Part shown: one piece after another, positions 1-64,000 of the stretch
Position numbering within the stretch: position 1 is the stretch's first letter
How the letters are laid out: every line of letters starts with the position of its first letter
NCBI RefSeq assembly: GCF_042453785.1
Contig: NC_091670.1
Span: 39,815,501-39,879,500, forward strand
DNA: 64,000 nucleotides
Source: Malus domestica
Lineage: Eukaryota > Streptophyta > Magnoliopsida > Rosales > Rosaceae
Reading direction: 5' to 3'
Made by a program: the position numbers and the translations under genes
The notes under the pieces: generated by a model
Databases searched by the model: none
Seen by the model: only the letters and a program-made list of their open reading frames with translations
What the model was told of the DNA's origin: nothing

Positions 1-991
1 CACTTGATTGCAAACAAAGTTTTTGACCTTTGGAGTGAGCATTTACCTTGAGGGTACTATCCTTGGATCTACTTTGCAAATTGATCTTATGGTACGAATC
101 ATCCATCTCATAAGTTCGTTTTCAGGATTATAAAATTACAACATATAAGCTATTAAAGGTAATGCTGTTAAATAACAATGAGTGTATTGTTATAGTTTGC
201 TGCAAGAGTTGGTTATACCTTGCTTAATCATTAAGATAGGTGGTTACTCTTATATGTAAATGTTGGTATACATATAAATATCATATGTGTAATCTTATTC
301 AATCATGAAATACACAATCTTATTTTACTTTCTGTCTCTACATATTTCTCTTACTAAATCTCTCTCTAGATTCTAACATAAGCTCAAATACGATACTCTA
401 TTTTTCCCACTCACAACGCTAGAATAAGGGAGAAAATAATAAGATCACCAATAAAAATCATTAGTATTATGTTTATGTGCAACAACGTTGGCTTCGTGAT
501 GAACATGCTTAAGATGACATGTTTTTTTGACTTGCAACTAAGATAACGTCGAAATGGAATATGCGAGACTACAAGGTAGGGGAGCGCGTGGGCGTGAGCA
601 AAAGGGAAGAAGACCAGCTGGTAAAATAGCATTGGTGGTGTTTGGAATTTTGGAAGACATGGGTGGAGAGGTGGGGCTTGTGAATCATTTCATAAAGGAA
701 AAAGAAAAAGAAAAAAAGAAACAAAAAACGTCAAAAGAGCTTCAAGTTGTCATTGACTTTGAGAGAGAGTGGATTAAAGTCTTAACTACGCTACTTGACA
801 TTAAACAAATTATTTAACTAGTCAAATACCATGACCATGCATAGTTAGTGCACTTAATCTGCAGATTCCCCCACAGCACAAAACCAACTCATTTGTTATA
901 AACAAGGATTAAACTCTTTAACTAAAATATCTTTAGATTTAGATGCAAACCAACTCCTATAGAATACAATTAGTTAGAAGCATTTATTTTG
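1..991. other. Intergenic, no gene seen
   Basis: AT-rich sequence with only short ORFs of low coding character. I see no domain, splice-consistent exon chain or RNA gene here. Confidence 0.5.
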
Positions 992-1145
992 GAGAAGTTT
1001 AACGAAGAGTTTTCAGTACTGTTCATTTTAACGAAAAACTACATTTTTACATTAAAAAGTCAATCATGGTAATATTCATTTTACTATTTATTTTGTCATT
1101 ATCGTTAAAACTCAAAGTTTTCAAGCTCTTTTCATTAGTTTTCCT
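992..1145 (+). mobile_element. MITE, 154 bp, Mutator-like (copy 1 of 3)
   Basis: A short non-coding element with imperfect terminal inverted repeats: the start reads GAGAAGTTTAACGAA and the end reads TTTCATTAGTTTTCCT. It is flanked by the 9 bp direct repeat TTTATTTTG at 983-991 and 1146-1154. Close copies lie at 15621-15774 and 37199-37356 in the same orientation. A 9 bp target duplication is the hallmark of Mutator-type insertion, so I class it as a MULE-derived MITE. I recall this sequence as very abundant in apple and pear. Confidence 0.7.
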
Positions 1146-1212
1146 TTTATTTTGCACCAGAAAATGGAGATACATGTTCGACTTTGAGAAAGCTTGAGTA
1201 TTTTAGTCTTAA

Positions 1213-1342
1213 GTAATTATAGGAAAACTAAATTTTTAAATCACCAATAAGAAATAAACACGTTAATTAATACTTAGTTAATAATCTAATCATCTATAAT
1301 TACATTATTTGGTTTAAAAAAATTTAATCTCTCTAACATTAC
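1213..1342. mobile_element. MITE family B, degenerate copy
   Basis: An AT-rich element starting GTAATTAT and ending CTCTCTAACATTAC. It resembles the elements at 9126-9278 and 54795-54960, which share termini of the form GTAATGTTA and TAACATTAC plus an inner TAAATTTAGTCT motif. No ORF. The boundaries are approximate. Confidence 0.4.
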
Positions 1343-1403
1343 CTTTTTCGTCTCACCACCTAAAAAACATAGCACTTTTTTTGGTAAAATAAGAGAGTGA
1401 GAC

Positions 1404-1750
1404 CTAGTTTGGGAGTGAGGTGCTTAAAAAAAAAGCACCCATGAAAAAAAGCTGTGGGGGTTTTAGGTGTTTGGTAAACTGAAAAAAAGGGCTTATTTTG
1501 GAAGCTGCTGTGAGAATAAGCTGAAATCAAAGGAAAAAGCTGAAGCTGCTATTTGCAGCTTTGGAAAACTGGCTTTTTTTTCAAAGCACATGGAGCTACA
1601 GTGCTTCTTTAATGAAAAGACCCACTATTAGACTGCTTTTTTTTCCAAAAGCACTTTTACAAAAAAGTTTACCAAACACTCTGCTGATTTATTTCACAGC
1701 CGCTTATTCTCACAACAGCTTTTTTTTAAAGCACAGCAATACCAAACCAG
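1404..1750. mobile_element. MITE with terminal inverted repeats, possibly hAT-like
   Basis: The left end reads CTAGTTTGGGAGTGAGGTGCTT. The right end, read on the other strand, is CTGGTTTGGTATTGCTGTGCTTT, giving imperfect inverted repeats of about 30 bp followed by poly-A/poly-T. The interior repeats 'AAGCTG' and 'AGCTGAAGC' motifs. I could not find a clear target duplication, so the superfamily is a guess. Confidence 0.5.
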
Positions 1751-4700
1751 CCATGAATCACCCAAAAAACTAGCTCAAAGAATTATTGCAAATAATTCAA
1801 CGTAAATACAACTTTTATTGAATAAGTCAACTATTTATGAGAGTTAACCGACCAACTAAGTATTTTTCTGGTTCGACTCCTCCTTTCCCAATATCGCTTT
1901 ATAAAAAAAAAAGGTCGAACCGCTCAACCTTGTAAAATTACTAGTTTACCCACAACATTTACATGAAGCCAAGTTTAAACCTTTGAGGTTCACGACCAGT
2001 GGATAATGTCAACATCTGCAGAATTTGCTGCATAATGTGTTTGTCATATGCCAATTATTAAGTACAAGCATGATGGTACATATGACAGTACCTCGACCAC
2101 CCCTTCATTTTCTTGCACGTAATTTTCGGGTTTTCCCCCCTTAAATCTCTTCTCTTTTTTTCTTTTTTTATTGGTTTCACAAGATTTTTGATGATATTCT
2201 TCTCGCGATTTGGTTAAACTCTTGAAAATTCAATTATGCTTCAGTGTATAGAATGGATCGAATGAAGCCTTGGATGTACGAATCCAACAATTAAAGATCA
2301 CATGGTTATAAATATTAATCACGAACAAGACTCGACTTCCTTACAAGATGGTTTGGTGATTCGAGACACAATTACGCAAATTAAACTTGCACTAGTGTCC
2401 TCGCTTGTATTTTCGAGCAATGCGCATCAATCACAACTATGGTTGTGGGTTGGTTTACGATGTCAAACTATACTTTGACATAATCAAGATTCACTTGTGT
2501 CTAGTTGAAAAGAGAAACTTCGATAGAATTGTTTCTCAACACTAGGTAGATCAAGTTAGAACAAAATATAAGGGGTCACATGCTTTTATGAAATGGATAT
2601 ACAGACAACGTGGTCGGACATCCTATCAAAACTTTTTCTCGTAATTCTCGCCCAAGTGAGGTCAATTTGACACTTGTACATGTCCAATGTTGTCAATGCA
2701 AGACAGCAAACAAAGCCCTAGTATTAGGCATATTATAAAGTGATCAATAGACAGAAAGAACCTACTTCTAATCTAATTGAAGTTAGAAACTAATCAAGAT
2801 TTGGAATCCGAATTTCGAAACTCCTATAATTCAGGCGGATGAGAATTTTCAAAATTTGTAAAAATGTATGTAGCCTTTGCCTTTACTACAAAGTCAGACA
2901 GAGTGTTGGCCAAATTGAAGTTGGCACTTAAATGCCGGATCCTAAAGTGAAAAGGAGAGGTGAATCCAATTCTCATTTATATTATGAACTAAAACCGAAC
3001 CTACCTGTACTATAAAAGTGTAAAAGATAGAAACAAGGCACGGAGTAAGATTTTTTCCCCTTCAAATTTTCTTTGAGAAATTTTATTTGAACTCACGTAA
3101 TCTTTCTCTACACCCAACTTAAATTGCGAATGGAAACTGTCTTTTTACCCTATCGCATAATTACTATCAAGTACAAAATGAAAATTAACACTAAAACTAA
3201 AATTTATCAATAAACCCACACTTAATAATCAAATCCTATTATCACGCAATATTTAACTTACGTTCATTTTCGCTCAAACCTAAGAGGCTCTCATAGAGAA
3301 AAATAAACTATTTTTTAACAATAGATGATGATTTTGAAGTTTTAAATCCTCTAAGTATGAATCGATTTATGCAAGTTTTTTTTTCCGTAAATTTGATACA
3401 TCAATAATTGCCAAGTAACATTCTACTTTTCTCCAAAACTTCAAATAGAGAAAATGACATATGCTAAAATAGTCTTCAACAAAACAAAAATTATTCCGTT
3501 AGAATGCCCGATGATATTATGGTCCACCTATTTGGGCTTCTCCCCTTATATTTACAATGTACCTACATATCTGTCGAATAATGAATGCCTGATGATATTA
3601 TGCTTCTACAGATTCAGGGAAGAATGCCTATAACGAGTCACCTTTATACTCTTCGAAACCCTAGACAAGTCAGCCATATTACCAGGTTTTCCATCTGCAC
3701 TTGCAAGGTTCAGGTTGTGTCAGCCATTGCCAACACACCTCGCCAATCTACAGGTAGAACTCAACAAACTTAAACCAAAGCAGGCTTTGCATCTGTGCAG
3801 TTACAACATATTCGATACCATGACAACACCATACAAAGCAGACCTGGCTTATAAGTCCTGAATCATCATGAGTTTATACCAACACAAGGCTATTAATTAG
3901 CTCTCTTTTTTTTTTTTTAAGAAAAAGTTTTGTTTTTATTTTAATGAAATTGTTCATTCTTGATATGGAATTTCATGTAGTTTCTGGTTGTGTTATTTTA
4001 ATTAATTGGACGGATAAATCTTGGCCAGCAATTACATATTGTTAGCCCCGTAAGTTTAAAAGTTTAATGAATTTACGTGATTTTTTTATTTTTTTGAATG
4101 GGTGTAAAGATAAATTTACATATTGAATTGAGTTTGTGAGGATAATTTGGGTAGTAAATTTGGGTTTAAAGAGATATTGATGGTTTCATTAAAAATAATA
4201 TAGGTGTAGAGAGTAAGTTGAGTGTAAAAAATATTACATGGGTGCAAATAAAATTTCCCATTTTTTTTCTCTCATATTTGAACAATCACAAATGCTCTTT
4301 ATTGGTCTCTCAATAGGCAAGCAAAACAGAACCACACTTAATCTAGCACTAGCAATGAGGAAAAAGAGGTTTTTTGCTTAATAGTCGCCTTTCTCTTGTC
4401 CAGATTAGAAGTTGGAAATAAAGATTAAGCCACATTAGCATTTTGTGTACTAAGAGGAAAGGGATAGAGGAAGGGAGGGAAGAGAAAGGAAATTTGAAGG
4501 GGAAAGAATCGTAATTCACAAGCACCCTTATCTTGTTCTCAAGTGCAAGCTTGTCATGCATGGCACGATTTTTTTTTAGGCCCCGTTATGTGGTGTGAAA
4601 GAGTTTTTAGAGGAAGGAAAACTTACCATGAGATTCACGATTGCAATTGTCAATGTAAATTTACGTTGTCTCTTATTTTGACGAAAATGCACCTACAAAA

Positions 4701-7043
4701 CAATCAACACATTTGATCAAAGATCTAAGTCTCACATGCTCAAGAGGGGGTTAGCCCAATGGATTTCCAATGCTTAAGTTAGTTTCTCTAAAAAGAGTAA
4801 GTGTTAGGGCTTTTTAGGGTAGTAAAAGTTTACTGAAATTTGATAGAGATTGATGTATTTATAGGGGAGTGGTCGGCCTTGGTGTTAGGGTTTTATCTAC
4901 ACATGGCAGCATCCTATTGGCCAAGGTTTATGGAGAGAGTATTCTCAAAATATTAAATATTAAATAACATTTTGAGATAATGGTGTAAATACCCCAAATT
5001 GATTTAAATAGGGATTGCATGGACCTTCAGGGGTGTTGAGCTGCACGTGAGTGAGAGTATATGAGGAGTCTGCCCATTTAATGAGGGCAATCTTATCTTT
5101 CTTGAGCAAAAGTTCACATCTCACCTCTAAAATTTTTGAGATCATTTTGGGCTCCACAATAGTATCTCCAATTAATCTCACACTTATTGATTTGAGATGT
5201 TGCATGAATAACATCGTTGGTTAATCGCACACTCATTGACTTAGGTATAAAAGTGATGGCATCCCAAGTGCCACGAAAATTTTCCCTTTTTAAAGGAGAA
5301 AAACTTACAAAAAAACGTACATAAAATGGATTTGTCCACGTGACAATGTCTTAAACTTAACACACGTTGTCACGTATTTTAACTTTATCACATAAAATCG
5401 TAGTAATTGAGAAACTACTACCACTTTTACATCCTCGTTTCATGTAAGTCTCTCTTTTTAAGAGCGAACATGGATGAAGATTTCGATCCTTGTCCTGAAT
5501 AGGCCTATTAGACATGTCCATTTATGAGTGAAAATTGTAGATGCAATCGTTGTGCGCGTTTAGGAAATGAATTAGTTGTGAAGACGGCATTTGTTTTTTG
5601 AAATCACAACATTTCTGCATATAGCACAACGTGGGGGAGCTTGATTTGAATGTCATTACACTAAAGCCACATATTTCATTGGGACAGAAGCTGAAAATCC
5701 AGGGCGTAATGCACATGCATGGAAAGGGCACTCTTTAAACTTGCTTTCCTTGCTCAATTTACATGAACTGGTGTTTGGGCCAAGTTTTGCAGGTTTGGTG
5801 GTTCGGGTGCATAGGTGACTTCGACTTAGGCACATAACGGATGGCCCTTGATGTGTTGGGTTTTGGGCTTCATATAATTTGTTTGAGAAGCTTTGGTGTA
5901 CCAAGGGCTTAACAGTTTCTGGTTTTTTAATTTAACCTCTTGCGCACGAGAGACTTGCATGTTGCTTCCGCACCGGTAGAAGCTCGTGTTCAAGAATGTC
6001 TGCGGATCGGGTTGAATAGGATAACTCTAATGTTTAGTGGATCTTAAATCTGTATCCAAATTTGGGGAGATTTTGAACCTAAGCTCACCAAACACGTAGT
6101 AAGCATTTGAGTACCGTAAAACTTATTAGCAATATGGGGAGCAGTCCACTTACTTATAAACACATGCACGGTCCCTTCTCTCATCAATGTAGGATTCATT
6201 CTCAACATACCCTTTCATGTGTGGTGAATTTCAAGCCTAATATGCGGAGAACGGAACTCAGGTGATGTGGAGCACTTGTGGTCGTTGGACTTTACATATA
6301 GGACAACCTACTCTGATATAATAAAGAAGGTTGAGGTTCCATTATAAAACCACTTGGCAAAGGGGGAGTAGCCCAACTACTTATTAGACATATGCAAAGT
6401 AATGTATAATTCATTCTCAACATATATCACAACTCGCACAATTGTGCTAGCAGCATTGAAAAATATCAACAAAATTTGTTGATTATGTCCCCTGATGCTT
6501 CTATTAATATTATTATTGTTTATCTGTAAGTAAAAGATTATAGATTCAATTTCGACTTTCATAAATTGATCCCAAAATTATTATTGGCTCATTGAGTGAT
6601 TTAGCATTAACCCCACACCCCAATATATATAAAATAATGGTTCAATCAAAACAAAATAATTTTTTTGGGTATCACCAACCACTCTTAAAGTCTATAAGTC
6701 AAAACTATTTGAGAGAAATATCAGTGTGAAATAGAATATGAGCAAGAGCAACGCAGTCACGAAATTAGGTTAGGATCCAAAGGACAAGCTTGGAATAATC
6801 AAGATCTGTAGCGTTGGATTGCGGGGCAAACAATTCAGAAACTTAGCAGAATTTTTAGAATCAATAGCTCTGTCTGTGTGAATCTATAAACCATTCATTA
6901 CACTTTAAACAAACGCATTGACTTCAGTAAACTATATATCGGACATGTCGGTTGATAATATCCAAACAAAAAATGCAGATGGGTGTAGTAGGATTTAGGG
7001 CATTTACAATGACTCAGAAGAAAATTGAGGTTCTACCACATAT
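1751..7043. other. Long intergenic stretch, no gene seen
   Basis: About 5.3 kb of AT-rich DNA with scattered homopolymer runs. The ORFs are short and have no recognisable domain. The stretch 4570-5240 contains a TATA-like 'TATTTATAGGGG' and could be an old LTR remnant, but no termini or partner copy are visible. Confidence 0.5.
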
Positions 7044-7352
7044 CTCTACTAATTAATGAAACTTTCTTTATCAATCAAAAGATAGTAAAAAGACAATTTA
7101 GTCTTCTATCACACAAAAAAATGATGGGCAATAATGTAATTTCACATGTCTAAATTTTACTGTTTTTTATTGAAGTATCATCTACATGTGATATTAAAAT
7201 ACCTCTAATATTAAAAATAAAATTTTAAAAAACCAAAAAGCCATAAACAAAAAAAAAACCTCCCACTCCCCCCCCCCCACCTTCGATCTCCCTCTCTCCT
7301 CTCATTTTCTAAAAAACGTGTTCATATAGACAAAGTGTGTAGACAAATGCTA
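7044..7352 (-). mobile_element. MITE family C (inverted copy of 54136-54441)
   Basis: This element matches the one at 54136-54441 in opposite orientation. Shared blocks are 'TAGACAAATGCTA' at one end, a C/T-rich (G/A-rich) tract, 'AAATTACATTATTGCCCATCATTTTTTTGTG' in pieces, 'ATAGAAGACTAA' and 'TTTCATTAA'. No ORF. Boundaries come from comparing the two copies. Confidence 0.6.
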
Positions 7353-7571
7353 GTTGCTTATTAAAAGAACAATCGTTTACATATTCTCGCATATTTCTGT
7401 ATGTGATGTACTCAAGACAAATACATGAACTGCATATATCGTGTGATATGAAGCATATGTGCTTGTTTTCACAAGTGAGCCAACTATGTTCTAATATTAT
7501 AAAGAAAGTTAAAGTTCTACTAACTAATTGGTAATATAAAAAGCAGCCCTACTTCTTTACAACAACATGAG

Positions 7572-7691
7572 AAATGCTAAGGAAACTCCCGTTCTCTCGT
7601 TATCTCATATTTTTTACACAATGTTTTATAATGTTAATACATAAATTGTGCAAAAACATGACCCACTTTTGAGAGAGTTTCCTTAGCATTT
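7572..7691. mobile_element. MITE with perfect 17 bp inverted repeats
   Basis: AAATGCTAAGGAAACTC at 7572-7588 is exactly inverted as GAGTTTCCTTAGCATTT at 7675-7691. The 120 bp unit has no coding capacity and could fold into a hairpin when transcribed. A diverged relative may lie near 35760-35876. Confidence 0.65.
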
Positions 7692-8289
7692 ATAATCATA
7701 TAAGGTTTTTAGCTTCCCATTGTAGGGCAACATTTCCTATCTTCACAAATTGAACATTTACGACAACTTTTACAATGTATCCATCGTGCCACAACAAAGC
7801 CAGAACAGAGTTAACCACAACTAAAAGTATGAAAGAACTTTCACAATATACAAGATCGTCATCCATATGAATCGAATTGTTTGTTTAAATTAAGAAAGGA
7901 AGCAAGTTTGAAAATGCCACATTGGACTCAACTAAAACTATTGGGTTATGACCTATAAAGTCAGTGCATGATGCCCAAAAACTCGAGAAAAATTATGGGA
8001 CACGATAATAAACCATTAATTAATATTTATGATCGAGTAAATTATATGTCTGCCACTTTGATGTTCACTTGCTTTATATGCCATATTTAATTTGTACCGA
8101 AAAATCGGGTCAAATCTGAAATAGAGGGATTCAAGGTCGGCCATTATACAGTCTAACCAGTGGCCACCACAATCAAGAAGAACGGCATGGCGTTTTGTTA
8201 GATGTCGCCCCAAACACAACCTCCCACAACGAGTTTGCTATTGAGATTGAGAATGTGAGCATTCTCACAATGGGGCAGTGGTTCCTTCT
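7692..8289. other. Intergenic, no gene seen
   Basis: No ORF with domain character and no repeats with readable ends. Confidence 0.4.
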
Positions 8290-8576
8290 GATACCGTTTG
8301 GTACGTGGGACGGGATGAAACGGAGTAGGACGAGACGTTTATCTCACATTTGGTGCTCTTAAAACGGGTGGAATGCGCTGTTCTACGAGACGAATTTTGA
8401 GTGAATTTTCTTTCCGCCTCACCCCTTGGAACAACTCGTTTCACATCCATGGAACACAAAATTATAATCTCTTCGTCTTCTTCTTCTTTCTCCTTGTTTC
8501 CATCCGAGGGCATCTTTGCTCCCTCTCCGTTCTGTCCCGTTCTGTCCCGTCCCGTCTGCATACTAAACGATACATC
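8290..8576. mobile_element. MITE with GC-richer inverted termini
   Basis: The left end reads GATACCGTTTGGTACGTGGGAC. The right end, inverted, reads GATGTATCGTTTAGTATGCAGAC followed by GGGACGGGACAG. The termini are clearly GC-richer than the flanks. The overlapping ORFs on both strands are chance frames through the inverted repeats. Confidence 0.5.
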
Positions 8577-9125
8577 TAGCCTCGCTCTTTTTCGTATTCA
8601 CACAAATCGACTCGTTTGATTAATTTGATATCATTCGTGTCAACGTGACAATGTCTGATTAACTTGTCCCACATTTTTTACCACCTAAAATCTACATTTT
8701 TTACCCCTCGGCATGCAAATTATACACGAGAGGGAATTAGACATTGTAGAGATATAATGGATCAATTTTTAACATTTGGTATTGTTTTTACATGTCTTCA
8801 TTGTATGATCATTATGTTATCGTTGTATCGTTGATATATGATCAATATATCGTCATTACTAAAAATAATTAAATCTACAATTAAATTTCAAAAACTAATC
8901 ATTCTAGTTAAATATCTTTGAGACCTAAAAACAAAAATCTCAAACTTTTTTCTCTTTCCCAAAACTTTTTCCCTCGGTAGAAGCCAACTGACATCTTGTA
9001 ACGTACAATATTCCCTCATAGATCAAGGCTTTAGTCATTCATTGCCGCCACTTTTTCCTTTGGCCCATCCTAGTCTCAGTCTACTCATTTCTTCTTTACG
9101 GAATCGTTTTAATTAAGTTGAATAA

Positions 9126-9278
9126 GTAATACTAAAAAGATTAAATTTATAAATTAAATGATGTATTATTAATAAGAATAAATACGTTTATTAATGTTTA
9201 AATAATAAACCAATCATTAACTTTCATGTCTTTTAGTTTTCAAAATTTTTTCTCTAAATTTAGTCTCTCCAACATTAC
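9126..9278. mobile_element. MITE family B (copy 2)
   Basis: Starts GTAATACTAAAAAGATTAAATTTATAA in pieces and ends TTTAGTCTCTCCAACATTAC. It shares termini with 1213-1342 and 54795-54960. Non-coding. Confidence 0.5.
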
Positions 9279-9533
9279 TATAAGTTCAATATATTCTTCT
9301 ATTTTAAGTATTTAAACCAAGATTATCCATGCAGCATCGCTAATTAACTCGAAAACCAAGACCTAAAGTGCCATTTAATTACCAAGATAGGGTTTGGTTC
9401 AACCCTCCAAGGCCTTGGAAACTTCTACATTTGTCTTGCTGCATGCAAAAGTATTCCAAATATATTGGCCACTCGTTGCTGGGCACGTGACCCTCTGTGC
9501 AGCTTGTCCACAATTTCTCCTACATTTGAATAT

Positions 9534-9687
9534 GGGGTGTGTTGAATATCTAGAACACCTCATTTTTACTTCTCAGACATCTTTTGTTAATTTTTATCAT
9601 TTGATATTCTTCAATTCATCCGAACTGAAAATCGAAAACCCAAAAAGTATGAGAGAAGTAAAAAAAGGTGTGTGAATATCACACCCC
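9534..9687. mobile_element. MITE family E (copy 1)
   Basis: Bounded by GGGGTGTG at 9534-9541 and CACACCCC at 9680-9687. The interior contains 'TTGTTAATTTTTATCATTTGAT' in pieces and 'CTTCAATTCATCCGA', also found at 52881-53025 and, more diverged, at 34821-34987 and near 54700. Non-coding. Confidence 0.55.
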
Positions 9688-9997
9688 TTGAATATTATAG
9701 TAATTAGAATGCATTTAAATTCAAACCCACTTATTTAAATCTAAATAAAAACTTATATTTTGGCCAATAAAAACCCTAGTTGGCCTTGCCTGTTAAACAT
9801 GAGATATCGTTAAACATGAAGTGCATGTTAACGTAATGTTTACAATTAACTAGTCTTGGGAAAAGGCCTACCAATTACATGTGGTACATTTACACAGAAA
9901 CGTGAGTTTGGATAGTAATTTAAATAGAAGCATTTAAAAACATTGTATATACACATCAAACAACAATTTTAACTCCAAAACTAAAGAATCTTCGACC

Positions 9998-10724
9998 TAA
10001 GGCCAATTTCAACCCATGGTCTAAAGCCTATTTTTTTTCCTTTTATTCTCTTCCCAATTCATTCCAACCCAAGTTCCAATTTGGACTTAAAACCTAAACC
10101 AGAAACAGCCCAGGATTTAGCCCCAAAAATGATGTGGACCCCACCAGTAAGACTGAAAAATTTGATGTGAAGCACAAATGCCCAAACCCACTCTCCGAAC
10201 GCGCCCGACACGCTAGGCCCAAAACCAGCGAGATCCCACCCACGTGGGCATGTACCCCACATGTCAGTTTTCAAAGATAGCCTAACGGCTAGTTTTTGAG
10301 ATCCAACGGCCACATTTAGATGGGCCATTGATTGATCCAATAGTCCATGTTCAATTTTTTATATTTTTAAATTTATATATTTATTAAATCCAACTGCTAA
10401 AATAGAATATACTCAAGCGGCTAAAATAATTAAAAAAAAATTATTTAACTCAAAATTCATCAAAATTTAGTGATTTTTCAATAATTTATCGAAATCTAAA
10501 TATTTTTAGGTTAAAATGTTCATAAAATTAAATTATGATAGTGTACATAATTTTAAAAAAATTTACTTAAAAGAAAAAATTAGCCTAAATTTATTCTTTA
10601 ATAATTTTAGGCTAAAAAAATCAGACCAGAAGGATGGAGCAGAAAAACTATTTCTAGGTTAAAACTTAAATTTTCTGAACTAAAAATTTTAAGTTTTAGG
10701 CTAAATGTTGAAGATGGTCTAAGA
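9998..10724. mobile_element. Candidate inverted-repeat element upstream of the AGP gene
   Basis: The left part contains 'CAACCCATGGTCTAAAGCCTA'-like sequence. The right end, inverted, reads 'CTTAGACCATCTTCAACATT' followed by 'TAGCCTAAA'. These look like the imperfect termini of a roughly 0.7 kb non-autonomous element. No clear target duplication was found. The GC-richer core (10060-10330) has no recognisable product. Confidence 0.3.
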
Positions 10725-10892
10725 AGTTAATTATTTTCGTCCACAAATAACATTTTTATTCTTTTTCTTGATGTTTTCCAGTTTTCACATTTCTAAGGTA
10801 CATCATATCTCTTTGAAATACCAGCCCAGCCCAATCCATAACTTGAAATAAATTTACCAAGAAATTCCGCAGGGAATCCTGGCTTAAATTCC

Positions 10893-10899
10893 TATAAAT
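10893..10899 (+). promoter_or_regulatory. TATA box of the AGP31-like gene
   Basis: TATAAAT lies about 95 bp before the ATG at 10993. It is followed by a (CT)n leader, a common arrangement for an actively transcribed plant promoter. Confidence 0.65.
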
Positions 10900-10934
10900 C
10901 TCGCTCTCTTGAGCTCCTCACTCCATGTCTCTTG

Positions 10935-10959
10935 TCTCTCTCTCTCTCTCTCTCTCTCT
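10935..10959 (+). repeat. (CT)n tract in the 5' leader
   Basis: About 12 CT dinucleotides sit between the TATA box and the start codon. CT tracts in plant 5' leaders are frequent and length-variable. Confidence 0.8.
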
Positions 10960-10992
10960 AGAAAAAAAAAAGACTAGAGAAAGAAACAAAAC

Positions 10993-12034
10993 ATGGGTTC
11001 TCCTGCAGTGTTTGTGCAGCTCTCAGTCCTCCTACTGAGCTGCTTCGCTGTCTTCGGTGATGTAATTACCACTTTACCCGCCATTCCTCCACACCACAGC
11101 ATTCACTATTCTCACCCAGTAGCTTCCCCAACCCACCCACCGGCACACCCGCCTACTCACGGCCACCACCACCACCACCCACACCCACACCCACACCCAC
11201 ACCCTCCCACTCACTCTCCGGTCCACCCACCAGCTCACTCTCCGGTCCACCCACCAGCCCACTCTCCGGTCCACCCACCAGCCCACTCTCCGGTTCACCC
11301 ACCAGCCCACTCTCCGGTTCACCCACCAGCCCACTCTCCGGTTCACCCACCAAACCCCCACCACCACCACCACGGCCACCCACCGGCCCACGCTCCCACT
11401 CACGTCCCGGTTCAGCCTCCGAGCCACCCTCCAACCCACCATGCACCAACTCCTCACCCTCCGGCTCACAGCCCGGTACACCCACCGGTTCACCCACCTA
11501 TGTACCCACCTAAGAAGCCTTTCCCAAGGAGCTTTGTAGCGGTTCAAGGCGTCGTTTACTGCAAGTCTTGCAACTACTCCGGCGTCGACACCCTTAACGG
11601 CGCCAAGCCAGTTCTTGGTAAGTCCATAAATGTGGCCATTTTATAACTATTATTACAGACGTCACATGGTTTGAGTTTACCCATTTTTCTAACAATTTGT
11701 TTGAATTAATTTTTTTCTTTTGTTTTCCTGGGCAGGTGCTACGGTAAAGCTCCAGTGTAACAACACGAAGTACCCATTGGTTGTGAAAAAAACCACGGAT
11801 AAGAATGGCTACTTTTTTATCACGGCACCAAAGACCGTCACCACCTTTGGAGCTCACAAGTGCAAGGTGTCGCTCGTCTCAGCACCCTCCACCGCCTGCT
11901 CCAAGCCGTCCGATCTGCATGGTGGACTGAGCGGTGCACTCCTGAGGCCTGTGAAGCCATTTGTCTCCCAGAAGCTCCCATTCCTTCTCTACAATGTCGG
12001 TCCATTTGCCTTTGAGCCAAAATGTCCTCGTTAA
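10993..12034 (+). CDS. AGP31-like His/Pro-rich cell-wall protein with PAC domain
   Basis: Two exons, 10993-11617 and 11736-12034, joined in phase across a GT-AG intron (donor GTAAGT, acceptor GGCAG), giving 307 residues. Residues 1-22 are a hydrophobic signal peptide, so the product enters the secretory pathway. Then comes a long Pro/His-rich region with runs of His, HP repeats and six copies of the octapeptide HSPVHPPA. The C-terminal ~120 residues hold six cysteines, starting with C190 and C193 (YCKSC). This matches the PAC / Ole e 1-like domain of non-classical arabinogalactan proteins such as Arabidopsis AGP31. In that family the Pro-rich part is hydroxylated and O-glycosylated and the protein binds cell-wall polysaccharides. 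The antisense ORFs across the repeat are shadows. Confidence 0.9.
11212..11355 (+). repeat. Coding minisatellite, 24 bp x 6
   Basis: Six near-perfect 24 bp units, each encoding HSPVHPPA (the last ends PN), lie inside exon 1 of the AGP31-like gene. The units differ mainly by C/T at one third-codon position. This is recent in-frame tandem expansion and is likely to vary between alleles. Confidence 0.9.
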
Positions 12035-12136
12035 TTTAATTAAAAGTTCAGTAAAGCTTGTCTTAATTAATGGGCTTTGTACTTAAATAGTAATCCTAGA
12101 TTAATGTGCTATTGTTAGGGTTTCCCCTCGCATGGT

Positions 12137-12584
12137 TTGAATGAGTGCCTGTTTGGAAATAAGGCTTTGTTATTTGGGTTACAATAATGAATGGTAATTG
12201 ATCTGGATTTTGGTTTCGTCCATATAATCTTGAATTAATTATATGTTAAGTGCTTTTAGTAAGACGATATTTTAATGTGAACTTGAATTTAAATACAAAA
12301 AGAAGAAAACATCGTGAGGATTTTGGAATTGGATCTTCTCTGAGGCAACAACCCCTCGGGCTTGAATGAGTGCCTGTTTGGAAATAAGGCTTTGTTATTT
12401 GGGTTACAATAATGAATGGTAATTGATCTGGATTTTGGTTTCGTCCATATAATCTTGAATTAATTATATGTTAAGTGTTTTTAGTAAGACGATATTTTAA
12501 TGTGAACTTGAATTTAAATACAAAAAGAAGAAAACATCGTGAGGATTTTGGAATTGGATCTTTTCTGAGGCACAACCCTTAGGG
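12137..12584 (+). repeat. 225 bp tandem duplication
   Basis: 12137-12361 is repeated almost exactly at 12362-12584 (period 225, only a few mismatches and a one-base gap near the end). It begins about 100 bp after the AGP31-like stop codon and probably includes its polyadenylation region. The near identity implies a recent event. Confidence 0.9.
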
Positions 12585-14094
12585 ATCCTCTTACCAGTAT
12601 TAGTGAACCGTTATCCAATAGTTACAAACAAGGTTATTTAAAAGTTATAATAATTGTAGCTTTGTAAGTTTTTTAAAAATTATAATAATTGTAGCTGTTG
12701 GATAAAAATTTAAATGATCTACTAACTCCGTTTTTAACCTAAGGTGCATATACTGACATACTGTGTTAGTTTAACTTGTAGTGAAAAGTGATGTATCTTC
12801 AACGGTAAGATACAGTATAGCTTGTCCTATGGCAGACATGATCGTAGCTTTCGTTTCGGATAAATAAATAAAATAAAGAAAGAGAGCAATAAAGTTGACC
12901 CTCGGCATGCATGCATGCAGTGTCTGGTGCACTGAGCTTGAGCCATTGGATTCTTTGAAAGGTCCGTAAAATCACGTCGAAGAACCCGAAAAAGGAGCTG
13001 CAGTGGGGGCCGTTTTGGTCTTTGAAAAATTGGCATTTTTTACCAAACAGAGGTGTTTCAAATTTTGGGTATGTGAAAAGTTAAAAGTTACATCAGATCA
13101 TGGGTATAGTGGGGCCTGATCAAGAAAAATTGTGTGGAGTAGAAGACTAAAGAAAATGTTACGTGGTTGGTTAACTTGGTTTCATTCATTTTATTTATTA
13201 TAGCTGATAAGTTTAAATTTTGAGATTATGTAATCATAAAACATAATAGATAATTTGACTGGAGATAAAAGAATTTCAACTTCTCCCTATATTTTGTCTA
13301 AAGCATTCATTTAGGGAGCCAATTAGATGCTCTAATTTCCTGGATTATACAGAGAAGTTGGCGGATGTGTGGATTTAATTTGATGAAGGTCAATTTTTTT
13401 GACAAGATAACTGCAGTTTCTATGGTCGTCTATTGGCTGTGAACTATGTGCATGCACAATCAAAGTAAGGGTTCGTGACGGGTCATGCATGCCTAGGGCA
13501 AAATCTTGTGTCAAACGCGTAATAGAGTGTTTGTAAGTTGACGTTTCTCTATCCGCATTCAAGTGCATGTTAAATTTGAGGAGACTCCCACGCATATATA
13601 TGTCAGTTGTAACAATAGACATAGGGTTAACATTATGAAGGTTGATAGAGAACAATTAATTATTCTTGGAAAATACGTAGCATTAAGTGATACTGTTTGA
13701 ACCCAAAATTACACTATCGGTCTGAGTAATCGAGGCCGTTGGATAAGCAAAATTTTAAACCGTTGCATGACAAAATTGTTGAAATGATTTTCAATTATTA
13801 TTGAGAAATAATGTTATGATTTTAATCATGATATTATCTTTTAGTAATATTTGTCTAAATCTCTATTGATTTGACCATTTGGGATATTGGGATACACACG
13901 TCAGTTGCATATTCGAATGGAGTTGCATGCAGAACCAAGTGGAATAATGGGATAAAGGAAGTCATGGTCTTGGATAATGATGACACAAGGAACCTAAGTA
14001 GGCTAGGCATTTTTTCTATGGTATTTTGATGATCAGAAAAAGCATGGCTACTGATGGGTTTTTGATGAAGAGGAGTCTAGGTGTGCTAGAAATA
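12585..14094. other. Intergenic, no gene seen
   Basis: AT-rich DNA with a short ATGC run near 12907-12920. No credible coding region. Confidence 0.45.
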
Positions 14095-14887
14095 TGATGT
14101 GATAAGTCTAGATGGACTTTTATTAGGTTTGAAAAGTCTTGGAACAAATCCCATGGCTCAGTTTGAGGGATATACCTTGGTTTCTGATGTGGATCAATTT
14201 CAATTCCACGAATTAGAGTTGCAGTGGAACTCTGCAAAATTATCTGCCCATGCCAAGCAAAAGATACATCCCTATAAATACAAATACAGAGGCGTTGTGC
14301 AACGGAAGAAGACCTCCAATTCAACACACAAACTGTCATGCACAAACCTTTTCCTTTTTCGCCAACACATCTTCAGTTTGGATAAACAACACTGTGAAGG
14401 CAACCGGCGAACATCTTCAGTTTGGATAAACAACATTGTTGCTGTAGAATCAGCCGACCGTGAAGCACCTTCAGTTTGGATAAACAGCACTGTGACAGGG
14501 CTGACTGGTTATCTATCCAAGTCTCGGTCGAGAAGGATTTTCGGATCCTTATTGGCAGAGGTCATCTCATTAACCTTTTCGACGAAGTGAGGTGTTACAA
14601 GTTACTACATTCAACACATTGAAAGTCGAATTTGATATTGAACTTCACAGAACTAGCAGCCTTGTCTTCAGGCTCTAGAACCCAAAGCCCAAGACGTGTT
14701 CCTTCCTCGGCCTCAATCGCAAAATTCAGAAGTCAGCAGCGCACCCAACGCAACATCAACAAATTTTACTCACTGGAGGAGCTTGGCCCTCGAGTTGGCA
14801 CGCCTTGCACATAACCAATGGACGTAGTTAGCTTATTAATTATTTGGCATGCACGCTACGTAGGCTTGATAGTTTTTGGAGTCAACA
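14095..14887 (+). mobile_element. Solo LTR related to the 24964-25881 LTR
   Basis: It starts TGATGTGATAAG and ends GGAGTCAACA, with AATA immediately before (14091-14094) and after (14888-14891) as a probable target duplication. From the TATA box (TATAAATA at 14273-14280) to the end it aligns with the 3' LTR at 24964-25881. Both carry the same three-fold 'CATCTTC...CAACA' repeat, 'TATCCAAGTCTCGGTCGA', 'GCAGCCTTGTCTTCAGGCTC' and 'GACGTAGTTAGCTTA'. No internal element sequence follows, so this is an LTR left after recombination. Many CpG and other differences suggest it is older than the 25 kb copy. Confidence 0.75.
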
Positions 14888-15620
14888 AATACAAATAATA
14901 AATGGTTGAGATTGAAAATAAAATATTTAATAGTTGTGTAAATCAAATTTAACGGGTAAGACACTAGTAACACTAAGTGCTACGTACTATTAAAGCTACA
15001 CTATTTTTTTTTTTTTTAAGATGACAGTTAGTGATTTTGCCACAACTGTTCGTTCTTCTTTAAAGGCAAAAAAGATTCGTAGAGGCATTTCCACGTCCTC
15101 GGCTTTCGTCATAATCGTATAATTCACCAACACTAGGGATCATCTCTGGATCCCTTCCTCCTAATCCATTAAGTTCAGGGATCCGAACTGTTAAAATTTG
15201 ATCCAACGGCTAAAGTTATTATAATTTTTAAAATGGATACCTGTTTGTAACTTTTGAATCAAAATTCAGCGGCCAAAACTCCCGAATTTGGAGGATTAGG
15301 AGAAAGGAATCCGGATCCCTTTCCGCCAAGCTCCTAACATTTTAATTCAAAAAGGCATGCGTGATGATTGGGTACGTTATCTATTGCCTTGTATTCATGT
15401 TGTTCAACATAAATACTCGATAGCTGCATCCACATACTACTTATAGTGATGATTTGGTTCCTTTTTCTGGTAAAAGTAGTCTCTCACAACCACGCTTTTT
15501 CTACATTTCCCCGATTGCATTAAACCGACATCAAAATCTAAAACGGTGTTTTTTCTTTTCATTAAAAACACCAAAAAAGCAGAGACTCGATTTTCCGCTT
15601 TACTCCTATCATTATATACA
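14888..15620. other. Intergenic, no gene seen
   Basis: AT-rich, with a pair of loosely inverted 'GGATCC' and 'AATCCG' segments at 15140-15330 that could be a degraded MITE. No coding region. Confidence 0.35.
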
Positions 15621-15774
15621 GGGAAGTTTAACTAAAAACATCCGGTACTGTTCACTTTAACGAAAAATCACATTTTTACACTAAAAAGTAAATCATGGTA
15701 CTATTCACTTTACCCTTTATTTTGTCCTTATCATTAAAACTCAAAATTTTCAAGCCATTTTCATTAGTTTTCCT
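15621..15774 (+). mobile_element. MITE, 154 bp, Mutator-like (copy 2 of 3)
   Basis: Same length and orientation as 992-1145. The flanks are TTATATACA (15612-15620) and TTATATATA (15775-15783), an 8-of-9 match at exactly the position predicted from copy 1. This supports a 9 bp target duplication. Confidence 0.75.
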
Positions 15775-15783
15775 TTATATATA

Positions 15784-18700
15784 TGGGTCTCAGTCACTAG
15801 TTTCACCACGTATAGCTCAAACTCCATTATATGTTTTCAAGGCACTCGTTGTCGATGGGTCGAGCTCTCAAGAGCCGGTTGGGCGGCATATTCTTAAACA
15901 TATGCAATCAAACAGTCATAACTCTTCGTATTGATATTTAAAATTTAAAATTAATAAAAGTGATCTTGAGTTTGTCCAACATCAATTATTTTGGTCATTC
16001 CGTGAAATTATATGTTAAATAAGAATCAAAATGACAAAAATACCCTCAATTTAATAAACAAAGGTCCAAAATGATTTGACAAAATTGAGGATATTTTATC
16101 ATTTTATCCTTACTTAATGGAGATTTTTCACAAGAGGACTAAAATGAGTGATGGTGAACAAACTTAGGGACCACTTCTATTAATTTCCAACCTCAGGGAC
16201 CAAAGTGAAGATTTATATTAATATCAATGACCATTTTAGGTAAAAAAAAACCTATATTTTATAATGTAATTACAAAATATGGTACATCTCCTGTCATAAT
16301 ATAAAGACAGAGACTTCGAAAACTATATTATCATTCGATTTATATTTGAAACTTGGTGTACCACCTTATAATACGTGGACAAAATGTGTTAACAACTTTT
16401 GCATTTTGATCTTCTCATTTTATCAAATGCTATTTTTATTTTTTAAACATAAAAACGAGACATTTTAATATTTTTGACTTGAGATTGAAGATGAAAAGCA
16501 AGAAGTCTAATTTAAAAAGCATTAAATGTATTTTTTTGATAAAAAAATAACACGTTCCATTTGATAAAAGAAAAAAAGATCCAAATACAGAAACTAGTGT
16601 TAATGTTGCTCACATTTCTTCCTATGACACTGAATATTTTCATAAGCTCAATTATGTAAAAGAGGATCTGGTGTTAAACTCTTAGTAATGGGGCAACAAT
16701 TTCACTCTCATTTTTTCTTTCTGCCTTCCTCGTTTTATTCTCGCTCATTGATTTTATTTGATTTATTCAATCATACTGCTACAAAGAAGTGCATCAAAAA
16801 TTAAAAATGCAAAAATCATTTCACTAAGTAATAAGTCCCACACAGCCACACAAGTAATTATATATCGAAGTTTTAACAGAATGAACAAATAATAGGATGA
16901 ATGCTCACATGGTACATGGTAGAGTTGCAGAATATAAATATATAGGATGAATGAACGCAGCAACTCGAGATATTTTTCAGTGTGATCGGTATACGGGATG
17001 GTACATCACGTGTCACTATACAAATAGTGATATATGTGTGCCAAAAAGTTAATAACTTAAAAAATAAAATTTACCACTACTTCTATTAAAACACATGTTG
17101 TACCACTTTACTTCTATCCGAACTAAAAATTTATCCAGCTCAGCATCAAACATTAATAATTGATCTCTTCTTATTTCAATATATTTTGGTGGAAATTTGG
17201 AAATGTAAATTCCAAAATGACAGTCGCAGTCGCGGACCAATGATGGCTTCCAGACAGACCTTTGCCGTTTGCCAAAAGCCACAGTTTAAAGATAAAATTA
17301 AAATAATATATAATGATAAACGCAATCTGATCCTGACCTCCAATTATCAAACATTTTCATAATTAAAGTGCAATGAGATTATTTTTCGAGTGCCTAAGTG
17401 CCAAGTATGTTTGAATCCGGACCCTCTCTGTGAGAGGATTTCGGAGATTCGTGAATTGTGTTTGTTTATTGTATATTGTACGACAAAAATCGTTTTAATT
17501 TTTTTATTTAAAATTGAATATTGATAATACCTGACGAAAATTGGTCGTACGATGTACGATGAAAGAACAAAATTTACAAAACCTCAAATTCTCACAAAGA
17601 GAATCCTAAAAAGATCCTGTAGAAGTATTTTTACCTTCCTATCTCGTAACTTAAATAAAATGAATTTATCGTTATTGTAAAATTCTATTTAATATGTAAG
17701 ACATTATTATGCTGAGAGAGCCGTCATGTTAGGTGAAATGTTTTCATGAAAATCCGTTTCCTACATAGCTCCCATTGATTCAGCAGCGACGCTAGTGGTC
17801 TTGTTTATAAATACATTATTATTAGTACTAATGCATGCCAATTATTTTGTGTCTTTCTCGATGGACATGCATAGATAGATGAAAGATTTTATCATAAAAA
17901 ATCTCGGTGCGACTATTACATGTTATATTTTGTCTATCTTTCCGACGCATAGTTCTTGCATTCTTTCAATAAAAACATGTGTTAAGATTCAAATTAATCT
18001 GGAGTCGATTTGCTACTCTTTCCCAGCTATGTAACCAATGAGAAATGGTGAAAAAAAATGAGTTGTTTGGGTTCGAATCCTTCCAATGTAACCGACATAC
18101 CCGTAGCATAACGGGCCATGGTACTGTAATCCTACGGTGTAAATACAAGCCATGCCCAAACTTTTTCAACCCAATCTGGTCGTCGCATGTTCTTCTTCTT
18201 GTCCACTTTTCGATGGCAATGAAGGATGTAGCGCAGAAACTCACTTTATCAACCGTGGCATTGCATTATTCAATCAGAACGCCAAAGTGACAGTGAACTC
18301 ATTCCATGTAAATTGCTATCATTTGGCTGAGCCAACGAGTTGGAATTATTGAGAAACAAGAGCTACTCTACAGCTGGTAAAAACGAGCAATCTACTAACA
18401 TCACAATCAAAACGCAAACGTATTTACTGGAAACAAAACATGTTAAAGTTCCGAATACCGTGGCCAAGAAACCAAACAAGACAGACAAGTAGATATGCCA
18501 CTTCGTCTGGTTTATTAGGCAGAGTGATATCGAAAAAATGAGGAAGGTAAACGACTTCAATACAAAATAGCAATACAAAACTGAAGTGCTATAAAATAGC
18601 ATAACATATCACAAAACTCATGGTTAAAAAAAGAGAAACAAAACCATTCCCATGATCTGATAGTTTCCTCTAGCCGGTTTAAAAAATGGCGCAGCTACAG

Positions 18701-19186
18701 CATATGCTCGTAAGAACTTTATGCCAATGATGCAATAAAAGTTAGCTTAACTTCAAATCCGAGTCTTTGATAGCCTTGTAATCTCTCGCATTGCAACTAT
18801 TAGCGACGTAGCCAGGTCTCCCCGTTGTTAGCAATTGTGAAAATCGATTTCAATCTGCAGTCACCAATCAATGATGAATAAATCAATAACACAAGGGTAA
18901 GAGATATTGGACGTTATTATGACCAAAAGTCAGACCGCATCATACAACAGGCAATACATGTGAAATATCAATTAGTGACCTCAACAAGTAAACACATTCG
19001 CCACAGAACCCACGAGTTCGATTCAAGATCAGTAACGAGAAGAGTTCAGAGTGATTCGGGAAATACACGAGTATCCTAACAAAAAGATCAATTCTAACAT
19101 TGTCCAACTTGAGTCTCTACTACAATAAAAACTCCTCTAACATAACACAAGAATGAGTCGAGACTGAATAAACAAAGTGCGGTTCT
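15784..19186. other. Intergenic, repeats only
   Basis: Contains a dispersed-repeat-like segment at 15960-16240 ('AGGGACCA', 'GGTCATT', 'ACCCTCAATTT' motifs) and a MITE at 17419-17618. No gene was identified. ORFs at 18.0-18.6 kb have no domain character. Confidence 0.4.
17419..17618. mobile_element. MITE family F (copy 1)
   Basis: The left end GGACCCTCTCTGTGAGAGGATT is partly inverted at the right end (TCTCACAAAGAGAATCC ... GATCC). The core 'TTATTGTATATTGTACG' and its inverse 'CGTACGATGTACGATGAA' also occur in the element at 33498-33715. Confidence 0.5.
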
Positions 19187-19191
19187 CATAC
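19187..19191 (+). repeat. 5' target-site duplication CATAC
   Basis: CATAC here exactly matches CATAC at 25882-25886, directly after the LTR end. Together they define the insertion limits of the retrotransposon. Confidence 0.85.
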
Positions 19192-19192
19192 T

Positions 19193-20899
19193 GTTTGGGC
19201 CCAATACGAGGCGCTGGTCATTGGTTTGGGCCTCCTTCTTGACTTACACGCCACTCGTGTCCTCGTCCTCGGGGATTCTGAATTAGTGATTAACCAAATT
19301 AATGGGTCTTTTCGCTGCATGAGTTGTACTCTGGCGCCTTACCACATGGTCGCCAGCTATTTGGCCGAGTCTTTTGACGGTGTTACATTCGAGCATGTTT
19401 CTCGGGTTCATAATACCGACGCAGACGAGTTGGCTCAAATCGCCTCCGGTGCACAACTCCTGGGGGGCAAGCTAGGCCGGGAGATACCAATATTACGACA
19501 ATTATACCCGGCCTTGGTTGATCAACAAATCCTCCGTCGAGACAATGTGATACGCACCAGGGTCATGTCCCTGCCTTCGTTGTTAGATCGACAGGACTCT
19601 ATAGAAATTTGCGCGGCCGAGGCAGTACCAGATGATTGGAGAAAGCCCATTATGCAGTACCTTGACAATCCTATCGGAAAACATAGTCGCAGGACACGGG
19701 TTCACGCCACGAATTATGTCACGTACCAGAACGAGTTGTACCGAAAGGGCGAAGATGGTTTGTTATTGCTATGCCTCGGCCCCCAAGAGAGTGCTCGAGC
19801 GATCGCAGAGGTTCATGAAGGGGTATGCGGAGCTCACCAGTCTGGACGAAAAATGCGATGGCTACTCCGACGACACGGTTATTTTTGGCCGAGAATACTG
19901 AAAGATTGTATCGAGTTTGCACGAGGATGCGTGCAGTGCCAAATCCACGGGCCTATACAAAGGGTCCCGGCCGAATCACTACATTCGGTCATTAAGCCGT
20001 GGCCGTTTAGAGGATGGGCCATGGATGTAATCGGCAAAATCATGCCGACTTCCGGAGCTGCTAAGCATGCATGGATAATGGTCGCAACTGATTACTTCAC
20101 TAAGTGGGTCGAAGCAAAATCATATGCCGAGTTAACATCTAAAGAAGTTTGCGATTTCGTGGAGGAACACATTGTGACCCGATTCGGTGTTCCAGAAACG
20201 ATCATAACTGACAATGGAACAATCTTCACAGCCGAAAGGTTCAAAGAATACACGGCCAATTTAAAAATTCGGCTGGAACAGTCCACACCGTATTATCCAC
20301 AGGCGAATGGGCAGGCCGAGGCAAGTAATAAAGTGTTGAACGGCATCCTCAAAAAAATAATAAAAGAAAGGCCTGGCATGTGGCATTTGAAGTTAAACGA
20401 GGCATTATGGGCATACCGAACGTCGCCCCGATCGGCGACTGCAACAACCCCATACGCATTAACCTACGGACACGATGCGGTGCTACCAGTCGAGTTGAGC
20501 ATAAATTCATTGCGATTAATTGAACAAAGTAGTTTGTTTAGCGCCGAATATAATCAGTCCATGAGACAGGAACTGGAAGATTTGGAAGAGGCACGACTTG
20601 ATGCTTATAACTTACTGGTGGTACAAAAACAGATTGCCGAGCGAGCCTATAATCAGAAGGTGCGACAGAAAACGTTCGGCGAGGGTGAATTGGTGTGGCA
20701 AACGGTGTTGCCCATAGGATTAAAAGATCCTAGGTTCGGCAAGTGGTCGCCGAATTGGGAAGGGCCGTTCATTGTGCATAAAGTATACGGCAAATGGGCG
20801 TATCATCTTAAAGACCGGACTGGAGTAGTTCACAAATTACCAATTAATGGGAAGTTCTTGAAGAAATACTATCCGGTCACATGGGAAATGCGTGAATAA
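19193..20899 (+). pseudogene. Gypsy pol remnant: RNase H end and integrase
   Basis: An open frame enters at the deletion junction and runs to a stop at 20899 (about 568 codons). The first ~70 residues are the C-terminal part of an RNase H fold, with GDSEL and the NTDADELA motif. The integrase follows. Numbering from codon 19226, it has an HHCC zinc finger (H197, H204, C235, C238), a catalytic core with D267, D329 and E365 (35-residue spacing between the last two), and a GKWxPNWEGPF C-terminal module. The integrase frame is intact, but without gag, protease, reverse transcriptase and a start codon the element cannot move by itself. No chromodomain is seen, which fits the Tat/Athila branch. Confidence 0.9.
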
Positions 20900-20980
20900 A
20901 AAAATTGTTGTACCAGTACAAAAAAAAAATCATTCCATTAAGATTGATAGGTATTACAAAAATGATTAGGTCAAATACAT

Positions 20981-23900
20981 TCAAGGAGACGAGGGAAGAA
21001 GAGTGCTGAGCAGAGCCTTCAATTCCAACCACCGCACGTCGGTCATGATGACTTCGGCTTGCCCATTCTTTTTGTCCAGCTTCAGCCGCTCGACCCGTTT
21101 TTTAGCCGCCGCATACTCAGTTAGGCGATCCTTCCCACCTGACTCGAAGTCTCTCGCAAGCTCAGAAGCAATGGCCGACCGGCGTTTTGCTAGTTCGGCC
21201 ATTTGACGGTCGAGCTCGGCTAACGCTTCTCCTTTTGCCCGTAGATCGTCAATCTTCGGACGGAGGGTGTCTTGAACGGCCGTGGCGGCTTACAGGTCTT
21301 GTTCGGCCTTCAGCGCAGTCTGGAAGATACTAAATGTCTCCCGAACGCGCTCCAAGGCAGACGATGCCCGAACAATGGCATCTCCGCTCAGGCGACCGTC
21401 GGCTCCAAGGTCGTTCAGACACACGCCGAGCAGATCAAGATCGTTGCGTTCAAGTACTTACGAAGATGAGAGCGACAGGACTTCCCGCAACTGGGTTAAG
21501 GCGCTTGGATCGGCAGCCTCAGTCGGAGCCGCCGAAGGGCCGGACTCTGCAGTCGTGCTGGAAAGGAGGGCTTTGAATTCAACCTCCCATGAAGCCTGCA
21601 CGAATAGACAAGGTTAAGCTTAGAGGAAGTCATGACAAGAATAGCAAGGTGTCATTTTTTTAACCTGCCGAGAGGAGACCTCGGCCATGTCCCCAGGATC
21701 GTTGCTCGAACCTAAAGAACTCAATGGCCGAGCCCAGTGTCTCAGATTGCTTCTCACTTCACGCGGCCTATGGAAGTTATCTACGTTTGATGGCCACTGA
21801 GGCGGCCAGGAAATATAGATAACGCCCTTCGGCGCATAGAATTGACGGTGAAAAGAATGTACAGGCACCTAACATTTAATATTTTCCTTGTTTAGAATTC
21901 TAAAGCAGAAAAGCAATCAGGAGGAGACAATTGAAGGTACTTACAAAAGCCGAGGTAACCTCTTGTGGAGGAATGTGGAAGCCTTGGTCTTGAGGATGGA
22001 CCGGCGATTCCGCCGTGGCCTCGGGTTCCTCGAGCAGCCGTTTGCCACGGTCGGCTGCCGATGGGCCGACTGGCGCAGCTGCTTCAGGGGAGGCAGGGAC
22101 GTCCTGGTCCTGAGAAGGAACGAGAGGTTCGGCCACCGGGGTCGGTTCCTCGACCGTGCGCTTGCCACGATTAGCCGAGGAGGGGCCGGTTTGAACCGCC
22201 ATCTCGGATACTGGAGGAGGTTGTCGACGAGCATGAGGACGATGCGCCAGCGGGACCTCGTCGCTCCCCTCACTCTCTTCCAACACGAGGACCGAGGGCG
22301 TTGGATTCTTGGGAGAGGTTCCCTCGGTTGTAGAAACCGCCTGTTGTGAGACAGGTGCCTTCTCGATAGAGGGAGGGACAATTGATGCGCCGGCCACAGA
22401 GGCAGGCCGTCTCTGCGGCCAAAGCCGGCTGTTTCTCGACCCCAGAATGACCGGCGACGGGAGAAGGGGAAGCACTGGGAGTCGTCGTGTGACTGGAGAT
22501 AACGTGGATCTCCCGTGCACCTTTCTTCGCCATTTGTTTAACCCGCTTAGCAGGCGGGGAAGGCTCGACAGCCGGCTCGGCCTCTTGGCGAGGCCGTTTG
22601 ATCAGCACGGCCCTACCAGCGGGTTTGTCCTTTTGGGCCACGACCGATTTTTTCCCGGCTGTGGCAGCGGCAACTGCCTCCGTCTTTCTCAAAGGCCGAC
22701 TACCTAAAAAGATAAAGACAATTCAGTAAGGCAAATCAATATGCAAGGTTGATGGAAAGGAGGAAAGTGGAACAAGTACCTTGAGGATGAGGGGCTGAGG
22801 CCTTCTTAGGCCGGTCACCGAAGAGTCTGCTAAGCACCTCTCCGACCGGCGCACCAAAGAATTCCTGGGTGTATTTCTCCCACCACTCGCCAAAGGTGTC
22901 GGTGCAATGGGTTTCCGGGGTGGCTGGTCGAAGGCGGAATTTTTGGCAGCGCTCTTGGAACTCCCTCACGACGGTTCTACACTCCTTCTCAGAGGAACGA
23001 GGTTCGCGTCCACGGCTTAGGACCGTTCGGGAGGAGAGAAAGGGAATAGGGCAGCCATGAAGGTAGCCGAGCTGTCGGGCAAGGAAGTTCGGATGATATA
23101 CTTCCCAACCTGACCGTTTCCCATCACAGCCGAGAGGGAGGTCGCGAGCAAGCACAAACGACCCTCAGGTCTGACGAAGATCGGCGTCTTCCTCCGCGCT
23201 CCATGGGGAGGTAGGCAGCCTGATGGAGGAAGGGTAGTCTCGACGACGACATATTAGGAACTCGTCGTTGGAGAAGTCGTCGAGAGCGAAGAGGTACCGA
23301 AATACCTCTTCGGCTTGATGGGGAGGTGTCGGTCGAGAGGCCAGTTGAGGCCCAAGCGCCTCTGTTGGTGAGAATTCAGCTATGGCCGGCCGAAGGGAGG
23401 CGAAGTATACCTGCAACCAGAGTTGGAAGATCCAGAGAGGACCATTCTGGTGCGGGTCAACCTTGTGGAGGGTCGCCTCGGCCAGGCAGCGGAAGAGTTG
23501 GGCGAGAATGTTGGAACTCAGTGCCAATACGTGACCACTAGCCAGGGCTTCGGCTACCGGCATGTTCTCGACCAAACACTTGTTTGACTTGGTACAACAA
23601 ATGTATTTGTTGTACCAGTAGAAGAGGAAGGCTTCATGCTCTCCCTCTCGCATGTCCTCTTCTCCTCGGCCGGCGAAATGGAGATAGAGGGTGTTGTAAT
23701 TACAGAAGTTCTTGTGGAGCTTCTGAATGTCTTCCTTCGACGGGATATGACCGTCACGGTTCAAGGTCTCGGAGGCCCGACGATCGAAGAGCGTTTTCTG
23801 GTTGATATTCGACGGATGCCCAGAGAGGGTCGCGTCGACAGGGATCCCGGTCGCCGAAGTCCCCAGAATGGCAGTGATATCCAGGATGGTGGGACCAATG

Positions 23901-24340
23901 GGACCCAGAGGAAGGACCATTGTGTTGGTGGCCGAGCACCAGAAGCACAGAGCGGCTTGGAGAAGCTCCTTGTCGGGAACGATTTCCATAGACGAAAGGA
24001 GGATGGCGTCGTAGATGCCAAGAGCCTTCCATTGCTCGCCGAAGAGTCGTTCCATTCGAACGACCCAGGCTGCCCAGGATGTGGTCGTCGAGGGCCAGGA
24101 GCCCTGGGGCTTAGCCGCATCCCATCGCGACCATTCAAACCCTTGAAGTAAGGGTGTTAGGCAGTGCTCCTGTAGAAGGCCGATGATAGTCGGCGGTATT
24201 GTAGCCTTGAAGAGAGGGCCCAGGATTTGGTACTGGGTGCTCATGTCGTTTTCAAACCGGATGGTCTTGATCGAGCTCCGATCAAAAATCTTCTGATGTT
24301 GGTCACACTCCCTGGAAAGCTTGGAAATGAAGGACGCCAT
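20981..24340 (-). pseudogene. Antisense plant-mobile-domain (PMD) gene carried by the retrotransposon
   Basis: Four exons on the minus strand join in phase: 24340-22780, 22703-21945, 21868-21665 and 21595-20981, with GT-AG introns of 76, 76 and 69 bp. The first ~330 residues match the PMD (aminotransferase-like plant mobile domain) pattern: WVVRMERLF, WKALGIYDAILLS, ALCFWCSATNTM, LGPIGPTILDITAILG. A basic nuclear-localisation-like stretch (KRPRQ ... PAKRVKQMAKK) follows, then a Pro/Ser/Glu-rich linker with a two-copy repeat around DRGKR, and a Lys/Glu-rich probable coiled coil at the C-terminus. It is broken by an in-frame TGA at 23167-23165, a one-base frameshift near 22400-22440, and TAAs at 21460-21458 and 21292-21290. 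PMD proteins have known host members (MAIN/MAIL1 in Arabidopsis) and many transposon-borne members. The role in the element is unknown. Confidence 0.82.
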
Positions 24341-24485
24341 TGTGAGAAAGAAGCACGGAGTAGAAGGGTTGTCTGGGTTGGGGATTTAAAGACGAAGACT
24401 TGGAATAGGAGAAATGTACTAGAAATCAATGGCAGAGGATTTCAGGAAGTTTGAGAGCGTAAAGGTACAAATGAGGGAATTTCGG

Positions 24486-24493
24486 TATTTATA
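24486..24493 (-). promoter_or_regulatory. TATA box of the antisense PMD gene
   Basis: Read on the minus strand, CTCTATAAATACC lies about 150 bp before the PMD start codon at 24340. The gap is a pyrimidine-rich leader. This suggests the gene had its own RNA polymerase II promoter inside the element, separate from the LTR promoter. Confidence 0.6.
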
Positions 24494-24947
24494 GAGTTAT
24501 AGGGGGAAGAGCAATCGTTCGAAATTCAAAACAAAGGACAAAATCGACCGAAGGAATTATCGATCATGACGAACATTTGGGAAATGCGGTTGAGAAGACC
24601 GAAGGTCAGGGTTTTGGGGACGCAGGATTGCGTGTGACGGCGAAATTAATGACGAAAGACGGTTCGACGCCCGCACGATGACAAGTGGGCTCACGGACTG
24701 AGGAAGTGGCTCGCGGATTGAGATAGTGGTCATGATGGCAAGACGGTTCAGGCTGCTGCACGCCTTAGACGTCATTATGGGGGATTGGCCATGTTAGAGG
24801 ACGCCACGTGGCGAGTGGGTTAGCAGGATCAAGATCGTGCGATCGTGCTCAATAAATGCGCCTTGGAACTCGGGTATTAGGATCCTGAGTGGTAGATTCG
24901 CTTCTTCAAGGCCGAAACTCGGCCGAAGGTTTCAAGCCGAGGACCTC

Positions 24948-24963
24948 AGAAGCGAGGGGGCAA
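24948..24963 (+). other. Polypurine tract
   Basis: AGAAGCGAGGGGGCAA directly precedes the LTR start TGTTTGGG. This is the expected place for the plus-strand primer of reverse transcription. Confidence 0.7.
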
Positions 24964-25881
24964 TGTTTGGGCCCAAAATAATAGTTTGGGCCGAGGGTAG
25001 GATCACTCTCGGCCCAGGAGGCCGGGCGGTAAAAGGACCATGGATCGGTCAACCCGTGGGAGTCCAAACCTAGGGCGGTTAAGACGAATCCTCGTGCAAT
25101 AGGGAGTCTCGACGGGATCGGATCTCCAGGAAATTAATCCAGCTTAGCTAAGGACTAGGTTCATAGTCCTAATAGGTGTAGGACTGGTCGAGGTGATCCG
25201 GAGAGGGAAACCTAGTCCGAGTAGGAGGTAAACTCGGACTCAAGGTTCAGTACTATAAATAGGGGACGCTGTGCATCAGGAAAGAGCCCTACAAAATCAA
25301 TACAAAATTGCCCTGCGCAAACTCTCACAACTTGTGATTTTTCTTTTTCTTTTTCGCTGACACATCTTCCGTTGGCATCAACAGCACTGTGAAAGCAACC
25401 GGTGATATCTTAAGTCGGCATAGATAGCTCTGTCACCGTAGAATCAGCCGATCTCGCAGCATCTTCCGTTGGCATCAACAGCACTACGGCGAGGACGACT
25501 GGTTACCTATCCAAGTCTCGGTCGAAAAGGATTTCCGAATCCTTATTGGTCGAGGTCATCTCATCAGCCTTCTCGGCGAAATGAGGTGTTACCAGGTTAT
25601 TGTATTCGGCACGTTGGAAGCCGAATTCGGTTCGTGAACTTCGCATTTTAGCAGCCTTGTCTTCAGGCTCTAGAACCCAAGAGGCCGAGAATTGTTCCTT
25701 CCTCGGCCGCAATCGCAAGACACAGAAGTCATCAGCGCGCTCAACGCAACATCAACAAATTTACTCCTCGGTCGAGCTCGGCCGACGAGTTGGCACGCCC
25801 CGCAATCACCGAAGGACGTAGTTAGCTTAGAAAATACTCGGCATGCGCGCCACGTAGGCTCTGTAGTTTCTAGGGTCAACA
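24964..25881 (+). mobile_element. 3' LTR of the gypsy element (918 bp)
   Basis: Starts TGTTTGGGCCC, ends GGGTCAACA, and is followed by the target duplication CATAC. A TATA box (TATAAAT, 25254-25260) lies in GTACTATAAATAGGG and marks the U3/R area. Downstream are three imperfect copies of an 'ATCTTCCGTTGGCATCAACA'-type unit (25364-25500), also present in the solo LTR at 14.4 kb. Confidence 0.88.
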
Positions 25882-25886
25882 CATAC
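25882..25886 (+). repeat. 3' target-site duplication CATAC
   Basis: Identical to 19187-19191. Confidence 0.85.
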
Positions 25887-26207
25887 GTTGATCGATCCCC
25901 TCTCTCTCAGTTCAATCCAAGAATCCATGATAGAAAAACAATGGAATCTAAATCTGAAGAAGAAAGGACTAGAGTTACTTGCCAAAGAATTTTTCCTGCA
26001 AACTTGCACCGTCTAGTCTAGGTTTAAGTTTAATGACTAAAGGAAACCATTACGTTAATCATCAGGTACCTTTAACAAATGTTAAAATGTATACATGATT
26101 CAATGAGATTATTAAAATGCTTAAGCCCATAATTATTCAAAGTAACTAAAACGATAAGGAACACAAATGAGACACTACAGTAGACAATGCAGATAGAAAA
26201 TTACCCT
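25887..26207. other. 3' flank of eIF3d
   Basis: Contains the probable 3' untranslated region of eIF3d next to the retrotransposon insertion. The element inserted only about 330 bp beyond the eIF3d stop codon. Nothing else is seen. Confidence 0.4.
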
Positions 26208-27899
26208 TCAAGCGTCAAGCGGCTTATCCTCAACATCATTCGCAGCAACATTCGGCTCAGCACCTTGCCCTTCCTCCGTGGGTGGCTGAACTTGCTCATC
26301 CTCGGGCAGTGGTTCCTCCACATAATCATTCTCAAAAGCATCTGGAGGCACCTCATAGATTCTAACTTGGGGCTTCGACGGGTCCTTAACAAGCACATAC
26401 TTGCCCTCACTTAATTTCATACACAAGTCCACAATCGACTTCACAATCCCCCACATACTGTTTTGGTTGAGATTAATCTGCGAGGCAAACTCCTTGGGCT
26501 TGTATCCTACCACAGCCAAAATCACATGGTTAAAGTGATCACGAGGATGAACCCTCGAAACGTAACCCAACTTCATCAAATCGGCACTGGCCAAGAGGGC
26601 TTGGGCAGTCCATTTAGCCAACTTGTTGGCATTGTTCTTAAGCTCAGTTGCCAATACAGCACCCCTCTGAGTCTCCAATTTCTGCCTCCAATCGACACCC
26701 GAATACTTGGGATCAAACTCATTAAGCGCATTCAGGGTCAAAAACGACCTCTGATTATTCACCTCCATAACACTTTGCACCTCACACCTCGCAACCAGAT
26801 ACATTCCCTCCTCAAGCTTCCACCTTCGGTAGCGATAAGCAACGGAAGCAACCTCCTCTCCTTCGTTTGCAAACGGGTTAGGCTCATCGAATGTGACCTT
26901 ATTCCCATCCCTAACCAAAACCTGCTGTGAAAAGTTCTGATTGATATAAGCAGCCTCGACACTCAACGAATAAGCTGAATTGATATCATCCTTAGCTTCA
27001 GGCAATGGCTCCTGAGATGTCTCGTGAACCGAAAGCAAATCCAATTGCGACCCATCACGTTTATCAAAGAACAATTTGTTCCCAACTTTCTGAACAACAA
27101 TATCCCAAGAGTAAACTGACCGGGGTGCGCACATAAGAGTCGAGAGAATGGTGTCAGTGGCAAAGACTGTGGCTTTATCCTCGTTTGCGAGGCGGCGGAT
27201 GACGGGGTCGTCAGTGGTGGTGACCTTGAAGAAGTTCCTGTTCTTGAACCGCTCGAGCCGCCTCTCGTTCTTGGGGGTGATTCGATCGACGGAGCGATCG
27301 TAGAACTCGAGTCCGCCGCAGAAGAGGAGATCCTCCGGCTCCGGAACCGAAAACGAGAGCTTCGAGAATGTGGAGAAGGGGATCTGTTCGAGCATGTTCC
27401 ACTCAGGTTGGATATCGACGGAAGATTTGAAAACCGCAGCTTCTCGGCGCGGGGCATTGACGTTGGACCGGTTCATGTTGTACTGGCGGTCACGGCGGGC
27501 TCGCTCCTTCTCGGCCTCGCGCTTCTTGGCCTCGACCTCCTCGTCGCGGCGGTGGGGGAGCTGTCGCTGCTGCTGGAACCGCCACTTGGGGCCGAATCTG
27601 GGCCGCGGCGGGGGCTTTCCATCGACGAGACGGAACGACGCGTCGTCATCGGCGGAGCCGGGGAACGACTCACCGTTGGAGAAGTCGAAGACGGCGTCGG
27701 ATGGGTTCTTGGAGCGGGCAGGATTGTTGAAGGTGCGGGTCCAGTCGGCGATCCGGCCGAGCTTCTCGGAGCGGGAGAAGGGAGCGAAGGGCACGTTTTG
27801 GGGCAAATTGGAGGTGGTGGTTGGGGTGGTTGCGCTGTCCGGTGGGCCCCACCCGTCGGGGTTGAAGGGGACGCCGCCGACTTCGAAACCTTCGACCAT
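26208..27899 (-). CDS. TIF3D1: Translation initiation factor eIF3 subunit d
   Basis: A single exon encodes 563 residues, close to the family's usual length, and plant eIF3d genes are typically intronless. I chose the ATG at 27899 (MVEGFEVGGVPFNPDGWGP) because the PDGWGP segment is the conserved N-terminus. The open frame continues upstream to 28121, but those residues look like untranslated leader. Family blocks are present: FAPFSRSEKLGRIADWTR, a Lys/Arg/Glu-rich RNA-binding stretch (RREAEKERARRDRQYN), RNFFKVTTTDDPVIRRLA, then the large cap-binding-like domain. The C-terminus is acidic, as usual. eIF3d is a cytoplasmic eIF3 subunit that helps recruit mRNA to the 40S ribosome and can bind certain caps. 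No defects seen. Confidence 0.97.
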   Translation of the reverse strand: MVEGFEVGGVPFNPDGWGPPDSATTPTTTSNLPQNVPFAPFSRSEKLGRIADWTRTFNNPARSKNPSDAVFDFSNGESFPGSADDDASFRLVDGKPPPRPRFGPKWRFQQQRQLPHRRDEEVEAKKREAEKERARRDRQYNMNRSNVNAPRREAAVFKSSVDIQPEWNMLEQIPFSTFSKLSFSVPEPEDLLFCGGLEFYDRSVDRITPKNERRLERFKNRNFFKVTTTDDPVIRRLANEDKATVFATDTILSTLMCAPRSVYSWDIVVQKVGNKLFFDKRDGSQLDLLSVHETSQEPLPEAKDDINSAYSLSVEAAYINQNFSQQVLVRDGNKVTFDEPNPFANEGEEVASVAYRYRRWKLEEGMYLVARCEVQSVMEVNNQRSFLTLNALNEFDPKYSGVDWRQKLETQRGAVLATELKNNANKLAKWTAQALLASADLMKLGYVSRVHPRDHFNHVILAVVGYKPKEFASQINLNQNSMWGIVKSIVDLCMKLSEGKYVLVKDPSKPQVRIYEVPPDAFENDYVEEPLPEDEQVQPPTEEGQGAEPNVAANDVEDKPLDA

Positions 27900-28140
27900 A
27901 ATTGCTGAATTTGTGAGATTCAGAGGAAGACAGTGGAAGTCGGAAGCTTTACTCCCGGTTGGGTTTGCGCTTAAAACCCTAGTGTGCGTACGGTTATCAT
28001 GCCATGTGAATTTACCGTTCTGCCCCTGGCCGTTATGAATTGTTGGTGATTCTGGGTCTTGAATATCGACTAAGGTACGGGGGGTTCTCCTAGTCCAATT
28101 ATATTTTATTAGGCCTCTCAAAGTTTTCGAAAATTAAGGG

Positions 28141-28533
28141 CACGTTTGGAAGTGGTTAGGGTTTTCTCCCAAATCTAGAAGTACCATTTTTATCTTTTTT
28201 TTTCTAAACAAACGATATTATTCATTATGGAAAAGGGATAAGTTAAGTCTCACAATGAACTAGTAATAATGTGGTTCAAATTCATCTTTCATGATAATCG
28301 AATCTAAGACCTCTCACTTACAAATGAAGAGGAATATCATTAAATCGAAATACTAAGTGACACCTCGAAGTACTTTTAAAATGATGGAAATCGTTTTTGT
28401 TGAAGATATTTTTAGAACCAATCCTTAGTAAAATGCAAGTGAATCCTGATAAAGCACTTCAAATACTTTTCGAAATCAAAAATATTTTATCTAAAACGCT
28501 TTTAGCCATTTTAAAAATACTTTCAAACGAACT
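28141..28533. mobile_element. MITE family G (copy 1)
   Basis: Begins CACGTTTGGAAGTGGTTAGG and ends TTTAAAAATACTTTCAAACGAACTC. The inner 'AAGTACTT', 'CACTTCAAATACTT' and 'CGCTTTTAGCCATTTTAAAA' blocks recur at 36421-36733 and 50537-50747. The CAAACGAG/CTCGTTTG termini are typical of a common plant hAT-type MITE. It lies in the eIF3d promoter region. Confidence 0.45.
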
Positions 28534-28932
28534 CTAAGTAATTACACAAAGTCTGATGCCAAAAACTAAAATAGTAAAAAAACAGTAGTTGAGAAAACTC
28601 TCGTGGTTTAATTGGCATCAAGTAAAGTACGAAAATAAAAATTAAACTAACAATTAAAATTATACTGGAAAATCTAATTAACAATTAAAATTCTGTTAGA
28701 AATTGAAATTTAACAAACAATTAAACGAATGTAAAATCCTAAACAACTAGGTAGATGTTGGTTACTAGACCAGTTGCCGAAGTTGGTGTTCCCACTTATT
28801 AACACGAGCTTCAATCATCTGCCATGTACATTTTCTCACAATACATTAGATGGTTGAGTGTTAATTTCATTAATTTTGTAGTTTCTTTCTCATTCTGAAT
28901 CACATTAATCAACTTTTTAATTGCGATATTGT

Positions 28933-29068
28933 AAACATAGTCATCAATCTGAAGAGTAATTTTGGTGAGACGATGGGCAACTCCATTAGCTTGTAGATAT
29001 AAACATAGTCATCAACCTGAAGAGAAATTTTGGCGAGACGATGGGCAACTCTATTGGCTTGGCGGCGA
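28933..29068. repeat. 68 bp tandem duplication
   Basis: AAACATAGTCATCAA at 28933 recurs at 29001, with about 60 matching bases following each. It duplicates the end of the RNase H-like pseudogene. Confidence 0.85.
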
Positions 29069-29390
29069 ATGTGGCAAAGTGCGACTCCAGTGCCCGACTT
29101 AAGCAAGGCCTTGGCACCTTCTACAATTGGACCAACCATTGTCGAATTGAGAGAAGGCTCTAGCAGCGCCGAAGTGATTTGGAGAGAATCATTCTCAAGA
29201 ATAAATTTTGATACCCCTTTCCGTCGTCCAAGCTAACCCCGCACGAACCGCCATAGCTTCAGCCTGCCGAGGGGAGAAAACATTGGCCGACTTTCTGACG
29301 AACGCAGCCACAAAGACACCGTATGAGTCTCTGACCACTATTCTTGCACCCCAAACTTTAAGGATTCATTCCAGGCTCCATCAAGTTTAC
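29001..29390 (-). pseudogene. RNase H-like (RVT_3 type) domain pseudogene
   Basis: Read on the minus strand, one frame gives ARIVVRDSYGVFVAAF ... FSPRQAEAMAVRAGL, the first half of a retroelement RNase H-like domain (catalytic-type D and E). A stop follows near 29198. The next frame continues as ILENDSLQITSALL ... CHIRRQANRVAHRLAK, the second half (D and the N-x-x-AH-x-LA signature). A single frameshift near 29200 therefore splits the domain. There is no reverse transcriptase nearby. Such domains come from LINE-type elements or domesticated relatives. It is a decaying fragment between eIF3d and the bHLH gene. Confidence 0.7.
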
Positions 29391-30466
29391 TCTGAGACGA
29401 CCGCTCGGAGGACGGGACCATTTGGGAAGTAGATTAGATATGTTTTAATTTTTGTGAAGCTAGCTGGTGGATTGTTATAGTTTTGACGGCCATCAATCCA
29501 TTTGAGTTATGTCTTCATAAGACAATACTAATTAAGCTAATTCTGAACCCTAAACCCTAGAATCAAAGACTTTTCATCACCACTTAATCTTAATTAATCA
29601 ACATTGCTCTAGCTGCTCCATATCGTATCAGAACTATTAATCAAGAATACTAAGGGCTTTCCCACATACACCAGCTGCTCCATATCGTATCAGAATTACA
29701 CAGCTTTTCCAGTCGCATTCTCTTTTTCTGCAAATTTCATTCCAGTACAGCCCAAAGATGCTCATACTGTCCACACGCACACACACATATAGCAAAACTG
29801 TTAGCACAGAGTCCTCTTTGACTCCAACTTAGTTGTAGACTGCATGATTATCTTAAATTTTTGTAATCACGATAGGACTTGTATATTAGATGTTATACAG
29901 TCCCTGTAGGACTCTCTGTAACTCTAGCAGATCTTGTATATTTATACTTGATTATGAACAATGGAATAGTGTGACTTCCATCAATATTATTGTTCTATAC
30001 TTACTGTGTTCTTCCTCTGATTATATATTTCTACAAAAATATATTCAGTTAAGAAATAATTAGATTCATGAGGTGTGACTTGCTACACTATAACTGGGAG
30101 AGAGTTTTAACTCGGAACTCAAACACAATAAATATCTATGGTGCCTAATTCTTCTACCTTTTAATAGATGTTTTGATGTAGGACTGAAATTAGTTCCTTC
30201 ACATGCAATAAAATCAAAAGAACGGAGCGATGAACAATCAGGAAATGTGATTGGAGAATTTGTAATTCAGATATCCCTTGTTTTGCAAGTAAGGAATCAA
30301 TGGTCTATCATTTTTCATTTTTTTTTCCAATAAACATTGTGATTTTCCTTGTTGTCTACCTGACTATATCTTCTATATATATTTCCATAGATTCAAATAA
30401 TTTCTGTCATTAAACTGTACGTAGTAAAAATGGTAACTAAGAAGAAATTATATACATAGAATGCTA
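29391..30466. other. Intergenic, no gene seen
   Basis: Contains a short duplicated phrase 'AGCTGCTCCATATCGTATCAGAA' in pieces (29608 and 29671). Otherwise AT-rich with no coding signal. Confidence 0.4.
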
Positions 30467-30508
30467 TAATATATATATATATATGGGATATATATATATA
30501 TATATATA
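30467..30508. repeat. (AT)n microsatellite
   Basis: Two AT runs are separated by GGGAT. A likely length polymorphism, just downstream of the bHLH gene. Confidence 0.85.
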
Positions 30509-30540
30509 GAGGCCATAGGACTTGAAAATAAAATCTTCAG

Positions 30541-30725
30541 ATCAACAAACGACATTAGGACTAGTAATTTTGATAAGCTTCAGGCTCATAATTAATTAAG
30601 AAGGCCAAATTCGGATCACCAAACGCCATTAGGACTCGTACTTTTGATAAGCTTCAGGCTCATAATCAATTAAGAAGGCTAAATTCAGATCAACAAACGA
30701 CATTAGGACTTGTACTTCAATGAAG
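30541..30725 (-). repeat. 74 bp tandem repeat, about 2.5 copies
   Basis: Units start at 30541, 30615 and 30689 (ATCAACAAACGACATTAGGA and variants), period 74. The array ends about 20 bp beyond the bHLH stop codon, so it probably lies in that gene's 3' untranslated region. Confidence 0.88.
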
Positions 30726-30745
30726 CAGATCATATAATTATAGGT

Positions 30746-31613
30746 TCAAAATGCACCATCTTGATCGTTCACAAACTTTTTTAGTCTCTCTGATATCCTT
30801 GCAGCTACTGAGCCTGCTGCTGCAGACTCTCTAACCTACAGTATATGCGCAGACTATAAAAATGTGTATAATTACAGTACAGTCTAAAAAATTACGATTA
30901 ATTGTGTGGTTGTTTGCTTAGTTACCTTGGAATGTATTGTGTGAAAAATAGTATCTTTGACAACTGAGAAACTGGCATTAACAATGTCGGCTCCCTCTTC
31001 TTGAATCACTCGAATCGACTCATTGAACATGAACTGGTGATCCAGCCCAGTTATCATCAGAACCCCTAGAGCTGAACCCATTTCATGAATCTCAACCAAT
31101 GGTGATGAATTTAATCCCTCGGTTATTGCTCCACCACTGCGGCCAAACCCTGCATTACAATGACTGCTCTTCTCGATTCCCATTAGCCTGTCTTTCTTCT
31201 CCCTCAGCTTCTCCAAGTTTGTCTGTAATTTTTTAATGTAGTTTACAGCATCATCTAGTTGATCCGGCAGCGATGCTTCCTGCAACAATAATCCCATGAA
31301 CAAAAACTCATTTCTTTTAGCATGCCTGTATTAGCAGACAAATGTTGTGTCGTTAGATTGTGTCTGAATTATCTAATCTTAACAATTACATAAACAGACA
31401 CGCAGTCTGACAAGAAAACATGATCTTAACAATTACAGTCTAATCTTAACAATTACACACCCACAAAGAAGATTCAGAGAGTGAGAGAGAGACCCTTGAT
31501 CGTTGGTGGGGAACAAGAGAATTGAGCTTGGAGAATAGAGCTTTCATTTGATTTCTTCTGTTTTTTTCTATGGTTTTCCTATCAGTTCTAGATGAACTAG
31601 GGCACTTCTCCAT
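30746..31613 (-). CDS. bHLH transcription factor, bHLH162-like
   Basis: Three exons, 31613-31494, 31279-30926 and 30835-30746, join with every boundary in phase 0 and give 187 residues. Residues 8-39 hold the basic region and first helix (SRTDRKTIEKNRRNQMKAL, SKLNSLVP). The second helix starts exactly at exon 2 (EASLPDQLDDAVNYIKKLQ, about 41-59) and runs into a KLREKK coiled segment. The C-terminal part (VLMITGL ... ESIRVIQEEGADIVNASFSV) looks ACT-like. I chose MEKCPSSS as the start because the upstream in-frame residues are hydrophobic leader-like sequence. E and the RR pair of the DNA-contact motif are present, but the usual His four residues before E is Arg. Nuclear DNA-binding dimer by family. 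The close match I recall is Arabidopsis bHLH162. Confidence 0.9.
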
Positions 31614-33497
31614 CAATATATTCCAAACTAGAAAGATGTCAAACAATATCCACCTGCAAATTGAAATACTTGATGATGATATATACAAATAAAAACAAAT
31701 ATTGGTCTTCAATTTGTGGTATATTGCGCGCCCTTATAATTAAGACGCTCAGCAAGAGGAGAGAAAGAAAGCCAAAGGTGAAAGCAGTACTATCACAAGA
31801 TGCTACTGGAAAAAGTTTACAGATTTCAGAAGGCAGTAGGACCCTTCCCTCTCGTTTTGTTAGAAGAAAATCTGTCTTATAACCAATTGTTTATAGTTTT
31901 AAATCTATTTCTCTCATTATATGACAGACAAATAATTGTATATATAAATGACCACATTTAGTATCTATCATTTAACAAGGTCCCACGAACCCACCATTGC
32001 CCTTGACCGGTCATTTGACAAAGGAAAACGCATTTACTACTGTGCAATTTTCGGCTTTCACAGTTCTTGTGCATATTGCTTCAAGTTATTGGCAGATTTT
32101 ACGTGAAACCTAGACCATTTATTTTAAGTTCAAATTGTGCCGATAGTAGTGTGAAAATGATGGGCTGGCATGTCACATTTTGCACCCCTTTAACCTAAAG
32201 AAAGCGAAATTCCAACGAGTCAATTTCTGCCATACAAACCTTGAACACATGCAAGGGACCCATCTTAGATCATGTAACGTAATGTAATACAAAAATATAT
32301 AATGCCTCATTCATTTTCTATTCAAAACCTAGTAATTTTAACACTCATTCTTTAACTTCCACCTCTCGTGAGTACAACGAACAAAACAAGGGTAAAACAT
32401 TCAATTTGGAGAATATATGATCAAACAAAGAAACCCGAAATCACTAATCTTAATAAACAACAAACAGCGAAAATAAATTAAACAAAACAAGATGAACTAT
32501 ATGAGCCAGAAACTTCCATTACAATGTTAATTTTCTTTCAAGGTTTTTATTAATCTTATGAAGTAGCTAGTTAACTAAACTGAGCTTAATTGTTCCTTTT
32601 CGTTTTCTCATATTTGAGTTTGCATTCTAAAATTCATAGATAATCCGTACTCCTGATCAACCTTATCCAACTCATATTTGGGTTGGCTATATTTCACTCA
32701 CTTCTACACGTGCTCAAAGAGGGTCGATCAGGCCCCCAAAGGGATGTTATTTCCCTTTTCAAGTAGGCATATAAATGTTATACATGTGATAAGGAAACCA
32801 ATAATTAAAGCTGATATACTGCTGCAACTTTAATCTGCATTCACATATTAAAAAATGGCGTTTCCCCCCCCCTTTTTTTTTTTTTTGTTCTTCTTTTCCG
32901 ACAGAAAACTTCAGGAGCACTATATGATTATCCGGAAACAGTATAACAAAGAAATATAATTCAAAGTGGCTTTAGGTGTAACTACCACATCCACATATAA
33001 GTGGTTGCTGTTTCTTGAGATTTATGAAACTAAAGTTACCAATATCTGTTTACTTTATATTAAATCTGAAAGGAACAAATGAGATGCATAGTCTCTCTAA
33101 TTCCCATACAACCTGGGTATCGTTGCTTTCTTCATGCACAAAAGGTGGAGACACATAGTCTCTCTTGATCATCTTGTTGTTCGATTTGATCCCTTGAGTG
33201 TTCAAATCTTTCTTGCTACGTCGTTTCATTTCTCACCACATATTCGTAACTAGCTATCATATTCTTAACTAAATTATCATAGGGATGATCTTTTTGAAAT
33301 GCGAATGCCTAGAAGTATCTAGGCTTCACAGTTGGTTTTCCTGTAGTAATCATTACAAAACCGAAATGATAGATAAATAACATAAGATTTCTTCACAAAT
33401 TACTGGATATGTACGTAATACAACTAAACACACTTTGTGATGCGAACAAGTTTCTTTTTTACACCTTCACTGGTTAGATTTATGGTCCTAAAACTAG

Positions 33498-33715
33498 GAA
33501 AAGTATACTCGCATGATTCTTTTTCTAGTCATCTCGTGATCTCATCCGTTCATTGTATATTGTACGGTTAGTTTTCGTTAGATACCATTCATATTTAATT
33601 TTAAATTTTAAATTTTAAAATAATTTCTGACCTTACGATGTACAATGAACGAGTGAGATCACGGAATCTTTAAGATCCCTAGAAAAATGATCCGGCGAGA
33701 ATCTTTTTTCCCTAA
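33498..33715. mobile_element. MITE family F (copy 2)
   Basis: The outer parts 'GATTCTTTTTCTAGTCATCT' and (inverted) 'GATCATTTTTCTAGGGATCT' match. The inner 'TGATCTCATCCGTTCATTGT' is inverted as 'ACAATGAACGAGTGAGATCA'. This gives roughly 80 bp imperfect inverted arms around an AT-rich loop. Confidence 0.6.
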
Positions 33716-34820
33716 AACTATGTGTCATCATCTCATCACTCAGCATTTTTTTTTTTTGCCCTGAACCCTAACCTAACCCTAGTTTTAGAACCAAAATTCC
33801 TACCTTTATAATAGATAATTTGATTGATACCATGCATAGTAACCAGATTGTTCCACTATAACAAAACCTGTCAATTTCATTGCCAGTGCTCGTAGACATA
33901 TTCATTAAAATTAAGCATTATCTTATCTTTCCAGTTTCCCCACATCCAAATCAAAATGTTGGCCTGGGCGGCAGAAGATTAAACAAAGAGCAAAGAAAAA
34001 GCGTTGAATAGTAATTTACCAAACCCTAATTTAAAAAATATATATTCACTTCCAATAAAAAAAAAACTCCATTTCTATCTTTTCGACAAAAAAATAAAAA
34101 ATAAAAAAACTCCAATAATTAGTTGGCATGGTATTTGCCTTGATATTCCGGGTGATTCTGTGATTTGATTTAGTAGGATTGAGATCCTTCGGATCTTTAT
34201 TTGGAGTTTACGGATCGAAAGATTCGAACTACTCAATTTCATTCCAACGTTCTCCATTAGCTCATCTTATTAGCACACTTCACAAAAATTCACAAACTCG
34301 AACGGCTCTAGTCTCTTTTTCTTGAACTCAGATCTCTTGGTCTGCAAACTCGAGGGAGTTCTCAAGTGGATCTCATTCTGTTTTGGTAAGTTTGGAGTCG
34401 TGCAAAAGGACCAAAAAGGGTCCCCATCCTTGTGGCATCTGCCATGAACTAAAGTTGATTGAATTGGCCGGTCTGCCACTAAAAATAATGACCAAGACTC
34501 GTACATAAGCACTTCCACAAAAATATGAAATATAATTAAAACTTTCATATCGGATGTCTATTTTTGTATCACAATTAAGTACTATTCTTTTGGTTGGTAG
34601 TGACTTTCCAACTTGCCACAAGACTCAAGTCATACATCATATGGTTAAATTCCCTACTGCAATTCTCCAACCAAGACAATTCATTGGATCAAATATTTGA
34701 CCATAACTTGCAGGAGCCAATTAGCTGGGTGTTAATGGTCTAGATTCCTCTTTCTTTCCTTTGGGTCCTTTCCTTTGGTACATGTTATGTGTTGGGATTA
34801 GGGTTGGAGAAAATTTAGGG

Positions 34821-34987
34821 TAGCGTTATCCACACATCCATTTTTATTTTATCCACACACCTATTTTTATTTCTCAGACATCGTTTGTTTGTTTTTTTTT
34901 TTTTTGTTTTTTTTGCTGTAGATCGAATAAATTGAAGAAGATTAATGATAAAAAATTAACAAGAGTGTGTGAAAAGTGTTAACCATA
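34821..34987. mobile_element. MITE family E (copy 2)
   Basis: Left end GTAGCGTTATCCACACATCC. The right end GTGTGTGAAAAGTGTTAACCAT is its imperfect inverse. The inner 'TTCTCAGACATCGTTTG' and 'TTGAAGAAGATTAATGA' match the sibling elements. Confidence 0.5.
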
Positions 34988-36420
34988 GTACCGAAACCTT
35001 TAACACGTACAAAAGAAAGGAGGCTTGAGAGAGAGGAAGGAGAGACTTAGAGAGGAAGTAATCACTATTTCATTTAACTTTCTTAATGAATCATTACACA
35101 CAATCTTTACACTAATATAAATGAATGTAAAAATGAATGTGTATCGAAAATCTGTTGTCACTAACGGTCTATTATTTTTTGTTTGCAATACATATTACGT
35201 GACTTAAATTAAGTTAATCAAGCGGAAATAATATTTGAACTTTAAACCTCCTTTAAAAAAAGGCTCTTTAGATATGGGTCCAAAGTAATTAAAAATTAGA
35301 CATATTTCAAAAGTCAAAAGTCACTAAAAATTAGACTTACTTCAAAAATAAGACTATAAAATTGGACATATTTCAAATTTTCTCTTAAAAAGAACATAAT
35401 ACTTAAACCAATTTTGTAGTTTACTTTTGTCTTCTTATTGAACTTGAATTCATCAAACTAGTCTACCATCTAAAAGGATAAAGAACCAGGCTTTCCTTTG
35501 CCCTAGTGGGCGGGTAGCATCCATCTGCCTCTTTTTTTTTTTTTTTGGTTATCCATCTGCCATTTGCTAAAGGGAATTTGCTTGCTTTCTCATTGGTTAT
35601 TCTGGTCAAAAAGGAAATAATTAAGCTTTTAAATCACGTCAGTTGGTATTTTTATGGCAAATTACGTCACTTAAATTACGTCACTTAATTTATAGACCAC
35701 AAGTTTCACACGTATGTTTAGGTAGTTGAGAAACAATAAAAAGACTATTTTTAATGTGAAACTCTTCATGAATTTTCTATCACACTATCTGTTCTCTCAT
35801 ATTTTTTTTACAATGTTTTATTATTGGCATGAAATTTATGTTAAATTGTGAGGTAGTGCTCATATAAAGAGACTTTGAAAGAGCATTGTACCTCCAAACA
35901 TGCAGGACACAGCACCAGGCCTTGTTAAATGCCACAATTGAAAAAATTAATTCAAGTCAAGTTTAGGAGAAAAACACATAAAATGATTTACGGTCTTGTA
36001 ATTTTCGGGTCTAATAATATATTACCAGGTATAATATTTTAAATAAAAATATGTAATTAGTTAGAACATCACAATAAGAGACAAACATGTTCCATGTAAA
36101 TTACTCTAAAATTTAAGACTTCGAGTGGTTAGATTTTTTTTGACAAAAAAAAAAAGTGGTTGGATTTTTATTCAATTGACAAGTCCACTGCATGTGAAAA
36201 ACTACAAATCACTGCAAGAGATTGGGATATTTTTGCTGGTTTGTGTTAATGTTGCTTGTTGCAATTGGCTTTCATGTTTTTTGCAGAAAAGAAAACGTCG
36301 AAGGCATGAGAAATTTAAAGTATCACGGATTTAAGTTGAAAGTTATAGGTGGCAAAAATTATAAATAAGAAGGGCCATTCCATGCAATGCATCTAAATAA
36401 ATTCTGCAATCGAATTTGGT

Positions 36421-36733
36421 AGCGAAATGTGATTGCTATAAGCGTTTTTACTTTAAGCACTTTAATTAGAAGCATAACAAATTTTATTGATTAAAAGTGC
36501 TTTTAAGAGAAGCACAAGAGAAACAATCTAACAATATATCACGTAGTATTATAAAAGGTCTAAGAAAATACTCATGCTCATAGTGTTTTGCTTAGATTCA
36601 CTTTTGTTACAAGGGAAGTCATTTCTGCACATTCCAATGCTTCTTCCAAAAAATACTTATTGCCTTTGGAACCTAAAATCAATTTTATCAAAAGCGCTTT
36701 CAGTCATTTCTAAATCACTTTCAAACGAGTCCT
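36421..36733. mobile_element. MITE family G (copy 2)
   Basis: Shares 'AAAAGCGCTTTCAGTCATTT' and 'CACTTTCAAACGAGTCC' with the 28141-28533 and 50537-50747 elements. The overlapping ORF is not a gene. Confidence 0.45.
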
Positions 36734-37198
36734 TAAAATTTTTCAGCCAAACATTGGTAGAAACACATATGGTCAACCTAAAGCACTACGAACATGCCCC
36801 AACACTTTTGCTACACAAGGACAACGTGGTTCTCTCTTTAATTGTCCAAGTTGAGTCCTTGACAATAAAACACACAAGAACATTGTGAGAATTAATGTGA
36901 ACATGTCCTCTACCTACCTATTTAAAGATCAAGGGGTTCTTTTGCACCTGCCTTTCCATACAAGTAACGAAACATAATGCAAAGATAGTAGGCCACGCAT
37001 CCATGTCTGGTTCAGAAAGACATCTATGTTCTGCATCAAGAGTTCCCAAAGCGTTATTGCAGCAGGGAAGGAGACGATTAGACAAAGGGGTCGATGACTA
37101 GGTGGTTTAAACAACAAACCGGGAGTTGGGGGTGGGGGGTTGTAAGGTAATTGCCTAATTGAAGGAGTCACTCTTTCAACATTGATGGAGAATTATTT

Positions 37199-37356
37199 GA
37201 AGAAAACTTTAACGAAAAGCTTCCGGTACTATTCATTTTAACGAAAAACCACATTTTTACACTAAAAAATCAATCTTGGTACTATTCACTTGACCCTTTA
37301 TTTTGTCTTTACCATTAAAAATCAAAGTTTTCAAATCATTTTCATTAATTTTCATT
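37199..37356 (+). mobile_element. MITE, ~155 bp, Mutator-like (copy 3 of 3)
   Basis: Aligned end to end with 992-1145 and 15621-15774 (TTAACGAAAAACCACATTTT, 'GGTACTATTCACTT', 'TTTTGTCTTTACCATTAAAA'). Its flanking 9-mers do not match, so the target duplication has decayed or the ends are slightly misplaced. Confidence 0.65.
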
Positions 37357-38209
37357 TTTAAATGCTTGAGAAGATGATGGGGAAAAAAAAAAACGCCAAT
37401 CATTCTGGTTGTGAAAACGACCTGTGAAAAGGAAAATCCAATTCTTGATTGGGTGGTGTATCCATACTTCTCAAACACTCCTCTGAATTTCCGGTTGTCA
37501 GATAGAAAGAACCTAAGATGCTCAATGGACAAAAATTAACAAGAGTGTAAAAGGTAAAAAGAGGTGTCTGAGTAGCACTACCCTTCTTGATTTCATGAAA
37601 TATGAATCCCTCAAATTTGAATCCTAAATGACATGAAGAATTCAGTAAGGCAACATGATCAAATGACTGGTAAAACCACCCTCACAAAAGCATTATACCC
37701 CCTATATTTTGGTCCATGAAATTTTTTTATAGGACAATATGATCACGTGATTGGTAAACATGATCACGTGACTAATAAAATCACTAACAAAAGTATATAC
37801 CTCCTGTATTTTGGCACGACCCAAAACTACGCATGCTCGGTGTGAGAACTACCCTAATTAGAAACTCTACCCAAGTTCTCTTTCAATCAAATCAAACTTT
37901 GCAAAGAAAAAGGGGTTATAACTGTCACCATATAGCATTTTCCACCCCTCAAATTCTATAATTTATAGACAGTGAGTGAGAGATTAAAAAATGCAAAATT
38001 GATAAGCATTTGTGGTGTACGTGTATAATATAAAAAATATATATTTGCCTATCAATCTATTAATTCAATTCCACTTGTTCAACGTGAATGTGACATCACA
38101 GAAGATTACAAATCAAAAGGCTTAAGAGAAAACGAACCTTTTTTTTAATTACAATTTTGACCTGGTGACGCTACAAAAGCCAGGAGGTCTCACAAGAAGG
38201 ATGGATGAT

Positions 38210-40141
38210 TCAAGAGAACTTGGGTTTAGGCGTTGGTGTGCTATGAGGATGCACAGGACCAAGCTTCTGAATCCGGTGAAGGAGCTTCCCCTTCTTGTGA
38301 TCTTGGCAGATTGGACTTGTTACATGATTCAAGGTTCCGTCACGGGCGAGGGAAGACTCGAATTGCTCCAATGCCTTTACGACCTGCGGAAACTCGGGCC
38401 TTTTCTCCGGATGCAAGGACCAGCATTGCTCGATCAACGCCCGCATTGCAGATGGGCAACCCTTGGGGATAACAGGCCTCAAATTCTGAAAAAGCAACCC
38501 ACAATTTGTTAGAATGTGGTTAACATGCAACTTTAACTAAGAGCTGTTCTTTTTTATAAGTAACTTTCATGTAGAGATCTGCACAAAGAGCTTCGCGAGA
38601 AAGAGTCAATGGCGGAAATATTAGTTCAGCGCACCAATTTTCAAACAAAACACCCGAATCTTTTGCAAACTCGTTTCATTGTGATCGTCATTGGCGAGTA
38701 AACAAAAGTTATGAACGTACCTTGTTCACAACAGCAAAAGCAGCCTGAATGGGATTCATATCCTCGTAGGGGATTGCTCCGGCTACCATTTCCCACAGGA
38801 CGAGTCCAAAGCCGTACACGTCAACCTTCCGTCCATAGGATTTACGCTTGATCATCTCTGGGGCCATCCAACGGTATGTCCCAGGGTCGTCGGCCAACGA
38901 ATCACAGTACGCCTCCTCACAGGCTATGCCAAAATCAGCAATTTTCAGGTGGAATTCTTCATCAATAAGAACATTTTCGGGCTTAAGGTCCCGATGAGTG
39001 ACTCCTTGCGAGTGGATGTATTCCATTCCCCGAGCAATGTCCAAGGCAATAGCAACCAGTTTCTCCAGAGGAAGAGATTTTTCCTCAAGCTTGTGCAGAT
39101 ATGCCCTCAAGGAACCCTCTGATAGATATTCCGTGACTACACAATAAACCGGTGGCTTTCTGCACGCTGCAATGAACTGTTTCAAGGAAACAAAATATCA
39201 GTATCAAAGGATACACCGTTCTGCAACCTCGAGCTCACGATTTGCAATTACGAAAGTTCTAAACATGGTTAAATCATATCTGATGTTTAAAATCTTCAAG
39301 CTAGGATACATAATTCGTTCACCAGCATAAGAAAATGTAACAATCCAAATGCATACAAGGTGGAAAAGCGGAAGAGATTACATACCTTTATGACGTTCGA
39401 ATGGTGGAGACGAGATAGAAGAGTGACTTCTCTGTTAAACTGTTTCTCCAATCGAGCTGCCAACACCCCGCCTTCGTCATCCTCCGGCACCCTGATAATC
39501 TTAACAGCAACAGCTTTGTCATTGTAGATACCATGGTAAAGCCTGCTATGCGCCCCATGAGCAAATTTAAGCCCAAGAAACAGCTTCGACAAATCAACGC
39601 AAAATTCATCGGCAGCGTCCACGGCATTGACTCTCCCGCCGGCATGATCAAAGTACTTGGCCCAAGGCGACTCCTTCCGGCTCTTCGTCTTGTCATTGAC
39701 TTTCATAGAAGCCAAGTGCCTGAGGGGGCTCGTATTCATCGAATTCGATGACTTACTGTGCGAATCCTTACCGAACAACCTTCCCAACCCCTTTCTCTTA
39801 GGATGTGGTGTCGAAAACCTCTTCGTATCAGACTTGGCTTCCTTAAACGCATCGGAGATGTGGATCTGACGCACAGGGGACAAAGATCTCTGCTTGTTGG
39901 TAAGAAGATTTCGCCTAACCGGCGTATGAACAGAATTCCTCTGAATCTTTGAATTACTGGAACTCGATTTCTGCTTCGAAGGAGCTGCTTCCGCTTCTGC
40001 CACCGCTGCCGGTGCAGGCCTTGACTTTAATCCGGCTATCCGGACGTCCTGCAGGGCTAACGGAAGGGCGGCCAATCTTGAAGAATCAAACCGATGAGAA
40101 AATTTCGTTCTCCGAATCCAAGAATACGCCTCTTCCTCCAT
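38210..40141 (-). CDS. Raf-like (group C) Ser/Thr protein kinase, HT1/RAF43-like
   Basis: Three exons, 40141-39386, 39176-38721 and 38485-38210, all joining in phase 0, encode 495 residues. The N-terminal ~180 residues start MEEEAYSWIRRTKFSH and are basic and Ser-rich, with no signal peptide or membrane segment, so the protein is probably cytosolic. The kinase domain has a degenerate Gly loop (about 193-204), the ATP-binding K214 (VAVKII), HRDLKPEN with catalytic D315, DFG at 333-335, and GTYRWMAPEM around 351-360. HRDLKPEN indicates Ser/Thr specificity. The N-terminus and overall match fit the plant Raf-like MAPKKK group C that includes HT1 and RAF42/43. Which member it is, and its substrates, cannot be told from sequence. 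No defects seen. The leader may extend towards 41 kb. Confidence 0.93.
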
Positions 40142-41054
40142 CCTCCCCAGTAATTATACCAAATCCCAACCCAGCTTTACACCCACAAAACCACCCTATT
40201 CACCTCCTCCTCGTCCTGGAGCCGAGAAGAAGGCCTAAATCCAAATGGGAAATCCTCAAACAATCTGAATTCAGCTACAAACAAGCTCGAAAATCCGAAG
40301 TTCTTCAAGCCCATCAACAAAGACCTCTAACTTTATCAAACTAGTTGAAGAAAAAGAATCTAACTTTTTGCATCACTGAAACTAAGGAAGTATTGAAGCC
40401 CTTACGGAAGAATGAGGCCGCATCAAATCCTCAAACCCACCAAATCTCATCAATCTGCAGACCCTTCCAATCAAATAATTTGGACACCCTCCTCAGCACC
40501 ACCAAACCCTCTTAGGCTCTCTAAATAAATATAAAAATTAATAAACCAAATAAATTCAAACTTGTTTTTGTTTCAAAGTCAAACACCACCTTCCGTAAAA
40601 GCCTGAAAATTCATACGAAAACAACCCAATAAACCAGTCAATAAAAAATAAAATTAAAGCCCCGAAAAACAAAAGTGTATTCAATTATATTGAAATCGAA
40701 GAAACACCCATGATTACAACCCATCAAGCTCGGTAGAAAAAGCTAAAAAAACAATCATTGTGTCAAAACAATCATAACTCCACTAAAATAATGCAGAATA
40801 AAAAAAATCCCCAGATGCAAAAACCTAAAAAATAATTAATAAATCACACGTAATATATAACCAGAAAAAGTCAAAAAAATCATATTTTAAAAAAAAGATA
40901 GCCATGTAAAATGCCCGAGCTGAGCTGATGAGGAGCTTACCATAAAGGGCATGGCTTCTACTTCATGGCGACAAACCACCATAAGCTTCAAGGGCATTTC
41001 ACCATCTGAAATGGGCGACGAGGAGGTGAGGTCGAGGAGGCGAGACGGAGAGGG

Positions 41055-41087
<33 letters not shown>

Positions 41088-41993
41088 GAAGAAGGAAGAG
41101 AGAGAGAGAGAGAGAGAGGAGGAACTGTTTGATTAAAATAATGAGAAATGTGGGATTCCATGTGTCGTTATCGGAAAGAATGACCAACTAGGCAAAAAAT
41201 AATGAGAAATGTGGGACACGACTTGTCAAAAAGCCAAACCAAACCAAACGCCAGCCCAAGAGACCAACTAGGCAATTTGCGGTTCCTGGTACGGTTCGCA
41301 CGGACGCGCTCTCTCTGTACGTGTGCGCTGAGACGTGTTACTTGAATTTACTAATTACCCCTTTGTTTTTGGTGTGTGTGATTCCTGTTGGGTTATGGAG
41401 GTTAGAGGCTAATCTTGGTATTATCGGGTATCACATTCGAACTTTCATCCTGAATGTGAGGGACAAATAGGCTGTATGTTTGTCGGGAGGTAGTAGGATA
41501 GGTAACGCCATAGAGAGCTATGCATGTATGTTAGTATAGGAGAATTCGGTTGGAGTTGGCCTTGTAAATTTTTTTTGGGTTTAGGTTTATTTGTACTTCA
41601 AGTAATAGATTAGTATATATTCGTATATTGTGTTATCAATACAATTACAATTCTAAAATGTATGACAGTGTATTGTTTATACATGATTCATGCACAATTT
41701 TAAAAGAATAATGATATCCATGCTCACGGTTCTAACAATTTCAACATATGCGTTAGGCAGCTGGTCACCGCCTAATTAATTCCTAGGCATTTGAAAATTA
41801 AAAAAAGCCAGCTAGACCTGCTTAGGCACCCGCCTAGATCTGCCTAGCACTTCCTATGTCGCAACTATCACTTAGACAGAAAATATATAACTCTCATTTT
41901 GCATTATGTTCTAATACTTTATAATCTATTTGATTCTATTTTGCATTTTAGGCCCTCGCCTAACCTCTTAGGCGCTAGACCTCAGCCCATCGT
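40142..41993. other. 5' flank of the kinase gene
   Basis: Probably contains the kinase promoter and leader, possibly with a leader intron. A (GA)n tract at 41053-41118 would read as (CT)n on the gene's strand, as in many plant leaders. The stretch 41720-41990 carries short repeats of 'CCGCCTA' and 'CCTAGGC' type without clear ends. No other gene seen. Confidence 0.4.
41053..41118. repeat. (GA)n microsatellite
   Basis: GA repeats are interrupted by AAGAGGAAGAAGGAA. They create low-complexity ORFs that are not genes. Confidence 0.85.
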
Positions 41994-44900
41994 TGTCACG
42001 CCCCGACCCGCGAATAAAGACTATCCACGAGCTAGGGTGTGAGTCATATCTTAGCTATAGAAATAAATTCTATAACCAAGATATGGTGGAAAATAAAATT
42101 AAATTATAACAATTACACCATACATCAACAAAATTTTACATAAAAATTTAATGAATACGCAGCGGAAATAGAATAGTACATAAATTAATTCACAACAAAA
42201 ACTACTAACAAAATAATAATTAAATTGTAACAATTCTTTCAAATGCATGAAATATATGCAAATGGAATGGATGAATGTACTCATTCCCTTCTAATCTCGT
42301 CAACGCATACCTAAGGCACCCAAGCGTGCACGTCCCATACCATACTTATACCACTTGGCTCTGAGTACGTTAGAATATGAGTTAACTCCCGTTCATCCCT
42401 TAAATCCAATTTTTGTAATTAAACTCTCAGTTTCCACTTTATTAAGTAAGCACTTCACCCAACGCTCAAATGTATATTCAAGCCATGCACCCTACGCTTG
42501 ATATATACAAGATTTCATTATTTTTAACAATCAACCAATTGTATACTCAAGCCATGCACCCTATGCCTGACATATACACGATTCATTATTTTATATTCAA
42601 GGTAAACTTTAGCCCTTGAATATCCTCACAACTTAAACACTTTATACAAGTGAGCACTTGACACAACACAACTCTTTTTCTTGCTTTGCAATGCATATGT
42701 ATATGCCATGTTCACGTAGATATCAATACTCACACTTTATCTAACAAGCCTGCAACTTCAACATAAATCAAATTGATTAGTAACAAGGGTAATATCATCA
42801 TAATATTAACAAAATAATAATCTATAATTCATCATATAAAATGTTACTCGTAGACCACTCCATATATATTTGTTCATCGTCTCGTCCATCTTGGTCGGGC
42901 AACCTGTTTTTATTAAAAAAGAATAGACATTCATGTTAGAGAAAATAATTATTAGAGTGAAATATATGTCTCCAAGGCCACGAGGCATGAAATTATGTCT
43001 CTAGCTTTTCCCTTTCCAAACATCATCTTTTATTTTTATTTTAGCCCACCATTTCTACTTCTTCTTTAATATAGCTGAAACTATCAGCTATGCGAACTGG
43101 GATATAAGTCAGCACATAGATTAGATTGTCGTGGTTTTTGGATATGTTATAGAGGAGATGATAAGAAACAACTTTTGTGAAGGAAATGTTTTGATTCGAG
43201 TTACAAAAAATGGGTTTTTGGTACTCATAACATAGCTGTCCAGTTTTCTGCGGGATTAGAGACATGAGTTGGTATTTCAGACATATTGGACGATCACACG
43301 GTTGGATGTTTCTGGAATTTTGATATATCATGGTAGAAAGACAAAAGAACAACTCTCATGAAGGAAGTATTATAATATAATATATGGATGATGATGTTTT
43401 GATCTGTTAAATAGGCTGGACGAATTTCTAGTTTTTAGATATCTTTCTTTTAATAGATGGAGTTTGGTGGAGAGATTTGTTGGATAAGGTCTCATGTATT
43501 TTCTGGGATTTGTCTCACACTTTTGTACATCATTCTCAAGGGAAAATAAATGGATAATTTTGATGTTTTGGTGGGAGTGTTCTTATGGCAATGATCTCAA
43601 ATGTAAACGCATAAACACACAAGATTTAAGTGGTTCGCCAAATCAACTGTATCCACTGAGGTTTGCTTTCATTGTATTTCACTATATATATGAGGGACTT
43701 ACAAATACAATGAAAGATGGCTTAAAGCCTTAACAATATGTAAAAGAAAGGTAATTGGGTAATATGAAAGGGAGGATGGCTTTTTATTGGAGTTGTTCTT
43801 TTTCTTTCTTTTTATCTTCTTCTTCCTTTGTCTTTTCTCATTCTCTCTTCTCCATATCATCCGTTGGTTCTTTGCTCCTTCCTTTATAGAGATTGCATGA
43901 AATATTCCTCTCCAAAGAATCTCCACAAGTGTGCCAATAGAAAGAAAACAAGTGTAGTGCCAATCATTAAACATATGTGTTCCAATAGAAACACACCAAA
44001 TGTTAACCTAATCATCACCATGAAATGTGTTCCAATCACAAGGCAACAAATGTTGTCCTAATCCTTAGCAATGAAATGTGTTCCAATGGAAAAACAACAA
44101 GTGTTAGATTAATCATGAATTAATGAATATCATGCAAGGTGTTCCTTGCACCCAAAGGCCACGTCCAAACAATTTGGGGAATGAATCCTCACCAATTATC
44201 AACCATGATATGTGGTTCAATAGTAAAACAACAAATGTGAAGTTAATCAATATCATGCAAGGTGAACAAACACTCAAAAGTCACGTTCGAAGTCTAAGGG
44301 ATATGCATCCCACCCATTCTCACCTCATTGGAAATTTTGGAATGATAGATTGAAGCATTGAAGAGAGAATATAGACAATTAATTGAAATTCCCCTAGGCT
44401 AGTGAGTAAACATTCTAAAACAACAACAACATACTGCCACATGCATGCCAATACATATGCATACCTAGTCTATGGCTCTATATAGACGCACACCTCTCCA
44501 ATGTTTAGGGGTGAGTAATCTCTCTACATTAGCTCAACTTGCCAACTCACTCCTACTTGGTAAAAATATCAAACCAAACTCAACACTTAGCCACACGTAT
44601 AAGCCAAAGGCTTCCCACCTCCACACCCTAATTATTAGCTTCTATTAATTACCAACTTCCACCTTAACCTATCTAGAGTGGTGACTAACCCCTCCTCTTT
44701 ATTCTCTAATGGTTGGCAAAACTCTACTTAGCCTTCGTGAGAAAATAAAGTCAAACTCATGCACTTAGACACATGCACGTATGCTATATAGACTTCCACT
44801 CCACATTTAGAGTGGTGAGTAATCACCAAATCATTAACTCCTAATGTTACAAACTCTCCACCTCATCTTTGAGAGAAAATAACAAAACAAAACTACTCAT

Positions 44901-45161
44901 TTAGTCCAACCTCAAACTCTTGGCCCTTTGTGAGGAAATTCAACCCAACCTCATTTAATCTCCCTTCTCCAATTCAAACTAACAATATCTCTAATTACAT
45001 ATGAACATGAAATAGCTAGTTTTTGAAATAATTTGTAGGAAAAATGATTTTACATTGAAACTATAATTTACATATCGAAAATAGGTTCTTGTACGTAAAA
45101 ATAATTACCCATGTACACACATATATACATATAACCATTTTTTTTAATACGGAGTATTACA
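41994..45161. mobile_element. 3.2 kb LTR-ended element, probable solo LTR
   Basis: Starts TGTCACGCCCCGACCC and ends GGAGTATTACA, giving TG...CA termini. It is flanked by the perfect 5 bp duplication ATCGT (41989-41993 and 45162-45166). The interior has no coding domain. It contains short internal repeats ('AAGCCATGCACCCTA' near 42481 and 42551, and three copies of 'GAAATGTGTTCCAAT' type at 43970-44090) and a TATA-like 'CACTATATATATGAGGG' near 43680. No second LTR is seen inside, so it reads as one very long solo LTR. A non-coding large derivative is the alternative. Confidence 0.72.
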
Positions 45162-46747
45162 ATCGTCTAACTAGCTCTTAGCATCTTTTGGAACTTTGCA
45201 TATGCCTACTTTGAGTGTCGGATCTAACAAGGTTATGTCAAACGTAGAAATGGATGTGAATAGCTTTATTCTTTTTAAGGTCGTTGGAGTTGGAGAATAA
45301 ATTGGAAAGGGAGACATAGTTTTTCTTGCTTTTACGAAAAGAAAGGAAAAGTGAAAATAAAGAAAAGGCCTTTGGCAAAAGTAAAAAACAAAGAACAAGA
45401 AAAATATATGAGCTAAAGAAAAGGGCCCAACGGCCGACATAATCAAACCCAAACCGTTCAGCGGGATTTGATCCAACTCTTAGGACCGGCCCAATTAGTT
45501 CCAACCCAATGGATATTCCAAGCGTGAGCTGGACGGGGTCGATGGGCGTGTTAAAACATTATGGCGCGTGTTTTAACTGACTAATCAGAGATTAATATAA
45601 TTACTGGCACGTGCCTTATATAGTAAATAAAAAATTAGATAAAAGGATAGGAAAAATAGAAGGAACACAAAAAAAAAAAAAGAAAAAAAAGAGGAGAGAA
45701 CCCAATCTCTTATATAAAGCACTATTTGAGCGTGTAATTCTAAAACAGAGTTGTTTCCTGTCCTTTTTAATTCCGAATTATTGATCTTTTAAGTGTGTGT
45801 TTTACTTTTCCTTTAGTGTGTTTTTGTGATTTGAATTTGTGGGCATTAGGGCAAGCACACGATTTTATTCAATTTGTGTAATCCAGGTTTGCACCTCCTT
45901 AATGTATTTCAAATATGTGTGAAGTTCTTAGATCATCTCCGATGGAGAGAGTTCAATGGCTATTTACACTCTAAAATTTATGATTTATACTTAAAAGTAG
46001 CTCTCTTTTTTTTTCATCCATCCTCCAATATAAATTTAGGCTCCTAATTGGTCGAATAATGGTTTTTCCCATTGAACTTTTGTTTAACAATATTTTTTGT
46101 GTTATCTTAATTTATTTTTATAAATGTTTTAACTTTAAAATATTCAAATTGTGACCAAGTATGAAAAATCACACAACCAACCATTCCAACACACACTAAC
46201 CACACTTCAATATGTTGCTAAACACACTACATATTTTTATTTGGGTGGAATATGAGTTAACTATTTTTCAAAAATATTTTAATTATTGGATTAAAATTTG
46301 AGTTGTTAGATTCAATACCAAAAAAATTAACTCAGAGAAAAAAGAAATTCAAACCATGACTAATCATTCAACTCTCACTAAATTGAGCGAGTCCACGTGC
46401 ACTACCATGCCTCTGATTCTCACCGGATTTAGGTTGACCTAAATTCTTGTGTAAATTTGGTTTGGGTTTGGGTTTTAGGCTTGTGTTGGGAAATTTTTTA
46501 AAATTTAAACCTCTACATTTAGGGTTTGGGTTAATAAAAATCTGGTGTTTCTTTGAGGTGAATCTTCAATTTGTAAAGAATATTTTTTAAGTATCTATGT
46601 TGTGTCCGAAATTACGTGTTTTTTAGAAGCAATATTGGATAGGGAATTCGAGCTCGTACTTTGGATGCAGAGTATACGTTAATAATATTGGTATATGTTT
46701 TTGTTTCCGGACAGATTTGAGTATATATAATTGAGGGTTCACTAGAT
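45162..46747. other. 5' flank of the BRF-like gene
   Basis: TATATAAA at 45711-45718 could be the promoter of the downstream gene if a leader intron is present. ORFs on the minus strand here look non-coding. No gene seen. Confidence 0.35.
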
Positions 46748-49563
46748 ATGTTGTGGTGCGCGCATTGCAGGGATCTTATTCCTCCGACACAAGATAACTA
46801 CTTTACGTAAGAATTTAAACACCTTGTTATTATGTTAATTGCATAATTAATCAGTTGAATCAGTTCAAAGAATTACCAGAATATTAGATAATTCTTGTAT
46901 TAATCACTGCTTAATAACTGTGTGTCTCTTGACCAGATCTTGTAGTGTTTGTGGAAAAGTTCTCTATCAAAGTGTCATTACTACTGAGCCTGCCCTTGTC
47001 AAAAACCGTGGAACAAAGGTAACATGCATTGCATATTCCGCTTGTTGGCGTGAGATTCTTACATACAACTGAAAATACATCCTTGTATTCGTACGATACT
47101 CATTATGTGACGAATATATAACTCGTCATTATAGGGCGATTGTAAAACTCTTAGCATTCCTGATTCTTTTACTGCTACTGAGATTTGTTTCTAAACAATC
47201 TGTTAAATTTGTAATTTGCAGAAGAGGAGGGCAGGTTCTTCTGTAATTGTGAAATCCATCTCGAGTGACCATTCACAATCATCTAAAAGGACTTTAAATA
47301 AAGGTATGAGGTTGTGTTGTTATTTCTTTTTACTTTTTATCTGATTTGTTGACTTCACTACTACAAAATAGGGCTTTCATGACACTTAGAATTTTTTTTA
47401 ATGACATTCTTTTATTAAAAGCGTCACTGAAATAAAATTATGACGCAACTTATAAAAAATATAAATAAATTAAAATAAAAAGATAAGAAAACCAAGAGAC
47501 AATTATCAAAAAGAGATCAGTTTCACACCCATTACAATTGCACGCTTGAACAGTTAACCTCTTCAGCCTAAATCTCATCCTTTTTCTTTAATATGCTCGT
47601 ACAAAAAAATATAACATAAACGGTGGAGTGGGACTTCGTTCCCCATCAGGACTTTGTTCTGCCATTGGAGAGGACGATATTCAACAGCAAGGCTGCAAGC
47701 CAGCAAAAGTCCCTCCCGCGCTACCGCCATCCAGCCATCTGAACACCATGCGTCGTCGCCCTCACGGCTCCACGCTTTCGTCAGCCATCACCGGCCATCG
47801 TCAATTTTTTGGTAAATCCCTTATTTTCATTTACATAAGTTAATTGATGATTTGAGATCTATGTGATATGGATTTTATATGATTTAGTGTGAGTTTATCT
47901 GGGCTTGGTGCTATTTGTGGTTTTCATGTTCAATCTGTTGTCTAGTTTGAGTTGGGTATTTTGTTGTTTGAGTAGGTTTGGATGGATTTGGAGCCAATTC
48001 GGTAGTAATGTCGATTCACATTTTATTTTGCTGTGAACTTATATTGGTTTTGTTTTTCTAATTGTTAATTTACTGGGGCTGGCACTAGTGGGCAGTTTAA
48101 TTATGTAAATTGTAGGTTTCAACAACTGCTGGTGCAAAACGTGTGAAGAAAGGCTCATTAGTCCCATAGATTTCTGCATTAAGTAGTCAGACAAATAAGG
48201 AGTCTGAGGCCTCATCCAAATCAAGTGCCTTTGCCCCTGCTACTAGTCAATCCTCCGTTCATGCAGATCCTATGCAAGTGAGATTCTTTCTCTTCTTGCC
48301 CTTAATTTTTTGTGCTATTTTTTTATGAAACAATATGATTACTGGATGCTTTTGTTACTTGTATGTACAGCTGTCCTATTTTCTAGATTATCACAGATTA
48401 ATGGATGCCTTTTTTTATTTTTATTGCACGGTTACTTTAAATCAACCTTTGATTTTATACTAGAATGGTTAAAGAGAATTTATTGTGTTCGTTTATTTTC
48501 TTCCATGTGATCTTAAAACTACACTGCACTTTTGTTGATCTTTTTGTTTGACCTGATTCATCTGTGCAGGATACGGAAATAATGATTTTAAGTTCAAATT
48601 TTCCAAGATTCTAGAGATAATCAGAATGACCCTTTGCAGTTTTATTTTTGGTTTTAGCATGTGAAAGTAAGAATTGTTATTCTTATTGATTTTTTTAATT
48701 AATGTTGATAATTTTTGTGTAGAAAAGGTGGGAGTCTCTCCTGCGTCAAGGGAGAAGGATATTTGTTGTTGGTGATCTTATGCTCAACCAGATTGTGAGA
48801 AGAACCAGATTTTAAATTAAGTGAACTTACAGTTTTATTAGTAGGAAAGCTCTATACATTATATTGTCTTTTGTAATACTTCGATGGTGGATAAATTTCA
48901 AATTTATGAAGCAATATTGTTTCATTTGAGGTCAATATCTTGCTCTTTGGATGAATTATGTAGGTCATGCTTTCAAATTAAAAATACATTATATATGTCA
49001 TCAAACATATTTCAGGACATGTATTGAACGGTTTATGACACGCTTTGCGTGTCATTGCTAATATTCAATGACGTTGCAAATGGTTTCGGTGCTATAGTAC
49101 ATGACGCTATATAGATGTCATGTTTAGTATACCATGACGCTCATTTCTCTGTATATGACACTTAATTTGCGTCTTAAATGGTTATAGATGACACAAGTTC
49201 TTAATTCAATGATGCTTGTTAGGCGTCCTTAAAATTAATACATGACACTTTTTCAACGTCATAAAAAGTATCTTTAATGACACCCACAAAGATGACGCTA
49301 AATGCTTGTGTCATTAAACTTTTAACATGACCCATAAACTGCGTCATGTATGTTAAAATTTGTAGTAGTGCTTGCCTTATCATACAAAATATAATTTGCA
49401 TTTCTCCTTTTTCTATTTCTACAGTGTTGGTTTTAATCTATCAAAAACTATTGACAAATCTCTCTCTCTCTCTCTCTCTCTCCTGTTTTTCTTGAAATTA
49501 GGGTTCATGTCAAAATCATCTGCAGAAGCAGCCCAAAAAATACTCAAGAAGGTTAGTGTCTGA
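46748..49563 (+). CDS. Short BRF/TFIIB-type zinc-ribbon protein, host of a CACTA insertion
   Basis: Four exons, 46748-46806, 46937-47018, 47222-47303 and 49502-49563, join in phase across GT-AG introns and give about 94 residues. The N-terminus MLWCAHC with SCSVCG forms C4-x2-C7-x14-C22-x2-C25, a zinc ribbon like that of TFIIB and of BRF, a subunit of the RNA polymerase III factor TFIIIB. The following TTEPALVKNRGTKK ... SVIVKSISS resembles the BRF sequence just after its ribbon. The last exon (SKSSAEAAQKILKK) resembles a segment of the BRF C-terminal half. The cyclin-fold repeats that bind DNA and TBP are absent, so this is a truncated paralogue or a pseudogene. Intron 3 contains the CACTA element at 47356-49370. 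A further exon with an acidic tail near 50075-50302 is possible but does not join in phase. Confidence 0.6.
47628..47843 (+). other. GC-richer segment inside the CACTA element
   Basis: A 70-codon open frame, Pro/Ser/Arg-rich and clearly GC-richer than the rest of the element, ends in intron-like sequence. I do not recognise it. It may be a captured exon or leader. Confidence 0.25.
48723..48779 (+). pseudogene. Captured exon fragment resembling AP endonuclease 2
   Basis: After an acceptor-like GTGTAG the frame reads KRWESLLRQGRRIFVVGDL, then diverges. This resembles the segment of plant APE2 (an exonuclease-endonuclease-phosphatase fold DNA repair enzyme) leading to the VVGDLN catalytic motif. 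The catalytic Asn is not present. The fragment is only about 19 residues long, so the assignment rests on memory of the family. Confidence 0.4.
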
Positions 49564-50536
49564 CATAGCTGAAAGCTCGAAGTCTTATATATGTGACACT
49601 GTGGCATCTTGTTTTTCTCTCTTCTTGACAATAGTTGACATGCATAGTGGAGAAATTCTTAGGTGCGGTGCCCGTACAACGTGGCTGTCTGACCACACAT
49701 ACAAAGCACCACATCCTACCCTGTATTTTGCCCATCTAACCCTTTTGCGTTTTGTACCCTATACCAAGTTCAAGAAACAATAGTCTATTGTGTACGAGTG
49801 TAAGAAAAAATTAAAAAAACCAAGGAACCGAAAAAACCGATTGAACTAGTCTGATTAGTGGATTTGGTTAGAGCATAACCAAACCAACTAGGTAAGAGTG
49901 ATTCAACCAACAATTAAAGGGCAAACGTGGACCGAATCGAACCATGCCCACTCATTTTGTTATAGGCCGGCCGGCCTCATGATTCTCAATTGAGATTGCG
50001 TTACATTTTGAAACACTTTAATTTCCTATTTGTACATAATTATATTTTGCCTTGCACCAAACATATAAGGTAATGTGGCAAAACCTACTCCTAATCCAAA
50101 GCAAAAGTCCAAGGCCACAATAATTCGTGACTGTGAAGCCAATCGACAAAACCACCTCACCATACAGCATGACAGTGACTTTGAAATGATGCAGGAGCAT
50201 GGAAATGTCGGAGGAGCTGCAGATTGCAAACCCCACGTTGGGAATCAAGAGAATGTTTATGACTGTAGCTATGATGGTGATGATGAGGATGATCACAATT
50301 GATGTTTTGGGTGTTTAATGTGTCCTTGTTTGCATTTGTAGTAGCCTCATCCTTCTGATAACATGTCCCATCTACCAATCAAGTTTTTGCGGAGGATCCC
50401 TTCATGTCACGTCTTCTAACACACAAGATTTATACGAGTTTTAGAGTCCCAGTTTGTTTTTCGTTGTAAATGACTAACTCAATAATACGTTTAATTAGTA
50501 TAGAAAATTAATGTCCAATAGACTTGTGTGGGTCTA
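49564..50536. other. Downstream flank of the BRF-like gene
   Basis: Contains an open frame at 50075-50302 (+) with an acidic tail (YDGDDEDDHN). It could be a last exon of the preceding gene, but the only nearby acceptor gives the wrong phase. No other signal. Confidence 0.3.
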
Positions 50537-50747
50537 ACCTCGTTCAGAAATGTGTTTAAAATGACTGAAAGCGCTTTTGGTAAAATTATTTTTGAAACCA
50601 ACTCTTAGCAAAAATCCAAGTGGATCTTGAAAATGCACTTGAAGTGCATCCTACAAGAAGTACATATTTGATGTTTCTTCCAAAAAGTACTTAATCAATT
50701 TCACCAAAAATACTTTTAGTCATTATAAAAGTATTTCCAAACGAGTC
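50537..50747. mobile_element. MITE family G (copy 3)
   Basis: Contains AAATGACTGAAAGCGCTTTT at the left, 'GCACTTGAAGTGCA' in the middle, and 'TTCCAAACGAGTC' at the right. Imperfect inverted termini shared with 28141-28533 and 36421-36733. Confidence 0.5.
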
Positions 50748-50788
50748 TTCATTGTCTATAAAGCACAATTTTGGAGGTAATTGGATGT

Positions 50789-52058
50789 AAGGTCTAAAAT
50801 ATCGATATTATTGGCGAAATATCGCCGATAATATCGTTTTTTTAGAGGGCGATATTTTTACACGTATCCACTTCATTATCGTTAATATATCGCGATATTA
50901 TCAATAATATCGCCGAGGCTTCGTCGTCGCAACTACAGCCGAGGCTTCGTCATCGCAGCTGCCAAGATATGCGCCTCTCTTTGCAATACACGTTCAGACC
51001 CATCAAAATGAGCAATCCCTTTTCTCCGGATCCCAAAACCCGCTCGGGTTTGATGGATCCTCCGCCTCGTACGGCCTAAACAAGGCCTCCCCTTGCCTGA
51101 TGGTGCTTACCGGGAGGTGAGAAAGGGAGGAGGAACGGTCCACAGGTGGTGATGGTGCTCGCCGGAGTGTGCGCCACTATGGTGGAGGTCATGGTGGGGT
51201 GTGGGTGTGGTGTGTATGTGCTCCAGGAAGGAGAGTTGCAGAGAGATAGCCATGGTTGCTTTGCTAGAGGTTTCCGGAAGAGAGAGAGAGAGATTTATGG
51301 GATTTTGTGTTTCACGAGCTGATAGGAAATAAAAGAGAAAGAGAGAGAGAGACTTATGGGATATGAAAAAGAAGAAGAAGAAGAAGTGAGAGAGGAGGAA
51401 CAGGATACAAAAAAGAAAATGTCAGATATAGGATTGGGAGTCTCAATTTGGGACCTTGGGTTATGTGAGGGAGGTGAGGTGGAGGGGTCACATGTGGTTT
51501 AAAGAAAATGTTATACACTAATTTCATTCAAAATATCTTATATTTATTATTTTATTTTTTTTAAATTAAATTGTTTTATTTGGGAAATCCATCTTTGAGA
51601 CCTTGAAAGTCTCTTTGGAGATTAGATCATGCTATATACTTGAAACTCTAACGTCACATATACTATTTTTTTGTAAAAAAAAAAAACATATTTTTCATGT
51701 CTTTCTTATATTGTACTAATTCATTATATATAAATGATTATGATGTGTTTAAACTTCTTTCATTACTTACTACATATTTTCTACACTCACAATGTTTGCC
51801 AGCTCACTATATAATCAACTTAAATCAGTTAAATCCATCATGCAATGCATTTTCTTTCAATTTTTTGTGATAAACTAATAAATAATTGACTAAATAAACA
51901 TCCTTGAAAGTTTCAATAAAAATTTTAAAGTTTTTCTTACAATTTCCGTGATTTTTATTCAATTTTTATCGATATCGATAATATCCCGATATTTCCATCA
52001 AAATTTCCGTGTTTTTAGACTACCGATATTTCCGATATCATTGATATTTTATATCTTG
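50789..52058. mobile_element. Non-autonomous Mutator-like element with GC-rich core
   Basis: Flanked by the perfect 9 bp direct repeat ATTGGATGT (50780-50788 and 52059-52067). The left end AAGGTCTAAAATATCGATATT and the inverted right end CAAGATATAAAATATCAATG are imperfect terminal repeats rich in 'ATATCG'. The core at 50910-51240 is GC-rich and gene-like (GCTTCGTCGTCGC, CTCGCCGGAGTG), unlike the AT-rich arms. It may be a captured gene piece, as in Pack-MULEs. No transposase frame. Confidence 0.75.
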
Positions 52059-52237
52059 ATTGGATGTTATTGTTGATTTATTACCGTTTCTCTTGAAACT
52101 TAATGGTTTGTTTATTTCATAACCAATACTAATTAGACGATTTTTTCTCGTTTACATATATACACATACTCTAACTTGCAAAGTAGGAAATTATTCTTAG
52201 TATCAAAGCAAGAACACGAACAAAAACTTGCTTAATA

Positions 52238-53765
52238 TCACACAACTTGAACTGCTGTCATGCAATGCCTGTTATGCATCATCTCTAGCAAATCTACGGT
52301 CAGCATCGACTCCTTAGGCTTCGGTCCCAGCCTGGCGGAGTCTCCCACGGCCAGAAGTGGCGTCGATGTTGTTCTTTTGCAGGGGCCGAGCCACTTTGCT
52401 TGCATGTACTTCTGCTTCCTCCATGGCCCCATGTGCATTTTCTTTTCCTTCATGCATTTCTTGGCGGCGGAACATAAAATTTTAATCAGGCCTTGCAGTC
52501 TCTCAACTTTGCCGACAAACACTTCAGGGAGTTTTTGAACCAGATCGTTGTATTCGTCGCTCGCTCGAGCCATCTCGAATTCGTCTCTGAAGTTCAGCTC
52601 TACGATCACCCTCACCTCCCCCTTCTTTAGACTTGAATTGTTCACCACATCCAAAAATGAGTGCTCTCCTGAAGAACATAGAAAATAATCAATGAGATGT
52701 TTTCTTACTTCATAATTTAAAAAATTTATCGTTTGACAAAAAAAAATTTACCCGACAACAAAGATGGTGGCGCAAAACCACGAACTTTATTTTACTATAT
52801 TCATAGAAAGTGTTGGCGGTAGGTTAGTATTTATAGAGAAATCAACATTTGTCTCCATGCAGTATACTCAAATAATTATGAGATGTGCTATCCACACACA
52901 TTTTTTTAGTTCTCCCATACTTCTTGTTAATTTTTGTTATTTGATCTTCTTCAATTCATCCGATCCAACGACCGAAAATTAAAAGGGTGTGAAAAAAGTA
53001 AAAAGAGGTGAGTAGATATCACATCAAATAATTTTAAGGCGGTGGATACAAAAAAAAAGTAGGTCAAAAAAGAGTTATGTGATGGGAAATATATGAATTA
53101 ATAAACTCATCCGATTCCATTTAACACAAAATTAATCTGATTTATTAATTATATATTTTCACAAATAATGCTCCAGTATATGTTTTTACCTGAAGGAATG
53201 TCCGGTGAACTCCTCCACTTAGACTTGCACATGGCACTGTTGTAACCAGCATTGCTAAGTCTGCCGGAAACTTCTCTCATGAGGCAGCTCCGGCAACCGC
53301 TCGCCATCGGTTTGCCACAACCACACTCCGTCCCTGACCGCTGTATCTCCTTCACTGCCTCCCTTGTCAAACTTCTAATCCTCGTCTCTAGAGAGCTAGT
53401 CCTGCATAAGGTAGCCTGCAGAACATATTTGTGTAACCATTAATATCGTGCGCGTATAATAAACAAATGCTTATGTTGTTAGACTGTAAATTAAAATTCA
53501 TCGTCGGATACCATAACATAATATAAGTAAGATCAATTACTTGTAAAAGTTGGTGCTGTTTTTCCCAAAACCTCTTGTCCTTCTCCTCCTGATCTCCGGC
53601 TTCCTCTCCTTCATCTAACAAAAAGGCGTCATTTTCTTGGCTTCCGACGCTGCTGCTGCCGTAACTTTCCGGAAACTCGTGGCCGTCTTCGAGGAACCCG
53701 AAAACCATGCCGGAAAAACTCGCCGCTAATAACTCTCGAGCAGTGGCCGGAGCTGCTCTTGCCAT
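52238..53765 (-). CDS. DUF506 (PDDEXK-like) family protein
   Basis: Three exons, 53765-53541, 53415-53190 and 52668-52238, join in phase and give 293 residues. The acidic N-terminal half (DEGEEAGDQEEKDKRFWEKQHQLLQ) is followed by the DUF506 core: CGCGKPMASGCRSCLMREVSGRLSNAGYN, then KSKWRSSPDIPSGEHSFLDVV, EVRVIVELNFRDEFEMARASDEY, LPEVFVGKVERL and WRKQKYMQAKWLGP (quoted in parts). The family (Pfam PF04720) has a predicted nuclease-like fold. In Arabidopsis some members (RXR proteins) limit root-hair growth, with no proven enzymatic activity. All boundaries are clean GT-AG. A TATA box sits 88 bp upstream. It looks intact. Confidence 0.93.
52881..53025. mobile_element. MITE family E (copy 3), inside intron 2 of the DUF506 gene
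   Basis: Left AGATGTGCTATCCACACAC and right GTGAGTAGATATCACATC are imperfect inverses. The interior 'CTTGTTAATTTTTGTTATTTG' (in parts) and 'CTTCAATTCATCCGATCCAA' match 9534-9687. It lies wholly within intron 2 of the DUF506 gene. Confidence 0.6.
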
Positions 53766-53852
53766 TCACGTTAATTGCTACTGAATATTTCTAGTTGCTA
53801 CACAAATGGTGTGACTCGATTGGCATGAACCATGTGAGAGATGAGATCGGAC

Positions 53853-53859
53853 TTATATA
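53853..53859 (-). promoter_or_regulatory. TATA box of the DUF506 gene
   Basis: TATATAA on the minus strand (GTATATAAGTCC), 88 bp before the ATG at 53765. Confidence 0.6.
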
Positions 53860-54135
53860 CAAAACCCGAAGTTTGGATCAAGGTGGGGCCCACCAAGCCA
53901 ACGTGGACAAACAAGCCGCGGCGCACATGATGCGGGAGGTCTGGTATTCTTACGTGGATGGATATGATTCGGGGATGCAAATCGAACCGGTTTCTTAGTA
54001 ATTTTTGCGAAGATTGGGCCGGACAGCCAAGATCCACGTCAGTTTTCTCCAATTATTGCAACAGGGTCTATCTGGATATACTCGAATATTATCTACACTA
54101 ATTAAGATGAGAGTGAGTTTAATCTCATAATACAA

Positions 54136-54441
54136 TAGCATTTGTCTACATATTTTATGTGTATGAACACATTTTTTTAGAAAATGAGAAGGAGAGAGGG
54201 AGAGAGGGTGAGAGGGAGAGAGGGAGAGAGGGAGAGAGGGTGAGAGAATGTGAGGGGAGTGAGAGATTTTTTTTTATTTTTAATTTTAAATATCAGAGAT
54301 ATTTTGGATTCAATAAAAAACAATAAAATTTAGCCCTCTGAAATTACATTATTGCCCATCATTTTTTTGTGTGTGATAGAAGACTAAGTTATATTTTCAC
54401 CCTCTTTTGATTGACAAAGAGGGTTTCATTAAATAGTAGAG
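54136..54441 (+). mobile_element. MITE family C (inverted copy of 7044-7352)
   Basis: TAGCATTTGTCTACA at the left and AAATAGTAGAG at the right. Inside are a (GGGAGA)n tract and 'TTACATTATTGCCCATCATT', matching the reverse strand of 7044-7352. Confidence 0.6.
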
Positions 54442-54794
54442 ATTATCAATAAGGTTGTTTAAATTCGTATTTGGCGAGAATCAAACCTAAAACTTTTCAC
54501 TTACAAGTGAAGAATAATACCAGTATTCTAAATGTTTTATTTATAATTGTTAATTGTTTGATAAACATAAATAGCTAAATCGTTTTTAAATTCATTAAAT
54601 TTTCTAATAATAATTATTATATAGCAACAATGAGAATGAACTATTCTCACGAAGGAAGAATGAATTGTTGATAGATATTGTTATTTAAATACCCATTTTT
54701 ATATTTTACACATCTTTGTTAATTTTAGCCTTTCAGTCGCTTCAATTCATTAGATCAAAAAGCCAAAAATTAAAAATCTTTGAAAAATAAAAGA

Positions 54795-54960
54795 GTAATG
54801 TTAAGGATACTAAATTAGTAGACTAAATTTTGTAAATTAAATGATATGAAAGTTGATGATTAAATTATTACTTAAACATTGATAAACGTGATCATTTTTT
54901 ATTGATGATACATCATTTAATTTGTAAATTTAGTCTAAAAATTTATTCTATTTAACATTA
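54795..54960. mobile_element. MITE family B (copy 3)
   Basis: GTAATGTTAAGGATACTAAA at the left, inverted as TTTAGTCT ... TTTAACATTA at the right. Shares termini with 1213-1342 and 9126-9278. Confidence 0.55.
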
Positions 54961-56365
54961 TTCAAAATAAAATATGACTATGACAGTAATACAGAGTATA
55001 TTAATAATGTAACTTAAAATGATGCATCTCTATCATGATCACGTGGGTGGTGGGTCCACCAGGGATGAATGATTAAGATGACTTTTAGTTGAACGTCTCA
55101 AATTTTGCAATGTGGATAGATCGAAGCCGTCGATGATCGAGCTTTATCCAAATAAGGGGCCCACATGTCTCCCCACTAACCAACGCATTATTTCGCACAT
55201 TGTTGTTAATAGCGAAAAAGGATAGGATTATGTTCAAAACTGTCACACATACGCGGCGTCGCGACGTCGCGTATCATCCGGTTTTCCGCATAAGGACAGG
55301 GAGCTGTTTGGCGAAGGCGGGGAGGAGAACTTAAGGGGCATGTTTGTCATTTTGATAGCCCAATAATCTTGTACCATGCCAATAAACGCGTCTACGTGCG
55401 TTCAATTTGTTTCTTAAGAAAAGATTAGTCGGTGGATTGATCATGACAATTCATTTTTTTTAAGGTTGAAATGATCGACATAGGCATGTCAGCATTATCT
55501 GATCATCATCGTCTCATTCACCAACCACAAAAATCGTAACTCAAAACGTTTCATATAAAATACGAGTCTGTGATTTGTGCCTAACTATTGGACCACCTCA
55601 TTATGATTGTCACATGGAGAAACAATGATAAAATAAATGATTTAACTGTTTCACTATGTGACATTTGAGATGGATGATGTAACTGAATTCTTATTTAAGT
55701 TTGGTGTTTTACATGGCTGGATTTTGAAATTTATCTTCTTGGAGTCAAGATGAAGCATGATTTCGACTTTTTGCCAACCGCATTGTATTTGAGGTATTTT
55801 GTCAAACATTTTGTATGCGTTGCAAATTTACAGTCATGTTCATGAATATAGGTTGGATTTTTTTAAGTACTCGTATACGAGTATAAAATTTAAAGGGATA
55901 ACTTAATATAAATCCAATTTTGTGAGTTATTAGTAGGATTAGTCCACTTCATTGAAATAGGTCCAATAATTAAGATTCCACATATGCTTATTTGTGGTTT
56001 GTACCATATTTACCCCTTAGGCTTACGAATTGTAGTAAATACACAAAATTTCTTAATTATGGGATTATTTGTGGTTTAACTAATCCCTTAATTGTAGGAT
56101 TAGTTATAGCCATATAATTACCTCAACCCGCAGTCCGTTTCATCCCTCATTCTCTCCTTCCACACAATTCCATCTGTTAGATCATGAAATCAATCCTCCT
56201 CTTTTTTGTCTCTTCTTTTCATGGGTGATATTTTTGTGTTTTCCCTCCAAATTCATTCCTTTAATGGAGGTATATTATATCATATTTATATTTCTACGTT
56301 CCGCCATGTAGGTTCCCAAAATTTTTCTTCTGATACAATAGGTAGTTTATTTTTGTTTTGCAGGT

Positions 56366-56435
56366 AGATTATATCTGCTTTGTAGGTATAAAGCATCTTT
56401 AGATTATATCTGCTTTGTAGGTATAAAGCATCTTT
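56366..56435. repeat. 35 bp tandem duplication
   Basis: AGATTATATCTGCTTTGTAG and the following 15 bases occur twice in direct succession. Confidence 0.9.
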
Positions 56436-58430
56436 CTTCCTATACAATAGGTAGTTACTAGATTATATCGGTTTTCTTTTCTTCATAAATAGTAGGTACT
56501 TACTAGATAATATTTTAGTTTGAGTATTTAAATATTCAAAATTTAAAAACTAAATAAATGATAAAGAAATGTAAAGAAATTAAAAAAAATTATTTGAAGG
56601 GGCAAAATTGATATCAAAATAGGTAAATGGATAACTGGACTCGGTCCCAAAAACTACCTATGTTTTTATACCTAGATCCAAAAGCCCCAAATTTAAAACA
56701 CACCTAATATTTTAACCATTTTTTTTGGGTTTTTCTTTCTAGCATATACCTACTTATACTATGTATAAATAATTAACTGTCCACATTGTATTAGCTAGGC
56801 ATATGTATATTTTTTTCTTAAAAAATAATCAACTGATGGTTTCATTACGACAATCTACCATTTTGGGGGCTGAAAAGATTCACATAGGTATTTCAATCTC
56901 CTCAACCATCGTGCTGCTACTAGAAATCAAACATAAGATATACCAGGTGAAATATGGGTCTATAATTCGCCATCAACTATTGAGCTACCCATTGGTGGTT
57001 GCAAGGCATAAGTATCTGCAGGTTGGTTAATTAGGTCTTTCACTATAATATTAATGGCGACACTTTTAGGCCCAAATGTACAAATGATTATAATCTTTCC
57101 ATAATTCAATTAAAATATCCTCCACGTAGTAGCTATGTGTTTTCCCTTTTCATGTTCATATACACCCCGCTCTATTATATTTATTATTTTCGTCTGGTCC
57201 CCCTAATTATTTTACTATCGGGGCTCAAATTAAATTTATCTTCTTTATTAGTTGTCTATTAATTTATGGTAATACCATCTTATAGTTAATTAATCAAACC
57301 TTGATTCCCATCATACTTACAGTTGGCTACCATTTAAATTTTTTTTTTAAATGATTATTATTAAGAGAATGTGGAGAATCAGAAACTATTACAATAATTA
57401 GGTGAAAAAAATGTTTCGAATCTGGAACACATAAGTACAAATCCAACATCTAAAATTTATTAAGATATTGGACCACATACCGAGTTGGCTACCTCAAACT
57501 CACAACAAAAGAACAAAATGAGAATCAAATTTCACTGAATGCAGATACCTAACCTACATTGTTTAATAATTTAGTCGACATGGAGATCTTGTAATGATCT
57601 CCCAAACCCATAGTTTTTTGTATACCTTGATAGTTACTGTTTTCCTATAATATACACGTTGGTACTTTGTTTTGAGTCAAATTTGAAGATATTTATTCTA
57701 CCTTCGATGATAGCAAGTTTGACCAGTTCAAAATGGGATGACAAATCAAGGTTGTTGGGCTGGTACATAGACAACAACGTTCAACCACTTCGTATAGGTA
57801 AAGATATATTTAGTGACGAAGTGGGAATTTTATGTGTGAGAGGGTCTCTTACATACATAAGTAATTTTGAACTCACGTGAGAGATTTGAGTAATTTGCAT
57901 AAAAATTAAATGACCCTAAATTCAATAGAGATAACTAAAAACATTGTACAAACCCAGAAATCCAAATATAAGGTAAAGAGTCAACATGATTTTTTTTTAT
58001 TTATAAATATAAGTTAAAACCAATGAAAAGTTGAAAGAATAAGGAGGGGGAGTGAAGACTGCACTGTAGAGAAATGGAAAGAAAAATGAGGCCTAGCTTG
58101 GAACAAAAAAACATTTGAATTTAGAATACACTTTAAATTTCAGGGTATTAGACTGATATGCAACAACATCTATTATAATGGCAAGAAGAAAAAAAGGCAG
58201 GATGGACTAAGGATCATTTTGGTCTCTTAGTGGTTTCGCCATTGGATATATACACTAGAGTTGCATGAAGATGACGGCTCTCACATTGGATATGATTGCA
58301 TTGGATTGAGTGAGACCACAATACCGTGAGAGTTTCATATTTTTGCAAGAGGTGTCACACTAATGACTGCTTAGTCGATACATGATACCTAAAATATGAT
58401 TTGTTCTCAAACAAGTTACAATTTATGTAT

Positions 58431-58892
58431 GAGTAAAGTGTTGATTTTTCCCCTGAACTTTCATTTAACTTTCGACAATTGGAAAATTGAGGACTTAAAC
58501 TAATTTTTTTTGGCCGATTTCCCCCTGATGTTAGTTTTCATTCATTCCATCAAAATTTCTGTTAAATAGAAGTACATGCGCAACATGTGAGGGTAGTTCG
58601 GTCGTTTTGTTCGTTAAAATAATTGAAAACCTAGATTTTTAGAATGTATGATTTTATAGCTTTTGTGTCTGAATGTTTAGCGAAGTGACACTTTTGTCCT
58701 CAAAGTAGAGTTATGTGGTGTGCATGTGATAAGAGTTAACGTTAATTTGGATGGAATCTATGGAAAACTAACTGTAAGGGGGAAATTGGCCAAAAAAAAA
58801 AATTAGTTTAAGTTCTTGATTTTCCATTTAAAAAGTTTAGGAGAAAATCGAAAGTTAAGTTAAGGTTCAGGGAGAAAGTCGGCAATTTACTC
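58431..58892. mobile_element. Long-inverted-repeat element with 9 bp duplication
   Basis: The left arm starts GAGTAAAGTGTTGATTTTTC and the right arm, inverted, GAGTAAATTGCCGACTTTCT. The arms stay similar for about 100 bp (CCCTGAACTT, ACTTAACTTTCGA, 'ACTTAAACTAATTTTTTTT'). The flanks are TTTATGTAT (58422-58430) and TTTATTTAT (58893-58901), matching 8 of 9. Non-coding, Mutator-like by target-duplication length. Confidence 0.7.
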
Positions 58893-58901
58893 TTTATTTA
58901 T

Positions 58902-60420
58902 TATTTGGATTTTGATTATAATAATAAATTGAACACGCATATGGAAACGTCTGGATAAAAGGCTTGCTCTAAAAGGGATAAGAACAATACTAGAATATGA
59001 CAAAGGGATTTTGGTACGCTTGTATTGGAAATAATTATTATTGCTTTTACTTGGTAAATTAATTTGATCACGTACACTACATGTGTTCAACATGCTTTTG
59101 TGAACATGTATGTCCCATATCGATCTGTATTGACTAAAAAAACCATCCAGGTGTGGTGTTTATCTGAATCCTTTACTGTCATGATTAGAGTTTATGATTT
59201 GACCAGATTTGATGATTAGCTTAGGTAGCTAGATAGGATCGTTATCTTCTCTTCCAGCCTTGTTCAAATCAGATACGATGGTGGGAAAGACCTATTCCGA
59301 TTTGGTGTACATCTGGCTAGCAGCTTAATTAAGAGAGAAAATTAAGGATGGATTTGGTTTTCACTTAATTATATGTATGAGTCGTTACTGATACGGTGTA
59401 CTTGTATAAGTGACGTTATATCTGTATGCTAATTCTTTGTGGTTTTTGTTTGCCTACTTCTACATGATCTTTGTTGGCTGTCCGTTTGGACTTCCTTGAA
59501 TGAATGAATCGCCAATTGACCAAGAAAAAAAACTATATTTTGAAACGAATTTAGTTACAAGTTTATAACGTCGAAGTTTGATTAATTAAACGCAAAGCAA
59601 AACTTAGGAATATCCTAGATAATATGCTTTGATCAAAGGATCAGCAGCACTACAAACGATGAAGGTTCTAGCGAGAAGTACGTAGCACCAATTATGTATC
59701 TGCATCTTTGTTTTTTCTTTCCAACTATATTTGAGTCATTTGACAGAGAATTATCAGCATTAGTTATCAGCAACATGCATGATGGCTTGCCAATAAATTC
59801 CAGACACTGAGTTTACTTTTTATTTCTTCCTTTTACGTACGCCAGCAAAACCCTAGTGATGGAGGAGTTCGAAGTAAATACGAAAAATCATAGTTGCCGG
59901 TGAAATGGTGTCCGAATCCGGTATTGGTACGTGTACCAGTACTTTTTGGATTCGATGGTCAGTTCGATGGTTTATCCAATAATCTCTAATAATTTTTAAT
60001 CAAAATACATAAAAGAAAAAACACCTGTAATTTTTGGGAAGAGAAGATGGAAACAACTGGAATTTTGGAAAGCTCTATGCTTCTGATTTTCATCAGGTAG
60101 AGGGCAGCCGAAGAGGGAGAGGAAGAGAGATAAAATGTTTAGTTTAACTGTAATTTTTAACTTTTTTTTATTGTGTTAGTTTGGGGACCCATCTGGAGTG
60201 TTGATTTTTTTGAGGAGAAGTAAAGAGTAGGAGGAGAGATTTTTCAGTGTGACCGGCACACAAGGTGGTACGTCACGTGTTACAATTTTGTGGTGCAATT
60301 TTGTGGTGCACGTATAAGCTATCCAGAAATTATGAGAAGATGATACGACCAGCTGAGCTGCATGTCATATGTCTCATATTCCACGTTGATAAATAGTTAA
60401 ATTTCCCAACCAAAACCTAA
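58902..60420. other. Intergenic, no gene seen
   Basis: No credible ORF or repeat with readable ends. A short 13 bp direct repeat, CAATTTTGTGGTG, occurs at about 60283-60308. Confidence 0.4.
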
Positions 60421-60531
60421 TATAAAGGCAATACTTCATTGTCTGCTTGTAATAATTTGCAGATCGATAGCGTTGTCACACTCACTCTCACAGGTCTCTT
60501 CTTTTGTCTGTTTTCCAATTAAATTATCCTT

Positions 60532-60669
60532 ATGTCGTCGCCAGTGATTGGTGAACTTATAAATACTGAGACAGTGAAACTCGACTTGCATTGGAGAACA
60601 GTCAAACGTATCAATTGTCTGCCTTACAAGAGCGGGATTCTAGGAGTGAGACTCAAAGTCGCTTGTTAG
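60532..60669 (+). CDS. Possible small ORF or first exon, product unknown
   Basis: A 45-residue frame starts MSSPVIGELINTETVKLDLH. A TATA box (TATAAAG, 60421-60427) lies about 105 bp upstream with a short leader between. A donor-like GGA|GTGAGA at 60646 means it could be the first exon of a longer, now unrecognisable gene. I do not recognise the sequence, and no continuation exon was convincing. Confidence 0.25.
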   Translation: MSSPVIGELINTETVKLDLHWRTVKRINCLPYKSGILGVRLKVAC

Positions 60670-62845
60670 TTAGTGAACATCAAGATAAATATTGAGATAA
60701 TATGATAAATGCATATCAGTGAAACTGAAACAGCTAGCTAGAGATAGTAGAAATGCTTGTGAAAATGCAGAATCAGGAGCTTGGGCAACGACAACACTAC
60801 CTGTGGACGTAATGAGTGCCAATCCAATATCCATATTGTAAGTTTGTAACCAATCATATACTATCTTTAACTCCAAAATCCCCCCCCATCCCTCAGGAAA
60901 AAAGGAAGATTCAGAGTTTGTCTGCTGTCGCACATGTACTGTCCATTCTAAATATATATGTGTAACTGAGATAACATGCACATGCGTGTAAATTAAGATT
61001 AAAATATAGCATATGATCATGCTAATGTCCATAGCATATGCCATACTGCCACCCAACCCAATGTTGTAGGCACATCAATAATCCTTGACTCGTTCTCGGA
61101 TATCTCTGCCATTGATTTAGGTGACTATGAAATTTGGTATGTGTGGAACCTGGACTTGCACTCACAGCAAGTCGAACAATATGGAGATTGATGCAGCCTA
61201 CGAGATGTTGTGAAAATTCTTCAGGTGAATGTCTCTCAAATCTTGATCTTCCTCCCTAGTTTAATCGTTATTCATATGGTATTTATCATGTCTACTATCA
61301 AAGTTCTTGTGTGGTTCAACAAAATATTGATATGGAATCTTGTCTAATTATTAAAAATGTTGATTACAAAGAATTTTTAGAGTTGGAGTTTCATGATTTA
61401 ATGAGTTCATTGGAAACTTCTAGATATGTTGATTTAATTGGGGTTGATGTCTTCTACTTCAGAATTTCCAAAGTTTTGGTTGATATTATAAATCGAATGA
61501 AGAAAGAGAATGTCAAGGTTGCGAGGTATGCTATTAAGGGTGCTTTTCATGCTTCAACAACCAAATATGAAATGCTCCAATTATCTATTTGTTTGGACCG
61601 GTAGAGTTCAATTTTATCGCTCCAAATCAAATATCAATATGATAAATACCTACATTGTAGACAACTAGAAGAACAAAGATGCAGACTCTTAAACAAGAGA
61701 AGATAGTGGACCATACCTATCCAGACTCTCATCGCACTAGAAGATAGTGGACCATACCTATCCATCATATTTAGCATTTTGTTTCGTTTTTATCCACTAC
61801 GGCACATGCTTTACAAACTCGTATAAATTATAAATACCTACATTAAAATTACCTCAAACATAAGTTCAAAGAACCTGCTCAATTCCTGTTAAAGATAGCA
61901 GTGAAATCAGTAAGTACATAAATCCTTCTACCACGAGTCTTGCCGGATAACTTGATTTCAGGGAAAACATATCTGACAAGAAAAAGAAGCCAACAGATTC
62001 ATAATCTGGATTCTCTATCTCAGCAATGCGAGATTGTCTCCTCCAACAATCATGTAGAGTACTGCAAATATGAAAACAAACTGAAGCTCAAGGTAGAAAT
62101 AACGATCTATTCCATCGTAACGCAGCTTTTTGAAATGTAGTATAAATGTGCGACTAACTTGCAATGGAAAATCTGTAGTATGAACTAAGGCCTTTCAACT
62201 AGGACTTTTTGCTTACGCTTTAGGTGAAAGGAAGGGCAAGCTTGCATTTTTTGTTGAGGAAATTGGAGGACTTCTGTCCAAAAATATAGATTTTTTAGCA
62301 ATAAATATGAGAAAAAAATTGTAACCGAGTTAAAAAGTTACCAAAAAGATGATTGCTTCACATTGTAACAAGTAGAGTGGCCAATACTCACAATACTGTA
62401 ATTCAATACTCCAATTTTCTACATTTGTTTGTGTAGTTTGTTCTTTAACAAAAGAAGACATTTTTTCTTCAAGTCGTGTTTTTACTATGAAGAAGAAGGT
62501 TTAGCAGGGGAGCTATTGAGTATTGACAAGAAAATTATGCTCTGTCCGGCTCCGCAACTGCGAACTTCTCATATCTAGTAGTTAAGATAATAACAAAGAA
62601 AGAAATGAAACTGAAATTGTTGTCAATTTATCATAAAACTAACATCTCGTATGCGAGAGGCCTTTTTAATCAAATGCGACTTGTAGGTTTTTCGGAAAGG
62701 TTGTAAATTGATCCATTTCAGTGTTGGTATAATTTTATGTCACTTCACAGGTAGTTTGTTTTGGGTCTGCCTCCATGTTGCAGGTTTAAAGCTGTCGACA
62801 AATTTTGGTGATCACACTCTGAGATGGTAAGTAAGCGTACTTACA
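60670..62845. other. Intergenic, unassigned ORFs
   Basis: A 97-codon frame at 61311-61604 (+) and a 128-codon frame at 60670-61056 (-) have no domain I recognise. A 41 bp near-repeat ('AGAAGATAGTGGACCATACC') occurs at about 61698 and 61739. Nothing else is supported. Confidence 0.35.
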
Positions 62846-63244
62846 TCGCCAAGATCTCTGAAGGGGTTAAAGCAAGCAGCAGCCACTAGTAACCTTTCTA
62901 GGCGATGGAAGTGTGTGTGGGCGTCTACCATGACTCCCAACTTCGATGCAGTTGCAGGGAAAACTATATGCAGTTTGTATGGCTTCGAAATTAAAGAAGA
63001 ATTAGATTCGGAAATTCGTAGGTACGTCGATGATGGAACAACATCAAAGTCCATCCCCTTGAGCAATATACCTCTCCACGCGAGCAATATCTTTTTAGGT
63101 ATCAAAAGATGTTCTGGTTTTCCAAGTTTACACCCTTGTGTAAACATTGGCTTTAAGTCCCATAAGTTTCTTAGTTTCAAATCTGTTCGTGTGGCTGGAG
63201 AAGTTCTTGAGTACTTCTCGTATAACTGTCCACTTCTCGTATGA
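62846..63244 (+). pseudogene. F-box/LRR protein fragment
   Basis: The frame reads SPRSLKGLKQAAATSNLSRRWKCVW at its start (in parts AAATSNLSRRW and KCVW), the second half of an F-box with its R-W-x-x-(L/V)-W ending. Sequence typical of F-box/LRR proteins follows, ending FLSFKSVRVAGEVLEYFSYNCPLL and then a stop. Stops lie directly upstream, so the first half of the F-box and the start codon are missing, and the LRR/FBD region is cut short. Full-length relatives have roughly 400-500 residues. F-box proteins are substrate adaptors of SCF ubiquitin ligases. This ~130-residue remnant is probably not functional. Confidence 0.65.
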
Positions 63245-63572
63245 TACCTCAAGAAAATGTAGAACGATAAGGTTCAAATGAAAAGGTTGCAAGCATTCAC
63301 CTTTTATAATAGGTCAAAAACTTGTCAAATTTAATGAGTTCAGTCTCGTCATTGATAAATTCAAGCACACGAAAGGAGGCCTTAGGTCGAAGATTGTAAA
63401 TAGATTGCAATGGATCTATATGCTACAACTCATGCATACATATTATGTGGTAAAGTGAGCTATACTACATGTGTAATCAATCCAATGAAAGTGAATGGAC
63501 ATGTGAGAAAAAAGAAGCAAAAGCAAAACCTCAAAGCTCAAATTCCCTTCCCATTTGGTGCATGATGGAGAT
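63245..63572. other. Intergenic, 3' flank of the receptor kinase
   Basis: Probably holds the 3' untranslated region of the minus-strand receptor kinase. Nothing else seen. Confidence 0.4.
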
Positions 63573-64000
63573 TCACCTACCTTGCACTATGCTAGTATTG
63601 GACCAAGAAAGAGACATTGAAGTGGATATGGATTGCTTTATATCTTCAAAAGTTGGGTGTGAATGTGATCCATACCCAAAAGTTTGTGAAAAATCCGACC
63701 ACATCTCATTGGATTGCAACGTTCGGAGCAAATATGCATCCATGTCCTCAGTCTCCGACTCATCCTGCTGATCGTTGTTCTTCCCCTCCAACACTTCAAC
63801 CACTTGTCGCATCGACAGTCTAGCATTTGGGTCAGGATATGCACACAACAATCCCAAATGCAAAAGCTTTTCCACTTCCTCCTCATCAAACTCTCCCCTA
63901 GCCCTTAGCCTCTCATCAAAGGCTTGTAACAAGTTTCCTTGCACCATAAGTTTCCACACCCATTCCACCAAAGGTGGCATCCCACTCTCTAGAGGCCTCC
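63573..64000 (-). CDS. L-type lectin-domain receptor kinase, C-terminal end (partial)
   Basis: The open frame enters from the window's right edge (RPLESGMPPLVEWVWKL) and stops at 63573, covering the last ~142 residues. It contains the end of the kinase domain: LVEWVWKLMVQGNLLQAFDERLRARG..., LGLLCAYPDPNARLSMRQVVEVLEGK. The conserved Arg of subdomain XI is present. An acidic DESETEDMDAYLL tail and a Ser-rich end follow. This matches plant L-type LecRKs, plasma-membrane kinases with an extracellular legume-lectin domain, many acting in pathogen or ATP sensing. The lectin, membrane and catalytic parts lie outside the window. No lesions in the visible part. Confidence 0.85.
   Translation of the reverse strand, partial: RPLESGMPPLVEWVWKLMVQGNLLQAFDERLRARGEFDEEEVEKLLHLGLLCAYPDPNARLSMRQVVEVLEGKNNDQQDESETEDMDAYLLRTLQSNEMWSDFSQTFGYGSHSHPTFEDIKQSISTSMSLSWSNTSIVQGR

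What the first reader, a model, noticed from the sequence alone, without database searches (positions are those of the whole stretch)
20981..24493. Antisense, intron-bearing PMD gene inside a gypsy element, with its own TATA box
Seen: a minus-strand gene with four exons joining in phase sits between sense-strand pol and the 3' LTR, entirely within the target duplications. It has its own TATA box. Established: PMD domains occur in host proteins (MAIN/MAIL1) and in plant transposons, and Tat-lineage elements often carry extra ORFs near the 3' LTR. Inference: because the genomic RNA is sense, antisense introns are not spliced before reverse transcription, so the gene can keep introns through transposition. 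A nuclear PMD protein made from the opposite strand might counter host silencing or regulate the element. The NLS-like basic stretch fits a nuclear role.
Basis: partly seen in the sequence, partly recalled or inferred. Interest (0 to 1): 0.75.

Follow-up and report, generated by a model that had tools for sequence, protein, structure and literature searches.

The report
Jumping gene's backwards, intron-bearing helper gene
A family of copy-and-paste jumping genes in this plant genome carries an extra gene written backwards and interrupted by what look like three introns; its protein has been kept by natural selection, although the particular copy in this window is a broken one.

Summary
At 20981-24340 (minus) lies a four-exon plant mobile domain (PMD) gene between pol and the 3' LTR of a Ty3/gypsy Tat element with Ogre-type features. 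The window copy is a relic: a 6.7-kb insertion (19192-25881, TSD CATAC) without gag, protease or RT; its PMD frame is broken in exons 1, 2 and 4.

The same genome holds over 100 relatives. Of 30 aligned copies, 16 read through all four exons as one 1,048-1,049 aa frame; unspliced reading ends in intron 1. TATAAATA and the ATG are in 30/30, intron-1 donor GT in 29/30, the other splice dinucleotides in 30/30. All 109 best-scoring integrase places carry the gene, or part of it, antisense. PMD-exon dN/dS is 0.07-0.08 in 25 of 25 between-group pairs (pol 0.07-0.10 at dS above 0.3), but 0.10-0.62 within groups. No intron-1-less copy was found against 73 with intron 1.

Antisense accessory ORFs, PMDs in Ogre elements and an own antisense promoter (Grande) are published. 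My searches showed no conserved three-intron antisense PMD gene. Nuclear anti-silencing or regulation remains inference; no RNA data were available.

The parts
19187..19191 (.). left target-site duplication CATAC
19192..25881 (+). truncated Ty3/gypsy Tat element with Ogre-type features (6,690 bp; full-length relatives 13,426-13,522 bp between LTR outer ends)
   Evidence: 97.7% identical to L028 over 19198-25881; 15 LTR pairs
19192..19204 (+). remnant of the 5' LTR (TGTTTGGGCCCAA) joined directly to pol
19199..20899 (+). 3' part of pol: end of the second RNase H and the integrase
   Evidence: tblastn of L012 pol residues 633-1198 at 96% identity; Pfam domains on L012
20981..21595 (-). antisense gene, exon 4 (two in-frame stops in this copy; its end lies 82 nt from the pol stop)
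21596..21664 (-). proposed intron 3 (GT-AG, phase 0)
21665..21868 (-). antisense gene, exon 3 (204 nt in 30 of 30 copies)
21869..21944 (-). proposed intron 2 (GT-AG, phase 0)
21945..22703 (-). antisense gene, exon 2: linker with NLS-like basic stretch (frame shifted in this copy)
22704..22779 (-). proposed intron 1 (GT-AG, phase 1)
22780..24340 (-). antisense gene, exon 1 with the plant mobile domain (one in-frame stop in this copy)
   Evidence: PF10536 match at 22877-24019
24486..24493 (-). TATA-box motif TATAAATA of the antisense gene, present in 30 of 30 aligned copies
24964..25881 (+). 3' LTR (TGTTTGGG...GTCAACA), preceded by a purine-rich tract
25882..25886 (.). right target-site duplication CATAC

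Best explanation
This is a dead copy of an accessory gene that is a standing component of a recently mobile Ty3/gypsy element of the Tat lineage, with Ogre-type features. Shown by sequence: the gene lies antisense between pol and the 3' LTR, has a conserved TATA motif about 150 nt upstream of its ATG and three short AT-rich stretches with intron signals, and in intact copies encodes a 1,048-1,049 aa protein (PMD, then a basic NLS-like linker, then a C-terminal part that looks helical to me) kept by purifying selection. Inferred: Pol II transcribes it from its own promoter, convergent with gag-pol; the transcript is spliced; the protein enters the nucleus and acts in trans on the element's chromatin or transcription, most likely against host silencing. 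Also inferred: because the replicated RNA is the sense strand, the spliceosome does not see these introns during the life cycle, so they persist through transposition.
For: Gene present wholly or in part at 109 of the 109 best-scoring integrase places, antisense in each. TATAAATA 30/30, ATG 30/30, intron-1 donor GT 29/30, other splice-site dinucleotides 30/30; 16/30 fully open when spliced, with unspliced reading ending at codon 534 or 544, inside intron 1, in all 16. Introns 69-90 nt in 30 copies, and 61-68% AT against 36-47% AT in exons in seven copies. PMD exon dN/dS 0.07-0.08 with dS 0.60-0.69 in 25 of 25 group A/B pairs; pol 0.07-0.10 in the 12 of 21 pairs with dS above 0.3; the other five frames of exon 1 (L028/L023) give 0.14-3.2. 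0 spliced exon1-exon2 junctions against 73 exon1-intron1 junctions in the genome. Recent activity: L018 LTRs differ at 1 of 945 sites and its accessory frame is open. Host PMD proteins MAIN and MAIL1 act in silencing (PMC5418596, passages).
Against: No RNA or protein evidence: transcription, splicing and nuclear import are untested. 14 of 30 aligned copies are not fully open. Constraint is weaker at short distance: PMD-exon dN/dS is 0.10-0.62 in the 20 within-group pairs (highest where dS is 0.005 or less), for example 0.26 for L018/L028 against 0.08 for pol of the same pair. Exon 2 is weakly constrained (0.37-0.78 between groups, above 1 in two within-group pairs). The PMD gave no solved-structure relative by sequence and no usable model, so its biochemistry is unknown. 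The anti-silencing role rests on analogy with host PMD proteins and on published speculation made for MULE, not gypsy, PMDs. A second family in the genome carries the antisense PMD in one uninterrupted frame (L025), so introns are not needed.
Confidence: 0.6

Rival explanations
1. The antisense protein is a structural or replication helper (nuclear entry of the pre-integration complex, integration targeting, particle assembly) rather than a regulator of silencing.
For: Between-group constraint on the PMD exon is like that on pol; NLS-like stretch in 16 of 16 intact copies; PMC7264820 discusses nuclear import roles for antisense ORFs (part 2).
Against: A replication helper would more simply be made from the sense RNA with gag and pol; a separate antisense promoter and mRNA suggest separate timing (inference). 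No direct test.
Confidence: 0.25
2. The antisense transcript itself is what matters: it forms double-stranded RNA with the sense genome and feeds small-RNA control; the protein is incidental.
For: Convergent arrangement, 82 nt between the ends of the two frames; PMC7264820 proposes dsRNA roles; PMD genes give phasiRNAs in tea (PMC10673657, passages).
Against: PMD-exon dN/dS 0.07-0.08 between groups, and exon lengths that differ by a multiple of three among the 16 open copies, show selection on protein sequence.
Confidence: 0.05
3. A chance or passenger open frame: a captured host gene fragment hitch-hiking without function.
For: The window copy and 13 of the 29 aligned relatives are not fully open.
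Against: Present in all 109 best-scoring members, with purifying selection on the PMD exon and on exons 3-4; intron signals and TATA motif conserved.
Confidence: 0.02
4. The introns are not spliced; exon 1 alone gives a 534-544 aa PMD protein that ends in intron 1, and the downstream frames are separate or unused.
For: The unspliced frame of exon 1 already contains the whole PMD.
Against: Exons 3-4 are under constraint (dN/dS 0.09-0.23 in the 21 between-group pairs that differ there); exon 4 has no stop in 124 of 150 scored places; splice sites are conserved. Both isoforms could exist.
Confidence: 0.08

Closest known systems
Grande (maize) gene23 and Retand/RIRE2 antisense ORFs (aORF-3R)
   Same: Tat-lineage elements; antisense gene between pol and 3' LTR; for gene23 an own upstream promoter and a nuclear product are reported (PMC7264820 parts 1-2 of 3; PMC11963269 abstract and passages)
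   Different: In Retand 97% of clusters have TRP28 (PF04195); PMD and introns are not mentioned in the main text of PMC11963269 (0 occurrences); the gene23 paper itself is not held
PMD-carrying Ogre elements (Neumann 2019, PMC6317226)
   Same: PF10536 found in 57% of Ogre elements; aRH between RH and INT matches here (passages), and tRNA-Arg primers are stated for Ogre in PMC9289625
   Different: The passages seen do not give the orientation or exon structure of these PMDs; that survey predicted ORFs of at least 250 codons with getorf, which would show an intron-bearing gene only in pieces
PMD-A1/A2 clades of gypsy-encoded PMDs (Ikeda 2017, PMC5418596)
   Same: Gypsy-encoded PMD distinct from the free-standing PMD genes L001-L003 (tree)
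   Different: No reference sequences were at hand to place this family in A1 or A2; the word antisense does not occur in that paper's main text
Host PMD proteins MAIN/MAIL1 (PMD-C)
   Same: Same Pfam domain
   Different: L001-L003, the best PF10536 matches of this genome and presumably its PMD-C genes (my inference), are only 25-28% identical to the element protein over partial stretches and lie on another branch
HTLV-1 HBZ
   Same: Antisense, spliced accessory gene of a retroelement with a nuclear product (PMC1459196, title in a listing only; PMC11963269 passage)
   Different: Unrelated protein (recalled); starts in the 3' LTR (title of PMC1459196) instead of an internal TATA motif

Membership tests
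Ty3/gypsy, Tat lineage | RT-RH-INT order with an additional RNase H | tested here: met
   RVT_1, RT_RNaseH, RVT_3, then rve in L012 pol
Ogre/Retand arrangement | aRH between RH and INT | tested here: met
   RVT_3 at 595-712 between RT_RNaseH 444-546 and H2C2/rve 831-999 of L012; criterion from PMC6317226 (passages)
Ogre | primer binding site complementary to tRNA-Arg | tested here: met
   PBS of three relatives (L028, L024, L018); the L028 form is the exact complement of the end GTCCCACCGGGCGTG plus CCA, the other two differ by one base. Of 11 genome places with that tRNA end or close to it three were read and ARAGORN called tRNA-Arg(tct) in two. Criterion from PMC9289625. The window copy has lost its PBS
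Ogre | gag-PR and RT ORFs separated by a spliced intron | tested here: inconclusive
   stop-to-stop frames holding PR and RT overlap by 26 nt in L012 and L018; splicing not testable
Ogre | position in an RT/INT tree with reference elements | not tested
   no named reference elements used
Retand | antisense ORF between pol and 3' LTR encoding TRP28 (PF04195) | tested here: not met
   antisense gene present, but Pfam finds PMD and no PF04195 in exons 1, 2 and 4 of L012; exon 3 (68 codons) was not scanned
Plant mobile domain proteins | PF10536 match over the curated cut-off | tested here: met
   136.9 bits, profile 1-347, E 1.3e-39 for L012; window copy 132 bits with one stop inside
Protein-coding gene with spliceosomal introns | GT-AG introns restoring one frame; constraint on the protein | tested here: met
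Protein-coding gene with spliceosomal introns | spliced transcript | not testable with these tools
   no RNA data

The most novel reading that the evidence does not exclude
The antisense orientation acts as an intron shelter: it lets an LTR retrotransposon carry a complete intron-bearing nuclear gene, promoter and all, through endless reverse transcription, and the introns are older than the family. Intron 1 has the same phase (1) and nearly the same place (codon 520 against 524) and intron 2 the same phase (0) as in a free-standing PMD gene (L009, C11) that groups with the element PMDs, so either the element took the gene up as unspliced DNA, or host PMD genes were domesticated from it introns included.
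Probability: 0.35. Interest if true: 0.75.

Novelty: new variant of a known kind. Interest (0 to 1): 0.57.

Why it matters
Antisense genes of Tat elements have been described for years without known function. Here one carries a domain that host proteins use in silencing, with a clean gene model (TATA motif, intron signals, four exons) and clear constraint, so expression, location and effect on silencing can be tested directly. It also shows how a retroelement could keep spliceosomal introns, and surveys that look only for uninterrupted ORFs will see such genes only in pieces.

Tried and rejected
Rejected: the 14348-14887 LTR-like piece as the 5' LTR (79% identity, while L024 and L028 LTRs are 95-97% identical to the window LTR); a processed copy at C6:21100515 (L047: introns present but readable through); C-terminal homology between L009 and the element (hhalign probability 0.2%). 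A structure model of the 391-aa window fragment was useless (pLDDT 33.5; no fold search made). No solved-structure relative by sequence at E up to 1. The exon2-exon3 junction pattern and a PBS pattern did not complete and not repeated. One search failed on stops in a window stretch without an open frame, on a wrong frame, on search terms. Two papers (PubMed 22544262 and 23423698) are not held.

Dropped before counts: of 32 gene-strand sequences, L042 (no homology) and L020 (nested insertion) were left out of the 30-copy alignment; L009, L010 and L025 were not put in (other families). L039-L041 end inside exon 4 and each has an early stop in exon 1. dN/dS of the accessory gene used 10 of the 16 intact copies; pol used 7 copies. 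The exon blocks were cut by codon number, so their borders are approximate.
Full report
WHAT IS IN THE WINDOW. The finding's gene model holds at the level of signals: exons 24340-22780, 22703-21945, 21868-21665 and 21595-20981 on the minus strand, each intron beginning GT and ending AG. The frame of this copy is broken: one stop in exon 1, a frame-shifting 11-nt loss in exon 2 relative to L028, and two stops in exon 4. The element itself is a 6,690-bp relic at 19192-25881 flanked by CATAC (19187-19191 and 25882-25886). It keeps about 13 nt of the 5' LTR, joined directly to the RNase H/integrase part of pol; gag (L045), protease and RT (L012) of relatives have no match in the whole window at E up to 1e-3. 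Between 14888 and 19188 the fetched loci share only short scattered matches with the window (L009, L010, L020), and the LTR-like piece at 14348-14887 (79%) belongs to something else.

THE FAMILY. The window lies in an unnamed 651-Mb genome of 19 contigs (a 17-chromosome apple-like Rosaceae is my guess from recall of chromosome number and size). A PF10536 search scored 117 of 1,706 first-look candidates and listed 118 matches; 95 are 1,143 nt long like the window's and 82 of those have no stop. An LTR search scored 40 of 3,195 candidates: 15 pairs 13,426-13,522 bp apart, one pair 10,552 bp, one pair 3,692 bp (outer ends) and six unpaired, the window's among them. The gene is antisense in the first 16 pairs (13 from the list; three read as L039-L041); the stretch fetched between the LTRs of the short pair has no match to it (L042).

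FIXED ANTISENSE GENE. An integrase search scored 109 of 12,864 candidates, all at 95% identity or more. Of these, 75 have the PMD exon on the opposite strand 1,953-2,055 nt away and none on the same strand; 101 have exon 4 on the opposite strand 78-95 nt away; 105 have at least one of the two. The last four were read directly: three have exon 4, and one has lost the 3' exons but keeps part of exon 1. So 109 of 109 carry at least part of the gene. All lists are the best-scoring candidates only, so older or more distant members are under-represented.

GENE MODEL. In 30 aligned copies (window included) TATAAATA and the ATG are in 30, intron-1 donor GT in 29 (L021 lacks it), and the other five splice-site dinucleotides in 30. 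Sixteen of 30 read as one frame of 1,048-1,049 aa with only the final stop; in all 16 the unspliced frame ends at codon 534 or 544, inside intron 1. Among these 16 only exon 2 varies in length (767 or 770 nt), while introns are 70-76 nt; over all 30 copies introns are 69-90 nt. Introns are 61-68% AT and exons 36-47% AT in seven copies; no ATG lies between TATA and start in five copies checked. Pfam finds the PMD in exon 1 (136.9 bits) and nothing over cut-off in exons 2 and 4 of L012. A basic stretch (KRPRQE, PPAKRVKQ) is in 16 of 16 intact copies. Exon 4 has no stop in 124 of 150 scored places (of 825 candidates).

SELECTION. Ten intact copies fall into group A (L015, L018, L024, L028, L037) and group B (L023, L029, L031, L032, L033). 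For the 25 A/B pairs exon 1 has dS 0.60-0.69 and dN/dS 0.07-0.08; exon 2 dN/dS is 0.37-0.78; exons 3-4 0.09-0.23 in 21 pairs, the other four (L015/L018 with L029/L033) being almost identical there. Within groups (20 pairs) exon 1 gives 0.10-0.62, the highest where dS is 0.005 or less, exon 2 up to 1.18 and exons 3-4 up to 0.84. Pol of seven copies gives 0.07-0.10 in the 12 of 21 pairs with dS above 0.3, and up to 0.24 in the rest. For the same pair L018/L028 exon 1 gives 0.26 and pol 0.08, so the PMD exon is not everywhere as constrained as pol. Exon 1 differences L028/L023 fall 31, 24 and 159 on codon positions 1-3, and the other five frames give ratios of 0.14-3.2; the 0.14 is one sense-strand frame, probably because its variable positions coincide with third positions of the real frame. 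The much higher dS of exon 1 than of neighbouring introns and exons, and the near-identity of L029/L033 with L018 in the 3' exons, suggest that the copies are mosaics; this does not remove the coding signal but makes single-tree dating of the gene unsafe.

INTRON RETENTION. The exon1-intron1 boundary (pattern for the commoner intron forms, up to 3 mismatches) occurs at 73 places, all listed with the GT; the exon1-exon2 and exon3-exon4 fusions occur at none. No positive control was run for intron 3, and the intron-2 search did not complete. It gives no evidence that splicing occurs.

AGE AND TYPE. LTR pairs differ at 1/945 (L018, TSD TTTAC), 12/920 (L024, TSD AATAC) and 8/918 sites (L028; its 3' LTR is followed by primer-site sequence, so no TSD). 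The PBS matches the 3' end of tRNA-Arg(UCU), and a second RNase H lies between RH and integrase: Ogre-type features by passages of PMC9289625 and PMC6317226. A reference RT tree was not made.

RELATIVES OF THE GENE. In a tree of 12 PMD proteins of this genome the element PMDs join L009, a PMD gene with no pol match within the 9.9 kb held (support 100/99, but long branches are flagged), apart from L001-L003. L009 is 32% identical over 481 columns; by my own reading of its splice sites it has intron 1 in phase 1 at codon 524 (304 nt) and intron 2 in phase 0; the element has phase 1 at codon 520 and phase 0. The alignment around intron 1 is loose, L009 lacks a counterpart of intron 3, and no C-terminal homology was detectable. 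A second element family (L025, pol 42% identical) carries an antisense PMD in one uninterrupted 941-codon frame, so introns are not obligatory.

LITERATURE. [quoted passage not shown] 0 mentions of PMD or intron). Grande gene23 has an own promoter and a nuclear product (PMC7264820: parts 1-2 of 3). PF10536 is in 57% of Ogre elements (PMC6317226: passages). PMD-A clades are exclusively gypsy-encoded, and anti-silencing was suggested for MULE PMDs (PMC5418596: passages). My searches (listings) showed no paper on an intron-bearing antisense PMD gene, but the 2011 survey of extra ORFs and the gene23 paper are not held, so priority is uncertain.

HOW IT MOST LIKELY WORKS. Shown: a conserved antisense coding gene with a TATA motif and intron signals. 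Inferred: separate Pol II transcription, splicing, nuclear import, action in trans on silencing or transcription. I put about 0.95 on a functional protein-coding accessory gene, 0.9 on splicing, and about 0.5 on a nuclear regulatory or anti-silencing role.

Noticed in passing
14348-14887: LTR-like piece, 79% identical to the 3' LTR at 24964-25881 from its position 380 on; remnant of another, related insertion
   Followed up: partly
26208-28121 (-): Uninterrupted frame of an eIF3 subunit d-like protein (PF05091, 654 bits); the element inserted about 320 bp from its stop codon
   Followed up: partly
10993-12034 (+): Pro/His-rich protein with a 12-nt-period repeat array; a Pollen Ole e 1 domain is split over two frames (21.9 bits, under the cut-off, and 56.6 bits)
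   Followed up: partly
12134-12572: 214-nt direct repeat with 225-nt spacing, 99% identical
   Followed up: no
L028 and L023, 3' flank of the 3' LTR: The 3' LTR is followed by primer-binding-site sequence, as in tandem elements sharing an LTR
   Followed up: no
L014, L026, L027 exon 2: Subfamily with an exon 2 of 842 nt, 75 nt longer than 767, from a tandem duplication
   Followed up: no
exon 1 of group B copies (L023, L029, L031-L033): Exon 1 is far more diverged from group A at silent sites (dS 0.6-0.7) than the neighbouring introns and exons: apparently mosaic elements
   Followed up: partly
L025:5225-8047 antisense: Second element family with an uninterrupted 941-codon antisense PMD frame
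   Followed up: partly
C8:24705242-24708933: Short LTR pair (3.7 kb) whose fetched inner stretch has no match to the antisense gene
   Followed up: no
L050 (C5:26037101-26037950): Copy in which the pol end is fused to mid exon 1 near a shared TTGTTGTACCAGT repeat, without exons 2-4 between them
   Followed up: no
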